NCBI GenBank assembly: GCA_009929605.1
Contig: SAAC01000002.1
Coordinates: 1 to 64,000, forward strand
Source of the DNA: Negativicutes bacterium
GTDB taxonomy: Bacteria; Bacillota; Negativicutes; Veillonellales; Veillonellaceae
Direction: 5' to 3'
Length of the DNA stretch: 64,000 bases
Shown: piece after piece, positions 1-64,000 of the stretch
How the letters are laid out: every line of letters starts with the position of its first letter
How positions within the stretch are numbered: position 1 is the stretch's first letter
Made by a program: the position numbers and the translations under genes
Notes under the pieces: generated by a model
Told to the model about the DNA's origin: nothing
The model's database searches: none
The model's input: the letters and a program-made list of their open reading frames with translations, nothing else

Positions 1-9
1 AAAGAAGCT

Positions 10-1695
10 CTATTTGTTTTTATCTAATTTATGACGTTTAACTTCATCCATAATTTCTAAATCGTGTTCGGCTTTATGCAATGCACTCGCACATGTGCGC
101 CACAAATGATGTCGACCTAGAACTTTTTGATACTCTAAACGATACATTTGACGACGAATTTCATAGTTTACATCACTAAGCAGTACTTCTACTTTACGCT
201 CTTTCAAATTTTTAATGATATCAAGTAACATACTGAGGCCAGTCAAATCAACAAAAGGTACCTCTGCAAATCGAATGATAAGAAATGTTGGATCCTTATG
301 AATAGAATTTAATGCCCCGTCAAAGGCACTAACAGCACCAAAAAATAATGGACCTTCAATAGTATATACCATAATTTCAGTATGAATTTCTTTCTCCAAT
401 TCGATTTCTTTCATCAATTCATCATTTTTAACCTCATGAATATCAATGCTTCCTATCATTCGTCTCATAAAGAATAAAATGGACAACATTACACCTAGGT
501 TAACGGCAATAACAAGATCAGTAAAAATAGTCAATAAAAATGTGATTAATAAGATTCCCACATCCACTCGTGGTGCTAAACGCACAATATGACTGAAGCG
601 TTTTACATCACTCATATTATACGATACGAGAAATAAAATAGCTGCCATAGAAGATAAGGGTATATACACTGCATAAGGTGCCAACAATAACAAAATAATA
701 AGCAACACTATAGCATGTACAATACCTGCTACAGGACTATCCCCCCCACTACGTATATTGGTAGCAGTTCTTGCGATAGCTCCTGTTGCAGCAATGCCCC
801 CTAATAGTGGTGCTACAATATTAGCAAGGCCTTGACCTAATAACTCCGTATTCGAATCATGTTTTTTCCCACTCATACCGTCTGCAACAACTGCTGACAG
901 CAAAGATTCTATGGCTCCTAGCATGGCAATAGTAAAAGCCGGACCTATAAGAACCGCAATTTTATCCCATGTTACTACGGGTATAGTAAAACTTGGTAAA
1001 CCTTGAGGAATACCACCAAAAGCGCTACCTATAGTGGCTACACCTTCAAATTGATATATAAATTGCAATATTGTTGCTATTATCATTGCTACAATTGGTG
1101 CAGGGAATACTTTTATATAAGGAATTTTAGGTACAATTAACAATAAAATTAAACTCAATACTGCAATACCCAACGTTGGTATATGTGACAGGGGAATCTC
1201 CTGAAGCATATACCATAATTTTTCATGAAAATCATGAATGCCTATAGGTGGGGCAAAACCGAAGAAATAGGGCCACTGCCCAACAAATATAGTTATCCCA
1301 ATGCCCGCTGTAAAACCAGTAATAACTGGGGTTGGAATAAATCGAATGACATCACCTAGCTTTGCTAAACTCATTAAAGCAAGCATAATCCCACCCATAA
1401 TGGTAGCTATCTGCAAACCGTCTAAACCATATTGAGCAACGATACCGCTCAACAAGACAACAAAAGCCCCTGTAGGTCCCGCAATCTGCACTTGGGATCC
1501 ACCACAAATAGAAACGATAATCCCTGCAACAATAGCTGTATAGATACCGGCCTGTGGCGTTACACCACTAGCTATAGCAAATGCCATGGCTAGTGGCAAT
1601 GCTACTACACCTACCACAAGACCAGCTATAGTATTTTTCACGAGAGATTTGCTTTTAAAGGCTCCTGATAAATAAGCCCTTTGAATCGCAAACAT
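10..1695 (-). CDS. SulP-family anion permease with STAS domain
   Basis: The 561-residue protein has about ten to twelve hydrophobic segments (residues ~20-415) followed by a cytoplasmic STAS domain (~435-545), the layout of SulP/SLC26 transporters for sulfate, bicarbonate or dicarboxylates. The STAS core is visible as a strand ending in VDLTGL, the loop that takes a phosphorylated Ser/Thr in anti-sigma antagonists. The start is supported by GGAGG about 5 nt upstream of the ATG. It is the last gene on the left and appears to be monocistronic, with its own promoter candidate. The substrate cannot be read from sequence; neighbours give no clue. Confidence 0.9.
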   Translation of the reverse strand: MFAIQRAYLSGAFKSKSLVKNTIAGLVVGVVALPLAMAFAIASGVTPQAGIYTAIVAGIIVSICGGSQVQIAGPTGAFVVLLSGIVAQYGLDGLQIATIMGGIMLALMSLAKLGDVIRFIPTPVITGFTAGIGITIFVGQWPYFFGFAPPIGIHDFHEKLWYMLQEIPLSHIPTLGIAVLSLILLLIVPKIPYIKVFPAPIVAMIIATILQFIYQFEGVATIGSAFGGIPQGLPSFTIPVVTWDKIAVLIGPAFTIAMLGAIESLLSAVVADGMSGKKHDSNTELLGQGLANIVAPLLGGIAATGAIARTATNIRSGGDSPVAGIVHAIVLLIILLLLAPYAVYIPLSSMAAILFLVSYNMSDVKRFSHIVRLAPRVDVGILLITFLLTIFTDLVIAVNLGVMLSILFFMRRMIGSIDIHEVKNDELMKEIELEKEIHTEIMVYTIEGPLFFGAVSAFDGALNSIHKDPTFLIIRFAEVPFVDLTGLSMLLDIIKNLKERKVEVLLSDVNYEIRRQMYRLEYQKVLGRHHLWRTCASALHKAEHDLEIMDEVKRHKLDKNK

Positions 1696-1716
1696 AAATC
1701 CTCCTTCGTAATTAGC

Positions 1717-1752
1717 AAAAAATATAAGGTAAACTCTAAAAGTTTACCTTAT
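1717..1752 (-). terminator. Rho-independent terminator between coaBC and the SulP gene
   Basis: An 11-bp stem (1724-1734 with 1742-1752) and a 7-nt loop are followed on the minus strand by a run of six T. It lies downstream of the coaBC stop and upstream of the SulP start. It probably ends the yicC-coaBC transcript. Confidence 0.8.
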
Positions 1753-1755
1753 TTA

Positions 1756-1784
1756 ATAGTAAAAGATTTTGTATGAGAATGCAA
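1756..1784 (-). promoter_or_regulatory. Candidate promoter of the SulP gene
   Basis: On the minus strand TTGCAT (1779-1784) is separated by 17 nt from TACTAT (1756-1761). The predicted start, near 1749, falls inside the terminator stem at 1724-1752. The SulP leader would therefore begin with that hairpin. Confidence 0.45.
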
Positions 1785-1846
1785 ATTAGATATTTTCGAA
1801 GTACATAACCAGATGCTTATATAAAATTACTTAATTTGCATTATGC

Positions 1847-3175
1847 TTATTTGGATTGTATCAATGTTGCTAATTCTTCAACAATAGCCTTTGCCATTTC
1901 TTGTTTAGACATATTAGGAATTTCTTTAGCATCTTGATTAGGGAATAGGAAATAACCTTCATTAGTATCTACATTGAACCCTGCTGTAGATTTACTCACG
2001 TCATTAGCTACAAGCATATCTAGGTTTTTCTTATACACTTTACCCATGCCATATTCCACAACACGTTCTGTTTCAGCTGCAAAACCAATTAATACTTGAT
2101 GAGATTTCTTTTGACCTAACCCGTATAAAATATCAGGATTTTTTACAAGCTCAAGAGTCATTGTTTCCATCTTCTTAATTTTCTGATTCGCCATATTTAC
2201 GACTCTAAAATCAGCTACAGCAGCGGCCATAACAACTGCGTCAGCAGAATCAAAACGACTGTCCACCGCTTGTTGCATAGAACGAGCAGAGTCAACAAGA
2301 ACAAAGTCTACACCGTCTGGTACCTTTAAATTTGTGGGAGCACTCACTAGTATAACATGAGCCCCAGCACGTACCGCTTGTTCTGCAATAGCATAACCCA
2401 TTTTACCACTAGATCGATTACCAATATATCGAACTGGATCAATATTTTCTTGCGTACCACCAGCAGTAACGATAACAATTTTTCCCGTTAATGATAGAGC
2501 AAAGCTAGAATCAACTGGTACATTAGAAATTAAAGAATTACCAGAATCTGCAGATACGGTTCCATTCGCATAGGAGACCATCGGTCTTCCTTCTGTAGAG
2601 CCTTCAAAATTTAAAGATGGTTCATATTGGAATTGTTCATTCAGCCATGATACGATTTCTTCTGGTTCAGGCAACCGTCCTACACCTACTACACCACAAG
2701 CAAGCCACCCGCTTCCTGGTTGCATAATATGATAGCCATCGTGTTTTAGAGTGTGTAAATTACGTTGCACAATAGGATTGTTGTACATTTCAGAGTTCAT
2801 AGCGGGACAAAGAAATTTAGGACTTGGTGTAGCCATCACAGTAGTAGTTAACATATCATCAGCGATACCATTAGCAATCTTGCCAATTACATTCGCACTG
2901 GCAGGCGCTATAACATAAGCATCAGCCCAAGTTGCCAACGAAATATGCTCTACATTCCAGTCATGAACTTGCTCCCACATATCTAGAGCCACGGGATGGC
3001 CGCTAATTTCTCCAAATGTTAAGGGTGATGCAATATGTGTCGCATTTTTTGTCATAACCACTTTCACTTGAGCTTTAGCTTTACGCAAACGACTCACAAG
3101 TTCTATGGATTTATAGGCTGCAATTCCGGCAGATACACCAACAATAATGTGTTTCCCCATCAACAAGTGACTCAT
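1847..3175 (-). CDS. coaBC: Bifunctional phosphopantothenoylcysteine decarboxylase / phosphopantothenate-cysteine ligase
   Basis: This 442-residue enzyme carries out two consecutive steps of coenzyme A synthesis: ligation of cysteine to 4'-phosphopantothenate, then decarboxylation to phosphopantetheine. The N-terminal flavoprotein CoaC part (~1-180) shows the GVSAGIAAYK start, the active-site His region EHISLATWADA, the PAMNSEMYNNP substrate clamp and a catalytic Cys in WLACGVVG. The CoaB part (~230-440) begins with VTAGGTQENIDPVRYIGN and SSGKMG. AAGGAG precedes the ATG by 7 nt. It is the last gene of the yicC-remA-gmk-rpoZ-coaBC block, an arrangement common in Firmicutes. coaD of the same pathway lies at 7761. 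Confidence 0.97.
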   Translation of the reverse strand: MSHLLMGKHIIVGVSAGIAAYKSIELVSRLRKAKAQVKVVMTKNATHIASPLTFGEISGHPVALDMWEQVHDWNVEHISLATWADAYVIAPASANVIGKIANGIADDMLTTTVMATPSPKFLCPAMNSEMYNNPIVQRNLHTLKHDGYHIMQPGSGWLACGVVGVGRLPEPEEIVSWLNEQFQYEPSLNFEGSTEGRPMVSYANGTVSADSGNSLISNVPVDSSFALSLTGKIVIVTAGGTQENIDPVRYIGNRSSGKMGYAIAEQAVRAGAHVILVSAPTNLKVPDGVDFVLVDSARSMQQAVDSRFDSADAVVMAAAVADFRVVNMANQKIKKMETMTLELVKNPDILYGLGQKKSHQVLIGFAAETERVVEYGMGKVYKKNLDMLVANDVSKSTAGFNVDTNEGYFLFPNQDAKEIPNMSKQEMAKAIVEELATLIQSK

Positions 3176-3195
3176 GGATATCTCCTTCGAGTGGA

Positions 3196-3408
3196 TTATT
3201 TAATACCTTCTTTTGTACGTTTAAAGCCAATTTTACCTTCCGCAATTTCATAAAATGCTAAAGAAACAGGTTTTTCAGTTGGTCTTTCATCTGCAAGACA
3301 GGCATTACCATCAGTCAATTCACGAGCGCGTTTTGCTGCCAATGTTACCAATGTATATTTGCTATCTACATGCTCTTCTAATTTTTTTAAAGGTGGTTTT
3401 ACCATCAT
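3196..3408 (-). CDS. rpoZ: DNA-directed RNA polymerase omega subunit
   Basis: This small protein of about 70 residues matches the omega subunit, which helps assemble and stabilise RNA polymerase by clamping beta'. The diagnostic part is SKYTLVTLAAKRARELTDGN, followed by KPVSLAFYEIAEGKI. An in-frame GTG at 3417 lies only 2 nt after the AAAGGAG motif, so an ATG at 3408 or 3405 is the more likely start. The gmk stop overlaps the ribosome-binding site, which points to translational coupling. Confidence 0.93.
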   Translation of the reverse strand: MMVKPPLKKLEEHVDSKYTLVTLAAKRARELTDGNACLADERPTEKPVSLAFYEIAEGKIGFKRTKEGIK

Positions 3409-3416
3409 AACTATCA

Positions 3417-4043
3417 CTACTCCTTTGAATCCATGTATTGTTTATAGATATATTGAATTTTTTCTTTATTATGGCTAATTTTACATTCTTCAGCACGTAA
3501 AATAGATGCAACCTTTAGAGATGCCTCTTGTAAATCATCATTTACAACAATATAGTCATATCGATGAGCTAACGCCAGTTCTGAACACGCCAAAGATAAT
3601 CGTTTATCAATAACCTCTTTAGCATCAGTACCACGATTATGTAAACGTGCAGATAATTCGGTGAGAGATGGTGGTACGATATAGATAAACACGGCATCAC
3701 TAAAACGCTCTTTTACCTGCATCGCCCCTTGAATATCGATTTCTAGCAATACACTTTTACCATCATCTAATAAATCCATTACATGCTGTTTAGGCGTACC
3801 ATAATAATTATCATACACTTTTGCATATTCAAGGAATGAATCTTCTGCAAGAAGAGATTCAAATTCATCTTTAGAACGGAAAAAGTAATTTTTCCCTTCT
3901 ACTTCACCTACACGTGGTTCCCTGGTTGTCATAGATACAGAATATACCAAATTTGGCATTTCTGCACGTAAATTTGAACAAATCGTACCTTTACCCGCCC
4001 CAGATGGCCCGGATAAGACGATTAATAAACCTCTGTCTAACAT
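3417..4043 (-). CDS. gmk: Guanylate kinase
   Basis: The enzyme phosphorylates GMP to GDP with ATP. The P-loop GPSGAGKGT lies near residue 15, followed by the GMP-binding region (SMTTREPRVGEVEGKNYFF) and the DIQG motif. I place the start at the ATG at 4043, because GGGAG lies 5 nt upstream. An in-frame ATG at 4055 overlaps the remA stop and has no ribosome-binding site. The 208-residue length is typical. It sits between remA and rpoZ. Confidence 0.96.
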   Translation of the reverse strand: MLDRGLLIVLSGPSGAGKGTICSNLRAEMPNLVYSVSMTTREPRVGEVEGKNYFFRSKDEFESLLAEDSFLEYAKVYDNYYGTPKQHVMDLLDDGKSVLLEIDIQGAMQVKERFSDAVFIYIVPPSLTELSARLHNRGTDAKEVIDKRLSLACSELALAHRYDYIVVNDDLQEASLKVASILRAEECKISHNKEKIQYIYKQYMDSKE

Positions 4044-4054
4044 AGTAACTCCCA

Positions 4055-4321
4055 TCAGTCTACTGACTCTTCCACTACTTCTTGTTGCACAATACGGTGT
4101 GCTACGGTTTCTGGTTGAATGGCTGAAAGTACAATCTGACCACTGTCCATAACAAGAACAGCACGAGTTTTACGCCCATAAGTAGCATCAATTAGGAGAC
4201 TCTTATCACGAGCATCTTGCACCATACGTTTAATCGGTGCAGATTCGGGACTGATAATCGCCATAACACGTCCTGCCGATACCATATTGCCAAAACCTAT
4301 ATTAAGCAATTTAACACTCAC
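4055..4321 (-). CDS. remA: RemA-like extracellular matrix regulatory protein (DUF370)
   Basis: The 88-residue protein matches the DUF370/RemA family over its whole length: [16 protein letters not shown] near the start and [20 protein letters not shown] in the middle. In Bacillus subtilis RemA is a DNA-binding regulator of biofilm matrix and osmoprotection genes. The targets here are unknown. Its place between yicC and gmk is conserved across many Firmicutes, including non-spore-formers. Confidence 0.9.
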
Positions 4322-4336
4322 TATATAGACTCCCTT

Positions 4337-5218
4337 CTATTCAATATTTTGCACTTGTTCACGTATTTTCTCAAGTTCACATTTGAGTTGTACTACATCA
4401 TCAGTAATACCTACATCTGATGCTTTTGAACCCATTGTGTTTACCTCACGATTCATTTCCTGAATTAGAAAGTCTAATTTACGCCCCACTGGTTTTGAAT
4501 CCTTTAGTGTATTTCCTAATTGTACCACATGAGACCTAAATCTTACAATCTCTTCTGTAATATCAGTCTTGTCGGAAAGAATAGCTACTTCCTGTAGAAA
4601 ACGTTCTTCCGAAACATCCGCATGCAAATCCTCTAAATAGGATTTCATCTTCGTCAATAAGTAGTTACGATAGGCAGTAACTGCAACATCCTTTACATTA
4701 TCAATACGATTTAACACTTGTAGCAATATTTCCAATCGACCAAGTAAATCTAGTTGTATATGCTGTCCCTCAACAATACGCATATCTGTCAAAGCATGTA
4801 AAGCCTTTGTAGTAGCTTCCGAGACCATCGCCTCTAACACTGATTGATCAACTACATCCTCTTGAAATTGTACCCAATCACCAGATATAGCCATAATCGC
4901 TTGTACTGGAATAGTATCAGTTTCCTTGTAAAAGCCCTCTCGGATGAGCATATCCTTGATTTGATCCTTTAACGTACTGTTAACGGTAAATTTCTTTTCC
5001 CGATTACCATTTTCTACAACAGTAACCATTACTTCTACCTTACCACGATGGAGAGTACTCTGAATCAGCTGCCTAATGATATGCTCCACTGGATTAATCA
5101 CTTTAGGACTGCGAATGTTAATATCACAATATCTAGAATTTACTGTCTTAATTTCAACGGAACACTGTATTCCCGCTTGTTGGGATTCACCTCTGCCAAA
5201 CCCTGTCATACTATTCAT
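4337..5218 (-). CDS. yicC: YicC-family endoribonuclease-like protein
   Basis: The 293-residue protein has the YicC N-terminal signature MNSMTGFGRGE and the C-terminal DUF1732 block (LDFLIQEMNREVNTMGSKA, then VQLKCELEKIREQVQNIE). In other bacteria the family has been linked to stationary-phase survival, and members act as RNases. It is the first gene of the yicC-remA-gmk-rpoZ-coaBC transcript. AGGAGG lies about 7 nt upstream of the ATG. The divergent rqcH gene starts 137 bp away, so both promoters lie in 5219-5354. Confidence 0.92.
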   Translation of the reverse strand: MNSMTGFGRGESQQAGIQCSVEIKTVNSRYCDINIRSPKVINPVEHIIRQLIQSTLHRGKVEVMVTVVENGNREKKFTVNSTLKDQIKDMLIREGFYKETDTIPVQAIMAISGDWVQFQEDVVDQSVLEAMVSEATTKALHALTDMRIVEGQHIQLDLLGRLEILLQVLNRIDNVKDVAVTAYRNYLLTKMKSYLEDLHADVSEERFLQEVAILSDKTDITEEIVRFRSHVVQLGNTLKDSKPVGRKLDFLIQEMNREVNTMGSKASDVGITDDVVQLKCELEKIREQVQNIE

Positions 5219-5354
5219 AAAATTAACCTCCTCGTATCCTACGAAGTCTCGTTACTTTTCATGTATTATTGTATCATGTTTTTCAACGCTAACCCCCCAT
5301 AATCTATGTTATACTAGTACTAGTTATTATTTTTCATAATGAAAGAGGCAACAC

Positions 5355-7076
5355 TTGAACTTAGATGGTCTTACCATGTCTGTATTAGCTGACGAACTCA
5401 AGTCAGCTATACAGGCAGGTCAAATACAAAAACTATATCAAATCGATAAAACAACCTTATTATTCAAAATTCATACATCTAGAGATAATTTTGATTTAAT
5501 CATTACTGTTGGTGCATCACCAGCCTTATACCTATCAGCACCACTTCAAGACTTACCCAAGGAACCTAGTTCTCTATGTATGTTCCTTAGAAAACATATT
5601 GAAGGCAGTCGAATTACCTCTATTGATCAAATCAACGGTGACCGTATTTTCTGTATCAGCATCGATAAATTAGAAATGAATGGCTCCATTACAACTACAA
5701 AAATTTATGTTGAATTAATGGGAAAATATTCTAACTGTATCTTTGTACAAGATGGCGTAATTCTAGAATCCCTCATTCACGTATCGCCATTGATGAGTCG
5801 TGAACGTTCCATCGGTCCCAAGATTCCCTATGAATTACCGCCTAATACACAGCGGGTGAGCTTACTTGATTTTTCTGAATCAGAACTACTTGACTTATTA
5901 CGCACCTTCCATCAAGGTAATGTAGAAAATTCCATACGTAATATTTTTAATGGCTTTGGGAAACCATTATTACAAGAATTGCTAACACGTGCCCAACTAG
6001 ATGGAAAAGTGGAATTTGATGAACTTTCACCAGAGAAGATTCAAATATTAGCACATGTATTACACATGGTATCTACGGAGTTAAAAGATGCCCATGGAAT
6101 AATGGAATATCATAACTCCAATAATAAGCTAGTACACAGTCCTATACAGTTATCCACGGGAACATTGGAAAAGACCTATGAAACGATTTCCGCAGCCATC
6201 GCTCAATCCGTCAAATCCGATGGTGCCATCCATACAGCCGATCGTGAACTAGAAAAAATCATTACCAATGCCATTAAAAAAGAGGAATTGCGTCACAGCA
6301 AAATCCAAAAGGAATTGGATGATACGGATAAAATGGACACCTACAAATTATACGGTGATTTATTGATGATCAATGGCCACCTACAGGTGCAATATGAATC
6401 CAGCATTGATTTGCCTAATCTATTAGATGAGTCTGGAAATACCGATATGATGTTAACGATCCCGTTGAATCCACAACTCAACATTATCGAAAATGGACAG
6501 GCCTATTATAAACTCTACACGAAACTCAAAAATCGTATGATTAGTGGTCGCTACCAATTAGATAGCAGTACCACTAAATTAATGTACTACAAATCCATTC
6601 TATACAGCTTGTCCCTAGCCACTACTCGTGAAAGCCTAGAGGAAATACGTAGTGAGTGTATGGATGCAGGTATCATCAAAAAATCTAAAAAGCCTCTATC
6701 CTATAAACTGAGCAAAACAAATTACATACATTTCAATGTACCTGGTGGCGAAGTATTTATCGGTCGAAACAACCAACAAAATGAATACCTCACTCACCGA
6801 TTTGCAAAGCCCAATGATCTCTGGTTCCATACACAGGATATCCAAGGTTCCCACGTTATATTACGGGCTTCTAATCCTGATGACGATATGATTTCTCGCG
6901 TGGCTCAATACGCTGCCTATTATAGTCGTGGTCGTGATTCGAGCAAGGTTCCTGTAGACTATACGTATATCAAATCCATCAAGAAGCCTCCTGCTTCACC
7001 TTTAGGATTTGTTATTTTCAACACACACCAAACAATGATTGTGGAACCTAAAAAACCTGAATATATAAAAGAATAA
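5355..7076 (+). CDS. rqcH: Rqc2/RqcH-type ribosome quality control protein (NFACT, FbpA family)
   Basis: The 573-residue protein has the NFACT layout: an N-terminal NFACT-N domain, a helix-hairpin-helix and coiled-coil middle, and a C-terminal NFACT-R domain with NDLWFHTQDIQGSHVILR. Bacterial RqcH binds 50S subunits carrying stalled peptidyl-tRNA and directs addition of C-terminal alanine tails. Older annotations call the family fibronectin-binding protein. A TTG start at 5355 is chosen because AGAGG lies 6 nt upstream. It is one of three plus-strand genes here and is followed by two hairpins. Confidence 0.92.
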   Translation: MNLDGLTMSVLADELKSAIQAGQIQKLYQIDKTTLLFKIHTSRDNFDLIITVGASPALYLSAPLQDLPKEPSSLCMFLRKHIEGSRITSIDQINGDRIFCISIDKLEMNGSITTTKIYVELMGKYSNCIFVQDGVILESLIHVSPLMSRERSIGPKIPYELPPNTQRVSLLDFSESELLDLLRTFHQGNVENSIRNIFNGFGKPLLQELLTRAQLDGKVEFDELSPEKIQILAHVLHMVSTELKDAHGIMEYHNSNNKLVHSPIQLSTGTLEKTYETISAAIAQSVKSDGAIHTADRELEKIITNAIKKEELRHSKIQKELDDTDKMDTYKLYGDLLMINGHLQVQYESSIDLPNLLDESGNTDMMLTIPLNPQLNIIENGQAYYKLYTKLKNRMISGRYQLDSSTTKLMYYKSILYSLSLATTRESLEEIRSECMDAGIIKKSKKPLSYKLSKTNYIHFNVPGGEVFIGRNNQQNEYLTHRFAKPNDLWFHTQDIQGSHVILRASNPDDDMISRVAQYAAYYSRGRDSSKVPVDYTYIKSIKKPPASPLGFVIFNTHQTMIVEPKKPEYIKE

Positions 7077-7107
7077 TGAAACTATACACTTAATTCTAAT
7101 AAACTTT

Positions 7108-7142
7108 TGGCCCATACTTGTTGGTATGGGCCATTGTCATTT
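7108..7142 (+). terminator. Hairpin terminator downstream of rqcH
   Basis: A perfect 10-bp GC-rich stem (7108-7117 with 7124-7133) has a 6-nt loop. It is followed on the plus strand by a weak T-rich tract. Confidence 0.65.
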
Positions 7143-7169
7143 CATAGTATTATCAAAAAAATAAAAGAA

Positions 7170-7211
7170 AAATCTCGTCCAAACTACACTAAAGGTAGAA
7201 AGACGAGATTT
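7170..7211 (-). terminator. Terminator of the gpsA-coaD region, possibly bidirectional
   Basis: A 10-bp stem (7170-7179 with 7202-7211) holds a 22-nt loop that can itself form a short CTAC/GTAG helix. On the minus strand it is followed by TTTTTCTTTTATTTTTTTG. It lies 70 bp beyond the coiled-coil gene. Confidence 0.8.
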
Positions 7212-7280
7212 TATTATACATATTATATGCCTTTGCCTACTAAAGAGAGTGCTCAATTTATCTAGACATATACCTACATA

Positions 7281-7736
7281 TTATTCAGAACGGTTAGATT
7301 GTTTCAAGCTTTCACGATTTTGACGTAGGCTTTCCAATGTTTTCTCTAAATTATTCTCAACATATTTCAATACATCACCAGCATATTGAATAGAACTAGC
7401 TTTTAATTCTTCAGAGGATTGATTAGCATTAGTAATAATTTGATTAGCATGTTCTTGAGCTTGTTTTACTAATTCACTTTCTTCTGTTAATTTAGCGATA
7501 TATTCCTTAGCTTGAGCAATTAAAGTATCTGCTTGACGTTGTGCATCAGCTAAAATTTTATCTTTATCAGCCACAATACGACGTGACTCATCTAGTTCCA
7601 AAGGTAGAGATTCTTGAATGGAATCAACAATACGCATAATTTCATCTTCTTCTACCATGCGTTTTGTAGTCATAGGAATACGATTGCTCGCTTCAATAAG
7701 GGTTTCCAAATCTTCTAATAATTTTTCTGTTTTCAT
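7281..7736 (-). CDS. Coiled-coil protein of unknown function, downstream of coaD
   Basis: The 151-residue protein is predicted to be almost wholly alpha-helical and charged, with a long coiled coil at ~50-145 (AQRQADTLIAQAKEYIAKL and similar). It has no signal peptide, membrane segment or catalytic motif. Similar proteins beside coaD in Firmicutes are labelled DivIVA-like or ATP synthase subunit B/H-like, because coiled coils resemble one another. I do not assign a role. It is the last gene of the rsmD-coaD group and is followed by a strong terminator. Confidence 0.75.
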   Translation of the reverse strand: MKTEKLLEDLETLIEASNRIPMTTKRMVEEDEIMRIVDSIQESLPLELDESRRIVADKDKILADAQRQADTLIAQAKEYIAKLTEESELVKQAQEHANQIITNANQSSEELKASSIQYAGDVLKYVENNLEKTLESLRQNRESLKQSNRSE

Positions 7737-7760
7737 GGTTTTCTCCTATTAATCTCTACA

Positions 7761-8246
7761 CTATTTTCCAGAACTAAATCGTTCTTCCAGTTTAGCTTTT
7801 ACTTCATCTGGAACAAGACCATCTAATTTTCCACCAAATTTTGCAAGCTCACGAATACCCGTAGAGCTAACAAAGGAATATTTATTATTTGTCATAATAA
7901 ATACGGTTTCAATATCATCATCTAAATACTTTGAGAATAAAGCACGTTGAAATTCATATTCAAAGTCACTTAATGCACGTAAACCACGAATAATAATACG
8001 GCTATCTTTAGATTTAACATAATCATTAAGTAACTCACTGGTACAATCAATCTCTACATTAGGAATATGACTGACTGAGTTTTTTATCAGTTGAACACGT
8101 TCCTCCATAGTAAACAAAGAATGCTTATTCGGGTTAGAACTTACAGCAATAACAAGTTTATCAACGAGTTTACTACCACGTTCAAATATATCAATATGAC
8201 CATTTGTTACAGGATCAAAACTTCCAGGGCAAACACCAATACGCAA
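7761..8246 (-). CDS. coaD: Phosphopantetheine adenylyltransferase
   Basis: CoaD transfers AMP from ATP to 4'-phosphopantetheine, giving dephospho-CoA. The nucleotidyltransferase motif GSFDPVTNGHIDIFERG is at the N-terminus, and the second conserved block, NNKYSFVSSTGIRELAKFGG, follows at ~120. I choose the TTG at 8246: AAAGGAG is 8 nt upstream and the protein is then 161 residues, the family norm. The alternative GTG at 8264 has no ribosome-binding site and would overlap rsmD. Confidence 0.95.
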   Translation of the reverse strand: MRIGVCPGSFDPVTNGHIDIFERGSKLVDKLVIAVSSNPNKHSLFTMEERVQLIKNSVSHIPNVEIDCTSELLNDYVKSKDSRIIIRGLRALSDFEYEFQRALFSKYLDDDIETVFIMTNNKYSFVSSTGIRELAKFGGKLDGLVPDEVKAKLEERFSSGK

Positions 8247-8250
8247 TAGC

Positions 8251-8805
8251 CTAACTCCTTTCACTCGAGTTACGAACGCAATAAGAAACTAGCGTATATC
8301 CAAATTTTTGTTCTTTAATACAGGCCCATCCCTCAGGTAATACCAAGGCTTCGTCCTTATAACGTTCTAATAGCAAGACGCCTTCTGGTGCTAAAAAATC
8401 ACCGTCAATGACAAATTTAATAGTCGCCTCGATAAAGCCTTTTTGATAGGGTGGATCCGAAAAAATATAATCGAATTGCTGCCCTTCTAGTCGATGGGCT
8501 ACTTGAGTTAATGTATTTGAAAATATAGTTATTTTATCCGCTACGTGACAGTGCTCAGCATTTTCTTTAATCAACTTTGCTGTTGCTTTATCCATGGCCA
8601 CTGCGTGACTAGCACCACGACTCAAGCTTTCAATAGCCAATGCCCCAGTACCAGAAAATAAATCTAACACTCGTTTTTGTACAAGGCCTCTATGAGCTAG
8701 TACATTAAACACACTTTCACGGACGCGATCTAGAGTTGGTCGTGTATCCATACCCTTTGGTGCTTTTATTGTATGCCCTTTGGCCGTACCTGCAATTATT
8801 CTCAT
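8251..8805 (-). CDS. rsmD: 16S rRNA (guanine966-N2)-methyltransferase
   Basis: The 184-residue protein starts with the RsmD signature MRIIAGTAKGHTIKAP, followed by RPTLDRVRESVFNVL. The SAM-binding motif VLDLFSGTGALAIESLSRGA and the catalytic IFSDPPYQKG follow. It methylates G966 of 16S rRNA. rsmD followed by coaD is a very common bacterial pair, and here the rsmD stop lies 4 bp from the coaD start. Confidence 0.95.
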   Translation of the reverse strand: MRIIAGTAKGHTIKAPKGMDTRPTLDRVRESVFNVLAHRGLVQKRVLDLFSGTGALAIESLSRGASHAVAMDKATAKLIKENAEHCHVADKITIFSNTLTQVAHRLEGQQFDYIFSDPPYQKGFIEATIKFVIDGDFLAPEGVLLLERYKDEALVLPEGWACIKEQKFGYTLVSYCVRNSSERS

Positions 8806-8872
8806 ACAATCCTCTCAAGATTATACTCATTAATTATATTATATAACAACATAAATTGAAAGTATCTATTTA

Positions 8873-9871
8873 CTAATGAGATTCAACTTTACTATTTCGA
8901 TTCATTAATTCGTGAAGTGCAACGGATGGAGCTTTCTCTTCATACAACACTTGATATAAAGCCTGTGTAATTGGCATATCTATATTATGCTGAGTAGCCA
9001 TTTTGTAAATGATGGAGACTGCAAAGAATCCTTCTACCACCATATAAGTATGATTTATAATATAATCCATACTTTCACCAGCTGCTAATTTTTCACCAGC
9101 TGCACGATTTCGACTATGAGGGCTCATGCAAGTAGCAATTAAATCCCCCATACCAGCGAGACCTGCATAGGTATCCTTATTGGCCCCTAAAGCAATACCA
9201 AAACGTGTCATCTCATGAAGACCACGTGTTAACAACAAGGCCTTACAATTATCGCCTAATTTAAGGCCATCACATATGCCCGCCGCTAAAGCAATCACAT
9301 TTTTCGTGGCTGCCGCAAGCTCAATACCAATCAAATCATCATTAGTATAAATTCTAAAATCACTAGTATGTAATGCTTGTTGCACTATTTCAGCAATGTC
9401 TAGACTAGCTGCAGCAACAGAAGATGCGGCTGGTAAACCTCGTCCCACCTCTTCAGCATGGTTTGGTCCAGATAATACGGCAATATGACAGCCGGATCCT
9501 TCTAATTCCTCTGTCATCACAGTGGTTAACAATTTACCAGTTTCACGTTCTACACCTTTGGAGGCAAGTACAAAAATCATGCCTTCTTTCATAAAGGGGC
9601 GTAATGTAGCCAATGTTGAGCGTACATATACAGAAGGTGTTACCATCAAAACGATATTCGCATCAGTCATAACAAACTGTAAATCAGAGCTCGTTTGTAA
9701 GGTTAATGGAATTTCTACACCCGGCAAATACCTCGTATTTTCGTGATTATGTTGAATCGCCTCAGCCATCTCTGGTGTTCGACAATAAAGAATCGTTTCA
9801 TTACCAGCCATTACAGATTTGAGTGCTAATGCAGTGCCCCAACTGCCTGAGCCAATGACAGCGACCTTCAT
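8873..9871 (-). CDS. gpsA: NAD(P)-dependent glycerol-3-phosphate dehydrogenase
   Basis: GpsA reduces dihydroxyacetone phosphate to sn-glycerol-3-phosphate, the backbone of phospholipids. The Rossmann motif [14 protein letters not shown] opens the protein and the catalytic region [20 protein letters not shown] follows at ~190. Three in-frame starts are possible (9883 GTG, 9880 ATG, 9871 ATG). The last fits the family N-terminus and lies one base after the plsY stop, giving 332 residues. It is coupled to plsY, which uses its product. Confidence 0.95.
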
Positions 9872-9872
9872 A

Positions 9873-10472
9873 TTATTCATCACCTTTCACACGCTCTACC
9901 TTCAATTCCTTGCCTGCAAGCAAACGTTTAATATTGTCCTTATGACGCCCAATAACGAATGCGGCTGCTAGGAAACCAAAACCTATGAACCACCAGGATT
10001 CACCAGTAAGATACATTAAAATAGGTACTAATGTTGCACCAGCAATAGATCCTAAGGAGACTAATTTTGTAAAGTACACAATAACGCCCCATACAGCAAA
10101 ACAAATAGCTGCTACCAATGGGGATAATGCAATAAGTACCCCTAGACCAGTAGCCACGCCACGACCACCTTTAAATCCTAGGAAAATTGGCCAATTATGT
10201 CCAATCATAGCTAATATACCGCCTAAAATCATATGCGCTGGTCCATAACTAGCTAGCAGATAGACACCGACAGCACCTTTAAAAGCATCAAAGAAAAATA
10301 CTGGCAGTGCCGCTTTGAGCCCTAATACACGATAGGTATTAGTGGCACCAATATTTTTACTACCGAACTCACGAACATCGGTATTAAAGAATAATTTACC
10401 GATAATCAATCCACTAGGGATAGAGCCTAAAAGATAGGCTAATACGCATTTAGCAATAAATAGCATATCCAT
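9873..10472 (-). CDS. plsY: Acyl-phosphate:glycerol-3-phosphate acyltransferase
   Basis: This 199-residue membrane protein has about five hydrophobic segments and the PlsY motifs: GSIPSGLIIGK near residue 17, the GSKNIGATNTYRVLG block, and GHNWPIFLGFKGGRGVATGLG. It makes lysophosphatidic acid from glycerol-3-phosphate and acyl-phosphate. Its start overlaps the der stop in a TAATG arrangement. gpsA, which supplies its substrate, follows directly. Confidence 0.96.
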   Translation of the reverse strand: MDMLFIAKCVLAYLLGSIPSGLIIGKLFFNTDVREFGSKNIGATNTYRVLGLKAALPVFFFDAFKGAVGVYLLASYGPAHMILGGILAMIGHNWPIFLGFKGGRGVATGLGVLIALSPLVAAICFAVWGVIVYFTKLVSLGSIAGATLVPILMYLTGESWWFIGFGFLAAAFVIGRHKDNIKRLLAGKELKVERVKGDE

Positions 10473-11806
10473 TATTCTTCATCATCCCTTTTCTTGCCAC
10501 GTAAAATTAAACGAATTGGTGTACCTTCAAAGCCAAAGGATTCACGCAATCTATTTTCAAGGAAACGCATGTAAGAAAAATGAATTAATTCTGGTTCATT
10601 TACGAACAGAATAAATGTAGGTGGTTTAACACTAGCTTGTGTCATGTAGTAAATCTTAGGTGTACGGCCATTTCTTGACGGAACTGGATTAACCATTTGA
10701 GCATCATTAAGCAATTGATTTAATGTTCCTGTAGATACACGACGATATTGTTGTTCAGATACGAATTTCAACATATCAGCTAAGCGATGAATTCGTTGTT
10801 TTGTTAATGCAGATGCAAACAAAATCGGAGCATATTGTAAGAACCCAAGTTCATCATAAATGTCTTCTGTATAGCGAATCGTCGTTTTATCATCTTTTTC
10901 TACAAGATCCCATTTATTCACAACAATGATAATACCTTTGCCAGCTTCATGGGCATAACCAGCGATTTTTTTATCTTGCTCAGTGACACCATCCACGCCA
11001 TCAAGAACGAGAATTACGATATCAGAACGGTCCACAGAGCGTAAAGAACGAACAATGCTATATCGTTCAACAGCTTCTTCGATTTTCGCCTTGCGACGCA
11101 TCCCCGCAGTATCGATAAGAATAAATTTTTGGCCATCATGTGTCCAATGTGTATCAATGGAGTCACGTGTAGTACCAGCCACATCACTAACTATTACACG
11201 ATTTTGCCCCAATAAGGCATTCGTTAAAGAAGATTTACCTACATTAGGTCGACCAATTAAGGCTACATGGATGGTATCTTCCTCATCCTTACTTGTTCCC
11301 ACTGGTGGAAAATGTTTAACAGCATCATCAAGTAAATCACCTAAATTCATTAAATTCTTTGCAGATATACCGATTGGATCACCAAGGCCTAAGTTATAGA
11401 ATTCATAAATATTTGCTTCTTGGTTAACACTGTCAATTTTATTAACTACAAGAATTACTGGTTTACCGCTAGTTCTAAGAATATTAGCAACTTCTTCATC
11501 AGCAGGTACAATACCTTGTTTACCATCTACAACAAACAAAATAACGTCTGCTTCTTCGATAGCAAGTTCTGCTTGAAGACGCATCATTTTGGGGATAACA
11601 TGACTGTTTTCATTAACAAATTCAATCCCACCTGTATCAATCATGGTAAACTCACGATTAAGCCACTCTGCATCAAAATAGATGCGGTCACGTGTTACAC
11701 CAGGAATATCCTCTACAATAGATATACGTTTATTTACAATGGCGTTAAATAATGTGGATTTACCAACATTTGGACGGCCTACAACGGCCACTAATGGTTT
11801 TGCCAT
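10472..11806 (-). CDS. der: Ribosome-assembly GTPase Der (EngA)
   Basis: Der has two GTPase domains in tandem, with P-loops GRPNVGKSTLF near residue 9 and GRPNVGKSSLTN near ~185, each with DTAG/DTGG and NKID/NKWD motifs. A C-terminal KH-like domain (~350-440) ends in a basic tail. The protein helps mature the 50S subunit. The start at 11806 has AGAGGTG 5 nt upstream. In-frame codons further upstream lack one. It begins a der-plsY-gpsA group just downstream of the ispH-rpsA terminator. Confidence 0.96.
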   Translation of the reverse strand: MAKPLVAVVGRPNVGKSTLFNAIVNKRISIVEDIPGVTRDRIYFDAEWLNREFTMIDTGGIEFVNENSHVIPKMMRLQAELAIEEADVILFVVDGKQGIVPADEEVANILRTSGKPVILVVNKIDSVNQEANIYEFYNLGLGDPIGISAKNLMNLGDLLDDAVKHFPPVGTSKDEEDTIHVALIGRPNVGKSSLTNALLGQNRVIVSDVAGTTRDSIDTHWTHDGQKFILIDTAGMRRKAKIEEAVERYSIVRSLRSVDRSDIVILVLDGVDGVTEQDKKIAGYAHEAGKGIIIVVNKWDLVEKDDKTTIRYTEDIYDELGFLQYAPILFASALTKQRIHRLADMLKFVSEQQYRRVSTGTLNQLLNDAQMVNPVPSRNGRTPKIYYMTQASVKPPTFILFVNEPELIHFSYMRFLENRLRESFGFEGTPIRLILRGKKRDDEE

Positions 11807-11870
11807 AGTTTCACCTCTCATACTATATATAATCATCACTCTATTCTATCACACTATCGCTATTGCACGC

Positions 11871-11908
11871 AAAAAGGCTGTTGTGTTATTTCTAACACAA
11901 CAGCCTTT
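11871..11908 (-). terminator. Strong terminator after the ispH-rpsA fusion
   Basis: A perfect 16-bp stem (11873-11888 with 11893-11908) has a 4-nt loop and is followed on the minus strand by five T. It ends the long scpA-to-ispH-rpsA transcript and separates it from der. Confidence 0.9.
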
Positions 11909-11936
11909 ATATACATCTTATTAGATAAGATCTATA

Positions 11937-13838
11937 TTATTCAGCGCTAGTTTCTTCAGTTTCTTTAGCTTCCATCAATTCAGTTAAAGCCAAGCCCAAT
12001 TTCTTTTCCTCTTTGTTCAAGGAAATGATTTTCACTTCAACGTCTTGACCGCGAGTTAAGTAGTCTTCTACTTTTGCATTGCGTTGTTTAGTGATTTGGG
12101 AAATGTGAAGTAAACCTTGGATGTCGTCATTAACTGCTACGAATGCACCGTAAGCTACCAAACGAACAACTTTACCATTGATTACATCGCCAACGTGTAA
12201 GTTTTCTTCAGCTTCGTCCCATGGGCTTTTGCTTAAAGCTTTTAAGGACAAGGATAATTTGTTGCTTTCAGCGTCGAAGGATTGTAATTTAACTTCGATT
12301 TCTTGACCAACGGAAAGAACATCTTCCACTTTTTTGATTTTTTGCCAAGAAATGTCAGAAATATGAAGTAAACCTTCGATACCACCGATATCTACGAATG
12401 CACCGTAAGGCATAATTTTGCGAACGATACCTTTGTAGTTTTCGCCAACATTGATTTTTTCTAATGCTTCAGCTAATTTAGCTTGACGTTCAACTTCAAG
12501 CACAGCACGACGAGAAAGAACCAAACGGTTTTTCTTTTCATCGATTTCCAATACTTTAGCTTCAAATTCAGTGCCTACCAAATTGTCTAGGGATTTTACG
12601 AAATGTACATCACCTTGGGACAATGGGATAAAGCCACGAAGGGATTTTACTGTAACAACCAAACCTGCTGGGATGGCATCAATACCTTTACATACGATAG
12701 CTTCATCTTTTTCTTGAGCTTCAATAACATATTGCCAATCTTCGTCTTTAGCCAAGCGAGTCATAGAAAGATAAACAGGATTATCTTCTTTGATGTGGTT
12801 CATGATAACTGCTTTAATTTCATCACCATAATGCAACACATCTTTGGCAGAAGCTGGTGCTGGATAAGAAATTTCTGTTCTGTTCAATACAGCTTCGGTT
12901 TTGTATCCGAAAGACACGTAAGCGCGTTCGTCTTCTACTTGTACTACTGTACCGTTAACGACATTACCTTTCTTAAAATCTTCTTGACCTGCTGCTGCTA
13001 ATAATTCTTCAAATTCTTTCATTGTCTCAATGACCTCCTTAATAATCCAGTCGGGAGTCGATGCTCCGGCTGTTACTCCTACTGTCTGAACGTTTTCAAA
13101 CCACGCCAGTTGTATTTCAGCAGAAGTTTCGATGTGATAAGTTGTACATCCAACGTCACGACAAACCTCTGCCAATCGGTTTGTATTGCCGCTATTCTTA
13201 CCGCCTACCACAATCATAAGATCTACTTCACGGGCAAGATCTACTGCAGAATTTTGTCGTTCCTGCGTAGCATTGCATATTGTTTTGAAGACCTTAAGAT
13301 TCTTAGATTTTTTTTCTAATACCCCTATTATACTGTTAAATTTAAATTGTGAAAAGGTAGTTTGTACAACAACCCCTATTTTTTCAACAACTTGTAGATT
13401 TTCAGCGTTTTTTTCATCTTCAATGATTATCCCTTTATTTTTGGCCCATAAATTTATACTTTTGACCTCAGGGTGATTTTTTTCACCTAAAATGACCAAT
13501 GTCATTCCATCTTCAATAACAGATTTTGCATCCATCTGTGCCTTTTTAACGTGAGGACATGTAGCATCTAATACATGTAACCCCTTTTCTTCGGCTTCTT
13601 TATAGATTTCCGGTCCTACACCATGAGAGCGAATAATCATCGTCCCCTCTGAAATATCGCTAACTTCTTCAATAGGACTGACCCCTCGATTTTTCAATTT
13701 ATCCACAACTTGAGGATTATGAATAATGGGTCCTAATGTATAACTTCTACCTGGCTCATTAGATGCTTCTGTGGCAATTTCTACTGCCCTTTTTACACCA
13801 TAACAAAAACCATGATTTTCCGCTAATTTTATTTCCAC
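11937..13838 (-). CDS. ispH-rpsA: Fusion of 4-hydroxy-3-methylbut-2-enyl diphosphate reductase and ribosomal protein S1
   Basis: Residues 1-~280 form IspH, the [4Fe-4S] enzyme that makes IPP and DMAPP in the last MEP-pathway step. Cluster cysteines are in GFCYGVKRA, DATCPHVKKA and KTICNATQ. Residues ~290-620 hold four S1 RNA-binding repeats; the third, with YGAFVDIGGIEGLLHISDIS, is the clearest. No stop or frame break separates the halves. IspH-S1 fusions are known in Clostridia and Negativicutes, so this is expected for the lineage. The GTG start has GGAGG 7 nt upstream and overlaps the plsC end. The C-terminus is acidic. Confidence 0.95.
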   Translation of the reverse strand: MEIKLAENHGFCYGVKRAVEIATEASNEPGRSYTLGPIIHNPQVVDKLKNRGVSPIEEVSDISEGTMIIRSHGVGPEIYKEAEEKGLHVLDATCPHVKKAQMDAKSVIEDGMTLVILGEKNHPEVKSINLWAKNKGIIIEDEKNAENLQVVEKIGVVVQTTFSQFKFNSIIGVLEKKSKNLKVFKTICNATQERQNSAVDLAREVDLMIVVGGKNSGNTNRLAEVCRDVGCTTYHIETSAEIQLAWFENVQTVGVTAGASTPDWIIKEVIETMKEFEELLAAAGQEDFKKGNVVNGTVVQVEDERAYVSFGYKTEAVLNRTEISYPAPASAKDVLHYGDEIKAVIMNHIKEDNPVYLSMTRLAKDEDWQYVIEAQEKDEAIVCKGIDAIPAGLVVTVKSLRGFIPLSQGDVHFVKSLDNLVGTEFEAKVLEIDEKKNRLVLSRRAVLEVERQAKLAEALEKINVGENYKGIVRKIMPYGAFVDIGGIEGLLHISDISWQKIKKVEDVLSVGQEIEVKLQSFDAESNKLSLSLKALSKSPWDEAEENLHVGDVINGKVVRLVAYGAFVAVNDDIQGLLHISQITKQRNAKVEDYLTRGQDVEVKIISLNKEEKKLGLALTELMEAKETEETSAE

Positions 13839-14449
13839 AATGTTTCCTCCACAGTTCCTGCATGATAGTTATCAATCATATGTTGTATAGCAGATTTAAC
13901 TGTATCATTTACTTCTTTAATAGCCTCCACTGTTGGCTTAGCTTTTTTCACTGGAATTGTTTTCCCAATGATAACAGCTACTTGATTTCTCTTAATTTCA
14001 TGTGTGCCAATAACTGCTACTGGTGTTATACCAATACCAGTACGTAATGCCAATGAGGCTGCACCATCATGAAATTTACCTAATTTACCAGGCTTTTGAC
14101 GATTTCCTTCAGCAAAAATACCTAGTACTTTATTATCTTTTAATAAACCCAAAGCATGACGTATAGCTACCTTATCTATAGCACCCCGATTTAAAGGAAA
14201 TGCTCCTAACCATGTACAAATAAACTTCGAAATTGGATTAACGAATAATTCTTGTTTCGCCATAAAATGTACATGCCGAGGTAATGCATAACCGACAATA
14301 GGTGGATCATTATTACTCAAATGATTTGGTACTACAATAACTGGGCCCGTTTCAGGAAAATTATCTCGTCCATAAAACTTAGCATTATAACCTACTTTAT
14401 AAACGAGCCAAAATGCAGTACGCCACAAAAATGTAGAAAACTTATTCAT
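13829..14449 (-). CDS. plsC: 1-acyl-sn-glycerol-3-phosphate acyltransferase
   Basis: The 206-residue protein has the acyltransferase HX4D motif in VPNHLSNNDPPIVG (~42) and the substrate block IFAEGNRQKPGKLGKFHDGAA, the PlsC hallmarks. It makes phosphatidic acid from lysophosphatidic acid, the step after PlsY. A hydrophobic N-terminus likely anchors it in the membrane. It overlaps cmk upstream by 8 bp and the ispH-rpsA start downstream by 10 bp. The cmk-plsC-ispH-S1 order is typical of Clostridia-like genomes. Confidence 0.93.
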   Translation of the reverse strand: MNKFSTFLWRTAFWLVYKVGYNAKFYGRDNFPETGPVIVVPNHLSNNDPPIVGYALPRHVHFMAKQELFVNPISKFICTWLGAFPLNRGAIDKVAIRHALGLLKDNKVLGIFAEGNRQKPGKLGKFHDGAASLALRTGIGITPVAVIGTHEIKRNQVAVIIGKTIPVKKAKPTVEAIKEVNDTVKSAIQHMIDNYHAGTVEETLWK

Positions 14450-15128
14450 GTTCGATGGTCTCCTGCACTAGTGTTAGTATATGTGCTACTGTTTCTTCAA
14501 ATGTTAAATTACTAGAATCTACTACGATTGCATCCTCTACACAAACCAAAGGAGATTCTTTTCTATTTTTATCCATTTCATCTCGATTTTGGACACTCTC
14601 TTGAATTTCCACCAACGGTTGTTCATTATCAGTTTCTTTGACTTCTAACCAACGACGTTTAGCACGGGCTTCTACAGAAGCTGTTAAATAGATTTTTAAT
14701 TCTGCATCTGGTAATACCACTGACCCAATATCACGACCATCCAAAATAACGCCCCCCACCTGGGCCATGGCTTGTTGTCGTTCCACCAGATATGCGCGCA
14801 CAGCCTTGTAGGACGCAATTTTAGATACATTATCATTAATCGTTTGTTGACGAATTAAACCAGTTACATCTCGTCCTTTAATAAACACCTTACATGATGC
14901 ATCACTAGGCTCCATAGTTAATTCCAAACTAGGCAAAATAGATTCTACTTGTGCTTGGTCATCAGGATTTAAATCTTGGTCTAATACCGCCCAGGTTACT
15001 GCACGATACATAGCGCCAGTATCAATATATAAATACCCCAATGTATTGGCTACTACCTTTGAAATACTACTTTTACCTGCGCCGGCAGGACCATCGACAG
15101 CGATGGCTATTTTTTTATGTTCACTCAT
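14442..15128 (-). CDS. cmk: Cytidylate kinase
   Basis: Cmk phosphorylates CMP and dCMP. The P-loop DGPAGAGKSSISK lies near residue 12, followed by YIDTGAMYRAVTW and the DGRDIGSVVLPDAELKIYLTAS block that contacts the nucleotide. The length of 228 residues is normal. GAGGA precedes the ATG. The last bases overlap plsC. Confidence 0.96.
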   Translation of the reverse strand: MSEHKKIAIAVDGPAGAGKSSISKVVANTLGYLYIDTGAMYRAVTWAVLDQDLNPDDQAQVESILPSLELTMEPSDASCKVFIKGRDVTGLIRQQTINDNVSKIASYKAVRAYLVERQQAMAQVGGVILDGRDIGSVVLPDAELKIYLTASVEARAKRRWLEVKETDNEQPLVEIQESVQNRDEMDKNRKESPLVCVEDAIVVDSSNLTFEETVAHILTLVQETIEHE

Positions 15129-15145
15129 AGCGGTCCTCTCACGTA

Positions 15146-16396
15146 TTATTCAAACATATCTGGATGTGTAATATGCATGGCTGCCACATATCCAGTGGAA
15201 AATGCAGCTTGTAGATTATATCCCCCTGTGAAAGCATCGATATCAAGCACTTCACCGGCACCATATAGGCCACTTACCAGTTTAGATTCCATCGTTTTAG
15301 GATTAAATTCCTTTAAGGATAACCCACCAGATGTAACAATGGCCTCCTCAACGGGACGTAAACCTTTCACATTTAGAGTCATATGTTGTAATACATATAA
15401 CAATTGCAAACGTTCTTCCTTTGTAATTTGGTTAATTGGCTTAGCTGGATCGAGTTCCGCCAAACGAATCACCATAGGAATAAGGTTTTGAGGAAGTAAA
15501 TCCTTCATTCCGTTTGCTAATTGTTTCTTAGAATATAATTCAAAATCTATTTGCAAACGTTTATCTAATACCTCTGCCGTTAAGGCCGGTTTTAAATTAA
15601 TTTCAATTTGCACAGGTGCTTTTGCCTTCTTAAGGAGTTTACCAACGGTATGGCTCAAGGACAAAATAATTGGTCCCGTCACGCCGAAATGAGTAAACAT
15701 CATTTCCCCAAATTGTTTGGCATGTACCTTATTTTTAGAAACCACAGACACCTCTACATTACGTAGGCTAAGGCCCATGATTTCTTTTACCCAAGCTTCT
15801 TTAGTCACGATAGGTACCAAGGATGGACGGATTTCAGTAACGGAATGGCCAATTTGTTTAGCAAATTTGTATCCATCACCAGTAGAGCCTGTCAAGGGAT
15901 AGGATTTACCTCCCGTAGCAATAATAATAGCATCACACTCATAAGTATGCTTGTCGGTTTCTACAGCTTTCACTGCACCATCATGAACCAAAATACGTTC
16001 TACGGGCTCATTGAGATGAACGGTAACACCGTATTTTTTAAGAACTTTCATAAAGGTATTACGTACATCTAGGGCCGAGTCAGATTCAGGGAACACACGA
16101 CCACCACGTTCAACCTTGGTTGGTAGGCCCCATTCATGAAGTAAATCGAGAAGATCCACATTCGTAAAGCGTTCATAGGCTCCATACAAGAATTTACCAT
16201 TACCCGGTGTATTTTTAATGAACTCGCTCATATCAGCATTGTTGGTAATATTACAACGGCCTTTGCCGGTAATGCCCATTTTCTTGCCTACCATATTCAT
16301 TTTTTCAAGCAGTGTAACTTGTGCGCCTTCACGAGCAGCAATAACAGCCGCCATTAAACCGGCCGCACCACCGCCGATAACTACAACATGCTTCAT
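15146..16396 (-). CDS. NAD(P)/FAD-dependent oxidoreductase of the HI0933/BaiN family
   Basis: The 416-residue flavoprotein begins with the dinucleotide-binding motif VVIGGGAAGLMAAVIAAREG and contains the family block MGITGKGRCNITN. The C-terminal GAGEVLDIDAFTGGYNLQAAFSTG binds FAD. The family (YhiN, HI0933) is widespread but mostly uncharacterised. One member, BaiN, takes part in bile-acid dehydroxylation, which is not a safe inference here. It overlaps the upstream pseudouridine synthase by one base and precedes cmk. Confidence 0.88.
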   Translation of the reverse strand: MKHVVVIGGGAAGLMAAVIAAREGAQVTLLEKMNMVGKKMGITGKGRCNITNNADMSEFIKNTPGNGKFLYGAYERFTNVDLLDLLHEWGLPTKVERGGRVFPESDSALDVRNTFMKVLKKYGVTVHLNEPVERILVHDGAVKAVETDKHTYECDAIIIATGGKSYPLTGSTGDGYKFAKQIGHSVTEIRPSLVPIVTKEAWVKEIMGLSLRNVEVSVVSKNKVHAKQFGEMMFTHFGVTGPIILSLSHTVGKLLKKAKAPVQIEINLKPALTAEVLDKRLQIDFELYSKKQLANGMKDLLPQNLIPMVIRLAELDPAKPINQITKEERLQLLYVLQHMTLNVKGLRPVEEAIVTSGGLSLKEFNPKTMESKLVSGLYGAGEVLDIDAFTGGYNLQAAFSTGYVAAMHITHPDMFE

Positions 16397-17412
16397 TATT
16401 TCACCCTGTTATTTCTCTTTGACTTATCAAAGGACTTAAAGGCATCAGATTTGTGAGAATCACTAAAACGTTTTGGCCGTTCAGATGATTTAAAGCCCTC
16501 AGATTTTCTAGCACCGCCAGCGCATCTTGGACGGTCTGAAGATCCAAACTCATCAGATTTTCTAGAATCAGTTCTTCTAGATTTAGAATAACCATTATTA
16601 TTAAATCGTTTCGTAGTGCCCGATTTTCTATCATCTTTTACTTTATCAAAAAGTTTGCGTGTATTAGATTGCTGTGTTTTCACCGTCGGATCGACTGCAC
16701 CCACTGCCTTTAATTGACGCACTTCCATATTGGTTAATTCACGGAAGGCGCCTCGTTTAACACCGCCCAATGTTAAACCTGCATAAGCAATGCGTTTTAG
16801 ATTATGAATTTTATATCCAAAATGTTCAAACATGCGCCGTACTTGACGATTTTTACCTTCGTGGATAGTAATTTCAATTTCAGTAATTCCATTGTGATCA
16901 TCAAAACCTAGGTCATAAATTGTAGCTGATGCAGTCACACCATCCTCTAAAGATACGCCAGTTGCGATAGTCTCCAAATGTTCATCACGGACGCGTCCTT
17001 TTACGCGTACTTCATAGGTTTTCTCAACACCTTTAGATGGATGTGTTAAATTTTGTGCTAACTCACCATCATTAGTGAGTAATAACAATCCTTCTGTATT
17101 TTGATCTAAACGACCAATTGGATAAATTCGATGTTCTTTATCCTTCATGAAATCCATGACCGTCTTACGACCTTGTGGATCCGTTACAGTGGTAATAACG
17201 CCTTTAGGCTTATTCAACAAATAATATACTGTTTTTTCCGTTTCTAATAATTGACCATTTACTTTTACACGGTCTCTATTAGGATTGATTTTATACCCCA
17301 ATTCTGTGACTTTTTTTCCATTCACTTGAACTTTACCCTCTGCAATGAGCTCCTCCGCTTTTCTGCGCGAAGCTACGCCACAGCTGGCAATAAATTTTTG
17401 TAGTCGTTCCAT
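16396..17412 (-). CDS. rluB: Pseudouridine synthase (RsuA/RluB family) with repetitive basic tail
   Basis: Residues 1-~60 form an S4 RNA-binding domain (MERLQKFIASCGVASRRKAEELI). Residues ~60-235 are the synthase, with the catalytic Asp in YPIGRLDQNTEGLLLLTNDG. The product most likely modifies 23S rRNA near position 2605, by family. The C-terminal ~100 residues are basic and Ser-rich, ending in three 18-residue repeats (285-302, 303-320, 321-338), each beginning KSD or KSE. This gives 338 residues, longer than the roughly 240-residue core. It lies between scpB and the flavoprotein gene. Confidence 0.9.
   Translation of the reverse strand: MERLQKFIASCGVASRRKAEELIAEGKVQVNGKKVTELGYKINPNRDRVKVNGQLLETEKTVYYLLNKPKGVITTVTDPQGRKTVMDFMKDKEHRIYPIGRLDQNTEGLLLLTNDGELAQNLTHPSKGVEKTYEVRVKGRVRDEHLETIATGVSLEDGVTASATIYDLGFDDHNGITEIEITIHEGKNRQVRRMFEHFGYKIHNLKRIAYAGLTLGGVKRGAFRELTNMEVRQLKAVGAVDPTVKTQQSNTRKLFDKVKDDRKSGTTKRFNNNGYSKSRRTDSRKSDEFGSSDRPRCAGGARKSEGFKSSERPKRFSDSHKSDAFKSFDKSKRNNRVK
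16399..16560 (-). repeat. Three tandem 54-bp units encoding 18-residue repeats
   Basis: The end of the pseudouridine synthase gene holds three in-frame units starting KSDEFGSSDRPR, KSEGFKSSERPK and KSDAFKSFDKSK. The units have diverged but keep the 18-codon period up to the stop codon. Confidence 0.75.
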
Positions 17413-17441
17413 TCTTTACCTTATCTTTCTTTATTCTAGAT

Positions 17442-18044
17442 TTAATGCACATCCTGAGAATTAGTAGTCAAAGCTTCTGTTTCATCCACTGTATCTACTG
17501 CCGTCACCATAGTCATATCACTAGTACCTTCAACACGATCATCTTGATGTGTCACTTCTTCATGTAAATCAGCTAGTGAATTCACGCCTACACTGCGCAA
17601 AAACTCATCTGTTGTACCATATAAAATAGGACGGCCAATACTATCCTTGTGCCCCAATTCACTAACAAGCCCCCTCGATAATAGTTGCTTTAATACCTTA
17701 TCGCTATTTACGCCACGTATTTCTTCCACCTCAGCCTTTGTAACAGGCTGTTTAAAGGCTATAACAGCTAATGTTTCCATCGCTGCATTAGATAATTTAT
17801 CTTCTTTTCGACGAATCTGCCCGATATATTCACTGGCTTCTGGTGCACTAACGAGCTCCACACCCATACCAGAGATACGAATGCGAATGCCTCGATTCTG
17901 ATGAACCAAATACGATTCTAATTCTTTTACTGCTAATATAATATCGTCTTTAGGGCTTTCAAAAATGTCAGCTAACACATCGTAGGTTAATGGTTTAGCT
18001 GCTGCAAAGAGTACTGCCTCTATATGTGCAATATCAATATTCAT
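17442..18044 (-). CDS. scpB: Chromosome segregation and condensation protein ScpB
   Basis: ScpB is the winged-helix (kite) subunit of the bacterial SMC condensin. The body shows the family blocks IEAVLFAAAKPLTYDVLA, AAMETLAVIAFKQPVTKAEVEEIRGVNSD and GRPILYGTTDEFLRSVG. The start at 18044 has AGGAG 7 nt upstream and overlaps the scpA end by 11 bp. A longer reading from 18068 has no ribosome-binding site. The last ~45 residues are acidic and Thr-rich. Confidence 0.95.
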   Translation of the reverse strand: MNIDIAHIEAVLFAAAKPLTYDVLADIFESPKDDIILAVKELESYLVHQNRGIRIRISGMGVELVSAPEASEYIGQIRRKEDKLSNAAMETLAVIAFKQPVTKAEVEEIRGVNSDKVLKQLLSRGLVSELGHKDSIGRPILYGTTDEFLRSVGVNSLADLHEEVTHQDDRVEGTSDMTMVTAVDTVDETEALTTNSQDVH

Positions 18045-18777
18045 TAAGCTTCTCCTGTAATGGTTCATCTACTTGTGCTGACAAGATAATATCATCATCT
18101 ATATCTGTTATAAATAAAGTTTGTTGTTTCAATAATTCTAATACAGCCATAAAAACAGTTACCATTCCACTCTTGTCGCCAATTTCCATTAATAGTTGAC
18201 TAAAGAACATGCTCTCACCACGCCGAGCACGGCTAAATAAATGAATCATCATATCCTCAAGACTATACGGATCTTTCTCTACCTTAACCTGTGTTATCGG
18301 TGTTTCTTGTTCTTCTAATACACGTTTAAATGTGTTAGCGAATACTTGGTATAAATGAGAAATATCAAGCTCATAATATCGATCTAAACCAAGAACGCTA
18401 GTTTCCTCTGGTCTGGAAAATAATGTTGTATCTAAGGAAGTCTTTTCATAAATTAGTTCTGTAAACTCTTTGATTTTCTTAAATTCAACAAGTTTAGCTA
18501 CTAATTCATCACGAGGATCTTCCTCATCCTCTGTAACTGGTGAGGCCTTTGGCAATAACATACGCGATTTAATTTGCAACAATGTGGAGGCCATTACAAG
18601 AAATTCACTACTATAATGAATGTCAAAATGATTCCAATTGTCTAAATACTCCATATATTGGCATGTTATTTCTACAATAGGAATATCATAAATTTCAATT
18701 TTGTGGTTTTCTATTAAATGTAATAATAAATCTAACGGTCCTTCAAAGACTGAAAGTTTATAGCTATAGTCCTCCAT
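18034..18777 (-). CDS. scpA: Chromosome segregation and condensation protein ScpA (kleisin)
   Basis: The 247-residue kleisin opens with the ScpA motif YKLSVFEGPLDLLLHLIENHKIEIYDIPI and has an acidic linker (EDEEDPRDELV) before the C-terminal winged helix. It bridges the two SMC heads together with ScpB, whose gene overlaps it. It is the first gene of the long leftward transcript running to ispH-rpsA. The divergent transferase gene starts about 200 bp to the right. Confidence 0.95.
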   Translation of the reverse strand: MEDYSYKLSVFEGPLDLLLHLIENHKIEIYDIPIVEITCQYMEYLDNWNHFDIHYSSEFLVMASTLLQIKSRMLLPKASPVTEDEEDPRDELVAKLVEFKKIKEFTELIYEKTSLDTTLFSRPEETSVLGLDRYYELDISHLYQVFANTFKRVLEEQETPITQVKVEKDPYSLEDMMIHLFSRARRGESMFFSQLLMEIGDKSGMVTVFMAVLELLKQQTLFITDIDDDIILSAQVDEPLQEKLNEY

Positions 18778-18979
18778 ATAGTTCCTTTTCTAGTAGCAGA
18801 ATATATTAACCTCTATAACCATTTAATTATAAGCTACTTTACTAGAAAACTCTAGTCTATTTCACGTAATGTGTCCTCCTCAATGTATTGTATTTTTTAC
18901 TTAGTTCTGATATCTTATAATAAGCAATTTTATTTATTTTTCATTACAAATTTATACTATGTCGCGAAAGGCTTATACC

Positions 18980-20809
18980 ATGCTTAACGGACTCAAACAG
19001 ATATACCATAACCCCATATTTAGATATGGCATTATCGGTATCATAACGTATATTGTTCTTACCCTCATCTATACACCTATTACATTAGGGCTCGATGTTG
19101 AAGACATTACAATTTTAGCGGTTCCTACCAGTGTTGGTTTATTCTTATTCCAATATTTTATGGGCTCCACCGTTTTCCACAGACCATTCATTGGTCATGG
19201 ACTTGTAGGCATCTTATGGATGCTCACATTCCCACTACTATTCCATTGGTCCTATATTAAACCACTCTATTTTTATGAATTCGCTAATGATTTTTTATTT
19301 GGCTTACTCATATTCATGGGCTGTTCTGGACTTCATTTTCTCGCAACCTTCCCTCAAAAATGGACCAAAAGTATTAGTTTTATTTTTTCCATCATCAGTA
19401 TGTTACTGAGCTTAATTCCATTTATTCAAATTGGCTATTATATTGCCACTTGGCATTGTTTGACACCTGCCAGCTTATTAGCTTTGTATATGACAAATCC
19501 TGAGGAAGCCTTCGGTTTTCTAAAAAGTACAGCTGGATATCCTGGACTTATCGCCGTCGGTATAGGACTCATAGTTTGGACCTATTTCCTCTACTGGTGT
19601 CATTGTGGTATGAGTCGTGTAGTAGAACTCAACTCTACACGTCCACTTCGTCTTGGCGTGCTTGTGTCCGCACTAGTGGCCTTTCTAATTTATGTACCAT
19701 TCTTCTTATTCCCTGTTACTTGTATTATGGCTAACTGGTACGCTGCTGTTGACTATGTAAAACAAATGCAACAATACAACGACCACCATCATAAGGTATA
19801 TGATTCATTTAATTTAGATTCCCCAAATACAGCAGCAAAGGAAACACCCGGTACCATCATCCTAGTCATTGGCGAATCTGCCTCTCGTGATTATATGAAG
19901 GTCTATAATCCTGATTTTGCCTATGATGATACACCATGGCAAAGTCAAGTATCACAAGATAGAGATAATTTTTACTTCTTTAATCATGCCTATTCCTCAT
20001 ATGTACAAACTGTACCAACATTAGAACGCGCCCTGTCAGAACGTAACCAATATGACGATCGTCCATTTTTAGATTCTGCAAACATTATGGACATCGCTAA
20101 AAAAGCAGGCTATAACACAACATGGTTTAGTAACCAAGGTGTGTTTGGTGAATACGATACAGCCATTTCTTTAATGGCTAAAACATCAGACAAAACCAAA
20201 TGGGCTCATGAGTCCTATAGCTTCTCTGATCGTTATGATGAATATCTACTTCCTCTTTTGAAAGAAGTGGATCCTACTAAAAATAACTTTATCGTCATTC
20301 ATATTATGGGCAGTCATATTTACTATAATGACCGATATCCACATGAATTTAGCAAATGGAAAAAAGGACCTTCCCCCGATGGTATGGAAGCCTATGCTAA
20401 TAGTCAACTCTACACAGATTGGCTCTTACAAAACATTTATACCTACGCCAAAGATAATTTACACCTTCAAGCGATGGTATACTTCTCAGATCATGGTGAA
20501 AGCTTAGATAAATCTCATAATCCAGATACATTCGATTTCACGATGGCTCGTATTCCATTCTGGATGTATCTGTCTCCTGACTATCGCCAAGCTTTCCCCA
20601 CAACAGCAAGAACCTTAGCCGAAAATAGAAACCAATATTTCACAAATGATTTATTGTATGATACGCTTGCTGGTATCATGCAAGCCCCTAGTAATCATTA
20701 TGATGCGACCCGAGATTTCTCGAATCCAAAGTATCGCTTTAATCTTCATAATTTAACTACACTACTAGGCGAACAACCGCTTGCAAATGATCCATTGTAT
20801 ATGAAGTAA
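18980..20809 (+). CDS. LPS phosphoethanolamine transferase-like membrane sulfatase-fold enzyme
   Basis: The 609-residue protein has about five N-terminal membrane segments (~15-270) and a periplasmic alkaline-phosphatase-fold domain. Visible motifs are VIGESASRDYMKVYN (first metal ligand), a Thr-rich nucleophile region VQTVPTLERAL, HIMGSHIYYNDRYPHEF and YFSDHGESL. These place it in the EptA/EptB/CptA family, which adds phosphoethanolamine to lipid A or core sugars of LPS. The exact acceptor is not readable. The start at 18980 has GCGAAAGG 8 nt upstream; an in-frame ATG at 18959 has none. It stands alone on the plus strand. Confidence 0.87.
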   Translation: MLNGLKQIYHNPIFRYGIIGIITYIVLTLIYTPITLGLDVEDITILAVPTSVGLFLFQYFMGSTVFHRPFIGHGLVGILWMLTFPLLFHWSYIKPLYFYEFANDFLFGLLIFMGCSGLHFLATFPQKWTKSISFIFSIISMLLSLIPFIQIGYYIATWHCLTPASLLALYMTNPEEAFGFLKSTAGYPGLIAVGIGLIVWTYFLYWCHCGMSRVVELNSTRPLRLGVLVSALVAFLIYVPFFLFPVTCIMANWYAAVDYVKQMQQYNDHHHKVYDSFNLDSPNTAAKETPGTIILVIGESASRDYMKVYNPDFAYDDTPWQSQVSQDRDNFYFFNHAYSSYVQTVPTLERALSERNQYDDRPFLDSANIMDIAKKAGYNTTWFSNQGVFGEYDTAISLMAKTSDKTKWAHESYSFSDRYDEYLLPLLKEVDPTKNNFIVIHIMGSHIYYNDRYPHEFSKWKKGPSPDGMEAYANSQLYTDWLLQNIYTYAKDNLHLQAMVYFSDHGESLDKSHNPDTFDFTMARIPFWMYLSPDYRQAFPTTARTLAENRNQYFTNDLLYDTLAGIMQAPSNHYDATRDFSNPKYRFNLHNLTTLLGEQPLANDPLYMK

Positions 20810-20830
20810 AACTCAATTAAATACATGCCA

Positions 20831-20875
20831 AAACCCCGAGATAATGAGTTTTTCATTACTTCAGGGTTTTCTATT
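20831..20875 (+). terminator. Terminator of the phosphoethanolamine transferase gene
   Basis: The outer stem AAACCC/GGGTTT (20831-20836 with 20864-20869) and inner stem TAATGA/TCATTA (20842-20847 with 20853-20858) are followed by TTTCTATTTCT on the plus strand. Confidence 0.7.
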
Positions 20876-20968
20876 TCTACCTATTACTTATTAACATTCA
20901 TTTATAAGATAAGCTTTCAGCCCATATCTTTCACCCATACCCCAAACTATAAAGCAAATAGCTAGCTC

Positions 20969-21418
20969 TTATAATATATTATTTTCTATATCATGTTCTG
21001 TATAAACTTGAATACCATGTTTAAGTAATAATTCTGTAGTAACACCATTACCATCAACTAATCGTTTGGAGAATGTGCCATCATAAATTTGACCTTTACC
21101 ACAGCTAGGGCTTCTAGATTTTAGTACAGCATATCTACAATGATATTTTTCTACTAATGCTAACGCCATAAGTGCACCTCGGTGAAATTCTTTTGTCACA
21201 TCTTCTCCCGATGCACATCTTACATATTCCTGTATTCGTTCTGCAGGAGCTCTAGGCGTTGTCAATCCACCTAATACCTCAGGGCAACATGGAATAATTG
21301 TATAGCGCTCTTTAAGACGCTCAATATGCTCTACATAATTATTTCCACCATTATATTTACAATTGTCACCTAATAAACAAGCACTAACTAATATATAATT
21401 CTTTTCTTGATCGCTCAT
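20969..21418 (-). CDS. DUF523 family protein (YbbK-like)
   Basis: The 149-residue protein matches DUF523: ILVSACLLGDNCKYNGGNN at the start, IPCCPEVLGGLTTPRAPAERIQ, and VLKSRSPSCGKGQIYDGTFS. The conserved cysteines (ACLLGDNC, PCCPE, SPSCG) suggest metal or cluster binding, but the function is not established. The start at 21418 has AAGGA 7 nt upstream. A longer reading from 21454 lacks one. It is a single gene lying downstream of the tRNA cluster. Confidence 0.85.
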   Translation of the reverse strand: MSDQEKNYILVSACLLGDNCKYNGGNNYVEHIERLKERYTIIPCCPEVLGGLTTPRAPAERIQEYVRCASGEDVTKEFHRGALMALALVEKYHCRYAVLKSRSPSCGKGQIYDGTFSKRLVDGNGVTTELLLKHGIQVYTEHDIENNIL

Positions 21419-21550
21419 AGGTATATCCTTATTAAATAATCTACGATAGTACATATACTAGCTCTATACTTACAAATACATATCCCATAATTTCATCATT
21501 TAACGGGCTAGTATAAAGCTAATCTAAGTATATATAACCTCTATTAGATA

Positions 21551-21580
21551 TAAAAAAATAGACTAACCGAAGTTAGTCTA
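21551..21580 (-). terminator. Terminator of the tRNA cluster
   Basis: A perfect 9-bp stem (21559-21567 with 21572-21580) with a TTCG-type tetraloop is followed on the minus strand by seven T. Confidence 0.92.
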
Positions 21581-21582
21581 AA

Positions 21583-21671
21583 TGGTGCCGAGGACCGGAA
21601 TCGAACCGGTACGGTTATTTCTAACCGACGGATTTTAAGTCCGTTGCGTCTGCCTGTTCCGCCACCCCGGC
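21583..21671 (-). tRNA. tRNA-Leu (anticodon TAA)
   Basis: This class II tRNA has a 7-bp acceptor stem (GCCGGGG/CCTCGGC), an anticodon loop CTTAAAA and a long variable arm. The CCA end is encoded. It is the last gene of the five-tRNA transcript. Confidence 0.95.
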
Positions 21672-21695
21672 ATGGGTAACGTTAGTATGTAATTA

Positions 21696-21770
<75 letters not shown>

Positions 21771-21782
21771 ATAGTGGAATAA

Positions 21783-21857
21783 TGGAGCGGGAAACGAGAT
21801 TCGAACTCGCGACCCCCGCCTTGGCAAGGCGGTGCTCTACCGCTGAGCTATTCCCGC
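21783..21857 (-). tRNA. tRNA-Gly (anticodon GCC)
   Basis: The acceptor stem GCGGGAA pairs with TTCCCGC, the anticodon loop is TTGCCAA, and CCA is encoded. Confidence 0.95.
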
Positions 21858-21864
21858 ATGTACA

Positions 21865-21940
<76 letters not shown>

Positions 21941-21949
21941 ATACATAAA

Positions 21950-22025
21950 TGGCGACCCCGATCAGATTTGAACTGACGATCTTCGCCGTGACAGGGCGAC
22001 ATGTTAACCGCTACACCACGGGGCC
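21950..22025 (-). tRNA. tRNA-Asp (anticodon GTC)
   Basis: The acceptor stem starts GGCCCCG, the anticodon loop is CTGTCAC, and CCA is encoded. It is the first tRNA after the promoter at 22045-22073. Confidence 0.95.
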
Positions 22026-22044
22026 GTATTTAGAGTACTTTGTT

Positions 22045-22073
22045 AGTATATAGTTTTTCACACATATTGTCAA
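22045..22073 (-). promoter_or_regulatory. Promoter of the tRNA cluster
   Basis: On the minus strand a perfect TTGACA (22068-22073) is followed by a 17-nt spacer and TATACT (22045-22050). The predicted start lies about 12 nt upstream of mature tRNA-Asp. Confidence 0.88.
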
Positions 22074-22116
22074 GCGTATAAATAGATAAATTTTACAAAA
22101 TTTAGACCCCCTACTC

Positions 22117-22734
22117 TCACATTTGATGTGAAGCTATATATTCTAACAAATAAGGGCGTTCATCTTTAATCGTCGTATCTTCTTGATGCCCAGGATGAAT
22201 GTATAATGCATCAGAAAAGGTTATGATTCTTTCTATACTCGCTTTCATTTCCGCTGCATTCCCTGTATAGGTATCTATTGTTCCTACCATTTGCTTAAAA
22301 ACAGTATCTCCTGTAAATAAATGATTTTCCCACTGAATACATACCGATCCCGTGCTGTGCCCTGGTGTATGATGAACTTGTAAATCAAAGGGCCCCACTT
22401 GTAGTTGTCCTTCTATTAAATCTTCACACTCAGTATACATTTTTTTTTTGTATACACTTGGACGACGTCTAATCAACTGTAATAATTCTTGATCATTGGG
22501 ATGTAAATAGGCTGGTATATTAAAATATTGGCAAACATCATCGAGTGCTGTTACATGATCACAATGACCATGTGTTAACAGCACTGCCAACGGTGTCGTA
22601 TCTTTCACCATTTCGATAATATGTTGACTGTGAAAGCCTGGATCGATAATGATAGATTGATTATCTTTAATTAATATATAACAGTTCGCCTTATATAGTC
22701 CTAAGGGGCTCTTTAAAATAGTCAACTCTATCAC
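22117..22734 (-). CDS. MBL-fold metallohydrolase (glyoxalase II-like)
   Basis: The 205-residue protein has the metallo-beta-lactamase motif THGHCDH (HxHxDH, ~55), a metal His in HHTPGHSTGS (~130), a bridging Asp in FTGDTVF and a final His in IHPGHQEDT. This pattern fits a hydroxyacylglutathione hydrolase-like or other thioester hydrolase with two metals; the substrate is unknown. Its start overlaps the trkH end by 4 bp, so it is probably translated from the same message. Confidence 0.88.
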   Translation of the reverse strand: MIELTILKSPLGLYKANCYILIKDNQSIIIDPGFHSQHIIEMVKDTTPLAVLLTHGHCDHVTALDDVCQYFNIPAYLHPNDQELLQLIRRRPSVYKKKMYTECEDLIEGQLQVGPFDLQVHHTPGHSTGSVCIQWENHLFTGDTVFKQMVGTIDTYTGNAAEMKASIERIITFSDALYIHPGHQEDTTIKDERPYLLEYIASHQM

Positions 22735-24242
22735 CTCCGTTTACGACCTTGATTCCATATCACTTGATACTGTTTTGGTTTAGATGATTTTATAAAATAG
22801 CCTTCCCAAAATTGAGGATGAAACATAACAAGTATAGTAAATAACTCTAAACGTCCTAATAGCATATCAAATATAGCCACTAATTTTGCAAAATCATGGA
22901 GATCTGCAAAAGAACTTGTGGGACCAAAATTACCAAAGGCAATCCCTACATTAGCGAGAAAGGCCGTTACAATTTGAAGTGCATCACTGGTTTCCATACC
23001 AGTACAAGCCATACCAATTACAGATAGTATATAAATAGCCACAAACAAAAAGAAAAATTGTTGTGTCATTTGAATCCATTTATCAGGCATAGGCTTACCA
23101 TTTACACGCACTAGTTGAACCATATCAGGGTGAATAGACTTGCGCAAATGCATAATACTACTCTTCATTAATATGATAATTCGAATAATTTTAAGGCCCC
23201 CTGTAGTAGAACCACTACAGCCTCCAAAGAAACTATACACAAATAAAATAATTTGAGATGCTGCAGGCCATAAATTATAATCTGCTATAGCAAAACCGCT
23301 ACCTGTTTGTAAAGACACTAACATAAATGTAGCTTCTCTAAACAATGTAACTAGGCTTTTAGTAGGGGAGAAATACCATAAAAATAGAAATACTGATATC
23401 ACACCAATAGCTAAAACAAGTAAATACATGCGTGTCTCAAAATCCGAAAATATGGATTTAATGCCTTTATGAAGTGCGTTATAATAAACTGAAAAATTGC
23501 CCCCCGCCAGAATCATAAAGAATACGAATACTCCTGTAATATAATTACTAGCACTATAATCAAATCCACCTGCTGTAGTTGGCGCAAATCCACCGGTAGC
23601 AATAATTGAAAATGCATAATTTAATGCAATAAAAGGTTCAATTCCACCAGCCCACAACATCAAAAAACAAGCCACAGTAAACACCAAGTATAATCGCCAT
23701 AATTTTGATGCCATAGATCTGATTCTAGGCATTACCACACTAGGCTTTGGCACAGAGGCTTCGGCATTAAAGAAATGAGCCGCATCGGCCCCTAAGTTTT
23801 TAAGGAAAGATAGAATCAAAACGATAATCCCCATCCCTCCAATCCAGTGCAATACACCACGCCATAAAATAAAGGCTTTTGGAATAGTGTCAACGTCGGC
23901 AATAATAGATGCACCTGTAGCAGTAATACCCGATGTAGATTCAAATAAAGCACTTAAAGGATTCGTTAAAATACCAGAGAAAATAAATGGTAAAGAGCCC
24001 AGTATTGATGTCAAAATCCAAATCATAGACACCACAAGAAAGCCATCCCTTAAACTAAAGTTTTGGCTCTTGATTCCATTTCTATATAACCATCCAGCTA
24101 ATACTAGGGCTAGTAAACTCGTATAGAGAAATGAAAAATATAAATTTTGATTGATTAATCCATATACAAATGGAATTAGAGTAAAGGCACTAAAGATAAA
24201 TAATAGTTGCCCTACGAGTCTCATAACAATTTGGATACGCAT
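22731..24242 (-). CDS. trkH: Trk-type potassium uptake protein, membrane subunit
   Basis: The 503-residue membrane protein has about ten to twelve hydrophobic segments. It carries the selectivity-filter-like loops of Trk/Ktr channels, for example STSGITATGAS, ATGGFAPTTAGG, LQTGSGFA and GGCSGSTTGGLKIIR. It forms the K+ pathway gated by TrkA, whose gene lies 19 bp upstream. GGAG precedes the ATG by 4 nt. Confidence 0.94.
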   Translation of the reverse strand: MRIQIVMRLVGQLLFIFSAFTLIPFVYGLINQNLYFSFLYTSLLALVLAGWLYRNGIKSQNFSLRDGFLVVSMIWILTSILGSLPFIFSGILTNPLSALFESTSGITATGASIIADVDTIPKAFILWRGVLHWIGGMGIIVLILSFLKNLGADAAHFFNAEASVPKPSVVMPRIRSMASKLWRLYLVFTVACFLMLWAGGIEPFIALNYAFSIIATGGFAPTTAGGFDYSASNYITGVFVFFMILAGGNFSVYYNALHKGIKSIFSDFETRMYLLVLAIGVISVFLFLWYFSPTKSLVTLFREATFMLVSLQTGSGFAIADYNLWPAASQIILFVYSFFGGCSGSTTGGLKIIRIIILMKSSIMHLRKSIHPDMVQLVRVNGKPMPDKWIQMTQQFFFLFVAIYILSVIGMACTGMETSDALQIVTAFLANVGIAFGNFGPTSSFADLHDFAKLVAIFDMLLGRLELFTILVMFHPQFWEGYFIKSSKPKQYQVIWNQGRKRR

Positions 24243-24260
24243 ATGGCTCCTACAGCAGTA

Positions 24261-25601
24261 TTACTGCAAATATTTAAGTAATTTATTTACATTATCTGGC
24301 AATGTAAATATAATGATATGGTCGCTTTCTAAAACCTCAGTAATCCCAGTCGGTACAATAGGCTCGCCATTGCGCAAAATGACCCCTACAAGAGCTTTTC
24401 CTGGAAGGCGGATATCCTTCAATTGTTTTCCTACAATAGGGGAAGATCCAGTAATTTCTAATTCAATGGCTTCTGCTTTACCACCTTCAAAAGTAGAAAT
24501 ACTTACGAGCCCCTCACCACGGCGAACAAAACGGAGAATTTCACCAGATGTCAATAATCTTGGGGAGAAAACGACATCAATTCCCACTTGTTCCATAAGC
24601 ATAATATATTCAGGTCGACCTACACGAACAACTGTTTTAGGAATCCCCATATGTTTACCAACAAGAGCTACTAGCAAGTTAAGCTTATCATCATCCGTAA
24701 GGCAAATAATAACATCACTATCACCGACTTCTTCGGCCTCAAGGAGTTCTAAATTCGTTGCATCCCCATTAATAACCAGGGCTTTATCTAGCTGTGATGC
24801 CAATAACTCACAACGCTCATAATCTTTTTCAATGACTTTTACAGAAAAGCCAGCTTGCTCTAATAATATAGATAAGTTTCTACCAATTAGACCGGCCCCT
24901 ACAACAGTAGCGCGTTTATTGTATGTATCATTATTATGGAACCAAGTTCGTTCCACCTCTTCTACACTTTCTTTTAATCCTAGGAAGAATACATTATCAT
25001 TGAATTCTAGATAGCTGTCACCATGAGGAATAATCATTTCCCCAGCCCGCAAAATACCCACTAGTAATACGCCTTCTGGAAATCTGATTTCTTTAAGTGG
25101 TTGATGTAAAATTGAAATTTCATCATGTACCTTAAATTCCATCAATCGTACAGTGCCTTGGCCAAATTCCTCTACATCAATAGCACCTGGTGTTTCAAGT
25201 ATTTGCAGCAATTCTTGAGCCGTGACCATTTCTGGATTGATAAATAAATCAACACCTAAACGATCTCGTAGGTGTTCATCCATATTTTCAACCATAGTAT
25301 TATCCCGAACACGAGCAATAGTTTTAGGAATACCTAATATTTTTGCTACTGAACAAGACAAAATATTAACCTCATCCGAGTCAGTAACAGAAATAAACAT
25401 CCCTACATCTTCCACACCAATTTCTTGAAGTAATTTTAAATCACTACCATTGCCATGTACTAGATTTACATCGAGACTACTTTTTAAATTGTCAATTCGT
25501 TCTGCAACTTTATCAACAATAAATACATCATGTTCATCTTGTACTAATCTTTGAGCAAGGGAATATCCAACTTTCCCTGCACCTACGACTATGATTTTCA
25601 T
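24261..25601 (-). CDS. trkA: Trk system potassium uptake protein TrkA (two RCK domains)
   Basis: The 446-residue cytoplasmic regulator has two tandem RCK units. Each combines a Rossmann TrkA-N part (VVGAGKVGYSLAQRL at residue 4, VVGAGLIGRNLSILLEQ at ~233) with a TrkA-C part. Such proteins bind NAD(H) and nucleotides and gate TrkH. trkH follows directly. cvfB ends 3 bp upstream, so the pair may share the long obgE-derived transcript. Confidence 0.94.
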   Translation of the reverse strand: MKIIVVGAGKVGYSLAQRLVQDEHDVFIVDKVAERIDNLKSSLDVNLVHGNGSDLKLLQEIGVEDVGMFISVTDSDEVNILSCSVAKILGIPKTIARVRDNTMVENMDEHLRDRLGVDLFINPEMVTAQELLQILETPGAIDVEEFGQGTVRLMEFKVHDEISILHQPLKEIRFPEGVLLVGILRAGEMIIPHGDSYLEFNDNVFFLGLKESVEEVERTWFHNNDTYNKRATVVGAGLIGRNLSILLEQAGFSVKVIEKDYERCELLASQLDKALVINGDATNLELLEAEEVGDSDVIICLTDDDKLNLLVALVGKHMGIPKTVVRVGRPEYIMLMEQVGIDVVFSPRLLTSGEILRFVRRGEGLVSISTFEGGKAEAIELEITGSSPIVGKQLKDIRLPGKALVGVILRNGEPIVPTGITEVLESDHIIIFTLPDNVNKLLKYLQ

Positions 25602-25604
25602 AAT

Positions 25605-26618
25605 TTAATCCTTATTATCAGTGTCCTCTCCAGATTTAATATTACTTTGATCAGCACCAGTTTTATCAGCAGAATTTTGCTCCCGTTGTAAATTAGTTTC
25701 TGTCTGCTCTAAAGCTAATTTTTCAGCTTCTGCACGCTTGGTGTCTAAAAATTTACGACCGTCATCTGTGAGCAGTGTCCAACCATCTTCTTGAACAATT
25801 TTCCGTTCCTTCATTAAATGACCCAAGGCTCTTTTAAAAGCAGCTTTAGAGATATTAAATTTATCCTTAATGAGCATGGCAGAGGAACTATCGCTGAATG
25901 GAATCTTACCATTTCTCTCTTCCAAATAATTCATAATAACATCGCCATCAGATAGCAATGCCTTTTCCTTAATTGGACGCATAGATACGTTGACACGTCC
26001 ATCATCACGTTTAAACGTAATACGTGCGGATACCATTTCACCGACTTTCACAGTATGTGTCATTTCACTACGGTGCATAAAGGCAATCCAACGTTCAGGG
26101 GTAATCAAGAACGCACCATCACCGGTGAGGTTATAAACTGCGCCTTGTACCATTTGGCCAATCGTTGCCTCTACAGCAGGTTTTGAAGCACGACGCATTT
26201 CGTCATCTACGTCCATAGATACCGCTAAACGACGTGATTTATCCGTATACAAACGAACCCAAACCTTTTCGCCCACTTGTGGACGGCCACGCATTTCCGC
26301 ATGAGGCATAAAGATACCACGTTCAGTACCGACCTCAACAAAACAACCGAAATTCGTTGTATTAATGACTTCTGTATATCCAATTTGACCAATTTTCATA
26401 GCCGGTAAGCGCATACTAGCAGTTAAACGACCTTTGGGGTCTTTGTAGAGGAATACCTCTACTTCATCACCAATAGCGACCTTGTCAGTTTGTTGATCAT
26501 TATGAAGCAAAATATCATCAGAGGTATTACCAGTTTGACCATCTAAAAAGGCGCCTTGTTCACTTTTACGCAACACCTTTAGAGTGGCAATGGTATTCTC
26601 CATTAATTCGCTAGCCAT
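25605..26618 (-). CDS. cvfB: CvfB-type S1 RNA-binding protein
   Basis: The 337-residue protein contains S1-like modules at ~10-215 (IGYTEVINTTNFGCFVEVG and similar). A C-terminal winged helix at ~225-285 (FNISKAAFKRALGHLMKERKIVQ) gives the layout of CvfB/YitL proteins, conserved virulence regulators that bind RNA. The last ~45 residues are a charged, Gln-rich tail. The start at 26618 has GGGAG 6 nt upstream and lies 2 bp after the rsfS stop. Confidence 0.9.
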   Translation of the reverse strand: MASELMENTIATLKVLRKSEQGAFLDGQTGNTSDDILLHNDQQTDKVAIGDEVEVFLYKDPKGRLTASMRLPAMKIGQIGYTEVINTTNFGCFVEVGTERGIFMPHAEMRGRPQVGEKVWVRLYTDKSRRLAVSMDVDDEMRRASKPAVEATIGQMVQGAVYNLTGDGAFLITPERWIAFMHRSEMTHTVKVGEMVSARITFKRDDGRVNVSMRPIKEKALLSDGDVIMNYLEERNGKIPFSDSSSAMLIKDKFNISKAAFKRALGHLMKERKIVQEDGWTLLTDDGRKFLDTKRAEAEKLALEQTETNLQREQNSADKTGADQSNIKSGEDTDNKD

Positions 26619-26619
26619 A

Positions 26620-26982
26620 TTATACTCCCTCAAATTCTACTTGAACTGCATCATTCCATAATTGTTCAAGACCATAGAATTCACGTGGTTCATCGCCGCC
26701 AAAAATATGACAAATGATATCGCCAAAATCAAGCAAAATCCATTCGCCTTCACGGTAGCCTTCGCGGTGAAGTACTGTTACGCCTTCTTTAGCTGCCACA
26801 TCTTCGATTTCATCAGCAATACTTTGTGATTGCTTTACATTATTACCGCTGACGATTAGGAAATAGTCACCTAACATAGAAATGCCTTCTAGGTCTAAAA
26901 TCGTAATATCATGAGCTTTTTTCTCGAATGCTGCTTGTGCCAATGCTAATGCTGTGTTTTTAATATCTTCCTTTTTTTTCAT
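26620..26982 (-). CDS. rsfS: Ribosomal silencing factor RsfS
   Basis: The 120-residue protein carries the RsfS (DUF143) signature: GDYFLIVSGNNVKQSQSIADEIE, then GYREGEWILLDFGDIICHIF and REFYGLEQLWNDA. It binds L14 (uL14) and blocks subunit joining under starvation. The gene lies between the LCP and cvfB genes, its normal neighbourhood near nadD and yqeK. Confidence 0.96.
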   Translation of the reverse strand: MKKKEDIKNTALALAQAAFEKKAHDITILDLEGISMLGDYFLIVSGNNVKQSQSIADEIEDVAAKEGVTVLHREGYREGEWILLDFGDIICHIFGGDEPREFYGLEQLWNDAVQVEFEGV

Positions 26983-26995
26983 TATATCTCCTTAA

Positions 26996-28192
26996 TTATT
27001 CTTTTGTACTATTAGATTTTGATGGTGTATTACTTGTTGTATCCGATTCAGTCTCACCAGGTTCTTTAGGTGTACTTGTGGAGGTTGTTCTTTCTTCAGA
27101 TTTACTATCTTCCGATTTTACGGTACTTGTAGTTGGTTCACTCACCGTTGGTGTTTTAGTGAGGTTACCATTCGCATCATCGGCTGGTAAATCCCCCATC
27201 ATAATGCCCACTAATCGTTGAGATTCCGTTGGATTAATATTCCAGTATATTTTTCCATCAATGGATTCTTTTTCACCAGGCAAAATGTAGAAATGAATAT
27301 TTTCCTGTGCCATACGGCCGATTTTCATCATCAAGCTGATAGCATCATAGGTAGAAATATTACTTTCATATTCATCCCATACACGCCAAATATGATAGGA
27401 ATTTGTCACTGTGAAAGAACTCAAAGATTGATCCAATAAGAGTTTCAAGAAACGTTCTTGTCGTTGTACACGTGTAAATGTGTCATTATTATCATCGGAA
27501 TATCGTAAATATCCTAGAGCGTTTTCACTATTTAATGTTTGGAATCCCCGACGAAGACTGATATCTTCCTTCCCAGTAGCACTGTCTACATGGGACATAT
27601 TCTGTTCCACATACATATCGCGATTACCATACACATCATTTGTTTTTTTGAAAGCTGCTTCATCCACTACAATGTAGTATGGAATAGAGATACGGAATAT
27701 ATCCTCTACCACTGCCTTCGTTAATTCGATACCACCTTGGCTATACATAGTATTTAACATATCTACCGATTTTTGGTTTCGGCTTTCAATTTTACTATTG
27801 CTAGGAATACCAATGATGTCCATGGTTTTTTGTTCTTCATTAATGGCCATGAGGAACAATGAATCGGATTGGGCCGGATTATTAGTATCCTTGCCAACAA
27901 CAAGAACATAAATTGGTTTATCTACCGCTTGCTGTTCTACAGACACAGTGGGTACTGTAGTTCTTGGTTGATTTTCATCACTCATCGTAGCACTAGTATC
28001 CGCTGATGTGCTTGAGGAACTTAAACTAGTTTGTACATACGAAACGGCTTGTGATACCCCATAAACAAGACCACCTACAACAGCGATTAACAAAAGAATG
28101 ACAAAAATCAAACGGCCCCATTTAACACCAGATTGTTTTGTGCGCTTCTTTCGTCGTTTTCGCAAGGCGGATTTATTTTCATCTTGCGCCAT
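26996..28192 (-). CDS. LytR-CpsA-Psr (LCP) family cell-wall polymer transferase
   Basis: The 398-residue protein has a basic cytoplasmic start (LRKRRKKRTK), one membrane helix at ~37-60, and an extracytoplasmic LCP domain at ~105-330 with VLVVGKDTNN, an RDMYVEQNM block and LGYLRYSDDNNDTFTRVQRQ. LCP enzymes join lipid-linked glycopolymers to peptidoglycan. A Ser/Thr-rich low-complexity tail fills ~345-398. The start at 28192 has GGGAG upstream and lies 1 bp after the yqeK stop. In a diderm coccus the polymer it transfers is not obvious. Confidence 0.88.
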   Translation of the reverse strand: MAQDENKSALRKRRKKRTKQSGVKWGRLIFVILLLIAVVGGLVYGVSQAVSYVQTSLSSSSTSADTSATMSDENQPRTTVPTVSVEQQAVDKPIYVLVVGKDTNNPAQSDSLFLMAINEEQKTMDIIGIPSNSKIESRNQKSVDMLNTMYSQGGIELTKAVVEDIFRISIPYYIVVDEAAFKKTNDVYGNRDMYVEQNMSHVDSATGKEDISLRRGFQTLNSENALGYLRYSDDNNDTFTRVQRQERFLKLLLDQSLSSFTVTNSYHIWRVWDEYESNISTYDAISLMMKIGRMAQENIHFYILPGEKESIDGKIYWNINPTESQRLVGIMMGDLPADDANGNLTKTPTVSEPTTSTVKSEDSKSEERTTSTSTPKEPGETESDTTSNTPSKSNSTKE

Positions 28193-28193
28193 A

Positions 28194-28778
28194 CTATTTC
28201 TCCCTACTATTTGCTTGTATTTCTTCAATTAATGCATTACGACCTTCTATGGTCAATGTATAAATCGTAGCCTTTGAATCAAGTAAAAACTGGATTGTAT
28301 TATCATAGCCTAATAACACAGCTTGATTCAAATTTTCTTTTGCAAGGTCTCGTAAAGCTTCAACACCAGGGAAATCACGGTTTACCTCAATGTAATCCGC
28401 TAGGAATACAATTTTATCCAGCTTAGACATATGGGGTTTTCCCGTTGTATGAACACGGATGGCTTCTAATACTTCTGGATCTATAACACCATAGTCTTGT
28501 TCAGCTACAATCATACCTGCTAAACCATGAAGTAAAGCGCCGCTATTACGCATCATTGAATCAACAGCCAAACCTTTTGATTCGACTACGGCTTGCATGT
28601 CTTTTAGCTTGTATTCTTTGGCAGAATCATGTAATAACGCAGCTAATTTAGCTTTTTCTATATCAGCGCCATATTGTTCAGCTAGTTCCACAGCTGCGTC
28701 AACAACGCCTAATGTATGAATAAATCGTTTTTTTGATAAATGCTGGCTCAACTGAGCCTTCATTTCTTCAATTGTCAC
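28194..28778 (-). CDS. yqeK: YqeK-type HD-domain hydrolase (Ap4A hydrolase family)
   Basis: The 194-residue protein has the HD metal-binding series: H in RFIHTLGVVD (~21), HD in ALLHDSAKEY (~50), then HGLAG and VFLADYIE. YqeK enzymes split diadenosine tetraphosphate symmetrically into two ADP. A GTG start has GAGGA 6 nt upstream. nadD lies directly upstream, the usual pairing. Confidence 0.92.
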   Translation of the reverse strand: MTIEEMKAQLSQHLSKKRFIHTLGVVDAAVELAEQYGADIEKAKLAALLHDSAKEYKLKDMQAVVESKGLAVDSMMRNSGALLHGLAGMIVAEQDYGVIDPEVLEAIRVHTTGKPHMSKLDKIVFLADYIEVNRDFPGVEALRDLAKENLNQAVLLGYDNTIQFLLDSKATIYTLTIEGRNALIEEIQANSREK

Positions 28779-28801
28779 TGTACGTCCTCTTCATTTCGTA
28801 T

Positions 28802-29473
28802 TTAATTAGTATGTTCAGTATGTAGAACGCTAGTACTATCTACATCTGTATAAATATTATTATTGGTAATATAGTCTACTACACATTTTGGCAACATATA
28901 ACGTACTGTTTTACCAGCACGCAACCGTTCCCGTAAATACGTAGCAGATAATTTCATCTCCGGTACCTGTAGGAGGTGAATACGACCAATTGCTTTCTCA
29001 CCAAAAAATTCTAGTACTGAGTCCACCATTTCTTTTGCATCTGGTCGCATGGCACCAATAAAATGACATAATTGTAATAATTCATCAATATAATGCCACG
29101 ATGGTAGTAATTCAATCGTATCTGTGCCAGCAATGAAATAAAACTCTACATCAGGTCCCATCTGCTCTTGAAAATATCGTATGGTATCAATTGTATAAGA
29201 ATAACCATCTCGTTTAATTTCCACATCAGAAATAGTGAAATGAGGATTATCCTCCACCGCGGCAGCCGTCATAGCATATCTATGATAAGCACTAATAACA
29301 TCATGAAATTTATGTGGTGAAATATGAGTAGGCACAAAGATAACCTGCTCTAATTCAAATTCCTCATAAGCAACCTCTGCGATCATTAAATGCCCTAAAT
29401 GAATAGGATTAAATGTACCACCAATAATGCCAATTCGTCTTTTTTTAGTTGTCGTTTCCAAGAGAATCACCAC
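28802..29473 (-). CDS. nadD: Nicotinate-nucleotide adenylyltransferase
   Basis: NadD converts nicotinate mononucleotide to deamido-NAD. The nucleotidyltransferase motif IGIIGGTFNPIHLGHLMIAE is near residue 14, and a C-terminal ISATYLRERL-like block (LSATYLRERLRAG) is present. The start is uncertain: a GTG at 29473 and a TTG at 29461 are both possible and neither has a strong ribosome-binding site. About 105 bp separate it from the small membrane ORF upstream. Confidence 0.92.
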   Translation of the reverse strand: MVILLETTTKKRRIGIIGGTFNPIHLGHLMIAEVAYEEFELEQVIFVPTHISPHKFHDVISAYHRYAMTAAAVEDNPHFTISDVEIKRDGYSYTIDTIRYFQEQMGPDVEFYFIAGTDTIELLPSWHYIDELLQLCHFIGAMRPDAKEMVDSVLEFFGEKAIGRIHLLQVPEMKLSATYLRERLRAGKTVRYMLPKCVVDYITNNNIYTDVDSTSVLHTEHTN

Positions 29474-29578
29474 ACAATCTCAGAAATACTACTAGGCTTA
29501 TATAGCCTATCACCGTATATTCCCTGTTTGAATCAAGTTATAGCTCTAAGAACAAGATAGCCTCTACTTACACCAAAG

Positions 29579-29731
29579 TTAATCTATGATATAGTGCATC
29601 ACGGCCATACAAAGGCCCACGATACATAAAAATAACAATATGGCTTGTCCATAAGATATCCATTCATAACGTCCTTTAGGAGTTTGTACGTATTGATAAT
29701 ACCCGCGTACCATTTGTCGCAATCGAACCAA
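29579..29731 (-). CDS. Small predicted membrane protein between proA and nadD
   Basis: A 50-codon frame begins at a TTG at 29731, 4 bp beyond the proA stop. GAGGA, which overlaps the last proA codons, lies 7 nt upstream. The product starts with a basic, Tyr-rich stretch (VRLRQMVRGYYQYVQ). It continues as a Trp-containing linker (GRYEWISYGQ) and ends in one hydrophobic helix (AILLFLCIVGLCMAVMH). Single-pass, basic-in topology is expected. I recognise no family. An internal ATG at 29713 would give 44 residues. Confidence 0.6.
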   Translation of the reverse strand: MVRLRQMVRGYYQYVQTPKGRYEWISYGQAILLFLCIVGLCMAVMHYIID

Positions 29732-29735
29732 TGTA

Positions 29736-30995
29736 TTATCCTCGAACTTGGCCAGTACCAGTTACAACATATTTAATGGATGTTAACGCTGGTAGCCCCA
29801 TAGGTCCACGAGCATGTAACTTCTGTGTACTAATACCAATTTCAGCACCAAAGCCAAATTCAAAACCATCTGTAAATCGTGTAGATGCATTCCAATAGAC
29901 TGTAGCCGCATCGATACGATTTAAGAATTCTGCAGCCGCTTGATCATCGCTAGTGACGATACATTCAGAATGATGTGTGGAATATTGATTAATGTGTTGA
30001 ATAGCAGTTTCCAAAGAATCTACAATACGTACATTTAAATCTAAATCATTATATTCTGTAGCATAAGAATCCTCTATTAAAGGAATCACTTGCGCCACGC
30101 GGTGTTGAATCGTTTCATCTCCATGAATACGTACATTTCGCGCCTGCATAGCTTGCTCTAACATTGGTAAAAATTGGTCTGCTACCGCTTGATGTACTAA
30201 CAATGTTTCCATGGAATTACATACTGAAGGACGTTGTACCTTCGCATTAATCGAAATCTCAAGAGCCATTGACAGGTCTGCTGTTTCATCTACAAAGGTA
30301 TGGCATATACCACTACCAGTTTCAATAACCGGGATAGCACTATCTTGGACAACACGATGAATTAATCCAGCACCGCCACGAGGAATGACTACATCGATAT
30401 AGTCTCGTAGGGATAATAAAGTCCCTACCGCCTCACGATCTAACACCTCAACGAGTTGAATAGCATCAGGATTAACACCATTCTCAGCAATAGCATCACG
30501 AATGACCTTCACCACACATTGGTTTGTACGGAATGCTTCTTTACCACCACGAAGTATGGTTGCATTACCTGTTTTGAAACAAAGTACCGATGCATCTACA
30601 GTTACATTTGGACGAGCTTCGAAAATTATAGCAATGACACCTAATGGTACACATCGTTTTTCAATGTGTAAACCATTAGGGCGCTCGATCACATCAAGGA
30701 CGCGACCTACAGGATCCTCTAAATCAACAACTTGACGAACGCCTTCTGCAATTTGTTGAATGCGTTCTGTTGTCAATTTCAAGCGATCTAACATAATCGT
30801 AGGAATTTGATTGATCACTGCATCTTTCATATCTAACTCGTTAACTGCTAGAATTTCTTCTGTGTGTTCTTCTAATCGAGCGGCAATACCCAATAAGATT
30901 TTATTTTTTTGCTCTTCTGTTAATTGGATGAGTTCTTGAGAGGCAAGTTTTGCTCTTTCACCCATATGTTGAAATATGTCAGCATATTGATTCAT
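29736..30995 (-). CDS. proA: Gamma-glutamyl phosphate reductase
   Basis: ProA reduces gamma-glutamyl phosphate to glutamate semialdehyde in proline synthesis. The 419-residue aldehyde-dehydrogenase-like protein shows LGVIAIIFEARPNVTVDA, ILRGGKEAFRTN and the catalytic Cys block VQRPSVCNSMETLLVH (~255). The C-terminus FGFGAEIGISTQKLHARGPMGL is typical. proB lies 13 bp upstream, and the small membrane ORF follows 4 bp beyond the stop. Confidence 0.97.
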   Translation of the reverse strand: MNQYADIFQHMGERAKLASQELIQLTEEQKNKILLGIAARLEEHTEEILAVNELDMKDAVINQIPTIMLDRLKLTTERIQQIAEGVRQVVDLEDPVGRVLDVIERPNGLHIEKRCVPLGVIAIIFEARPNVTVDASVLCFKTGNATILRGGKEAFRTNQCVVKVIRDAIAENGVNPDAIQLVEVLDREAVGTLLSLRDYIDVVIPRGGAGLIHRVVQDSAIPVIETGSGICHTFVDETADLSMALEISINAKVQRPSVCNSMETLLVHQAVADQFLPMLEQAMQARNVRIHGDETIQHRVAQVIPLIEDSYATEYNDLDLNVRIVDSLETAIQHINQYSTHHSECIVTSDDQAAAEFLNRIDAATVYWNASTRFTDGFEFGFGAEIGISTQKLHARGPMGLPALTSIKYVVTGTGQVRG

Positions 30996-31008
30996 AGATA
31001 CACCTCAA

Positions 31009-32145
31009 TTATCGTAAAATAACAAGATTATCACGATGAATAACCTCATCATAGGTAGCATTAATACTCGCTGCATCAATACCTAATAAGTTGGCAATTT
31101 CCGCAGTTTTATGACCTTTGATTAGGTCAATATCATGGGAACTATAATTCACCATACCACGTGCAATCTCCTTGTTGCCATGAAGAATGCTACAGGTTTC
31201 ACCTGGCTCAAATTCTCCAACTACAGAAATAACACCAGCTGGTAAAATACTAGAGCCTTTATCCAAAATGGCCTTAGCACAACCATCGTCCACATGAATT
31301 TCCCCTTGTAAACGTTTGCCAAATGCCACCCAATGTTTCTTTTGATTATGAGCGTTTTCCAGTGGTTTAAAGTGAGTTCCTACCACTTCACCTTTAGCAA
31401 CAAGGCGTATAGAATCATCTTTTTCACCAGAAGCTATAACCATATGAACACCAGAGTTAGTAGCAATATGAGCAGCTTTGATTTTCGTATACATGCCACC
31501 AGTACCAATGGATGAGCCAGCACCACCAGCAATAGCATAGGTTTCATCAGTAATTTGAAGCACTTCATCAATTAAAGTAGCCTCTGGATTGGTAGACGGA
31601 TTGGACGTATACAAGCCATCAATATCAGACAAAATCAACAATAAGTCAGCTTCAATAATACCCGCCACATTAGCAGATAATGTATCATTATCACCAATTT
31701 TAAACTCCTCGATAGCTACGACATCATTTTCATTGATGATAGGAATAACACCTAAGCGCAATAACGCATTTAAGGTATTACGTAAATTCAAATAACTATG
31801 ACGAGACGTACTATCTGCACGGGTTAGCAATATTTGACCTACAGTGTGACCATATTCACGGAACATCCGCTCATACATATGTAACAATACACCTTGTCCA
31901 ACCGCTGCAGAGGCTTGTCTAAGCACAATATCACGAGGGCGCTCTTTAAATCCTAACGGAGCCAGACCAGCCCCTACAGCACCAGAGGAGACAAGAATCA
32001 TCTCCTTGCCTTGGTTTGCCAAATCAGAGATTTGACGAACAATTTTTTCGATGCGTTCTAAATTCAAATGACCATTTTCATAGCACAATGTACTACTTCC
32101 TACTTTTATGACAATTCGTTTTGCCTGTTGAATCTCTGCTCTCAT
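31009..32145 (-). CDS. proB: Glutamate 5-kinase with PUA domain
   Basis: ProB phosphorylates glutamate, the first and feedback-controlled step of proline synthesis. The kinase part (~1-260) opens with RIVIKVGSSTLCYENG and has INENDVVAIEEFKIGDNDTLSA and GTGGMYTKIKAA. The C-terminal PUA domain (~280-365) matches the long 378-residue form. proA follows at once. Confidence 0.96.
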   Translation of the reverse strand: MRAEIQQAKRIVIKVGSSTLCYENGHLNLERIEKIVRQISDLANQGKEMILVSSGAVGAGLAPLGFKERPRDIVLRQASAAVGQGVLLHMYERMFREYGHTVGQILLTRADSTSRHSYLNLRNTLNALLRLGVIPIINENDVVAIEEFKIGDNDTLSANVAGIIEADLLLILSDIDGLYTSNPSTNPEATLIDEVLQITDETYAIAGGAGSSIGTGGMYTKIKAAHIATNSGVHMVIASGEKDDSIRLVAKGEVVGTHFKPLENAHNQKKHWVAFGKRLQGEIHVDDGCAKAILDKGSSILPAGVISVVGEFEPGETCSILHGNKEIARGMVNYSSHDIDLIKGHKTAEIANLLGIDAASINATYDEVIHRDNLVILR

Positions 32146-32222
32146 ATCGCATTCCTCACGTGGAAATACCAGTTAATTAGTATGCTATGGATTAGTACCT
32201 ACCATTCATACAATAGATAAAA

Positions 32223-32507
32223 TTATTTTGGTAAAATAATTTTCGGTTCTTTTTTAGCTTTATACAATACGCCATTAAAACCAATGACTTGAACGAGTTC
32301 TGCTCCTAGCATATTTGCTAATGTTTGAAATACATCTTTGTCTTCTGGACTATTGTTCAGCATTTTAACTTTAATCAATTCCCGTGCCATCAATGCTGCC
32401 CGTGCACTATCGATAACACTATTTTCTAAACCATTTTTACCAATTTGTACAACTGGATCCATCGTAGCTGCCAAAGAGCGTAAATATCGTTTTTGTTTTC
32501 CTGTCAT
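32223..32507 (-). CDS. yhbY: YhbY-type ribosome assembly RNA-binding protein (CRM domain)
   Basis: The 94-residue protein is one CRM domain: MTGKQKRYLRSLAATMDPVVQIGKNGL at the start, and a KVKMLNN segment. It associates with pre-50S particles. It lies directly downstream of obgE, also a 50S assembly factor, with 8 bp between them. Confidence 0.94.
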   Translation of the reverse strand: MTGKQKRYLRSLAATMDPVVQIGKNGLENSVIDSARAALMARELIKVKMLNNSPEDKDVFQTLANMLGAELVQVIGFNGVLYKAKKEPKIILPK

Positions 32508-32515
32508 TCTATCTC

Positions 32516-33787
32516 CTAATCTTGGAATGTAAATGTTTGATCACCGATTACCACTTCATCGCCATTTTTACATCCTTTTTCTCGTAATTTTTTATCTAAT
32601 TCCATGTAACGCCAAATTTGTTGGAAACGACGTAAGGATTGATCGTCATCCAAATTTGTCATCGCTACTAAACGCTCAATACGATCGCCCTTAATGTAGA
32701 ATGCTGCATCATCACCACGAGTGATAACAAATTCTACATCTGGTTTTGCTTCATACATAACAGTATCATCAGTAGACTCTGGATCTGGCTCATAATTTTC
32801 AACCCAGTAGTAAGCCCGTTCCATTAATTCTGGAAGACCTTCACCACTGAGGGCATTAATGCAATATACTTCGTAACCTTTATCTTCAAAATATTTGCGT
32901 ACATTTGGAATCGTTTCTTCATCTTGAACCAAATCTATTTTATTTAATGCTACCACTTGCATTTTACGGCTTAATTTTTCAGAGTATTTTTTTAACTCTT
33001 CATTAATAGCATCAAAATCTTCTTTAGGGTCGCGCCCCTCCATACCAGATACATCTAGTACATGGATAAGAATATTCGTACGTTCCACATGACGCAAGAA
33101 ATTATGGCCCAAGCCAACACCTTCACTAGCGCCTTCAATCAATCCAGGAATATCCGCCATGACAAAGCTACGTTCACCTGGTAGGGATACTACGCCCAAC
33201 ACGGGTGTTAATGTTGTAAAATGGTAGGCTGCTACTTCTGGTTGTGCAGCAGACACTTTACGAAGAATACTAGATTTACCTACACTTGGGTAACCCAACA
33301 AACCAACGTCAGCCAATACTTTTAACTCTAATTGTAACCAATGTTCTTCACCGGGTTCGCCTTTTTCAGCAAATGTAGGGGCCCGGTTAGCACTGCTGTG
33401 GAAATGGGCATTACCACGACCACCACGGCCACCTTTAGCAATGGTGAAAGTTTGACCATCCTGCGTTAAATCACAAAATACTTTCCCAGTTGCTTCTTCT
33501 TTTACAACGGTTCCCAATGGAACTGGAATAATCATTGGTTCAGCACCACGGCCATATTTATTACCACTTTGGCCATTTTCGCCTGCTGGTGCTTTAAATT
33601 GACGTTTGTATCTGAAATCAACTAAGGTGTTGATATTTTTATCTGCTTTTAAAATGACGTCGGCCCCTTTACCGCCATCACCACCGCTAGGTCCCCCATT
33701 AGGAACATATTTTTCACGGCGGAAACTACTCATTCCATCGCCACCATCACCGGCTGATACGAAAACTCGAGCGCGATCTATAAACAT
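32516..33787 (-). CDS. obgE: GTPase ObgE/CgtA
   Basis: The 423-residue protein has the glycine-rich Obg fold (~1-157; SGGDGGKGADVILKAD), a GTPase domain with LLGYPSVGKSSILRKVS (~165), DIPGLIEGASEG and NKIDL, and a C-terminal OCT domain (~345-423). Obg binds the 50S subunit and links ribosome assembly to growth and ppGpp. It starts the obgE-yhbY-proB-proA-nadD group. Confidence 0.97.
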   Translation of the reverse strand: MFIDRARVFVSAGDGGDGMSSFRREKYVPNGGPSGGDGGKGADVILKADKNINTLVDFRYKRQFKAPAGENGQSGNKYGRGAEPMIIPVPLGTVVKEEATGKVFCDLTQDGQTFTIAKGGRGGRGNAHFHSSANRAPTFAEKGEPGEEHWLQLELKVLADVGLLGYPSVGKSSILRKVSAAQPEVAAYHFTTLTPVLGVVSLPGERSFVMADIPGLIEGASEGVGLGHNFLRHVERTNILIHVLDVSGMEGRDPKEDFDAINEELKKYSEKLSRKMQVVALNKIDLVQDEETIPNVRKYFEDKGYEVYCINALSGEGLPELMERAYYWVENYEPDPESTDDTVMYEAKPDVEFVITRGDDAAFYIKGDRIERLVAMTNLDDDQSLRRFQQIWRYMELDKKLREKGCKNGDEVVIGDQTFTFQD

Positions 33788-33810
33788 ATATCCGTCCTTT
33801 TCTGATAATC

Positions 33811-33846
33811 AAAGAGGGCCTATGGTTATTACCAAGGGACCTCTTT
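33811..33846 (-). terminator. Hairpin between the S41 protease gene and obgE
   Basis: AAAGAGG (33811-33817) can pair with CCTCTTT (33840-33846), with inner GGT/ACC pairing. No clear T run follows on the minus strand, so termination is likely but not certain. Confidence 0.4.
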
Positions 33847-33891
33847 CACTATCGGTTTAACTTATCTTTTATTCTTGATTTAAATTATCTG

Positions 33892-35037
33892 TTATTCTTG
33901 ATTCAGAATATCAAAGGCCTTTTGGACTTGTACGTCCTCTAATGTGCCTTTTGTTCTTGTACCATCTGGTAGAGCAATTTCTACATCTGGTTTAATACCA
34001 ATGCCGTCAATAACACGATCATTCGGCGTATGATATTTAGCTATAGTAATCTTAATAGCTTCATTACCAAAATTAGGTAAAATCGTTTGTACAGTACCTT
34101 TACCATAACTATTAGTACCCACAATAGTACCAGCCTTACGATCTTGTACAGCACCTGCAATAATTTCAGAGGCGCTAGCTGAACCTTTGTTGATGAGTAT
34201 CACTAATGGAATAGGATTTTCTATTCCTGCCGAATCATATTCAGCCACTTTACCAGAACGATCTTGTACCGTAACTAATGTACCTTTCGGCAATATAAAA
34301 TCAGAAATTTCTTGTGCTGTCGTTAATAATCCACCAGGATTATCACGAAGGTCGATAATTAACTTCTTCATGCCTTGTTTTTTTAGGTCTTGGTATTGTA
34401 GGCCAAAATCATTACCCGTATTCTCTGCAAATTGGCTAATGCGAATATATCCCACATCTGGTGTTAACATTTTTGATTTTACAGTTGGTAATGTAATCTT
34501 TTCACGAGTAATGGTGAAAGTTTTTTCTTCATTGCCCCGTTTTATTACAAGTGTTACATCCGTACCAGCTTCCCCACGAACTCGTTTAGAGGCTTCTTCA
34601 ATGGTCAATGTACTCGTATCAACATCATTAATCTTAATGATACGGTCACCACTTTCAATACCTGCTCTTGCAGCTGGTTGATCTTCAATAGCGCTAACGG
34701 CTTCAAGACCATCCGTTCCCATACCAAGTACCATACCAACCCCACTATAAGTAGCTGATGTTTGCTCCATAATACTCGTATAGTCTTCTGCATCTAAATA
34801 TTGACTATGTGGTTCACCAAGAGATGACACCATACCTTTTAGCGAACCTTCAAACAAGGTTTGCTTTGCTACAGGTGTCATGAATACTTGGCTAGACACA
34901 TAATAGGTAAACATATATCGAGGAAATCCCCAAAATGTACCTGAAAGATACCAAAATACTAGCCACATCACAAGGATGCCTGAACCTAGTATTTTCAAAA
35001 TGGATTTACTAACACTCCATAGAATTTGTTTGTTCAT
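33892..35037 (-). CDS. ctpA: S41-family carboxyl-terminal processing protease (CtpA type)
   Basis: The 381-residue protein has one N-terminal membrane helix, a PDZ domain at ~95-170 (YSGVGMVLGMGTDGL, GIESGDRIIKINDVDTS) and a peptidase S41 domain. The catalytic Ser is in NKGSASASEIIAGAVQDR and the Lys in TNSYGKGTVQ. Relatives cleave periplasmic proteins and often control murein hydrolases. The start at 35037 follows the M23 gene stop by one base (TAATATG); a longer reading from 35073 overlaps that gene. Confidence 0.94.
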   Translation of the reverse strand: MNKQILWSVSKSILKILGSGILVMWLVFWYLSGTFWGFPRYMFTYYVSSQVFMTPVAKQTLFEGSLKGMVSSLGEPHSQYLDAEDYTSIMEQTSATYSGVGMVLGMGTDGLEAVSAIEDQPAARAGIESGDRIIKINDVDTSTLTIEEASKRVRGEAGTDVTLVIKRGNEEKTFTITREKITLPTVKSKMLTPDVGYIRISQFAENTGNDFGLQYQDLKKQGMKKLIIDLRDNPGGLLTTAQEISDFILPKGTLVTVQDRSGKVAEYDSAGIENPIPLVILINKGSASASEIIAGAVQDRKAGTIVGTNSYGKGTVQTILPNFGNEAIKITIAKYHTPNDRVIDGIGIKPDVEIALPDGTRTKGTLEDVQVQKAFDILNQE

Positions 35038-35038
35038 A

Positions 35039-36235
35039 TTATAAATATCCCATTGGATCTGTTGGATCACCATTCACACGAACTTCAAAGTGAACATGAG
35101 GACCAGTACTATTGCCGGTACTACCAGCATAAGCAATAACAGAGCCTTTACCAACACTTTGACCTTCAGATACTGCAACATCTTCATTATGACCATACAA
35201 TGTAGAAATACCATTACCATGGTCTACAACGACAGTATTACCGTAACCACTCATCCAACCAGCATAAACAACTGTTCCACTATCAGCAGAATGAACTGGT
35301 GTACCATAATCAACGCCAATATCAATACCACTATGATAAATAGTAGTGCCAAAGATAGGATGTGTACGATAGCCATAAGGCGATGTAATTTCACCATTAG
35401 CTGGCCATCCCAATGCCCCCGTACCCTGTGTATACGAGGATGGCGGTGGTGCTTGACCAGCTGCTGCCGCCGCAGCCGCCTCTGCCGCTGCTGCTGCAGC
35501 ACGTTCTGCTTGACGTTGTTTTAACATATCTGAAATTTGAGCAGATGCAGCTTGTAACTCTTGGATAGCTGCCATCGCTGTAGCTTTATCACTTTGAGCT
35601 TTTTCAAGAACTATTGCTCGTTCTGCACGTTTTTGTTCAATTTCAACTTGTTTAGCTTGTGCAGCTTTTTCAAGTTCTACTACTTTAGCACGATCTTCTT
35701 CTAATTTTGCTTTACGTGCTTCGATTTCTTCTCGCTCATGCATAATCTCTTTTATAAGATTAACATCAGCATCTACGATGCGTTTCAAGATTTCCATGCG
35801 GTTCGCAAAATCATTGAAATCCTTTGCCCCTACTACTACATCAATATAGCTCAAACGACCATTGATATAAATATCACGAACACGTTTATAAAATACTTTT
35901 TCACGTTCTTCTAAACGTTTAAGTGCTTCTGCTAATAATTTTTCATTTTGAGCAATATCATTATCTAAAGCAATGCGTTGCTGCTGAATAGCTTGTAATT
36001 CATTTGTAGCTTGTTGTAACTCTGCATCGATTTGGCGTAATTGTTCAGATACACTGACGATAACTACCTCTGCATCCGTAGCCTTTGAAGATTGCACATT
36101 CATTTGTTGCTGTACAGTATTCAATTGGTTCGTTAAATCTTCATCCTCCGCATATATGAATAATGGAGTACCCAAGATAATAGAACCACAGACAATACTA
36201 GCTACCAAACGAACTAGTTGTTTATTCTGTATCAT
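35039..36235 (-). CDS. EnvC-like M23-family murein hydrolase activator
   Basis: A signal peptide (~1-29, ending near FIYAED) is followed by a long coiled coil (~35-240). After an Ala-rich linker of about 20 residues comes an LytM/M23 domain (~280-398) with HPIFGTTIYHSGIDIGVDYGTPV, VVDHGNGISTLYGH and TGNSTGPHVHFEVR. The zinc-site residues H, D and HxH appear present, so it may itself be an endopeptidase, unlike E. coli EnvC. It follows ftsX, the usual partner of such coiled-coil M23 proteins. Confidence 0.9.
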   Translation of the reverse strand: MIQNKQLVRLVASIVCGSIILGTPLFIYAEDEDLTNQLNTVQQQMNVQSSKATDAEVVIVSVSEQLRQIDAELQQATNELQAIQQQRIALDNDIAQNEKLLAEALKRLEEREKVFYKRVRDIYINGRLSYIDVVVGAKDFNDFANRMEILKRIVDADVNLIKEIMHEREEIEARKAKLEEDRAKVVELEKAAQAKQVEIEQKRAERAIVLEKAQSDKATAMAAIQELQAASAQISDMLKQRQAERAAAAAAEAAAAAAAGQAPPPSSYTQGTGALGWPANGEITSPYGYRTHPIFGTTIYHSGIDIGVDYGTPVHSADSGTVVYAGWMSGYGNTVVVDHGNGISTLYGHNEDVAVSEGQSVGKGSVIAYAGSTGNSTGPHVHFEVRVNGDPTDPMGYL

Positions 36236-36244
36236 CACTATCTA

Positions 36245-37132
36245 CTACACTTTCATATACTGTTTAAGAGAGATTGTACTGCCGATAGCACCTACCAAGA
36301 TGCCACCACCCAATAACACACCGACTAATGTATAAAAGAATGGGAACATTTTAACTAATGGGAAGAACGCTAAAGATTGCTCTACTTCTAAAGTAATAAA
36401 ATGATAAAATTCTCCTACACACAAAGTAGCAATAATCGCACCTACAAAACCTAACAACATACCTTCAATCATAAATGGCCAACGAATAAAGCTATTCGTT
36501 GCACCTACGTATTTCATAATGGCAATTTCTTTACGACGAGCAAATACTGTCAAACGAATCGTATTAGAAATGATAAACAATGTAGCAGCTGCTAAAAAAC
36601 CAATTAATACGATGCCGCCAATACGAATAATTTGAGTGATTTTGAATAACTCTTCAATAACATCTTGACCATAATGAGAGCTTTCTACACCTGAAAATGT
36701 TGTCACCAAACGAGCAGTAGACTTTACATCTTCTGGGTTTTCAAATGTTAACACATAAGAATTTGGTAATGGATTTACACCATTAAGAGAACTTACCAAT
36801 TGTTGTTGGTCACCTAAACGTTCCTTAAAATCGGTCATAGCTTGCTCTTTATTGATAAACTCTATACGTTTAACATTTGGAATCTCTTTAACTTTTTTAC
36901 CTACCGCCATAATTTGATCAGTAGTTAAATCATCCTTCAAGTAAACACTTAACTCTACTTGATTTTCTAAACTTTCTGCCATGTTGTTCAAGTTCACAAC
37001 ACCACATAGAAATACACCAAGCATAAACAAAGACAATGCAACTGTTGAAATGGAGGCCAATGTCATGAGTCCATTGCGGCGCATAGATTTCAATGCTTCT
37101 TTAAAAAAGTATCTAAACGTTCTAATCTTCAT
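36245..37132 (-). CDS. ftsX: Cell division ABC transporter permease FtsX
   Basis: The 295-residue protein has the FtsX layout: a first membrane helix after a basic start, an extracytoplasmic loop (~45-160), then three more helices in an FtsX/MacB domain with ARRKEIAIMKYVGATNSFIRWPF. With FtsE it passes ATP-driven changes to murein hydrolase activators. The start at 37132 has AGAGGTG upstream and overlaps ftsE by 11 bp. Confidence 0.95.
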   Translation of the reverse strand: MKIRTFRYFFKEALKSMRRNGLMTLASISTVALSLFMLGVFLCGVVNLNNMAESLENQVELSVYLKDDLTTDQIMAVGKKVKEIPNVKRIEFINKEQAMTDFKERLGDQQQLVSSLNGVNPLPNSYVLTFENPEDVKSTARLVTTFSGVESSHYGQDVIEELFKITQIIRIGGIVLIGFLAAATLFIISNTIRLTVFARRKEIAIMKYVGATNSFIRWPFMIEGMLLGFVGAIIATLCVGEFYHFITLEVEQSLAFFPLVKMFPFFYTLVGVLLGGGILVGAIGSTISLKQYMKV

Positions 37133-37808
37133 TAAATTCTGCACCTCTCAAATTATCACTTTTTACACGGCCACCTTCTAATTGAATGACACGTTTATTT
37201 AAATACGTTACAAGGTCCATATTATGAGTAACCATAACCACAGTAGTACCAAAGTTGTTAATGTGTTTAAACAAATCAACAATATCTTTACTTGTATTGG
37301 GATCCAAATTACCCGTTGGCTCATCGGCAATGAGTACTAATGGACGGTTTACGATAGCACGAGCTACTGCCACACGTTGTTGTTCCCCACCAGACAAATC
37401 CTCTGGCAAGTCATTAGCTTTATCCTCTAGACCAACGAGTTCTAATACATGTTCTACTTTTTCCTTAATTACGGATGGTTTTTCCTCAATTACTTCCAAT
37501 GCAAAGGCGATATTTTCAAATACCGTTTTATTAGGTAATAAACGAAAGTCTTGAAATACAACACCTAATTTACGGCGTAACATAGGAATTTTACTCGTCT
37601 TAATACGAGTCACATCTACATCATTAACTAGAACGGAACCTGAATCAGGCACAACTTCATGAGTTAACAACTTAAACAACGTAGATTTACCGGCTCCACT
37701 ATGGCCAACAACCACAACAAACTCACCTTTATCGATAAATAAAGATACGTCATCTAGTGCAATAGAGCCATTTTCATAAACCTTACTAACGTTTTTAAAT
37801 TCAATCAT
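37122..37808 (-). CDS. ftsE: Cell division ATP-binding protein FtsE
   Basis: The 228-residue ABC ATPase shows Walker A GHSGAGKSTLFK, the Q-loop QDFRLLPNKTVFENIA, signature LSGGEQQRVAVARA and Walker B LIADEPTGNLDP. ftsX overlaps its end. The transketolase C-half gene lies 14 bp upstream, so the division genes may ride on the transketolase transcript. Confidence 0.96.
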   Translation of the reverse strand: MIEFKNVSKVYENGSIALDDVSLFIDKGEFVVVVGHSGAGKSTLFKLLTHEVVPDSGSVLVNDVDVTRIKTSKIPMLRRKLGVVFQDFRLLPNKTVFENIAFALEVIEEKPSVIKEKVEHVLELVGLEDKANDLPEDLSGGEQQRVAVARAIVNRPLVLIADEPTGNLDPNTSKDIVDLFKHINNFGTTVVMVTHNMDLVTYLNKRVIQLEGGRVKSDNLRGAEFNED

Positions 37809-37822
37809 ACAAACTTCCTTTT

Positions 37823-38755
37823 CTATTTACGAGCAACTGCTTTTTTAGCGGCGGCTACAATATCTTGGGCAGTTAAACCATATTTAACCATCAGTTCTTT
37901 TGGAGTACCAGATTCACCAAATGTATCTTTTACCCCAACAAATTCAACCGGTACTGGTGCATTAGCTACTACAACTTCTGCTACAGCTGCACCAAGACCA
38001 CCAATGATATTGTGTTCTTCAGCTGTTACAATAGCACCTGTCGTTTTTGCTGCTTTCACAATAGCATCTACATCAATAGGTTTAATGGATGCCATATTAA
38101 TAACACCAGCGGAAATACCGTCAGTCGCCAATAATTTAGCAGCTTCTACAGCTGGACCTACCAAGGCACCACAAGCGATCAATGTCACATCTGTACCCTC
38201 GCTTAATACATTTGCTACACCTGGTTTAAATGCATAACCATCTTGTGTCACGTCATCAACTCCAGCACGACCTAAACGAATATACGCAGGACCATTGTAT
38301 TGTGCTGCCCATTCAATAACGGATTCAGTTTCTTTTTCATCAGCTGGTACGATAACGGTCATATTAGGTAATGTACGCATGCAAGAAATATCTTCTAATG
38401 CTTGATGAGTTGCACCATCTTCACCAACAGTAATACCAGCATGTGTAGCACATACTTTTACATTGAGTTTTGGATAACATACGGCATTGCGAATTTGTTC
38501 GAATGCACGACCAGACGCAAACATAGCAAAGGACGAAACGAAAGGTTTCTTGTCCGTCGCAGCTAAACCTGCACCTACGGAAATCAAGTTTTGTTCAGCA
38601 ATACCAACGTTAAAGAAACGTTCAGGGCATGCGCCTTTAAATGTATCTGTTTTTGTGGATTTAGATAAATCCGCATCTAATACGATAATTTGAGTATCTT
38701 GTTGACCTACTTTTGCTAATGCGTTACCGTATGCTTCTCGAGTTGCTTTACCCAT
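37823..38755 (-). CDS. Transketolase, C-terminal subunit
   Basis: The 310-residue protein carries the transketolase pyrimidine-binding domain (RFFNVGIAEQNLISVGAGLAA, with the catalytic Glu in AEQN) and the C-terminal domain (LIACGALVGPAVEAAKLL, VTAEEHNIIGGLGAAVAEV). It is the second half of a split transketolase. The N-half gene ends 2 bp upstream. Together they move two-carbon ketol units in the non-oxidative pentose phosphate pathway. Confidence 0.94.
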   Translation of the reverse strand: MGKATREAYGNALAKVGQQDTQIIVLDADLSKSTKTDTFKGACPERFFNVGIAEQNLISVGAGLAATDKKPFVSSFAMFASGRAFEQIRNAVCYPKLNVKVCATHAGITVGEDGATHQALEDISCMRTLPNMTVIVPADEKETESVIEWAAQYNGPAYIRLGRAGVDDVTQDGYAFKPGVANVLSEGTDVTLIACGALVGPAVEAAKLLATDGISAGVINMASIKPIDVDAIVKAAKTTGAIVTAEEHNIIGGLGAAVAEVVVANAPVPVEFVGVKDTFGESGTPKELMVKYGLTAQDIVAAAKKAVARK

Positions 38756-38757
38756 GA

Positions 38758-39591
38758 TTAACCCTCCAAAATTTCTTTCACAAATTGTTCGCCTTGTTCT
38801 GCACTTGGTGCTTTACCATGCCAACCTGCTTGGCCTTCCATATCCGCTACGCCTTTACCTTTTACAGTATGCATAACGATACATGTTGGTGCATCAGTGA
38901 CTGCTTTAGCAGCTTCGATGGCGTTGTGCAATTCATCAATATCGTGACCATTCACTTCAATCACATTCCATGTGAAAGCTTGGAATTTTTCAGGAATTGG
39001 CAATGGGGACAATACTTTTGTAATATCACCATCAATTTGTAAACCATTGAAATCTACAAAGGCTGTCAAATTGTTCAATTTATAGTGACCAGCGAACATG
39101 GCTGCTTCCCATACTTGGCCTTCTTCTAATTCACCATCACCAAGAATTGTATATACTCGGTAATCAGCATTATCAATTTTACCAGCCAATGCCATACCAC
39201 AGGCAGCGCTGATACCTTGGCCCAGAGAACCTGTAGACATATCAACACCAGGTGTATGTTTCATATCTGGATGACCTTGTAACATATGGTCAATTTTACG
39301 TAAATTCAATAATTCATCTTTACTGAAATAACCTTTTTCCGCTAATGTAGCATACAATGCTGGTGCCGCATGACCTTTGGATAATACAAAGCGATCTCGA
39401 TTAGGATCAGATGGATTTTCAGGATTTACATTCATTTCTACGAAATACAATAAGGACATTACATCAGCGATGGACAAGGAGCCGCCTGGATGGCCAGAGT
39501 TAGCCGCAGTAACAGCTTTCACAATGCTAGCACGAATTTGTTTTGCTTTCTCTTGAACTAATTGTTTTTGTTCTTGAGTCAATGTAGTCAT
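38758..39591 (-). CDS. Transketolase, N-terminal subunit
   Basis: The 277-residue protein is the thiamine-diphosphate-binding half: SGHPGGSLSIADVMSLLYF, FVLSKGHAAPALYA, and the GDGELEEGQVWEAAMFA cofactor motif. Split transketolases are common in Firmicutes and archaea, so this is not a broken gene. AGAGAGG lies upstream of the ATG. The 131-bp gap before it holds two palindromes. Confidence 0.94.
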   Translation of the reverse strand: MTTLTQEQKQLVQEKAKQIRASIVKAVTAANSGHPGGSLSIADVMSLLYFVEMNVNPENPSDPNRDRFVLSKGHAAPALYATLAEKGYFSKDELLNLRKIDHMLQGHPDMKHTPGVDMSTGSLGQGISAACGMALAGKIDNADYRVYTILGDGELEEGQVWEAAMFAGHYKLNNLTAFVDFNGLQIDGDITKVLSPLPIPEKFQAFTWNVIEVNGHDIDELHNAIEAAKAVTDAPTCIVMHTVKGKGVADMEGQAGWHGKAPSAEQGEQFVKEILEG

Positions 39592-39650
39592 AGAGACCTC
39601 TCTTTCTGGAGTAAATCCATAAAATTGGGAAAATCCTTAAATTGGGCACA

Positions 39651-39714
39651 TTCTGCATTTACAGAAAGATGTAATAACAGATTTCTGAAACAACATGTTT
39701 CTGTAATAACAGAA
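39651..39714 (-). promoter_or_regulatory. Paired inverted repeats upstream of the transketolase genes
   Basis: Two 16-bp palindrome-like units of the form TTCTGnnnnnnCAGAA lie at 39651-39666 and 39699-39714, 48 bp apart. A 12-bp direct repeat (TGTAATAACAGA at 39670-39681 and 39702-39713) links them. They could be operator sites or leader hairpins; no regulator is visible nearby. Confidence 0.4.
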
Positions 39715-39722
39715 TTCTTACA

Positions 39723-40811
39723 TTACTTTTCCAGCAATGACAATGCAATGAATGCATTTGTCTTAGAAATTTGTTCTAATTCAGAAATACGATTAAATGA
39801 TACTGTATAGGAGGATGTATCTTGCAGTAATTCATGAATGCGTTCATACAATACCTCTCCATTTAATTCTGCCATAGTTCCTATAGCCTGTTGGCCAATC
39901 ATTTGTAAAAAACTGATAATTTTTGGGTCATATGATATGCCTATGACCGGTTTTTTCAAAAGGGAACTAAATACAAGGGCATGTAAACGGATACCAATCA
40001 TCACATCAATGCTACCAGACAGTGCTAGTAGTTCGGTGGTATTAAAAGGCCCTTCTAATACCACGCCACTTTGAGGCATCAAAGCACATATAGCCTTCGC
40101 CTCCTCCGTATCCTCAGGATGAGACATAGGAATGAATATGGCCTCTACCTTGTCACGTTCTTTCAGCTTCGTCAAAGCCTTAGCTAATTCACTGCGATAG
40201 GCCGTATCGGATTTCCAACTACGAACGGCTATACCGATGCGTTTTTTCGTTAAATCCATGGCATATTGGGATAAAATGTTTTCCCCGATAGATAAATCAG
40301 GATCATGCATGGCCAATACAGCATCTGCCGTCACTTGAATGGGTACATTGGTAATGCCTAGTGAAAGTAACTCTTCCTTAGATATTTCATCGCGCACAGT
40401 GATGTAGTCCACATGTTTTAATACTTTCGCTACCGCACGTCGTGTAGAGTGATTGTACAAAGGTCCAATACCCTGTGCATAGAGCATTACCTTTTTTCCA
40501 AGCATCTTAGCCATACTCATGATACTGAGATAGTAATAAGTATTACGAATACTTGTAGCATCTTGTAATAAACTACCACCACCACTGATGAGTAAATCAG
40601 CTTTCATCAGCGCAGACATAATAGGGAACATCGCAAATGTTCCTACTGCTTGGAGATTATGTTTTTTACTGGTCTCACTAGGATTACCAGAGATAACAGT
40701 AATATTAGCGGTCGGTTCAATATCGCGAATGGAATCAACAATAGCATTAAGCATGGCCTCATCACCGGCATTACCAAAGCCATAATACCCAGAAATCACG
40801 ATGTTACTCAT
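39723..40811 (-). CDS. csaB: CsaB-type polysaccharide pyruvyl transferase
   Basis: The 362-residue protein matches CsaB: ISGYYGFGNAGDEAMLNAIV at the N-terminus, LLISGGGSLLQDATS, and a C-terminal GIRLHALVFSSLLKKPVIGISYDPK block. CsaB adds ketal pyruvate to a cell-wall polysaccharide, which SLH-domain proteins bind in Bacillus and related bacteria. The start at 40811 has GGGAGG 6 nt upstream and overlaps the DUF5693 gene end. Negativicutes anchor their outer membrane through SLH proteins, so a link is plausible but unproven. Confidence 0.9.
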   Translation of the reverse strand: MSNIVISGYYGFGNAGDEAMLNAIVDSIRDIEPTANITVISGNPSETSKKHNLQAVGTFAMFPIMSALMKADLLISGGGSLLQDATSIRNTYYYLSIMSMAKMLGKKVMLYAQGIGPLYNHSTRRAVAKVLKHVDYITVRDEISKEELLSLGITNVPIQVTADAVLAMHDPDLSIGENILSQYAMDLTKKRIGIAVRSWKSDTAYRSELAKALTKLKERDKVEAIFIPMSHPEDTEEAKAICALMPQSGVVLEGPFNTTELLALSGSIDVMIGIRLHALVFSSLLKKPVIGISYDPKIISFLQMIGQQAIGTMAELNGEVLYERIHELLQDTSSYTVSFNRISELEQISKTNAFIALSLLEK

Positions 40812-42849
40812 GATTAACCTCCCGTTGTTGGTACCATTGTGCCACATAGATTAAGAAGCGGGCTGCTAAGATAGCAACGACACCAAGAATAGCACCAATC
40901 CACAAACCATCTACACCACGCATAATAGACATCATCACTGGTGTGCGTAAATGACAGAATGTCTCTACCATAGAAGCAATACCAATGACACCAGCAATAG
41001 TTAATATAAAGTGAATCACCAATGGCCATTTACGTAAGAATGCAAAGGTTGCTAGCATAAATGATGGATGACCAATGATAAATTCTTTTTCACGAGGACG
41101 AGCATATAATGTATTCTCCAAGAAACGGCGAAGCATAAGTTCTGCCGCTGGTACAGGTACGCCAGCAGTATGACCGCTACGCCCCACAAATACATAGCCT
41201 ACGGTTGCTAATGCACCAACCACTAAGAATACATAGAAACGCACATCCATGGTAAGAAATTCTTTTACAAAGTTAATAGCTTCTTCTTTGCTATTTAACA
41301 TACGACCTTTCCACAATGGAAACCGTTGTAAATACGCAATAGCTACTAATACAATTGGCAATACAAATGTTAATTTAACACCTCTAAAGATGGCAAATTC
41401 CATAAAGAATCGAGTATTACCTAGCATAGAGGCAATAAACATAGCGCCCACAGCCGCAAACAGAGCTGCACCAACTAAGTACATCAACGCATATCCTGTA
41501 GCTCTCCACGGTCCTACTGGAGTATCTGATGCAATACTCTTCCAATGATCCATAACCATGATCATAGCCCCTACTGGTGCCATTACGGCCGCCGATAACG
41601 CCCACAATAAAGTAATCATAGTACCGCTTGTAATGATATATACAACGATAGATGCTAAGGATAGTGCAAAGAACAATACAAGTTGTTTATGTGTTCTCAT
41701 AGCCACGAGCATTTGTAAAACAAATACAAACAAGGCAATAGAGCCAACCATAGTCACTACGACGAGTAATGGATTCGGATTGTACGAAGGATATACATCA
41801 CCACGACCAAATTCAAAACCTTTTTCTGCTAATTTATCGCGAGATTCCGCAATGTAATTAATTGTTGTTTGAAGAGATGTAGTATTATTTTGACCGTCTT
41901 CATACAATGGGAATAAATTAAAGCGAATATTACGCTCAATATCACTGATATAGTAGCGTTGAGACGCTTCCTCTGGAGTAATTTTCTTTAACTCATCTTT
42001 GGCGATGGTATATAAACGACCTACACTATATCCCTTCATAGCGGCTAATTCATTAAATCCTGCTTGAGGATCATATTGTAGTTGGTTAACAGCTTCTATA
42101 CCAATCAAAGGAATATTACGGGAGTTTAATTCTTTTAATGTTTCATCTAAATATTTAGGCGCCCCTAATATTTCTTTACCCGTAAATACGATGCCCGTTA
42201 CATTTGGGATATCATTAATACGACTAAATACATAGCGTGTATCTTCTAGTGTTACATTTTTAAAGTTTGTAGGGCGAACGATAACGTTAAATCCACGATT
42301 AGATACTTCTTGTGCTTGTAAACGAGAAATACTCAATTTCATCGTAGAGAACGCCTCATAAGGAGCACCAGTTAATTCTAGTAATAAACCTCTAGAGGAA
42401 TTCACTAGACCTACTTTATCAGCACCAAGGCGATGTACTAAGTCTTCACGAATTTCTTTAAAATATCCTTCTTTACCGGGTACACTAGCTACGTATAAAG
42501 CACCTGCCTTATAGTTAGCACCATAGAGTTGAACATTAGTACTCAAGTCTTGTGCATTGAGCAATTGAATTTCACCAGCATCATTAGCTTTTTCTAATGT
42601 TCGATCATAAATAGCAAATGCTGTAACACCAGACGCTTTTAATGCTTTAAAAGCATCATGGGTAGAACGTTTTTCAAAGGCGGATGCTCGTAATACAGCA
42701 TCATAATCGACAATATTTTCAATATGGTTTTGAGCCTCTTCTATACGGTCTCGTTGATATACGAGAAATAATGCCGTTAACAAGCCTATTGCCATACAAA
42801 GGATTAAAATTATGGAATTATTTTTTTTAGGTGTCATCCGTTGAATCAC
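40804..42849 (-). CDS. DUF5693 family membrane protein
   Basis: The 681-residue protein has one N-terminal membrane helix (~14-32). An extracytoplasmic domain follows (~35-350) with an AFKALKASGVTAFAIYDRTL motif resembling a TIM-barrel start, and then about eight membrane helices (~355-670). It matches the DUF5693 family that often lies beside csaB in Firmicutes. The function is unknown. The GTG start has AGGA 6 nt upstream, and the csaB start lies inside its last codons. Confidence 0.8.
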   Translation of the reverse strand: MIQRMTPKKNNSIILILCMAIGLLTALFLVYQRDRIEEAQNHIENIVDYDAVLRASAFEKRSTHDAFKALKASGVTAFAIYDRTLEKANDAGEIQLLNAQDLSTNVQLYGANYKAGALYVASVPGKEGYFKEIREDLVHRLGADKVGLVNSSRGLLLELTGAPYEAFSTMKLSISRLQAQEVSNRGFNVIVRPTNFKNVTLEDTRYVFSRINDIPNVTGIVFTGKEILGAPKYLDETLKELNSRNIPLIGIEAVNQLQYDPQAGFNELAAMKGYSVGRLYTIAKDELKKITPEEASQRYYISDIERNIRFNLFPLYEDGQNNTTSLQTTINYIAESRDKLAEKGFEFGRGDVYPSYNPNPLLVVVTMVGSIALFVFVLQMLVAMRTHKQLVLFFALSLASIVVYIITSGTMITLLWALSAAVMAPVGAMIMVMDHWKSIASDTPVGPWRATGYALMYLVGAALFAAVGAMFIASMLGNTRFFMEFAIFRGVKLTFVLPIVLVAIAYLQRFPLWKGRMLNSKEEAINFVKEFLTMDVRFYVFLVVGALATVGYVFVGRSGHTAGVPVPAAELMLRRFLENTLYARPREKEFIIGHPSFMLATFAFLRKWPLVIHFILTIAGVIGIASMVETFCHLRTPVMMSIMRGVDGLWIGAILGVVAILAARFLIYVAQWYQQREVNHE

Positions 42850-42861
42850 GATACATCCTTT

Positions 42862-43554
42862 CTACTCAATAATGGGTGTTACCTTAATACGAATAGCCTC
42901 ATCTTTCACAGAGATACTATCTGCTTTCACAGATATAGGGAATTCATTGAAATCATAAATAGCGATAGGTTCAAGCAGAGAGGAATTCAATCCACTAATA
43001 GTAGTTCCATTTAGTGTAAATCGTTGAGGTTCAAAATATAACACATTTTTATTTAAATCAAGCATTCCTGTAATTTCAGCCTTACCTTTGAGGAATCCAC
43101 CTACATTAATCGTTCCAGTAACAGTGATTTTCTCATCCTTCATGGAAACGATTGTATTCTCCAGACCTTTAACTTGAGCTTCCATATATTGTGTTAAATC
43201 ATCTTTTGTAACAATGCCTTCCATAGTGAATTTCTGAACACTCAATACATCGAGCTTTTGATTCATAATCAATGTTACTGGATTTACAGTAATATTATCT
43301 AGCTCATAGTGAAAGCCTGTAAAACTAAGAGCTCCTAGTTTTACATTTTCCAAATTACCCCGAATAGCATCCACATCACCATATAATAATTTAACTGCAG
43401 GCATAGACTCTACTACAACAGTTTGATCACTAGGATGTAAGGATTCATCTAACTGATCCTCAATTCTCATACCAATGTATTTAGGCAATAGATATTGCCC
43501 GGCTATAGCAACAATGATAACGAGGACTAACAGAAATCCCAAAAACTTTTTCAT
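42862..43554 (-). CDS. DUF2993/LmeA-like envelope protein
   Basis: The 230-residue protein has a hydrophobic N-terminal helix (KKFLGFLLVLVIIVAIAG), either an uncleaved anchor or a signal peptide. A beta-rich domain follows with the DUF2993 pattern: LLYGDVDAIRGNLENVKLGAL, then a C-terminal ISVKADSISVKDEAIRIKV. The family includes mycobacterial LmeA, which binds phospholipids and affects mannan elongation. Here it may handle an envelope lipid or glycolipid. It lies between prfB and the DUF5693 gene. Confidence 0.75.
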   Translation of the reverse strand: MKKFLGFLLVLVIIVAIAGQYLLPKYIGMRIEDQLDESLHPSDQTVVVESMPAVKLLYGDVDAIRGNLENVKLGALSFTGFHYELDNITVNPVTLIMNQKLDVLSVQKFTMEGIVTKDDLTQYMEAQVKGLENTIVSMKDEKITVTGTINVGGFLKGKAEITGMLDLNKNVLYFEPQRFTLNGTTISGLNSSLLEPIAIYDFNEFPISVKADSISVKDEAIRIKVTPIIE

Positions 43555-43563
43555 AATTATCTC

Positions 43564-44671
43564 CTAAATAGATAGGTTTGCTTCTTTTTTCAAAAAGCCT
43601 TCCATAAATTGATCAATATTACCATCCATTACAGCTTGTACATTGCCGGTTTCAACACCCGTACGATGATCTTTCACAAGGTTATATGGATGAAATACGT
43701 AGGATCGAATTTGACTACCCCACTCAATCGCCTGGTAGGTACCCCCAATTTGCTCTTTTAATTCTGCTTGCTTCTCTAATTCTAATTCAAATAATTTTGC
43801 ACGTAACAAACGCAAACATTGTTCTCTATTCTGTATTTGAGAACGTTGAGATTGACATTGTACCACAATACCAGTTGGTCTATGTGTCATACGAACAGCT
43901 GAATCAGTTTTGTTAATATGCTGACCACCAGCACCACTAGCACGATATGTATCAACTTGAACATCCTTCATATCAATGTTAATTTCTACATTATCATCAA
44001 TTTCAGGCATGACATCTACCGCCGCAAATGATGTATGACGACGAGCAGCTGCATCGAATGGAGAAATCCGGACAAGACGATGAACACCTTTTTCAGATTT
44101 CATATAACCAAAAGCATTTTCACCTTTAATTAAGAATGTGGCACTCTTAATACCAGCTTCATCACCTGGTTGTTCATCCATCAATTCTACGCCATAACCT
44201 GATTTTTCAGCCCAACGCAAATACATACGGATGAGCATAGAACACCAATCCTGTGCCTCGGTACCACCAGCACCAGCATGAAAAGTTAAAATCGCATTAT
44301 TTTGATCATATTCGCCACTCAACAACAAGAGTATCTCTTGTTTTTCTACAGATTCTTCAATTTGTTGTACATAATCGGATATTTCTTTTTCCATGGAAGC
44401 GTCATCTTCTTCGATAGCCATATCTAACATTAATCGAGCATCTTCCACATCTTGAACTAGCTGTTTATAACCATCAACTGCATTTTTTAATTGTGTTGCT
44501 TCTTGTGAAATTTCACGAGCTTTATCTGGGTCATCCCAAAAAGTAGGATCACTCATTTTAACATCTAATGTAAAGATTGTATCTTCCTTCTGAGCGATGT
44601 TAAAGTGAATCCCTCATTCCATAAATTCGTTCTTCCAGATTATCAATAATTGGTTTTAAATCATCTAACAA
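43564..44671 (-). CDS. prfB: Peptide chain release factor 2, expressed by +1 programmed frameshift
   Basis: RF2 recognises UAA and UGA. The main frame (44601-43564) holds the codon-recognition region with SPF (VRISPFDAAARR) and the catalytic GGQ in RASGAGGQHINKTDS. The first 23 codons (44671-44603) lie in another frame. They start at a TTG with GGTGGTG 7 nt upstream and read LLDDLKPIIDNLEERIYGM, then RDSL and a stop at 44600-44602. Skipping one T joins CTT to AAC and gives 368 residues, the family norm. The slip site is CTT TAA C, with GAGGG 5 nt before it. The usual site has TGA, not TAA. Confidence 0.92.
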
Positions 44672-44766
44672 TTTATGTCACCACCTTTATATGCTATTAA
44701 TAAACCCCGCCTAAAAAGGCTATTATATATCCTCAAAAATATATATGTAAAAGTTATGTAAACAAG

Positions 44767-44799
44767 AAAATGGCCGTTGCTATGATGTTCAGAGCAACG
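44767..44799 (-). terminator. Probable terminator after secA
   Basis: CGTTGCT (minus strand, 44799-44793) pairs with AGCAACG (44781-44775), followed by GCCATTTTCTTG. The T tract is modest. Confidence 0.5.
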
Positions 44800-44817
44800 A
44801 ACCATTCCCATAAGTCT

Positions 44818-47253
44818 TTAATCTATGTTTTGTGGCTCCAACACATCATCATGGTGGGTTTGTGCACCTTCTAAATGATCAACTGGTTCTTCAACTGACT
44901 CTACGAATTCTGCACGAATGCGGTACAAGGCCATGATTGTTTCTTCTTGAATCGACTCAATCATATTCTGGAACATTTCATAGGCTTCAAATTTATATTC
45001 TACCAATGGATTTTTTTGTCCGTATGCACGAAGACCAATACCTTCACGCAACATATCCATATTATCCAAATGTTCCATCCATTTTCTATCCACAACGCGT
45101 AGCATGATAGCTTTTTCTAATTGGGTCATTAATACGTCACCCAATAAGTTTTCTCGTTCTTTATATTCAGAATGCGCCAAATCCAATAATTTTTCTTCCA
45201 AATCTTGACGGCTGTATTCTTCCATATCTTCAGGAGACAAAATTTCTTTCGTCAAGAAATATTGACTCAAATGAGTATATAAGCCTTCATAATCCCATTC
45301 TTCAGGATATAATTTTTCATTGGCATAAGTATCCATAGATTCTACTACGATCTTATCGATCATAGTTTCAATAGTTTCGCGTAAGGATTCATTACCTAAA
45401 ATGCGACGACGTTGTTCATATAAAACTTCACGTTGTTGATTCATAACATCATCATATTCCAAAATATATTTACGAATATTGTAGTTATGATCTTCAACTT
45501 TTTTCTGCGCTTTTTCAATGGATCGAGTAATCAAGGAATGTTCGATTGGTTCATCTTCTTCCATACCTAATTTGTCCATAATACCAGAAATATTATCGGC
45601 ACCAAAAATACGCATCAAATCATCTTCCAAGGAAAGGAAGAATTGAGATGAACCTGGGTCACCTTGACGACCAGCACGACCGCGCAACTGGTTATCAATA
45701 CGACGGCTCTCATGACGTTCTGTACCAAGAATCGCTAAGCCCCCAATTTCAGGTACACCTTCACCTAATTGAATATCTGTACCACGACCAGCCATATTAG
45801 TGGCAATCGTTACCATTCCCATTTGACCAGCTTGTGCTACTATTTCAGCTTCTTGTTCATGATGTTTCGCATTTAATACGCTATGAGGAACACCACTGCG
45901 CTTAAGCATATCACTAAGCTCTTCAGATTGAGTAATAGATGTAGTACCAATCAATAAAGGTTGTCCTTTTTTATGACGTTCTACAGCATCTCTTACAACT
46001 GCACGATATTTAGCAGCCTTAGTTTTAAAAATCAAATCAGGCATATCTACACGAGCCAATGGCTTATTTGGAGGAATTTCGTATACCTCTAGGCCATAAA
46101 TATCATTAAATTCTTTTTCTTCCGTTTTAGCTGTACCAGTCATCCCCGCCAATTTTTCGTACATACGGAAGTAGTTTTGGAATGTAATAGACGCTAATGT
46201 TTGACTTTCACGTTCTACTTTTAATCCTTCTTTAGCTTCAATAGCTTGATGTAATCCATCAGAATAACGACGTCCAAACATTAAACGACCTGTAAATTCA
46301 TCAACGATAACAACTTCGCCATCTTTAACTACATAGTCTGTATCACGATGCATCATCGTATGAGCACGTAAAGAAGCACCTAACAAATGATTCAATTCAA
46401 TATTTTCAGCATCATACAAATTTTCGACACCTAACATTTTTTCTACTTTAGCTATACCAGAATCTGTAGGAGCAATCGTTTTTTGTTTTTCATCAATTAC
46501 GTAGTCTTCTTCAGCATTCAAATGAGGTACAATTTTAGCTAATTTATAATAATTATCTGTAGAACGTTCACCAGGGCCGGAAATGATTAATGGCGTACGC
46601 GCTTCGTCAATCAAGATAGAGTCTACTTCATCGACAATAGCATAATTCAATGGCCGTTGCACCATATGAGCGGCCTCTGAAACCATGTTATCACGCAAAT
46701 AGTCAAAACCAAATTCATTATTTGTACCATATGTAATATCACAACTATACGCCATTTTACGTTGGTTGTAATCAAGATTGGCTACGATTAGCCCCACAGA
46801 TAAACCTAAAAATTTGTATAATTTCCCCATCCACTCGCTATCGCGTGTAGCCAAATAATCATTAACAGTAACAACATGAACACCTTTACCTGTTAACGCG
46901 TTTAAATACACTGGTAGTGTACCTACCAATGTTTTACCTTCACCAGTACGCATTTCTGCAATATTACCACGGTGCAAAGTAATACCACCAATTATTTGTA
47001 CATCAAAATGGCGCATACCAAGAACACGTTTAGACGCTTCGCGAACTACAGCAAACGCTTCTGGTAGGATATCATCCAAAGTTTCACCTTTCGCTAAACG
47101 ACGTTTAAACTCATCTGTTTTAGCAACTAGGTTTGTATCACTTAATTTAATGTAATCAGATTCAATGCTATTAATATGATCAATAATTGTGCGCATTTTT
47201 TTAATTTCTCGAGCGCTATTATTTCCGAGAAGACGTTGGACAAAGCCGAACAA
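44818..47253 (-). CDS. secA: Preprotein translocase ATPase SecA
   Basis: SecA drives secretory proteins through SecYEG. Visible features are Walker [30 protein letters not shown] (Walker B), the preprotein cross-linking region at ~225-360, [14 protein letters not shown], and the C-terminal helical scaffold. The start is taken as the TTG at 47253, with GAGGGAG 9 nt upstream, giving 811 residues with the usual [12 protein letters not shown] opening. The C-terminus ends [10 protein letters not shown] and lacks the zinc-binding CxCx8CH tail that binds SecB in many species. prfB follows. Confidence 0.96.
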
Positions 47254-47301
47254 AAAAATCAACTCCCTCAAAAGGACATTTCACATTATTATATTCAATT
47301 A

Positions 47302-47330
47302 ATTGTAGCAAAAATGTACAAAATAGTCAA
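47302..47330 (-). promoter_or_regulatory. Promoter of secA
   Basis: On the minus strand TTGACT (47325-47330), a 17-nt spacer and TACAAT (47302-47307) form a near-consensus promoter about 45 bp upstream of the start codon. Confidence 0.8.
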
Positions 47331-47478
47331 AAAATATGCGTATTTTTGACGTTTTAGAACTCTTCATCTCTAGCTCATGAAAATAGGTTACACAAAAATA
47401 TCACAGTATTGTAAAAAAAATGATTACAAAACTAAAGACTTACCCTAAAAATTTATACTTACAACTGCAAACAACTGC

Positions 47479-47517
47479 AAAAAAGTGAGAATCCTCTCTT
47501 ACGAAAGAATTCTCACT
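47479..47517 (-). terminator. Terminator of hpf
   Basis: A 9-bp stem (47484-47492 with 47509-47517) and a short inner TCTT/AAGA helix are followed on the minus strand by a T-rich tract. Confidence 0.85.
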
Positions 47518-47554
47518 AATCACTATATCATAATATTATTTCTACTATTGCCTA

Positions 47555-48085
47555 CTATACTTCTGGTTCAATCAAACCATAGGACCCATTATGACGACGA
47601 TATACAACATTATATGTTTCAGTTTCCGAATTGAAGAACATAAAGAAGTCATGACCTACAAGATTCATTTGTAAAATAGCTTCTTCCACATCCATAGGAC
47701 GTACAGAGAAGCGTTTCCGTCTTACCACTTCTAATGTATCTTCTTCAATAGGCTTTTCAGGTACTTCAACTTCAGGATGGAATGCACCTTGTTTTTTGAA
47801 ACGTTTAGCCAAACGAGTTTTATGTTTGTGAATTTGACGAATGATTTTATCTACAACTAAATCAATAGCCGCATACATATCAGGATTTGTTTCTACCCCA
47901 CGCAATACGATACCATCAACGAAACAAGTAAGTTCTATAGTGCTTTTATCTTTTACCACAGAAAGTACTGCTTGTGCATCTAACTCTTCATCAAAATAAC
48001 GAGTCAATTTTCCAAGTCTTTTTTCTACATACTCACGAAGAGCCGCAGTTACTTCAATGTTTTTTCCTCTGATTGCTACTTTCAT
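47555..48085 (-). CDS. hpf: Long-form ribosome hibernation promoting factor
   Basis: The 176-residue protein joins an N-terminal RaiA/HPF domain (~1-95; MKVAIRGKNIEVTAALREYVEKRL) to the C-terminal dimerisation domain (~125-176; KRFSVRPMDVEEAILQMNLVGHDFFMF). The long form alone pairs 70S ribosomes into 100S particles in Firmicutes. AAAGGGTG precedes the ATG. The gene seems monocistronic, with its own terminator, and the leader is about 300 bp long. Confidence 0.96.
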   Translation of the reverse strand: MKVAIRGKNIEVTAALREYVEKRLGKLTRYFDEELDAQAVLSVVKDKSTIELTCFVDGIVLRGVETNPDMYAAIDLVVDKIIRQIHKHKTRLAKRFKKQGAFHPEVEVPEKPIEEDTLEVVRRKRFSVRPMDVEEAILQMNLVGHDFFMFFNSETETYNVVYRRHNGSYGLIEPEV

Positions 48086-48294
48086 AATTCAACACCCTTT
48101 CTCAAATAACACATCAAGAACTTGTAAAATCTGTGATTAGATTTCATCGTATTCTTCATGTCTTATTTATATATTCAACATAAGGGGGTAATAATCCTCT
48201 TTTTTAGAAAAAATTTTTTCCTATTTAAAAGATGGATCTATATATCACTAAGTGTGGTAGTCATTAAGTAAAACAATACATCCGATCAAAAAAA

Positions 48295-48320
48295 CAAAAA
48301 ACTGCTTTTAAAAAAGCAGT
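48295..48320 (-). terminator. Second, distal terminator after the cold-shock gene
   Basis: ACTGCTTTT (48301-48309) pairs with AAAAGCAGT (48312-48320) and is followed on the minus strand by TTTTTTGTTTTTTTG. Confidence 0.85.
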
Positions 48321-48329
48321 ATCAATATA

Positions 48330-48359
48330 TAAAAAAGCCCAGTAGACTATACCAGGCTT
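48330..48359 (-). terminator. First, proximal terminator after the cold-shock gene
   Basis: On the minus strand AAGCCTGGTA pairs with TACTGGGCTT, counting two G-U pairs, around the loop TAGTC. TTTTATA follows. It comes 24 bp after the stop codon. Confidence 0.75.
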
Positions 48360-48382
48360 GATTATTCAGTTATGTCTAGAGC

Positions 48383-48580
48383 TTACGCTTTTACAACGTT
48401 AGCTGCTTGTGGACCACGGTTGCCATCAACGATGTCGAATTGAACACTTTGGCCTTCTGCCAAGGATTTAAATCCTTCGTCTTGGATAGCAGAGAAATGA
48501 ACGAATACATCGCCGCCATCTTCTCTTTCGATAAATCCGTAACCTTTTTCAGCACTAAACCATTTTACTTTACCTAACAT
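48383..48580 (-). CDS. csp: Cold-shock protein
   Basis: The 65-residue protein is a single cold-shock domain: [30 protein letters not shown] contains both RNA-binding motifs (KGYGFIE and VFVHF). It acts as an RNA chaperone. It has its own promoter, a leader of about 49 nt and two tandem terminators, which fits a highly expressed single gene. Confidence 0.96.
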
Positions 48581-48635
48581 GAAACTTCCTCCTAATTCTT
48601 TATTGTGTAACTGATTTTACTCGTCTTACTTGCTC

Positions 48636-48664
48636 ATCATAACACAGTGTGTATAAAATATCAA
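48636..48664 (-). promoter_or_regulatory. Promoter of the cold-shock gene
   Basis: On the minus strand TTGATA (48659-48664), a 17-nt spacer and TATGAT (48636-48641). Confidence 0.8.
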
Positions 48665-49081
48665 TCTAATCTACCTATAAAATTTATAGAGTTAAACTCA
48701 TGCATAAAGATTTCACGATTTCAATCTACAATGCTACACCTATTTATTTCAGCATTATCAAAATATGTCACCCTCAAAACTCAGAAAGTTTTCCATCTAT
48801 ATCTATAAAAATAGTTGCGTTTAAATATTTATTATTTTCTAAATCCTATGCATAGTTACACAGTTCGTTAAAATTTATGGTTTAAATTTTGCTTTACAAC
48901 TAATATATTTTAGTCTCTTTATAGGCAGAGACTGATATTTCAGACTGAATAATTCGTTATATAATAATTTTATCTATGGAAATTTAGTCATTTTAATGTA
49001 TATAAAATTAACTTTAATTTTTTAACTAAGATACGTATGGATTAATCTCATTTAAGTCAAATCTTAATAGTAAATACATCA

Positions 49082-49125
49082 TGTCAATTTCAGCATACAA
49101 ACAACATACGTATGCTAAATTGACA
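49082..49125. repeat. Long imperfect inverted repeat
   Basis: Arms of 17 and 16 bp (49082-49098 and 49110-49125) match except for one extra C, around an 11-nt loop. Neither strand has a following T run, so it is not a standard terminator. The right arm ends in TTGACA. Confidence 0.8.
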
Positions 49126-49161
49126 TAGTCTAATATAAGTTCATATATACTACAAAGGAGG
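49120..49161 (+). promoter_or_regulatory. Orphan plus-strand promoter and ribosome-binding site
   Basis: TTGACA (49120-49125), an 18-nt spacer and TATATA (49144-49149) are followed by AAAGGAGG (49154-49161). The only nearby ATG (49179) is followed at once by TAA. No gene is readable downstream, where the converging ABC ATPase gene ends at 49186. Confidence 0.4.
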
Positions 49162-49185
49162 AAATTCTCTTACAAGGTATGTAAA

Positions 49186-49905
49186 TTAAAGAATTTTAGA
49201 CAAGAATAACTGTAAACGTTCATTTTTAGGATGATCAAATACTTCTGTTGGTGTACCTTCTTCTAGAATCTGACCTTCATCAATGAATAGTACACGAGTT
49301 CCTACCTCTTTAGCAAAGCCCATTTCATGAGTTACAACAACCATTGTCATACCATCTTGTGCTAGGCTCTTCATTACATCCAGTACTTCATGAACCATTT
49401 CAGGATCAAGGGCAGATGTAGGTTCATCAAACAGCATCACCTTTGGTGTCATTGCCAATGCACGCGCAATCGCAACACGTTGTTGTTGACCACCGGATAG
49501 TGATTGAGGATAAGCCTCTGCCTTTTCAGCCAATCCTACACGGTCCAACAATTTACGGCCTCGCTCTTGCGCTTCCGCTTTGGCTGTTTTACGAACTTTT
49601 TCCTGTGCCAACGTTAAATTCTCTAGCACAGTCATATGTGGGAATAAATTAAAACGTTGGAATACCATGCCCACTTCTGTACGCACTGTATTTAACTTAT
49701 CCTTATCAGACAAGTCCATATTATCTACAATAACAGTACCACTTGTAGGCTCTTCTAAATAGTTCATACAACGAAGAACTGTACTTTTGCCAGAGCCAGA
49801 TGGACCAATGATAACCACAACCTCACCTTTTTCGATGTGGAGATCAATACCTTTTAACACTTCATTTTTGCCGAATCTTTTACGAACATTTTCTAGCTTA
49901 ATCAT
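49186..49905 (-). CDS. glnQ: Polar amino-acid ABC transporter ATPase (GlnQ family)
   Basis: The 239-residue ATPase shows Walker [17 protein letters not shown]-loop [14 protein letters not shown], signature [16 protein letters not shown] and Walker [16 protein letters not shown]. These are typical of the polar amino-acid uptake group (GlnQ/HisP/ArtP). It overlaps the permease gene by 4 bp and ends the leftward transport operon. Confidence 0.93.
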
Positions 49906-50558
49906 TTGATATTATATCTCCTTTCTAAGTAGGCTACCAATTGCGAAATACTAACAGTCATAATTAAATAAATAACAGCTACAGTGCCCCAAATTTCAAA
50001 GGATGCATATGTTTTAGCAATTATTAATTGACCACGACGTGTTAGCTCTTCAAAGCCAATAACAGATACTAGAGAGGAATCTTTCAACATGGCGATAAAT
50101 TCATTACCCAATGGTGGAATAATTGCCTTGAACGCTTGTGGCATAATAATATAACGCATAGTTTGTGCCCAAGATAGACCAAGGGAACGGCCTGCCTCCA
50201 TTTGACCTTTATCAATGGATTGAATACCAGCGCGGAAAATTTCAGATACATAAGCACCAGAGTTAATACTGCATGCAGTTACCGCAGCAACAAATGGATC
50301 AATACGGCTTCCGATAATCATTGGCAATGCAAAGTAAATCAAGAAAATTTGTACCAATAATGGGGTACCACGGATAATGTCTACATAGCATCTAGCTAAT
50401 AAACGAACAATTTTTAAATTTGATAAGTTAGCTAACGCTACTAACATACCAATAAAGAAGCCACAGCCTACACTCATGGTAGTAATTTTAACTGTAACTA
50501 GAGCCCCTTGTAATAATAGAGGCAGGTTATCTAAAATTAGACTCCAATTAAAACCCAT
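49902..50558 (-). CDS. Polar amino-acid ABC transporter permease
   Basis: The 218-residue protein has about five membrane segments and the HisM/GlnP-type motif block: [14 protein letters not shown] near the N-terminus, [20 protein letters not shown], and the EAA loop [33 protein letters not shown]. One permease gene suggests a homodimeric channel. It lies between the aminotransferase and ATPase genes. Confidence 0.94.
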
Positions 50559-50648
50559 ATCGATTCTCCTAATTTTGAAAGCTGAACATACTATACTAAC
50601 AATCTATTATACTCATTTTTTCCATGTTATGCAAAATATTTCACAGAT

Positions 50649-51830
50649 TTAGAGTAAAGATTCATAAGCTCGTTTCATTCTAGTAACAGCTTCAACAATA
50701 TTATCCTCTGAAATACCTGTGAAATTCAAACGTATATGATTCGTATTATCCTTGGTACTATAGAATGGCAAACCTGGTACAAAACTTACTTTCTCTTTAA
50801 TGCACGCATGGAATAAATCATAACAATGAATATTGTCAGGAATGGTCACCCACAAGAAAAATCCACCTAAAGGTTTTATAAATCTAAATTCTGGCAATTC
50901 TCTCGCCAATGTATCACACAATGTATCTAAACGTTTTTTATATACATTACACATATAACTAACGTGATCATCATAGGAATAGTTAACCATATATTGCTCA
51001 ATGATAGCATGATTTAACGCCGTACTATGTAGGTCCACAGATTCCTTTGTTAATTCTAATTGATCTACAATTGTTTTATGACCAATCACATACCCCACAC
51101 GCAATCCTGGACTAAATGTTTTTGAAAAACTCCCCATGTACACAACTTGCCTTTTTGTATCCATAGATGCCAGTGATGGACGATTCTCATCTGAATAGTT
51201 GATTTCACCGTATGGATTGTCTTCCAACACCATCAAATCATATTGATTCACAAGATTCATAAAGGCCTTACGTTTTTCCACACTCCAATATCGTCCCGTA
51301 GGATTTTGAAAGTCTGGTATGACATAGATAGCTTTCACCTTATCATGGCTAGATAGATATTGCTCTAGAGCAACAAGGTCCATGCCATCATCGTCAGATG
51401 GTATATTTTGAATATAACCACCATAAAAGGCAAATGTATTCATCCCATCAATATAAGAAGGTGTTTCCACTAATACAATATCACCTTCATCGATAAATAC
51501 ACGGCCTAATAAATCCATACATTGTGTGGACCCAGTAGTAACCAAAATATTATCTTCTGACACATTCATTTCATATCTCAATTTCACGATATGAGCAATA
51601 CGTGTACGCAAACCAAGTACACCACCATAATTACCATATTGTAATAAATTTTTACCACGTTCCTCTAAAATTTGTTTTGAGCAAGCAATCATTTCCTCAA
51701 TAGGAAACATATCAGCAGCAGGTACACCTTCAGCTAAGGACAAACAACCTTGGCTGTCCTTTGCCATCTCAGCAATTTCAGATAATTTTACGCGACTCAT
51801 ACGGGCCGCATATAAATTTTCACAGTTCAT
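50649..51830 (-). CDS. PLP-dependent class I/II aminotransferase
   Basis: The 393-residue fold-type I protein has the PLP lysine in MGSFSKTFSPGLRVGY (~235) and an NPYGEINYSD block (~205). The FQNPTGRYWS segment (~165) and C-terminal Arg region NHIRLNFTG are also typical. Closest by eye are 2-aminoadipate/multi-substrate (LysN, MocR-like C-domain) enzymes; no GntR domain is present. The start at 51830 has GGAG 6 nt upstream. It lies inside the ABC transport operon, so its substrate may be the imported amino acid. Confidence 0.88.
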   Translation of the reverse strand: MNCENLYAARMSRVKLSEIAEMAKDSQGCLSLAEGVPAADMFPIEEMIACSKQILEERGKNLLQYGNYGGVLGLRTRIAHIVKLRYEMNVSEDNILVTTGSTQCMDLLGRVFIDEGDIVLVETPSYIDGMNTFAFYGGYIQNIPSDDDGMDLVALEQYLSSHDKVKAIYVIPDFQNPTGRYWSVEKRKAFMNLVNQYDLMVLEDNPYGEINYSDENRPSLASMDTKRQVVYMGSFSKTFSPGLRVGYVIGHKTIVDQLELTKESVDLHSTALNHAIIEQYMVNYSYDDHVSYMCNVYKKRLDTLCDTLARELPEFRFIKPLGGFFLWVTIPDNIHCYDLFHACIKEKVSFVPGLPFYSTKDNTNHIRLNFTGISEDNIVEAVTRMKRAYESLL

Positions 51831-51913
51831 AATGATCTCCATCTACATACATAAAATAGTATTGGCCACACCGATTTTTTAACACACGTCTATAATACGT
51901 ATATACTAACGTC

Positions 51914-51947
51914 AAAATAACAGAGATGATATCATCTCTGTTATTTT
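51914..51947 (-). terminator. Perfect 34-bp palindrome, probable terminator or attenuator
   Basis: Positions 51914-51930 pair exactly with 51931-51947, centred on GATATC. It lies between a binding-protein gene and the aminotransferase gene, with TTATTTTGAC at its minus-strand end. Partial termination here would make binding proteins more abundant than the permease. Confidence 0.65.
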
Positions 51948-51965
51948 ATATGCTAGTGTTACAAA

Positions 51966-52727
51966 TTATTTGATATTACCAAACCATTTATCTTCTAATT
52001 TTTTGTATTCCCCATTGTCTTTCATTTTCTTAAGGGCTGCATTAATCTCTTTAGTCAATTCTGGATTATTTTTAGCTACGCCAATACCCAATTGATGAGA
52101 TTGTAAACCTACAGGAACAATCTTTAGATTTGCCATATTACCTACTTGAATAAAGTATTTAGCGATTGGTTCATCGAGCATTACGATTTCAACATTACCA
52201 TTTTCTAAATCTTGTAGCATATTAGGAATTGTATCGAATTCTTTTACTGTTGTACCAGGTTTCTCTTTAGCCAAGAATGCACCAGTTGTACCAATTTGAG
52301 CTGCTACAGTTTTACCGGCAATATCAGCTTCACCATTAACAGTATTATTGTCCTTTTTTACCACCATAATCAAATTAACTTGGTAGTATGGATCCGAAAA
52401 ATCAATTTTTTCCAAACGTTCTTTTGTGATAACCATACCAGATGCGATAGCATCAATTTGGCCAGACTGTAATGCTGGGATTAACGCATCAAAGCCCATG
52501 CTCACAAATTCAACTTTTTTACCAGTTTCTTTGCCAATAGCATTCGCTAAATCTACATCAAAGCCTTGGTATTTATCACCATCAGCAAATTCGAATGGTG
52601 GATATGTAGTTTCTGCTGCAAATTTTATAGTATCTTTTTTAGGTGCTTGTTCGCTGCCACAACCTGCAAATACACCAATCATTAATGTTGCACCCAGTAC
52701 AAGGGCTAATGATTTCTTTAATTTCAC
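51966..52727 (-). CDS. Amino-acid ABC transporter substrate-binding lipoprotein (second copy)
   Basis: The 253-residue protein has a lipoprotein signal peptide with lipobox VFAGC (Cys ~23) and a bacterial solute-binding family 3 domain: FAAETTYPPFEFADGDKYQGFDVDLANAIG, ALIPALQSGQIDAIASGMVIT and AQIGTTGAFLAKE. It probably binds a polar amino acid. It resembles the product of the gene upstream, so the pair looks like an old duplication. A perfect palindrome follows it. Confidence 0.92.
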   Translation of the reverse strand: MKLKKSLALVLGATLMIGVFAGCGSEQAPKKDTIKFAAETTYPPFEFADGDKYQGFDVDLANAIGKETGKKVEFVSMGFDALIPALQSGQIDAIASGMVITKERLEKIDFSDPYYQVNLIMVVKKDNNTVNGEADIAGKTVAAQIGTTGAFLAKEKPGTTVKEFDTIPNMLQDLENGNVEIVMLDEPIAKYFIQVGNMANLKIVPVGLQSHQLGIGVAKNNPELTKEINAALKKMKDNGEYKKLEDKWFGNIK

Positions 52728-52829
52728 AATAATTCTCCCTTTAAAACTCTCAAAGAATATTTCTAATTACTTGATATTTATCATATGAACAGATTCTTAT
52801 AACCTATTCTCAGGTCCTATTTTACTATA

Positions 52830-53639
52830 TTATTTAAATTCTAGCACTACTGGCATATCAGCAGGGGCATCTGTATTGAACCATTTTTTATACAACGTAT
52901 TGAATTCACCACTTGCTTTTAAATCAGCAATAGCTTTATTGATTTCAGTTTGTAGTTCTTTATTATCTTTACCAATCGCAAGACCTAAGTATTCTTTAGT
53001 ATTTGGATATGTAAATACTTTTACATTTTCATCTTTATGAACAGTACTATAATATTGAGCTATAGGTAAATCGATTACAGCGGCTTGGACACCACCATTT
53101 TTAAGTTCTAATAAGGCTTCATTACTGTGATCAAACTCTTTAACTGTTACACCTTCTGTTTTATGAGCTAAATCAGCGCCAGTAGTACCTAATTGAGCCG
53201 CTAATGTCAAACCTTTAAGATCTTCCAGACTATTGATTGTTGTACCATCTTTATAAATTATAGCTAATGCATTTTCATAATAAGGGGAAGAAAATAACAC
53301 TTTCTCACTTCTTGCTTTTGTAATTGTCATACCAGATGCAGCTACATCAATATCTTTAGTAGTTAATGCAGGAATCAATGCATCAAAAGAAACATTTTTA
53401 AGTTCTACATCACGATTCATCTTTTTACCGATAGCACGAATTAATTCAATATCAAAGCCATCATAATCAGATGTTTTATCATTTTTAAATTCAAATGGTA
53501 CAAATGTCGCATTAGTACCAACAACTAATTTCTTTTGAGCCGCTGGTTTACTATCATTACCACAACCAGCAACAAATGCTGCAGTCATTACCACTGCCAA
53601 ACCTGTGAGCATTAATTTTTTTACTTTTTTACTAATCAT
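52830..53639 (-). CDS. Amino-acid ABC transporter substrate-binding lipoprotein (first copy)
   Basis: The 269-residue protein has a signal peptide with lipobox FVAGC (Cys ~26) and the family 3 solute-binding pattern: VGTNATFVPFEFKNDKTSDYDGFDIELIRAIG, ALIPALTTKDIDVAASGMTIT and AQLGTTGADLAHK. It is the first gene of the transport operon. The two binding proteins may feed one permease with different ligands. Confidence 0.92.
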   Translation of the reverse strand: MISKKVKKLMLTGLAVVMTAAFVAGCGNDSKPAAQKKLVVGTNATFVPFEFKNDKTSDYDGFDIELIRAIGKKMNRDVELKNVSFDALIPALTTKDIDVAASGMTITKARSEKVLFSSPYYENALAIIYKDGTTINSLEDLKGLTLAAQLGTTGADLAHKTEGVTVKEFDHSNEALLELKNGGVQAAVIDLPIAQYYSTVHKDENVKVFTYPNTKEYLGLAIGKDNKELQTEINKAIADLKASGEFNTLYKKWFNTDAPADMPVVLEFK

Positions 53640-53736
53640 CTTACATACCTTTTCATTTTTCTCAACAACTATCTACAGCATATATACCAACTCGGCACAT
53701 ATATGTGTATTTCAATTACTATAGAACGTATTATAT

Positions 53737-53766
53737 ATTATATACGAACTTGTATATTTATGTCAA
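53737..53766 (-). promoter_or_regulatory. Promoter of the amino-acid transport operon
   Basis: On the minus strand TTGACA (53761-53766), an 18-nt spacer and TATAAT (53737-53742). The leader to the first gene is about 90 nt. Confidence 0.75.
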
Positions 53767-53906
53767 TATTTATGCATAAAAATTATTTTTATACATAAAT
53801 AAAACCTCTTATGATTTATAAAGAATACTGCTACTATAACAAGCCCCATCGACTAATAGATATAATAAAATACTACTACTTTCAAGTAAATATATAAAAC
53901 ACGTAT

Positions 53907-53940
53907 CAAAAAAGGCATATGAGAAAAGCCTCATATGCCT
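53907..53940 (-). terminator. Terminator of the non-coding RNA
   Basis: An 11-bp stem (53913-53923 with 53930-53940) is followed on the minus strand by TTTTTTGAT. Confidence 0.9.
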
Positions 53941-54142
53941 GTTATACGGCTGACCTGGTCTTTGCCCCCACACTCGCCTGCTGGAAGGTTCGCTCATAAG
54001 TCTTAGACTCCCCACTACTACTTCTCTCGGTTTTTCCGGCAGGACTTACATCTAAGCCGCACCATGCTCACAGTCCCTTGGACTGCTTATGTGGATCGTT
54101 TTGCCTGCGACTGGCTTCGACTTGCAACCACAGACCCGTATA
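53907..54142 (-). ncRNA. Structured non-coding RNA of about 235 nt, family not certain
   Basis: A promoter at 54149-54178 and the terminator at 53907-53940 frame a transcript far richer in GC than its flanks. No ORF in it looks like a protein. Helices visible by eye include a closing stem GGTCT..TTGC with GCAA..AGACC (4-nt bulge), a hairpin CAGTCC-AAG-GGACTG, and CCTGC pairing with GCAGG. TAAGTC/GACTTA crosses TTAGA/TCTAA, so a pseudoknot or alternative folds are possible. The 3' part reads GGTCAGCCGTATAACAGGC. It lacks tmRNA, RNase P, SRP and cobalamin-switch signatures. The raiA-motif RNA is my leading guess and 6S RNA the alternative; neither was verified. Confidence 0.72.
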
Positions 54143-54148
54143 TTAAGA

Positions 54149-54178
54149 ATTATATAAGAATTATATAGAAACTGTCTA
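54149..54178 (-). promoter_or_regulatory. Promoter of the non-coding RNA
   Basis: On the minus strand TAGACA (54173-54178), an 18-nt spacer and TATAAT (54149-54154). A second TATAAT lies at 54160-54165, too close to this -35 box. The predicted RNA start is near 54142. Confidence 0.7.
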
Positions 54179-54375
54179 CACAGAACATATTTTCGATTTT
54201 ATTGAGATAGAATTTCAAAAAAAAAATGCAAGTACCAATTTTACTACTATAGAAAAAAAGCATAGAAATTTAAAATATTATGGGTTGAAAAATTCAAAGT
54301 CTATAATTGTAAAATTTACAGCTACTATTCTTAAGCGGTTCTTTAAATGTCAACAAATTTAACTATGCATTTTTA

Positions 54376-54389
54376 GAATAACGTTATTC
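54376..54389. promoter_or_regulatory. Perfect palindrome upstream of the HD-GYP gene
   Basis: GAATAACGTTATTC lies about 40 bp upstream of the TATAAT box at 54431-54436, a position suited to an activator or repressor site. Confidence 0.4.
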
Positions 54390-54481
54390 GTTCTCCACTA
54401 TCATGACTACACAAACGGTTATTTTTATTGTATAATACGAATACTGTTAGAGAAGAACGGACTTAGTTAAAGGGGTTTATT

Positions 54482-55084
54482 ATGTTTATGTTATCATTAA
54501 TGCAGCCATCAGGGTTGTATGAATTAGAAAAGGATAGCTTGGATGCCATTAGTGCGCAGCTCTTGCAAATGATACAAGTGAAAAGTCAACATTTGTATCA
54601 GCATTCTCTACAAGTTTCTAATTATGCAGTCAGCATTGCTGCTAAAATGGGTTTACCTTACAATGAAATAGAACAAATACGCCACGCAGCTTTATTACAT
54701 GATTTGGGTCTGTTAATGATTCCTAACTCATTAATTCAGAAATCACCGTATTTAAATAAACAAGAAATGTCTAAATACAAGCAACATGCCGCTAGTGGTG
54801 CCAATATGATTGAAAACTATTCTTGTTGCCAACAGATTCTCCCATATATTCGCTATCATCATGAAAAGTGGGATGGCTCTGGTTATCCTAAACACCTTCG
54901 TGGCGCTAATATTCCATTAGGTGCACGAATTATTGCTGTAGCTGATTACTATGATTCTACGGTGAATCCATCTACTGAGTTTTGGGCAAAAACAAAATCC
55001 AAAGCCAAAGAAGAATTATTTAGTGCCTCTGGCACCCTCTTTGATCCAGATGTGGTAAAAGCTTTTATCGATGTATTGGGCTAA
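54482..55084 (+). CDS. HD-GYP domain phosphohydrolase, stand-alone
   Basis: The 200-residue protein is a bare HD-GYP domain. It has H in HSLQVSNYAVSIAAKMG, HD in AALLHDLGLLMIP, and HHEKWDGSGYPKHLRGANIPLGARIIAVADYYDS, which holds the HH and GYP signatures. Such domains usually hydrolyse cyclic di-GMP or related dinucleotides. No receiver, membrane or sensor domain is attached. AAAGGGG precedes the ATG. No GGDEF cyclase gene lies in this window. Confidence 0.9.
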   Translation: MFMLSLMQPSGLYELEKDSLDAISAQLLQMIQVKSQHLYQHSLQVSNYAVSIAAKMGLPYNEIEQIRHAALLHDLGLLMIPNSLIQKSPYLNKQEMSKYKQHAASGANMIENYSCCQQILPYIRYHHEKWDGSGYPKHLRGANIPLGARIIAVADYYDSTVNPSTEFWAKTKSKAKEELFSASGTLFDPDVVKAFIDVLG

Positions 55085-55136
55085 CCACGAAATCCTTAAA
55101 CTGCCAGTTACAATATATCAAAAGCTATCCAAACTA

Positions 55137-55898
55137 TCAATAAGCCCCACTTGCCAAAGTAAGGGCTTTTATTGTGTGTGGATGATAGGACTGTATAATA
55201 TGTGCTGCTGCCTCAAGTGTAGCCCCTGTAGTATAAATATCATCGATTAACAATACATCACAATTTGTCCAAAAAGCTACATTACGATATATAGCTTTCA
55301 TCATAAAAGCATCTGATACATTTTTTCGTCGTTCATTACCAGTGAGACTCCACATATCTTTACCTGTATCAAGCTTGTGTAAACAGTCACACCACCGCCA
55401 ATATGCATGAATATTATTATCTCTCACTATAGTGTCTCTCATCTTTTTAACAACTCTCTTTCCATTATGTAGTTCATGATTAACTACACCTTTATTTTTT
55501 TCATACACCCACTCTTTAAATAATAGATCCACCTGATTATAACCTCTTGTCTTCAATTTACCCTTACTTGTTGGTATAGGTACTACGAGATGTGGCCTCA
55601 AGTTGAGTTCATGTTCATTCATGTAAAAATCAAAGCAACGTAAAAAAGGAACAGCCCCTTTGGACTGTTCCTTTTTTGCGTTGAATTTTACATCATATAT
55701 CATTGTCTTAACGCCCCCTGTGTAATGAGCCAATATCCAAGCCTCATTTAGGGATTGTAATAATTCACTCGGTACTTGGCGTATCGCCAGTACCGAATCA
55801 AAGCACTCTGGACACCATTCGCCTTGTTCATTCACTGGTGCGCCACAATTCGGACATGTAGGTGGAAATAGAAAATCTAATAGTAATCTCCCTATCAT
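55137..55898 (-). CDS. comF: ComF-family phosphoribosyltransferase-like protein
   Basis: The 253-residue protein has an N-terminal zinc-ribbon (CPNCGAP..WCPEC, ~13-33) and a C-terminal phosphoribosyltransferase fold with the PRPP loop VLLIDDIYTTGATLEAAA. ComFC proteins are needed for DNA uptake in competent species, probably in handling incoming single strands. The start at 55898 has GGAG 7 nt upstream. A longer frame from 55937 lacks one. Its last codons overlap a plus-strand hairpin that may end the converging HD-GYP transcript. Confidence 0.9.
   Translation of the reverse strand: MIGRLLLDFLFPPTCPNCGAPVNEQGEWCPECFDSVLAIRQVPSELLQSLNEAWILAHYTGGVKTMIYDVKFNAKKEQSKGAVPFLRCFDFYMNEHELNLRPHLVVPIPTSKGKLKTRGYNQVDLLFKEWVYEKNKGVVNHELHNGKRVVKKMRDTIVRDNNIHAYWRWCDCLHKLDTGKDMWSLTGNERRKNVSDAFMMKAIYRNVAFWTNCDVLLIDDIYTTGATLEAAAHIIQSYHPHTIKALTLASGAY
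55142..55172 (+). terminator. Probable terminator of the HD-GYP gene, inside the comF 3' end
   Basis: AAGCCC (55142-55147) pairs with GGGCTT (55163-55168), with an inner ACTT/AAGT helix, followed by TTATTG on the plus strand. Confidence 0.5.
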
Positions 55899-56014
55899 CT
55901 GTCTACTCCTATATGAAATAAAATTCAACACGTTCATATTTAATTAGTTCACATACTTATATTTTATTATAGCACTTTCTACCATAGTATATGAGTATCA
56001 TAACTAATACTATA

Positions 56015-58165
56015 TTATCCGTCACATTCACCGCGTAATCGTTCTGTAAACAATGCATATCGATCTTCAATATTTACTGTATGTACGGCACGTTCAATAG
56101 CAGCTTTCGTTCCTATAATGATGGCCTTCTTTTTCGCCCGTGTCACCGCCGTATACAATAAATTACGCTGCAACATATTGCTATACATAGGGATAAACGG
56201 GATAATAACGGTACCATACTCACTGCCTTGACTCTTATGAACCGTAATAGCATAGGCGGGCATAATCATATGGATTTCATCTATAGATAATCGTACATCC
56301 TTATGGATAAATCGAATGAGTACATCTGTTTTTGAAATCCCGTAAATAACACCAATCTCACCATTAAAAACTTCTAATTCATAATTGTTCAAGATTTGAA
56401 TCACCTTATCGCCTACACGATAGGTTAAACCATTGGCACGAATTTCAGCCTTAGAACTATGGGCAGGATTTACAGATTGTTGTACATATTGAGAAATGCT
56501 TATACTCCCAGCCTTGCCTTTTCGCATAGGCGAAATGATTTGTATATCTAACTCATCATCGACGAATTCCTTTTCCCGTCCGTAAATGCTAGTAATGGCA
56601 TTCATCATACCAACTAAACTATTAACTGGTACGAATGTAAATTCACCAGTAGATTCCAATTCAGGCATCTCCCCTTTATTGATGAGATACGCACTTTCAA
56701 CGATGCTATTTCCCGAATCTTGACGATAGATTTTTTTTAATCGTTTATACGGTACTACAGATGAAAGTAACAAATCCTTCAGAACAAAACCGGCACCAAT
56801 TGGTGGCAACTGATCCACGTCACCGACGATAATGACATGGGCCTCCCGAGGAATGGCTGCCAACAAAGAGTAATATAAACGCACATTGAGCATGGATGCT
56901 TCATCGATAATAACTACATCCGCCTCTAATGAATCATCCTCATTTTTTATAAAATCATAAGAATCACTGCCTTGTACTGGCATTAATAGTCGATGGATTG
57001 TGGTAGCCTCATATTCTGTAGCCTCTGTCAGTCGTTTTGCGGCACGACCTGTTGGTGCACAGAGAATAATTCGACTAAAACCACCTAACTGAAATCCTTC
57101 TACTAAGGCTTTAATGATGGTCGTTTTACCTGTACCAGGGCCACCGGTAATAACAGAGAATTGTTCAAAAAACGCTAAATCGATGGCTTCCTTTTGTTCC
57201 TCTCCAAATGTAATCTCATGTTTGCTTTCAAAATTACTAATAAAGTTTTCTATATCAAGAGATACGGGAGATGACGCCTCAAGAAATCGTTTAGTATAAT
57301 TAACACTTTCACATTCCGCCACATAGAGCTCTGGTGGATAAATGTATAAGATATCATCGAAATACGTACTATACAATATACCCTGACCAATGACCATTTC
57401 TACATAATCTGCAAATTCATCAGCATAGCCTTTTAATACATCCACTGCCTTACCAATAAGTTCATCCACAGGTAGACAGGTGTGCCCTTGATCGTCAAGA
57501 CCACGCAAAATCCAATTTAAAGCAGCCTCTAACCTACGTTCATCATCACCAGGAATACCAAGTTGATTCGCCAGTGTATCTGCCGTAGCAAATGTCATAT
57601 CCGGTGCAATGCGAAGCAATGTGTATGGATTATCCTGCAATACAAGCACTGCGGAGGATCCATAATAGGTATACACAATATGACTCCATTTAGCACTGAT
57701 ATTATGGCTTTCAAAGAAATGATTTAAGTCGGATAATATCCCTTCCCCTAGGAGTGTATTGAACAATTCCTCCTTCACTGATTTACGAAGACCTGGTACA
57801 TCCTTGATAGACTCTGGACGAGCTTCACGAAGAACATCAAGTAATTCCGTACCGAAGTAATCTATAATTTTTTCTACAGATTTTTCGCCCAGTCCTTTAA
57901 TACCTAAGTTCAATAAATAGAGTCTAGCAGAACCAAGATTATCAGGTTTCAATTTCTCAATGCTAGAGGCATCAAATTGAAAACCATATTTCTCATGCTC
58001 CACATAACGTCCCTTTAATTCAAGGTCCTCTCCATCCTTTGGTGCCTCAAAACGACCTGTACAAGTAATATACTCGTCATTATAATCACGCACTACGAAA
58101 ACGCAGTACGTGTTTTGTGTATTCGAATAAATTCTCCTGTAAACTAGGCCTCGTAAGGTTTCCAT
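56015..58165 (-). CDS. recD2: RecD2-type ATP-dependent DNA helicase
   Basis: The 716-residue protein has the RecD2 N-terminal extension with helix-hairpin-helix repeats (~85-125; LLNLGIKGLGEKSVEKIIDYFG). Superfamily 1 motifs follow: Walker A ITGGPGTGKTTIIKALVEG (~335), DEASMLN (motif II), GDVDQLPPIGAGFVLKDLL (motif III) and a C-terminal YAITVHKSQGSEY and YTAVTRAKK. It is a 5'-3' helicase acting outside RecBCD, in repair or fork rescue. It overlaps the chorismate mutase-shikimate kinase gene by one base. Confidence 0.94.
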   Translation of the reverse strand: METLRGLVYRRIYSNTQNTYCVFVVRDYNDEYITCTGRFEAPKDGEDLELKGRYVEHEKYGFQFDASSIEKLKPDNLGSARLYLLNLGIKGLGEKSVEKIIDYFGTELLDVLREARPESIKDVPGLRKSVKEELFNTLLGEGILSDLNHFFESHNISAKWSHIVYTYYGSSAVLVLQDNPYTLLRIAPDMTFATADTLANQLGIPGDDERRLEAALNWILRGLDDQGHTCLPVDELIGKAVDVLKGYADEFADYVEMVIGQGILYSTYFDDILYIYPPELYVAECESVNYTKRFLEASSPVSLDIENFISNFESKHEITFGEEQKEAIDLAFFEQFSVITGGPGTGKTTIIKALVEGFQLGGFSRIILCAPTGRAAKRLTEATEYEATTIHRLLMPVQGSDSYDFIKNEDDSLEADVVIIDEASMLNVRLYYSLLAAIPREAHVIIVGDVDQLPPIGAGFVLKDLLLSSVVPYKRLKKIYRQDSGNSIVESAYLINKGEMPELESTGEFTFVPVNSLVGMMNAITSIYGREKEFVDDELDIQIISPMRKGKAGSISISQYVQQSVNPAHSSKAEIRANGLTYRVGDKVIQILNNYELEVFNGEIGVIYGISKTDVLIRFIHKDVRLSIDEIHMIMPAYAITVHKSQGSEYGTVIIPFIPMYSNMLQRNLLYTAVTRAKKKAIIIGTKAAIERAVHTVNIEDRYALFTERLRGECDG

Positions 58166-58929
58166 TATTTCTCCGTATTTGGTAATGCTTCAATAATTGC
58201 CTGCACGGTGTCAGAAATATTACTTTCGTTACCAATTTTAATATGGCTCACAGATTCATAAAGCGGATAACGTTCTTCATAAAGTCTGAAAATATATTCA
58301 ATACTTTCTTTCAAGAGTGGACGAATCTCTAAGTCTAAATCATCTAAAATTTGTGTCACATCTCGATTTACAAATACAATGATACCATTGTTACGCATGA
58401 TTTGTACTGTTTTTTCAGAAAGAACCGTACCACCACCAGTAGCAATGACACTTGGTTTATTACGAATTAATTCACGAATCGCATCATATTCATGTTGACG
58501 GAATTTTTCTTCTCCATCATAGATAATGATATTTTGAATAGACTTACCTGTTTTTTCTTGAATCGTTAAATCCAAATCATAGAAATCAAGATTTAATTCT
58601 TTTGATAATGCTTTGCCAACTGTTGTTTTACCTGCCCCTGGCATACCGATAAGAAATATATGCTGATGCATATGTTCACGTAAATATTCATTGCTCATAG
58701 AAACAACAGCAGACATATAAGCTTCAATATAAGGACGTAATTTTTCATCAGAGCAATCATTTGTATGTGTGGCAATAATATCTGTATCACGGACTTCATC
58801 AATTAATGGCATTTGATGTTCATCTTTATATTTTGCAATATCTGCAACAATTTCAAGACGTTTTTTATAATTTTCAGCTAACAATGCATCAATCGTATCA
58901 ATTTTCTTACGTGCTTCTTGGATATCCAT
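58165..58929 (-). CDS. Fusion of AroQ-type chorismate mutase and shikimate kinase
   Basis: Residues 1-~85 match the all-helical AroQ chorismate mutase (MDIQEARKKIDTIDALLAENYKKRLEIVADIAKYK), which turns chorismate into prephenate. Residues ~90-254 are shikimate kinase: P-loop IGMPGAGKTTVGKALSKE, DLDLTIQEKTGKSI, and ATGGGTVL. Both act in aromatic amino-acid synthesis but not in consecutive steps. The start at 58929 has GAGGA 7 nt upstream. A run from 58950 overlaps ribF and lacks a site. Confidence 0.88.
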   Translation of the reverse strand: MDIQEARKKIDTIDALLAENYKKRLEIVADIAKYKDEHQMPLIDEVRDTDIIATHTNDCSDEKLRPYIEAYMSAVVSMSNEYLREHMHQHIFLIGMPGAGKTTVGKALSKELNLDFYDLDLTIQEKTGKSIQNIIIYDGEEKFRQHEYDAIRELIRNKPSVIATGGGTVLSEKTVQIMRNNGIIVFVNRDVTQILDDLDLEIRPLLKESIEYIFRLYEERYPLYESVSHIKIGNESNISDTVQAIIEALPNTEK

Positions 58930-58942
58930 AGATAGTTCCTCT

Positions 58943-59878
58943 TTAATCAATAGTTTTCAATATAGACAACGCCTTAGCTTCATCGAGTTTCATTTGAGCA
59001 ATTAAGGCATCTAAATTATCAAACTTAACTTCCCCTCGTAAATAAGAGATAAATTGTACGAGTACCTCTTTGCCATATACATCTTGGTTAAAATCAAATA
59101 CATGAACTTCACAACGATGATATTGATTTTTAAATGTAGGATTATCTCCTATATTTCCAACCCCACCATACCACTTACCATCAATGCGAACACGATTCAC
59201 AAATACACCATCTGGTGGGATAGCCATTTCATTAGGTAACCTAAAGTTCAATGTAGGAAATCCTAATATTCTTCCCCGTTGATCCCCTTTAATAACCGTT
59301 CCTACAAATTGGAATGGTCTACCAAGCATATTAGTCGCATCTTCCATACGACCTTCTTTAACAGCCTGGCGAATCATAGTACTAGATACAGCTTTTTCAT
59401 GTCCATCACAAGTCATTAATGGTTTGATAATCACTTGAATATTCGTATTAGATAAGGATTCTTTAATAAATATTGGTGTTCCTTTACCTTGGACTCCAAA
59501 AGTAAAATTTTCTCCCACTACGATAGCCTGTATATCTTGTTCCTTACATAGATTATCCAAAAATACAGAGGCCTCTATATTCAAAAAATCCTGAGTCATA
59601 GGGAATCTTAAAATATAATCTACATTCATCTCATCAAGAATTTCATCCATCATCGCTGGAGCTAATAATGTTTTAGGTAAACGTTCAGGATTTAATATAG
59701 ATAAAGGATGACGCTCAAATGTAATAATAATAGTTACCGCATTCGAAGCCTTTGCCTCTTGAACAGCTTCCTTAATAACACTTTGATGACCTTTATGAAT
59801 GCCATCGAATGTACCCAAGGCATACACCTTTTTTTCCTGAATTTGATGTAATTCATCAAATGAATATAACAGCTTCAT
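58943..59878 (-). CDS. ribF: Bifunctional riboflavin kinase / FAD synthetase
   Basis: The 311-residue enzyme makes FMN from riboflavin and then FAD. The N-terminal adenylyltransferase domain has ALGTFDGIHKGHQSVIKEA (~20) and SSTMIRQAVKEGRMEDA (~165). The C-terminal kinase domain (~185-305) has VIKGDQRGRILGFPTLNFRLP and GGVGNIGDNPTF. It lies downstream of truB, the usual order in Firmicutes. Confidence 0.96.
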   Translation of the reverse strand: MKLLYSFDELHQIQEKKVYALGTFDGIHKGHQSVIKEAVQEAKASNAVTIIITFERHPLSILNPERLPKTLLAPAMMDEILDEMNVDYILRFPMTQDFLNIEASVFLDNLCKEQDIQAIVVGENFTFGVQGKGTPIFIKESLSNTNIQVIIKPLMTCDGHEKAVSSTMIRQAVKEGRMEDATNMLGRPFQFVGTVIKGDQRGRILGFPTLNFRLPNEMAIPPDGVFVNRVRIDGKWYGGVGNIGDNPTFKNQYHRCEVHVFDFNQDVYGKEVLVQFISYLRGEVKFDNLDALIAQMKLDEAKALSILKTID

Positions 59879-59893
59879 AATTATCCTTTAGGA

Positions 59894-60823
59894 TTAAATA
59901 AAAATATTTTTCTCCACTTTCATCGATTGTGGAGTTCGCCTCATGATTCCTATAAATCCTTGAGGACCATAGGCTCTATACAATTGATGAATCACTGTAT
60001 GAGAAAATGCATCAGTAATTGCTAATTCCTTACCTTGCTTCATCTCTATTAATTGTACATCATTTACCTCTACTTTTGAAAGAAAAGAAAGTGCTGTATC
60101 CACAGGTTGTACTAAATTCTCCCCATGTACCATTAATTCTTCTGCCATATACGCTTCATTAATTAAAAATTGACCTACTTGGCTTCGACAGAGTTGTGTC
60201 ATCGTTCCTGGTACGCCAACCTTTACAAAGAAATCACGTAAAAGAGATCGTATATACGTACCGGATGAGCAAGTAATACGAACTGTAAAATACGGAAATG
60301 CATAGGCCAAGAGTTCTGTAGATTTAATGTGCACTTGTCGAGTTGGTAATTCTACATCAATCCCCTTGCGGGCATACTCATAAGCACGAATGCCATTGAT
60401 TTTGATAGCAGAATATTTTGATGGTCGTTGAGTCTGTTCTCCTAGAAAGGTTTCAAATACAGTAGCAAGTTCATCCATAGTAGGAATATGAACCAAACTA
60501 GACACGTCTGAACTCGATTGATTTAAAATAACGCCATTAGCCAACCCTATATTCATATCAGGCAATACCAATTGTCCACTGCTATCCTCAGTATCTGTGA
60601 AAGAACCAAAACATCCTTCCGCCACATAGGTTTTATCAAAACCTTCAGTATATTCGATGAGTCGCGTTGCTTTACCTAAAAATATAGGCAATACGCCATA
60701 AGCCATAGGATCTAATGTCCCACTATGACCAATGCGTTTTTCTTTCAAAATGCGTCTACAAATGGCAACCGCGTCATGACTCGTAATCCCTGGAGGTTTC
60801 AAAAAATTTAATACACCGTCCAT
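59894..60823 (-). CDS. truB: tRNA pseudouridine-55 synthase
   Basis: TruB makes pseudouridine 55 in the T loop of tRNAs. The protein opens with MDGVLNFLKPPGITSHDAV, and the catalytic Asp is in HSGTLDPMAYGVLPIFLGKATRL (~40). RPSKYSAIKINGIRAYEYARKG and CSSGTYIRSLLRD follow, then a PUA-like end. The start overlaps the nrnA stop (TAATG). It belongs to the infB-rbfA-nrnA-truB-ribF group. Confidence 0.97.
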   Translation of the reverse strand: MDGVLNFLKPPGITSHDAVAICRRILKEKRIGHSGTLDPMAYGVLPIFLGKATRLIEYTEGFDKTYVAEGCFGSFTDTEDSSGQLVLPDMNIGLANGVILNQSSSDVSSLVHIPTMDELATVFETFLGEQTQRPSKYSAIKINGIRAYEYARKGIDVELPTRQVHIKSTELLAYAFPYFTVRITCSSGTYIRSLLRDFFVKVGVPGTMTQLCRSQVGQFLINEAYMAEELMVHGENLVQPVDTALSFLSKVEVNDVQLIEMKQGKELAITDAFSHTVIHQLYRAYGPQGFIGIMRRTPQSMKVEKNIFI

Positions 60824-61764
60824 TATGGAAGTACCTTAATTAAAGCCATTTTCGCTTCCGGTAGAGGTAAATTAATAGTGCAGCCAGAGGCACGCACATG
60901 ACCGCCACCACCAAATTGTGATGCAATAGCATTCACATCAGTTCGTTTAGAACGAAGGCTCACACGTGTTATGCTGTCATTTTGTGCTTTCAACAAAATA
61001 GCAATATCCACAGTATCTACATTGCGAATAATATCTACAAATCCATCCGTATCATCCCCTAGGATATCCATAGCGTCACGATTTAATTCAATAGTCGCTA
61101 CAGAGCTATCCTTATAAAATTCGATGGTTTGCATCACTTGTTTTGTCAATGTCAAACGTTCGGCAGACACCGCCTCAATAGTTTCAGAAATCTGATTAGG
61201 TCTTGCCCCAGCAGCTACACAAAGAGCTGCCATTTCTAATGTATTTGCTGTGGTATTACTAAATTTAAAGAATCCACAATCTGTAGCAATCGCCATATAT
61301 AAAGCGTTTGCCATAGACTCTGTCATAGGCCAATTCCATTTTTTACACAAATCAGCAATGATTTCACCAGTAGCAGCAAAATCAGTTTTTAAATATAGGC
61401 CATCAGCAAATTCTGTATTTGAAATATGATGGTCAATATTAAAAATAGGTGCACTACAGAGTGCACCTACTTGGCCAATTCGTTCATATGTACTAGCATC
61501 TAACACGAGCAACATATCAATAGGATCAAGGTCCTGACATTGCTCTACCGTTTTAATGCAGTCTACATAAGATAAAAAAGAAAATTTTTCAGGTATGGAA
61601 TCATCCACTACCATGGTCACCTGTTTACCTTGCGCCAAAAGGGCTTCGTAAAAAGCGAGCATAGAACCGATAGCATCACCATCGGGATGAACATGTACCG
61701 TCAATAAAATTGAATTAGCTTCTGACAGAGCCATATGTAACTGATTAATACTAATCTTACTCAT
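60823..61764 (-). CDS. nrnA: DHH-DHHA1 phosphoesterase NrnA (oligoribonuclease / pAp phosphatase)
   Basis: The 313-residue protein has DHH metal motifs VHPDGDAIGSMLAFYEALL (~24), LVLDASTYERIG (~88) and NIDHHISNTEF (~115), plus a DHHA1 domain ending in FGGGGHVRASGCTI. NrnA degrades the shortest RNA fragments and dephosphorylates 3'-phosphoadenosine 5'-phosphate. It lies between rbfA and truB, as in most Firmicutes. Confidence 0.94.
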   Translation of the reverse strand: MSKISINQLHMALSEANSILLTVHVHPDGDAIGSMLAFYEALLAQGKQVTMVVDDSIPEKFSFLSYVDCIKTVEQCQDLDPIDMLLVLDASTYERIGQVGALCSAPIFNIDHHISNTEFADGLYLKTDFAATGEIIADLCKKWNWPMTESMANALYMAIATDCGFFKFSNTTANTLEMAALCVAAGARPNQISETIEAVSAERLTLTKQVMQTIEFYKDSSVATIELNRDAMDILGDDTDGFVDIIRNVDTVDIAILLKAQNDSITRVSLRSKRTDVNAIASQFGGGGHVRASGCTINLPLPEAKMALIKVLP

Positions 61765-61791
61765 GGTCTATCCAACTTTCTTTTTTATAAA

Positions 61792-62142
61792 TTAGTGTTC
61801 GTCCTTCTTGATTTCATTCAATAAGGATTCAATGTGCATACTATAATCAAGAGATGTATCTTTATCAAAGGTAATCTCTGGGGTATGACGCAAATGTAAT
61901 AATTTACCGAGTTCGGTACGGATATGACCCGCTGCATGACGAAGAGCAATGAGGGTATCCTCTTTTTCTTTGTCACTGCCAAACAAGCTAACATAAATAG
62001 TAGCTTGACGCAAATCACCAGTCACTTGTACATCGGTAACTGTAGTAAAGCCGATGCGGGGATCTTTCAATCCACGCATCAACATATTACTTACTTCTTG
62101 TTTAATAAATTCTTGTAATTTTCTTACTCGTACATCGCTCAT
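61792..62142 (-). CDS. rbfA: Ribosome-binding factor A
   Basis: The 116-residue protein matches RbfA: RVRKLQEFIKQEVSNMLMRGLKDPRIGFTTVTDV, then ATIYVSLFG and a KLLHLRHTPEITF block. It helps mature the 5' end of 16S rRNA in the 30S subunit. It lies 9 bp downstream of infB. Confidence 0.96.
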   Translation of the reverse strand: MSDVRVRKLQEFIKQEVSNMLMRGLKDPRIGFTTVTDVQVTGDLRQATIYVSLFGSDKEKEDTLIALRHAAGHIRTELGKLLHLRHTPEITFDKDTSLDYSMHIESLLNEIKKDEH

Positions 62143-62151
62143 AAGGGCCTC

Positions 62152-64000
62152 CTATAATTGAGGTTTGATTTCTTCCATCAAGAAGGCTTCAATAACGTCA
62201 CCTTCTTTGACATCGCGATAACCTTCAAGGGAAATACCACATTCAAAGCTAGTTTTAACTTCTTTTACTTCATCTTTGAAACGACGTAAGGAATCTACTT
62301 TACCTTCAAATACTACAATACCATCGCGGATCAAACGTACTTCAGAGTCGTTAGTAATACGACCTTCTGTTACATAGGAACCAGCAACAATCGCTTTTGG
62401 TGTAGAAATGACTTGACGAACTTCGGCACGGCCCACCACGACTTCTTTGAATTCTGGTGAAAGCATACCACGCATCGCAGATTCCACATCATTAATAGCA
62501 TCATAGATAACACGGTACGTACGTAAGTCGACTTTTTCTTGTTCTGCTACGCGGCGTACATTCGCATCTGGACGAACGTTAAAGCCCATTACGATAGCAT
62601 TGGAGGCAGAGGCCAACATGATATCGGATTCGTTAATAGCACCAACCGCAGCATGAACGATAACGATGCGAACTTCATCATTTTTGATGGATTCCAAGGA
62701 TTGACGTAATGCTTCTACAGAGCCTTGAACGTCAGCTTTGATAATGATGTTTAAATCTTTCAACTCGCCTTGTTGAATTTGGTTAAAGATATCATCCAAT
62801 GTAATTTTATGGGAAGATTGTAATTCTTGAACCCGTTGTTTTGCAATACGTTTTTCAGCGATTGTACGTGCTTCATTATCTTCTACACTATCGATAATTT
62901 CACCCGCTTGAGGGACCTCAGAGAAACCTAAGATTTCTACTGGCATGGAAGGACGAGCTACTTTTACTTTTTCGCCACGTTCATTTGTCATAGCACGCAC
63001 TTTACCGTAGCATGTACCAGCCAAAATAGTATCACCTACACGAAGGGAACCTTTTTGTACCAATACTGTACATACAGCACCACGACCTTTATCCAATTGT
63101 GCCTCGATAACGATACCTTGGGCACGACGATTAGGGTTAGCTTTTAATTCCATAACTTCTGCCACTAACAAGATATTTTCGAGCAAATCGTCAATGCCCA
63201 TACGTTGTTTAGCAGATACAGGAACCATGATTGTATCGCCACCCCATTCTTCTGGCATGATACCATGTTCAGACAGTTGTTGTTTTACATGGTCAGGGTT
63301 AGCACCAGGTTTATCCATTTTGTTGATGGCAACGATGATTGGTACACCAGCGGATTTAGCATGGTTGATGGCTTCAATCGTTTGAGGCATTACACCATCA
63401 TCAGCGGCAACTACGAGAACTGCAATATCAGTAGATTTCGCACCACGTAAACGCATAGCGGTAAACGCTTCATGGCCTGGAGTATCTAGGAATGTAATTT
63501 TATTATCATTGTAACGAACTTGGTACGCACCGATATGTTGAGTAATACCACCGGCTTCAGATGCCGTTACATTAGTTTGACGGATAACGTCCAAAAGAGA
63601 TGTTTTACCATGGTCAACGTGACCCATGATGGTAACAACTGGTGGACGAGGTTTCAATGTTTCTGGAGCATCTTCAATTTCTTGAATTTCTGTAGGATCT
63701 TCATCAGGTTCTACTTCTACTACTTCTACACCAAAATCTTCAGCTACAACTGTAGCTGTATCAACATCAACTTCTTGGTTAATAGTAGCCATAACGCCTA
63801 ATAGCATCAATTTTTTGATGATTTCAGACACCTCACGGCCCATTTTTTCAGCCAAGTCCTTAACACTAAGAGGACCGCTTAATTCAATAACAGTAGCAAT
63901 AGCAGATTCTGCTTTACGCTTTTCTTCCTCTTTATGTTGGATGTATTGTTCATTACGTTGTTTTACGCGATTTTTCTTTTTCTGCATTGATGTAGACAAC
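62152..64000 (-). CDS. infB: Translation initiation factor IF-2, 5' end outside the window
   Basis: About 616 codons of IF-2 are present. They cover part of the N-terminal region with an IF2_N module (~45-90; [21 protein letters not shown]), the GTPase domain with [20 protein letters not shown] and NKMD, and domains II, III and IV. The reading frame stays open to the right edge, so the true start lies beyond it. A TTG at 63999 is in frame but is not a start I would trust. IF-2 brings fMet-tRNA to the 30S subunit. Confidence 0.96.

Follow-up and report, generated by a model that had tools for sequence, protein, structure and literature searches.

UAA in place of UGA at the RF2 frameshift site throughout a family of Negativicutes, with UAG versions in separate lineages

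Frameshifting in prfB, the gene for release factor RF2, serves as the textbook example of translational autoregulation. Of the three stop codons, UGA is read by RF2, UAG by RF1 and UAA by both. The UGA sites of E. coli and B. subtilis have an early in-frame stop, a slippery CUU U, an SD-like element upstream, a C after the stop and, in the +1 frame, the body of RF2; the locus described here has all of these, but its stop is UAA rather than UGA. UAA at this position is already in print: in the available portion of Prince et al. 2025 (PMC12421855), 98.6% of 8,164 motif-bearing genomes carry UGA and 1.4% UAA, with no TAG. The same portion states that TAA is not fixed broadly within clades, and takes the absence of UAG as a sign that RF2 feedback is the universal purpose of the site. 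Two observations made here go beyond that report: a family in which UAA is uniform, and the occurrence of UAG.

The window (the whole stretch of DNA analysed, 64,000 nucleotides) carries prfB on the minus strand, with an ORF upstream that we take, from its resemblance to SecA, to be secA (Table 1). Read on the minus strand, the context of the shift site is GGA ATG AGG GAT TCA CTT TAA C. According to an initial sequence-only reading, the first 23 codons of prfB end at CTT TAA C, RF2 resumes in the +1 frame and GAGGG lies 5 nt upstream of CTT; every one of these parts is where that reading had placed it. Dropping the T at 44602 gives an open RF2 frame that starts at AAC (44601-44599), and this open frame, together with the anatomy, supports the claim of an RF2 frameshift cassette in which UAA replaces UGA. 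We class the site as a minority variant of the prfB +1 frameshift and not as a typical member. Elsewhere the window contains a raiA RNA (RF03072; a strong match of 197 bits at 53941-54144, minus strand) and a cluster of five tRNA genes (21586-22025, minus strand).

Table 1. Features of the prfB locus, in window coordinates.
Feature	Position	Strand	Basis
prfB ORF1: TTG start (44671-44669), 23 codons, TAA stop	44600-44671	-	read from sequence
SD-like AAGGTGGTGA ahead of the prfB TTG start	44678-44687	-	read directly; start chosen by a simple script
Internal SD-like GAGGG, 5 nt spacer to CTT	44611-44615	-	read from sequence
Slippery CTT T (CTT at 44605-44603)	44602-44605	-	sequence; identical in 60/60 sites of the order
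Gating stop TAA where TGA is usual, followed by C at 44599	44600-44602	-	sequence; TAA in 28/28 family genomes
+1-frame RF2 coding region with SPF and GGQ: 345 codons, then TAG (43566-43564)	43564-44601	-	
Presumed secA, upstream of prfB	44818-47271	-	ORF of 817 aa

The site was compared across related genomes, with one genome per species. CTT TAA C is found in 14/14 genomes of the window's genus and in all 28 genomes of its family (f1), and is thus neither a chance occurrence nor specific to the strain; an assembly error or a change in a single strain is ruled out by the 27 further family genomes that carry the same TAA. Across the order the shift site was recovered in 60 of 61 genomes, the sole exception being one that is 75% complete (G034) and yields no RF2 match at E<=1e-100. 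The other 60 each have a single RF2-like match at this threshold, so the gene with the shift site is the only RF2 found in them. By family, the stops are 28 TAA in f1, 16 TAA and one TAG (G053) in f3, 10 TGA and one TAA (G039) in f2, and four TGA in f4. The uniformity of UAA in a family of 28 genomes, and in 16/17 genomes of f3, differs from the picture of a stop 'not broadly fixed' given in the accessible text of Prince et al.

A class sample of 300 genomes added, from beyond the order, 20 that have TGA at the site, one that has TAA (G179, L095) and two whose gene is in frame (G221 and G243); these counts were read from printed pattern matches and cover only genomes with an RF2-like match to the pattern, chance matches having been removed by eye and a match kept only if its +1 frame reads as RF2. 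In the two in-frame genes (L079 in G243, L080 in G221; family f18) the distance between CTT and the DPxFW region is 71 nt, compared with 70, and the extra base puts TTG GAC or TTA GAC in frame, with no shift needed. The frameshift has apparently been lost in these two genomes. A further f18 genome (G201) has two different RF2-like TGA shift sites, on contigs C52 and C89, which would point either to a second copy of prfB or to an assembly of mixed origin. Among 200 genomes of a Lachnospiraceae-like family, 78 genuine matches, with the stops sorted by eye, comprised 71 TGA, six TAA and one TAG (G304); in the 398 genomes of the corresponding phylum, the genuine non-UGA sites beyond G304 among the matches listed had the coordinates of G046, G049 and G053. 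Non-UGA prfB sites are rare overall and clumped by clade.

Directly before CTT stands GGGATTCA (44606-44613 in the window), which is the same in 60/60 sites of the order; its TCA is invariant, yet no more than 7-12% of the serines in these genes are encoded by TCA. The duplex of the window's SD-like element with the 16S tail, the latter read in 5/8 other genomes tried and not from the window's own assembly, is computed at -12.1 kcal/mol, against -10.7 kcal/mol for the E. coli motif. In the computed duplex GATTC could lengthen the SD-like pairing, to GGATC of the 16S tail, and a UAA genome that has AGGTGATTCA (G526, L186) would pair without a bulge at -14.3 kcal/mol. The internal run in the window is AGGG at 5 nt from CTT; the published prfB consensus, as given in the available part of PMC12421855, approaches AGGGGG at 3 nt. 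The computed value is -8.9 kcal/mol in each of the f3 UAA, f3 UAG and f2 UGA sites: with duplex strength alike across the three stops in f3 and f2, the cassette itself shows no adaptation to UAA. Using a simple start picker, prfB begins with TTG in 25/28 genomes of f1 (the window among them), GTG in 17/17 of f3 and ATG in 15/15 of f2 and f4 combined; within the order, weak prfB starts accompany the non-UGA families and ATG goes with f2 and f4.

The sequence-only reading put UAA down to one G-to-A change, giving Asn where relatives have Asp. This understates the matter: UAA is family-wide and old, its gain, or its loss in favour of UGA, has happened more than once within the order, and the relatives with Asp are those of other families, 0/28 genomes of the family itself having TGA and Asp. 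In a protein tree of 76 RF2 rows f1 is monophyletic (100/98) and f3 clusters with f2 and f4 (98/89). Within the order, an ancestral UAA with reversions to UGA and three separate gains require an equal number of changes; ancestral UAA would be favoured, with weak support, by the position of the TAA gene L095, which branches beside the order (92/45). The tree carries a long-branch warning, and so nothing further is rested on it.

Conservation of the codon can be set against the background of the gene. In the 28 family prfB genes 3/41 invariant Lys/Glu/Gln columns keep a single third base and 1/65 fourfold columns is invariant; synonymous sites, purine third positions included, are saturated. UAA never varies in these genes although UGA and UAG would also stop, and a crude yardstick for both such sites staying invariant by chance is about (3/41) squared. 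Any such change would also alter AAC (Asn), the +1 codon, and selection to keep that codon may likewise explain the invariance. Among the six UAG genes of the Fimimorpha-like group described below, 11/62 columns are invariant, and the same yardstick says little there.

UAG sites were sought in a collection of 84,980 species with the pattern GGG-N5-CTTTAGC, required to lie at one set distance from the conserved [D/E/Q/N]Pxx-W region, a strict criterion that makes the counts lower bounds. Fifteen stretches matched; eight were dropped as chance matches, and the remaining seven are prfB genes whose RF2 body is complete. Six of the seven belong to a Fimimorpha-like group of Lachnospiraceae (L110, L116, L119, L121, L122 and L123) and the seventh to Acetivibrio sp. 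MSJd-27 (L115). The f3 genome with TAG (G053) is an additional case, outside the 15 stretches. In the Fimimorpha-like group 21 of 41 genomes matched, with 6 TAG, 2 TAA and 13 TGA. UAA relatives stand beside each UAG case: G506 adjoins the Fimimorpha-like UAG genomes, G526 adjoins MSJd-27 (four genomes, two with a match), and 16/17 genomes of f3 are UAA relatives of G053. This would fit a path from UGA through UAA to UAG, in which single changes stay within the stop codons.

Reassignment of UAG was considered and rejected: in 20 to 100 kb per genome, screened with a simple ORF picker, UAG ends ordinary ORFs (16/87 in G053, 6/38 in G304, 2/13 in G301), and RF1 with its motif is present. Loss of RF1 as a cause was likewise rejected for the window's genus and for the seven UAG genomes of the scan, in which RF1 is present (a set that does not include the RF1 of G053). 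Our literature search, with most subscription papers outside it, found no report of a natural UAG at an RF2 shift site or of the RF2 site of this genus; in the available text of one review (PMC5009743) UAG comes up solely in connection with engineered versions used to test the shift site.

Both release factors retain their recognition elements. SPF and GGQ occur in 76/76 RF2 rows, and the P.T motif of RF1 in 21/21 RF1 loci examined, including 14/14 in the window's genus. By established specificity the UAA of the window's cassette is readable by RF2, the window's copy of which has SPF; the earlier suggestion that UAA lies open to both factors agrees with this specificity and with the RF1 of the genus, and the consequence drawn from it, feedback on both factors or a weaker feedback, is plausible. 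In the window more genes end in UAA than in either other stop (36/56 picked genes). Genes ending in TGA number 5/56 in the window, 33/69 in G035 (which has a TGA site) and 20/72 in G041; with so few genomes and lineages compared, we claim no link between the identity of the stop and genomic UGA usage.

The order to which MSJd-27 belongs has a distinctive arrangement. Four of its nine genomes have a recognisable site (one TAG, three TAA), and in these same four prfA starts 1, 2, 2 or 12 nt behind prfB. RF1 lies behind prfB in 11/118 loci with at least 300 nt downstream, all 11 from these four genomes, and in 0/39 UGA loci; the 118 loci often overlap or repeat a genome, and the counts are not independent. 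With a match in 4/9 genomes of that order, the link between non-UGA stops and prfA rests on one clade.

The reading we favour, and consider somewhat probable, is a programmed +1 frameshift gated by UAA, through which RF2 synthesis would follow the combined capacity of RF1 and RF2, and in the UAG versions that of RF1. What is observed is the anatomy, the conservation across the family, the intact recognition motifs of RF1 and RF2 and the existence of UAG sites; from these we infer frameshifting itself in these organisms and the factor that sets its rate. On reaching the end of ORF1 a ribosome would pause, its tRNA-Leu paired with CUU and its A site holding UAA; it would then either be released by RF1 or RF2, or slip a single base onto UUU and go on to synthesise RF2. 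With a UAA gate, RF2 would be made according to the total of RF1 and RF2 rather than RF2 alone; feedback specific to RF2 would be weaker, being buffered by RF1, and a shortage of RF1 would also raise RF2. UAG gates elsewhere would respond to RF1. When RF1/PrmC is depleted in B. subtilis, ribosomes queue at UAG, and when RF2 is depleted they queue at UGA; neither depletion causes a queue at UAA (PMC8073009, in its accessible part), which suggests that RF2 feedback via UAA would be buffered by RF1. As a more tentative extension, the stop in prfB may be an evolvable choice of sensor (UGA for RF2, UAA for RF1 and RF2, UAG for RF1), with the RF2 shift in the order of MSJd-27 gating both factors by coupling. 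If true, an RF2 frameshift with translational coupling in that order would constitute RF1 autoregulation, of which, in the available text of Lalanne et al. 2021 (PMC8073009), the authors knew no report.

A plainer account is that the site performs ordinary RF2 autoregulation, UAA being terminated mostly by RF2 and hence nearly equivalent to UGA. The window's RF2 reads YRASGAGGQ, and in the light of what is available of PMC5373646 we interpret this as the efficient variant, with Ala at the residue that corresponds to E. coli position 246. RF2 is argued to be the main reader of UAA in the accessible portion of Prince et al. 2025 (PMC12421855). We nonetheless regard this account as rather unlikely: it offers no explanation for UAG sites, where RF2 should be unable to terminate, and UAA showed no queue when RF2 was depleted in B. 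subtilis (same portion of PMC8073009).

Neutral drift among stops appears more doubtful still. Here the SD-like element and CUU U would be enough for the shift with any stop, and the loop would be weak or lost. Clumping of non-UGA stops by clade speaks against drift, as does the invariance of UAA in 28 f1 genomes despite saturated synonymous sites, although selection on the Asn codon could also account for the latter; drift is nevertheless in keeping with the lack of a fitness effect when prfB autoregulation was removed in P. fluorescens (available part of Lim et al. 2026, PMC13245932), with the scattered occurrence of UAA across the Lachnospiraceae-like family (6 of 78 genuine sites) and with UAG beside UAA in the Fimimorpha-like group. 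Least credible by far is that there is no frameshift at all. A 330-codon ORF does begin at ATG 44556, from which RF2 might be made, but this ATG has no SD-like sequence ahead of it, and a start there would remove the protein's conserved N-terminal part and give no reason for the cassette having been kept; a TAA created by assembly error would have had to recur in 27 other genomes of the family.

Family-wide UAA and the separate UAG lineages are natural variants for testing, by a one-codon swap, whether RF2 feedback is the purpose of the site, and they point to a possible circuit that balances RF1 and RF2. With the UAA variant, as the available text of Prince et al. presents it, the window has in common CTT TAA and a stop that RF2 can read. 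With the UAG variant (G053, the Fimimorpha-like group and MSJd-27) it shares the cassette, its position and the GGGATTCA CTT before the stop, but the UAG stop is specific to RF1, and an RF2-readable stop is what the UAG sites lack. The window's own site is an unusual variant that has already been described; the UAG sites and the prfB-prfA pairs are the more surprising.

Follow-up and report, generated by a model that had tools for sequence, protein, structure and literature searches.

What kind of RNA lies between an amino-acid transport operon and an HD-GYP gene in a Veillonella genome, and what might it do in such a cell? The segment belongs to the window, by which we mean the whole 64,000-nucleotide stretch of DNA that was analysed. 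An earlier note, made from the sequence alone, had proposed here a structured RNA of the raiA-motif or the 6S type and, if neither fitted, a new RNA. The raiA RNA motif is named after the hpf/raiA gene, and the RNA, also called ModT, is one of the best-conserved bacterial RNAs for which the field has settled on no molecular function. In the literature collection that was searched, no paper links the raiA RNA motif with Veillonella.

In Clostridioides difficile and Clostridium acetobutylicum, raiA RNA is a stable, trans-acting molecule present in large amounts, and a sigma-A promoter and isoforms of ~210 and 240 nt have been described in clostridia (PMC11706538). Its very high abundance in growing cells, its loss in stationary phase and its action in trans are documented for clostridia only (PMC11706538). 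Loss of the RNA impairs growth transition (C. difficile), sporulation, and aggregation (C. acetobutylicum), and in C. difficile the effect on sporulation is mediated by DccA, a GGDEF protein, and by c-di-GMP (PMC11706538). A broader role has already been argued by the same authors from non-sporulating hosts, and they raise the question whether processes under c-di-GMP control are a general target of the orthologues (PMC11706538).

Identity and boundaries of the RNA

When the window was searched with Rfam covariance models, the raiA RNA family (RF03072) was matched over the full model (1-209) with 197.1 bits and an E-value of 1.4e-50, the curated cut-off being 101.3 bits. The segment is almost certainly the raiA motif (ModT) RNA gene of a Veillonella species, and it is present as a single copy in the 2.0-Mb assembly. 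The raiA-motif candidate of the earlier note is borne out by this match, which also removes the option of a new RNA; because the family is already known, this copy is ordinary and not new in kind.

The competing candidate was a 6S-type RNA, which would mimic an open promoter and hold RNA polymerase. Size and a long terminal stem are similar at first sight, and the gene stands alone, but RF00013 is unmatched at the RNA locus even at permissive E-values, and the genome's own 6S RNA was detected at another site (G000:C193:19652-19823, RF00013, 81.8 bits). The raiA core with its pseudoknots also differs from the single long hairpin with a central bubble expected of 6S RNA, and there is next to no doubt that the 6S candidate is wrong. 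A protein-coding gene was considered and rejected: the longest overlapping ORF has 68 aa and a GTG start, in agreement with the earlier view that no credible ORF is present, and the lengths of relatives shift by indels (196-229 nt) that fall in loops, a pattern of RNA and not of protein.

The raiA RNA reads as a stand-alone gene with its own predicted promoter and 3' end (Table 1), and both the promoter and the strong terminator described earlier were recovered. Transcription is predicted to start near 54142-54144 on the minus strand, one terminator was found in the region (0.3 expected), and the predicted transcript of ~236 nt equals the long clostridial ModT isoform in size. Five further loci from Veillonella and its family, with diverged flanks, have the motif TAGACA-17/18-TATAAT equally far upstream of the RNA, and at least four of them (L022, L025, L026 and L031) have a separate hairpin with a U-run, recognized by eye, on the 3' side of the RNA. 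Certain other families have a U-run right after P1, and in these P1 itself may act as the terminator.

Table 1. Features at and around the raiA RNA locus (window positions unless a locus is named)
Feature	Position	Strand	Remarks
raiA motif RNA / ModT (RF03072)	53941..54144	-	204 nt; P1-P8 core, pk-1 and pk-2; Rfam and covariation
Promoter TAGACA-18-TATAAT	54149..54178	-	11/12 consensus positions
Intrinsic terminator	53907..53940; stem and U-run at 53940..53913	-	12-bp stem and U-run; predicted 3' end
HD-GYP domain protein	54482..55084	+	stand-alone, 200 aa; sole HD_5 match in genome; divergent to RNA
comFC-like gene	55137..55937	-	1.0 kb upstream of RNA
Amino-acid ABC transporter genes (two solute-binding proteins, permease, ATPase), with an aminotransferase gene among them	49186..53639	-	between RNA and hpf
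hpf/raiA gene, ribosome hibernation factor	47555..48085	-	Pfam Ribosomal_S30AE and S30AE_C
Promoter TTGACA-18-TATAAT (perfect)	53737-53766	-	upstream of solute-binding protein gene; separate from RNA promoter
Cluster of five tRNA genes	21586-22025	-	
Zinc-finger gene beside RNA (other genomes)	L113, L118, L121, L122, L124-L128; e.g. L125:9541-9843	- (L125)	

Fold and covariation

The strong evidence for a structured RNA is the Rfam match together with covariation, not folding energy: a 244-nt stretch folds with -79.6 kcal/mol (z -2.2 vs shuffles), which is only moderately better than chance. Covariation was assessed in an alignment of 41 Negativicutes raiA RNA copies, the tested pairs being those of the structure described by cryo-EM (PMC11751092), projected by us onto the window sequence. 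That structure defines two pseudoknots, pk-1 (the P3 loop with the P5/P6 junction, 7 bp) and pk-2 (2 bp with J4-1c) (PMC11751092). Rfam pairs 28-30/173-175 and 50-51/82-83 clash with the projected P3 and pk-2 and were omitted; at 29/174, the 41 sequences hold mostly U-G or G-G, with no covariation.

Standard pairs make up 99.4% of the base-pair cells in the 41 sequences, and as cells count sequences and not independent events, related rows weigh more than once. Changes on both sides were found in 26 of the 53 pairs, as against 17.1 in shuffles and 5-9 when the partner was slid by 1-3 columns. All seven pk-1 pairs and both pk-2 pairs are present in the window sequence, in which pk-1 is formed between UGCGGCU and AGUCGCA, the latter being the loop closed by hairpin P3 (GCC/GGC). 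Within pk-1 (33-39 with 84-90), one position switches between C-G (21) and U-A (20) and another between A-U (35) and G-C (6); in pk-2 (81-82 with 181-182), the switches are U-A (22) to C-G (19) and G-C (39) to A-U (2), and no broken pair occurs at these four positions. Both pseudoknots are thus supported by covariation inside the Negativicutes, and the crossing helices seen in the earlier note are therefore real.

Gene neighbourhood

As described earlier, the RNA is flanked by amino-acid transport genes and by the HD-GYP gene. The comF-like gene lies 1.0 kb upstream and the end of hpf 5.9 kb downstream, neither being immediately adjacent, so that the earlier remark that hpf, about 6 kb off, is not next to the RNA is literally true. 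In a published survey of synteny, comFC was the commonest upstream neighbour (74%) and raiA was found downstream in 66% (PMC11706538). The order in Veillonella is recD2, comF, HD-GYP (divergent), RNA, solute-binding protein(s), permease, ATPase, hpf and secA, and the block of RNA, ABC genes, hpf and secA recurs in many families of Negativicutes, including Spo0A-bearing ones. Because of this recurrence, ABC genes in this position are probably an ancestral feature of much of the class and not a local insertion, and because they belong to a conserved block, the distance to hpf is no argument against raiA-motif identity. An ABC operon inserted in Veillonella only is ruled out by the equal order across the class. 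Exceptions are L046 and L118, where RNA and hpf are not separated by ABC genes, and L130 and L131, in which the RNA has none of the block neighbours.

Other small genes were noted beside the RNA. A small treble-clef zinc-finger gene (MAFQDKTLKCKDCG...; zf_Tbcl in L125) starts ~35-60 nt 3' of the RNA in nine loci, nearly all in Spo0A-bearing genomes, and is not at that place in Veillonella. Small proteins resembling PaaI-type thioesterases, as judged by eye, adjoin the RNA in L113 (4475-4900) and L128 (10157-10579) and lie downstream of it in L130 and L131; the side on which they are found, upstream or downstream, differs between families. The HD-GYP protein of the window bears HHExxDGxGYP, in a genome with no GGDEF or PilZ match. 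Its counterparts in V. caviae, V. denticariosi, V. atypica and V. tobetsuensis share 93-94% identity with it, which assigns the window to a Veillonella genome.

This arrangement invites two other readings of the RNA. It could be a cis-acting, riboswitch-like leader of the amino-acid ABC genes, since Rfam types RF03072 as 'Cis-reg; riboswitch', ABC genes lie 3' of the RNA in many Negativicutes, and an ORF starts only ~35 nt after it in several Spo0A-bearing lineages. However, a strong terminator ends the window RNA and the first ABC gene is ~270 nt away, the downstream gene varies (hpf in L046, the zinc-finger gene in spore-formers, another in L130 and L131), and deletions in two clostridia were complemented from another locus (PMC11706538), which together make a cis leader very unlikely. 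Action on cyclic-dinucleotide signalling via the divergent HD-GYP neighbour is likewise improbable. In its favour, an HD-GYP gene adjoins the RNA divergently both in Veillonella and at several further loci of the class, the genome encodes no HD_5 protein besides this one, and ModT of C. difficile lowers c-di-GMP (PMC11706538), but the genome has neither a detected GGDEF synthase nor a PilZ receptor, the named Megasphaera loci have no raiA RNA within ~6 kb of the HD-GYP gene, and no HD-GYP gene lies beside the RNA in most loci read from Spo0A-bearing genomes. The lone HD-GYP protein could still mean that some cyclic dinucleotide is handled in this cell.

Distribution of the RNA relative to Spo0A and GGDEF

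Profile searches of the window's genome detected no GGDEF domain (8 of 14 control genomes were positive), no PilZ domain (controls positive) and no Spo0A_C domain. When the genome was searched for the c-di-GMP-I riboswitch, no control genome was positive. The wider sample consisted of 250 genomes of the class, which are drafts and in some cases incomplete, with presence and absence also taken from profile searches; the cross-table was transcribed from lists of positive genomes, and its totals agree with the tallies (179, 167 and 56).

The RNA was found in 179 of the 250 genomes, 51 of which have both Spo0A and GGDEF, 51 GGDEF only and 77 neither. All 28 genomes of the window's family carry the RNA and none has Spo0A, while a single GGDEF match was found in one of them; both are thus lacking in this Veillonella and in 26 of the 27 others. 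Another family (f14; a list of 60 genomes that we assembled from the tables) showed no raiA RNA, also in a relaxed search of 20 of its genomes, and GGDEF in 59 of 60. Its members (e.g. G011, G047 and G200) have kept 6S RNA and many GGDEF proteins, and such a clean absence could be used for finding genes lost together with raiA RNA.

Because 77 of 179 RNA-bearing genomes lack both markers and the GGDEF-rich family lacks the RNA, the distribution of the RNA in this class tracks neither sporulation nor the synthesis of c-di-GMP. That many hosts keep it with no recognisable Spo0A or GGDEF synthase argues against sporulation or c-di-GMP, the route known from C. difficile, as its universal function, which appears unlikely, and suggests that its basic job is other than control of spores or c-di-GMP.

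Proposed role in Veillonella

By analogy with C. difficile and C. acetobutylicum, the sigma-A promoter would drive the RNA during growth, yielding an abundant, stable transcript of ~205-236 nt. This transcript would act in trans, possibly bound to protein, and would help the passage from growth to stationary phase, a role known only in spore-forming clostridia that may fail to carry over. Since neither Spo0A nor a GGDEF cyclase was detected in this Veillonella, sporulation or DccA-type c-di-GMP synthesis is unlikely to be what the RNA primarily acts on in this lineage. It is somewhat more plausible than the contrary that the conserved core serves a housekeeping, growth-linked role, for which RNA processing, a ribosome-associated activity and ligand sensing are options among which the field is undecided. 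As the molecular activity itself (ribozyme, ligand sensor or protein scaffold) is undecided, this step is one that we infer.

The effects on sporulation and c-di-GMP would then be downstream, lineage-specific outputs in clostridia. We put forward, tentatively and with some doubt, that Negativicutes lacking Spo0A and GGDEF proteins, Veillonellaceae among them, show the original function of the RNA, stripped of these clostridial outputs. If so, study in such bacteria would expose the core activity, which might for instance lie in RNA processing or be linked to the ribosome, and Veillonella would be a simple genus in which to test it.

Comparison with known systems

Among other RNAs, 6S RNA is likewise a stand-alone structured RNA of ~200 nt, but its fold and sequence are unlike those of the window RNA. 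OLE RNA is a large conserved structured RNA of Bacillota whose function is incompletely known, and in these respects it resembles raiA RNA; its size and fold differ, and no match to it was found at the RNA locus. Compared with ModT of C. difficile and C. acetobutylicum, the window RNA has a short P7/P8 region and resides in a host with no detectable Spo0A or GGDEF, and its locus differs by a divergent HD-GYP neighbour and by the amino-acid ABC genes that separate the RNA from hpf. Shared with the clostridial RNAs are the complete model match, the P1-P8 core with pk-1 and pk-2, a stand-alone gene with a sigma-A-type promoter and a terminator, and, in the wider locus, comFC upstream and raiA/hpf downstream.
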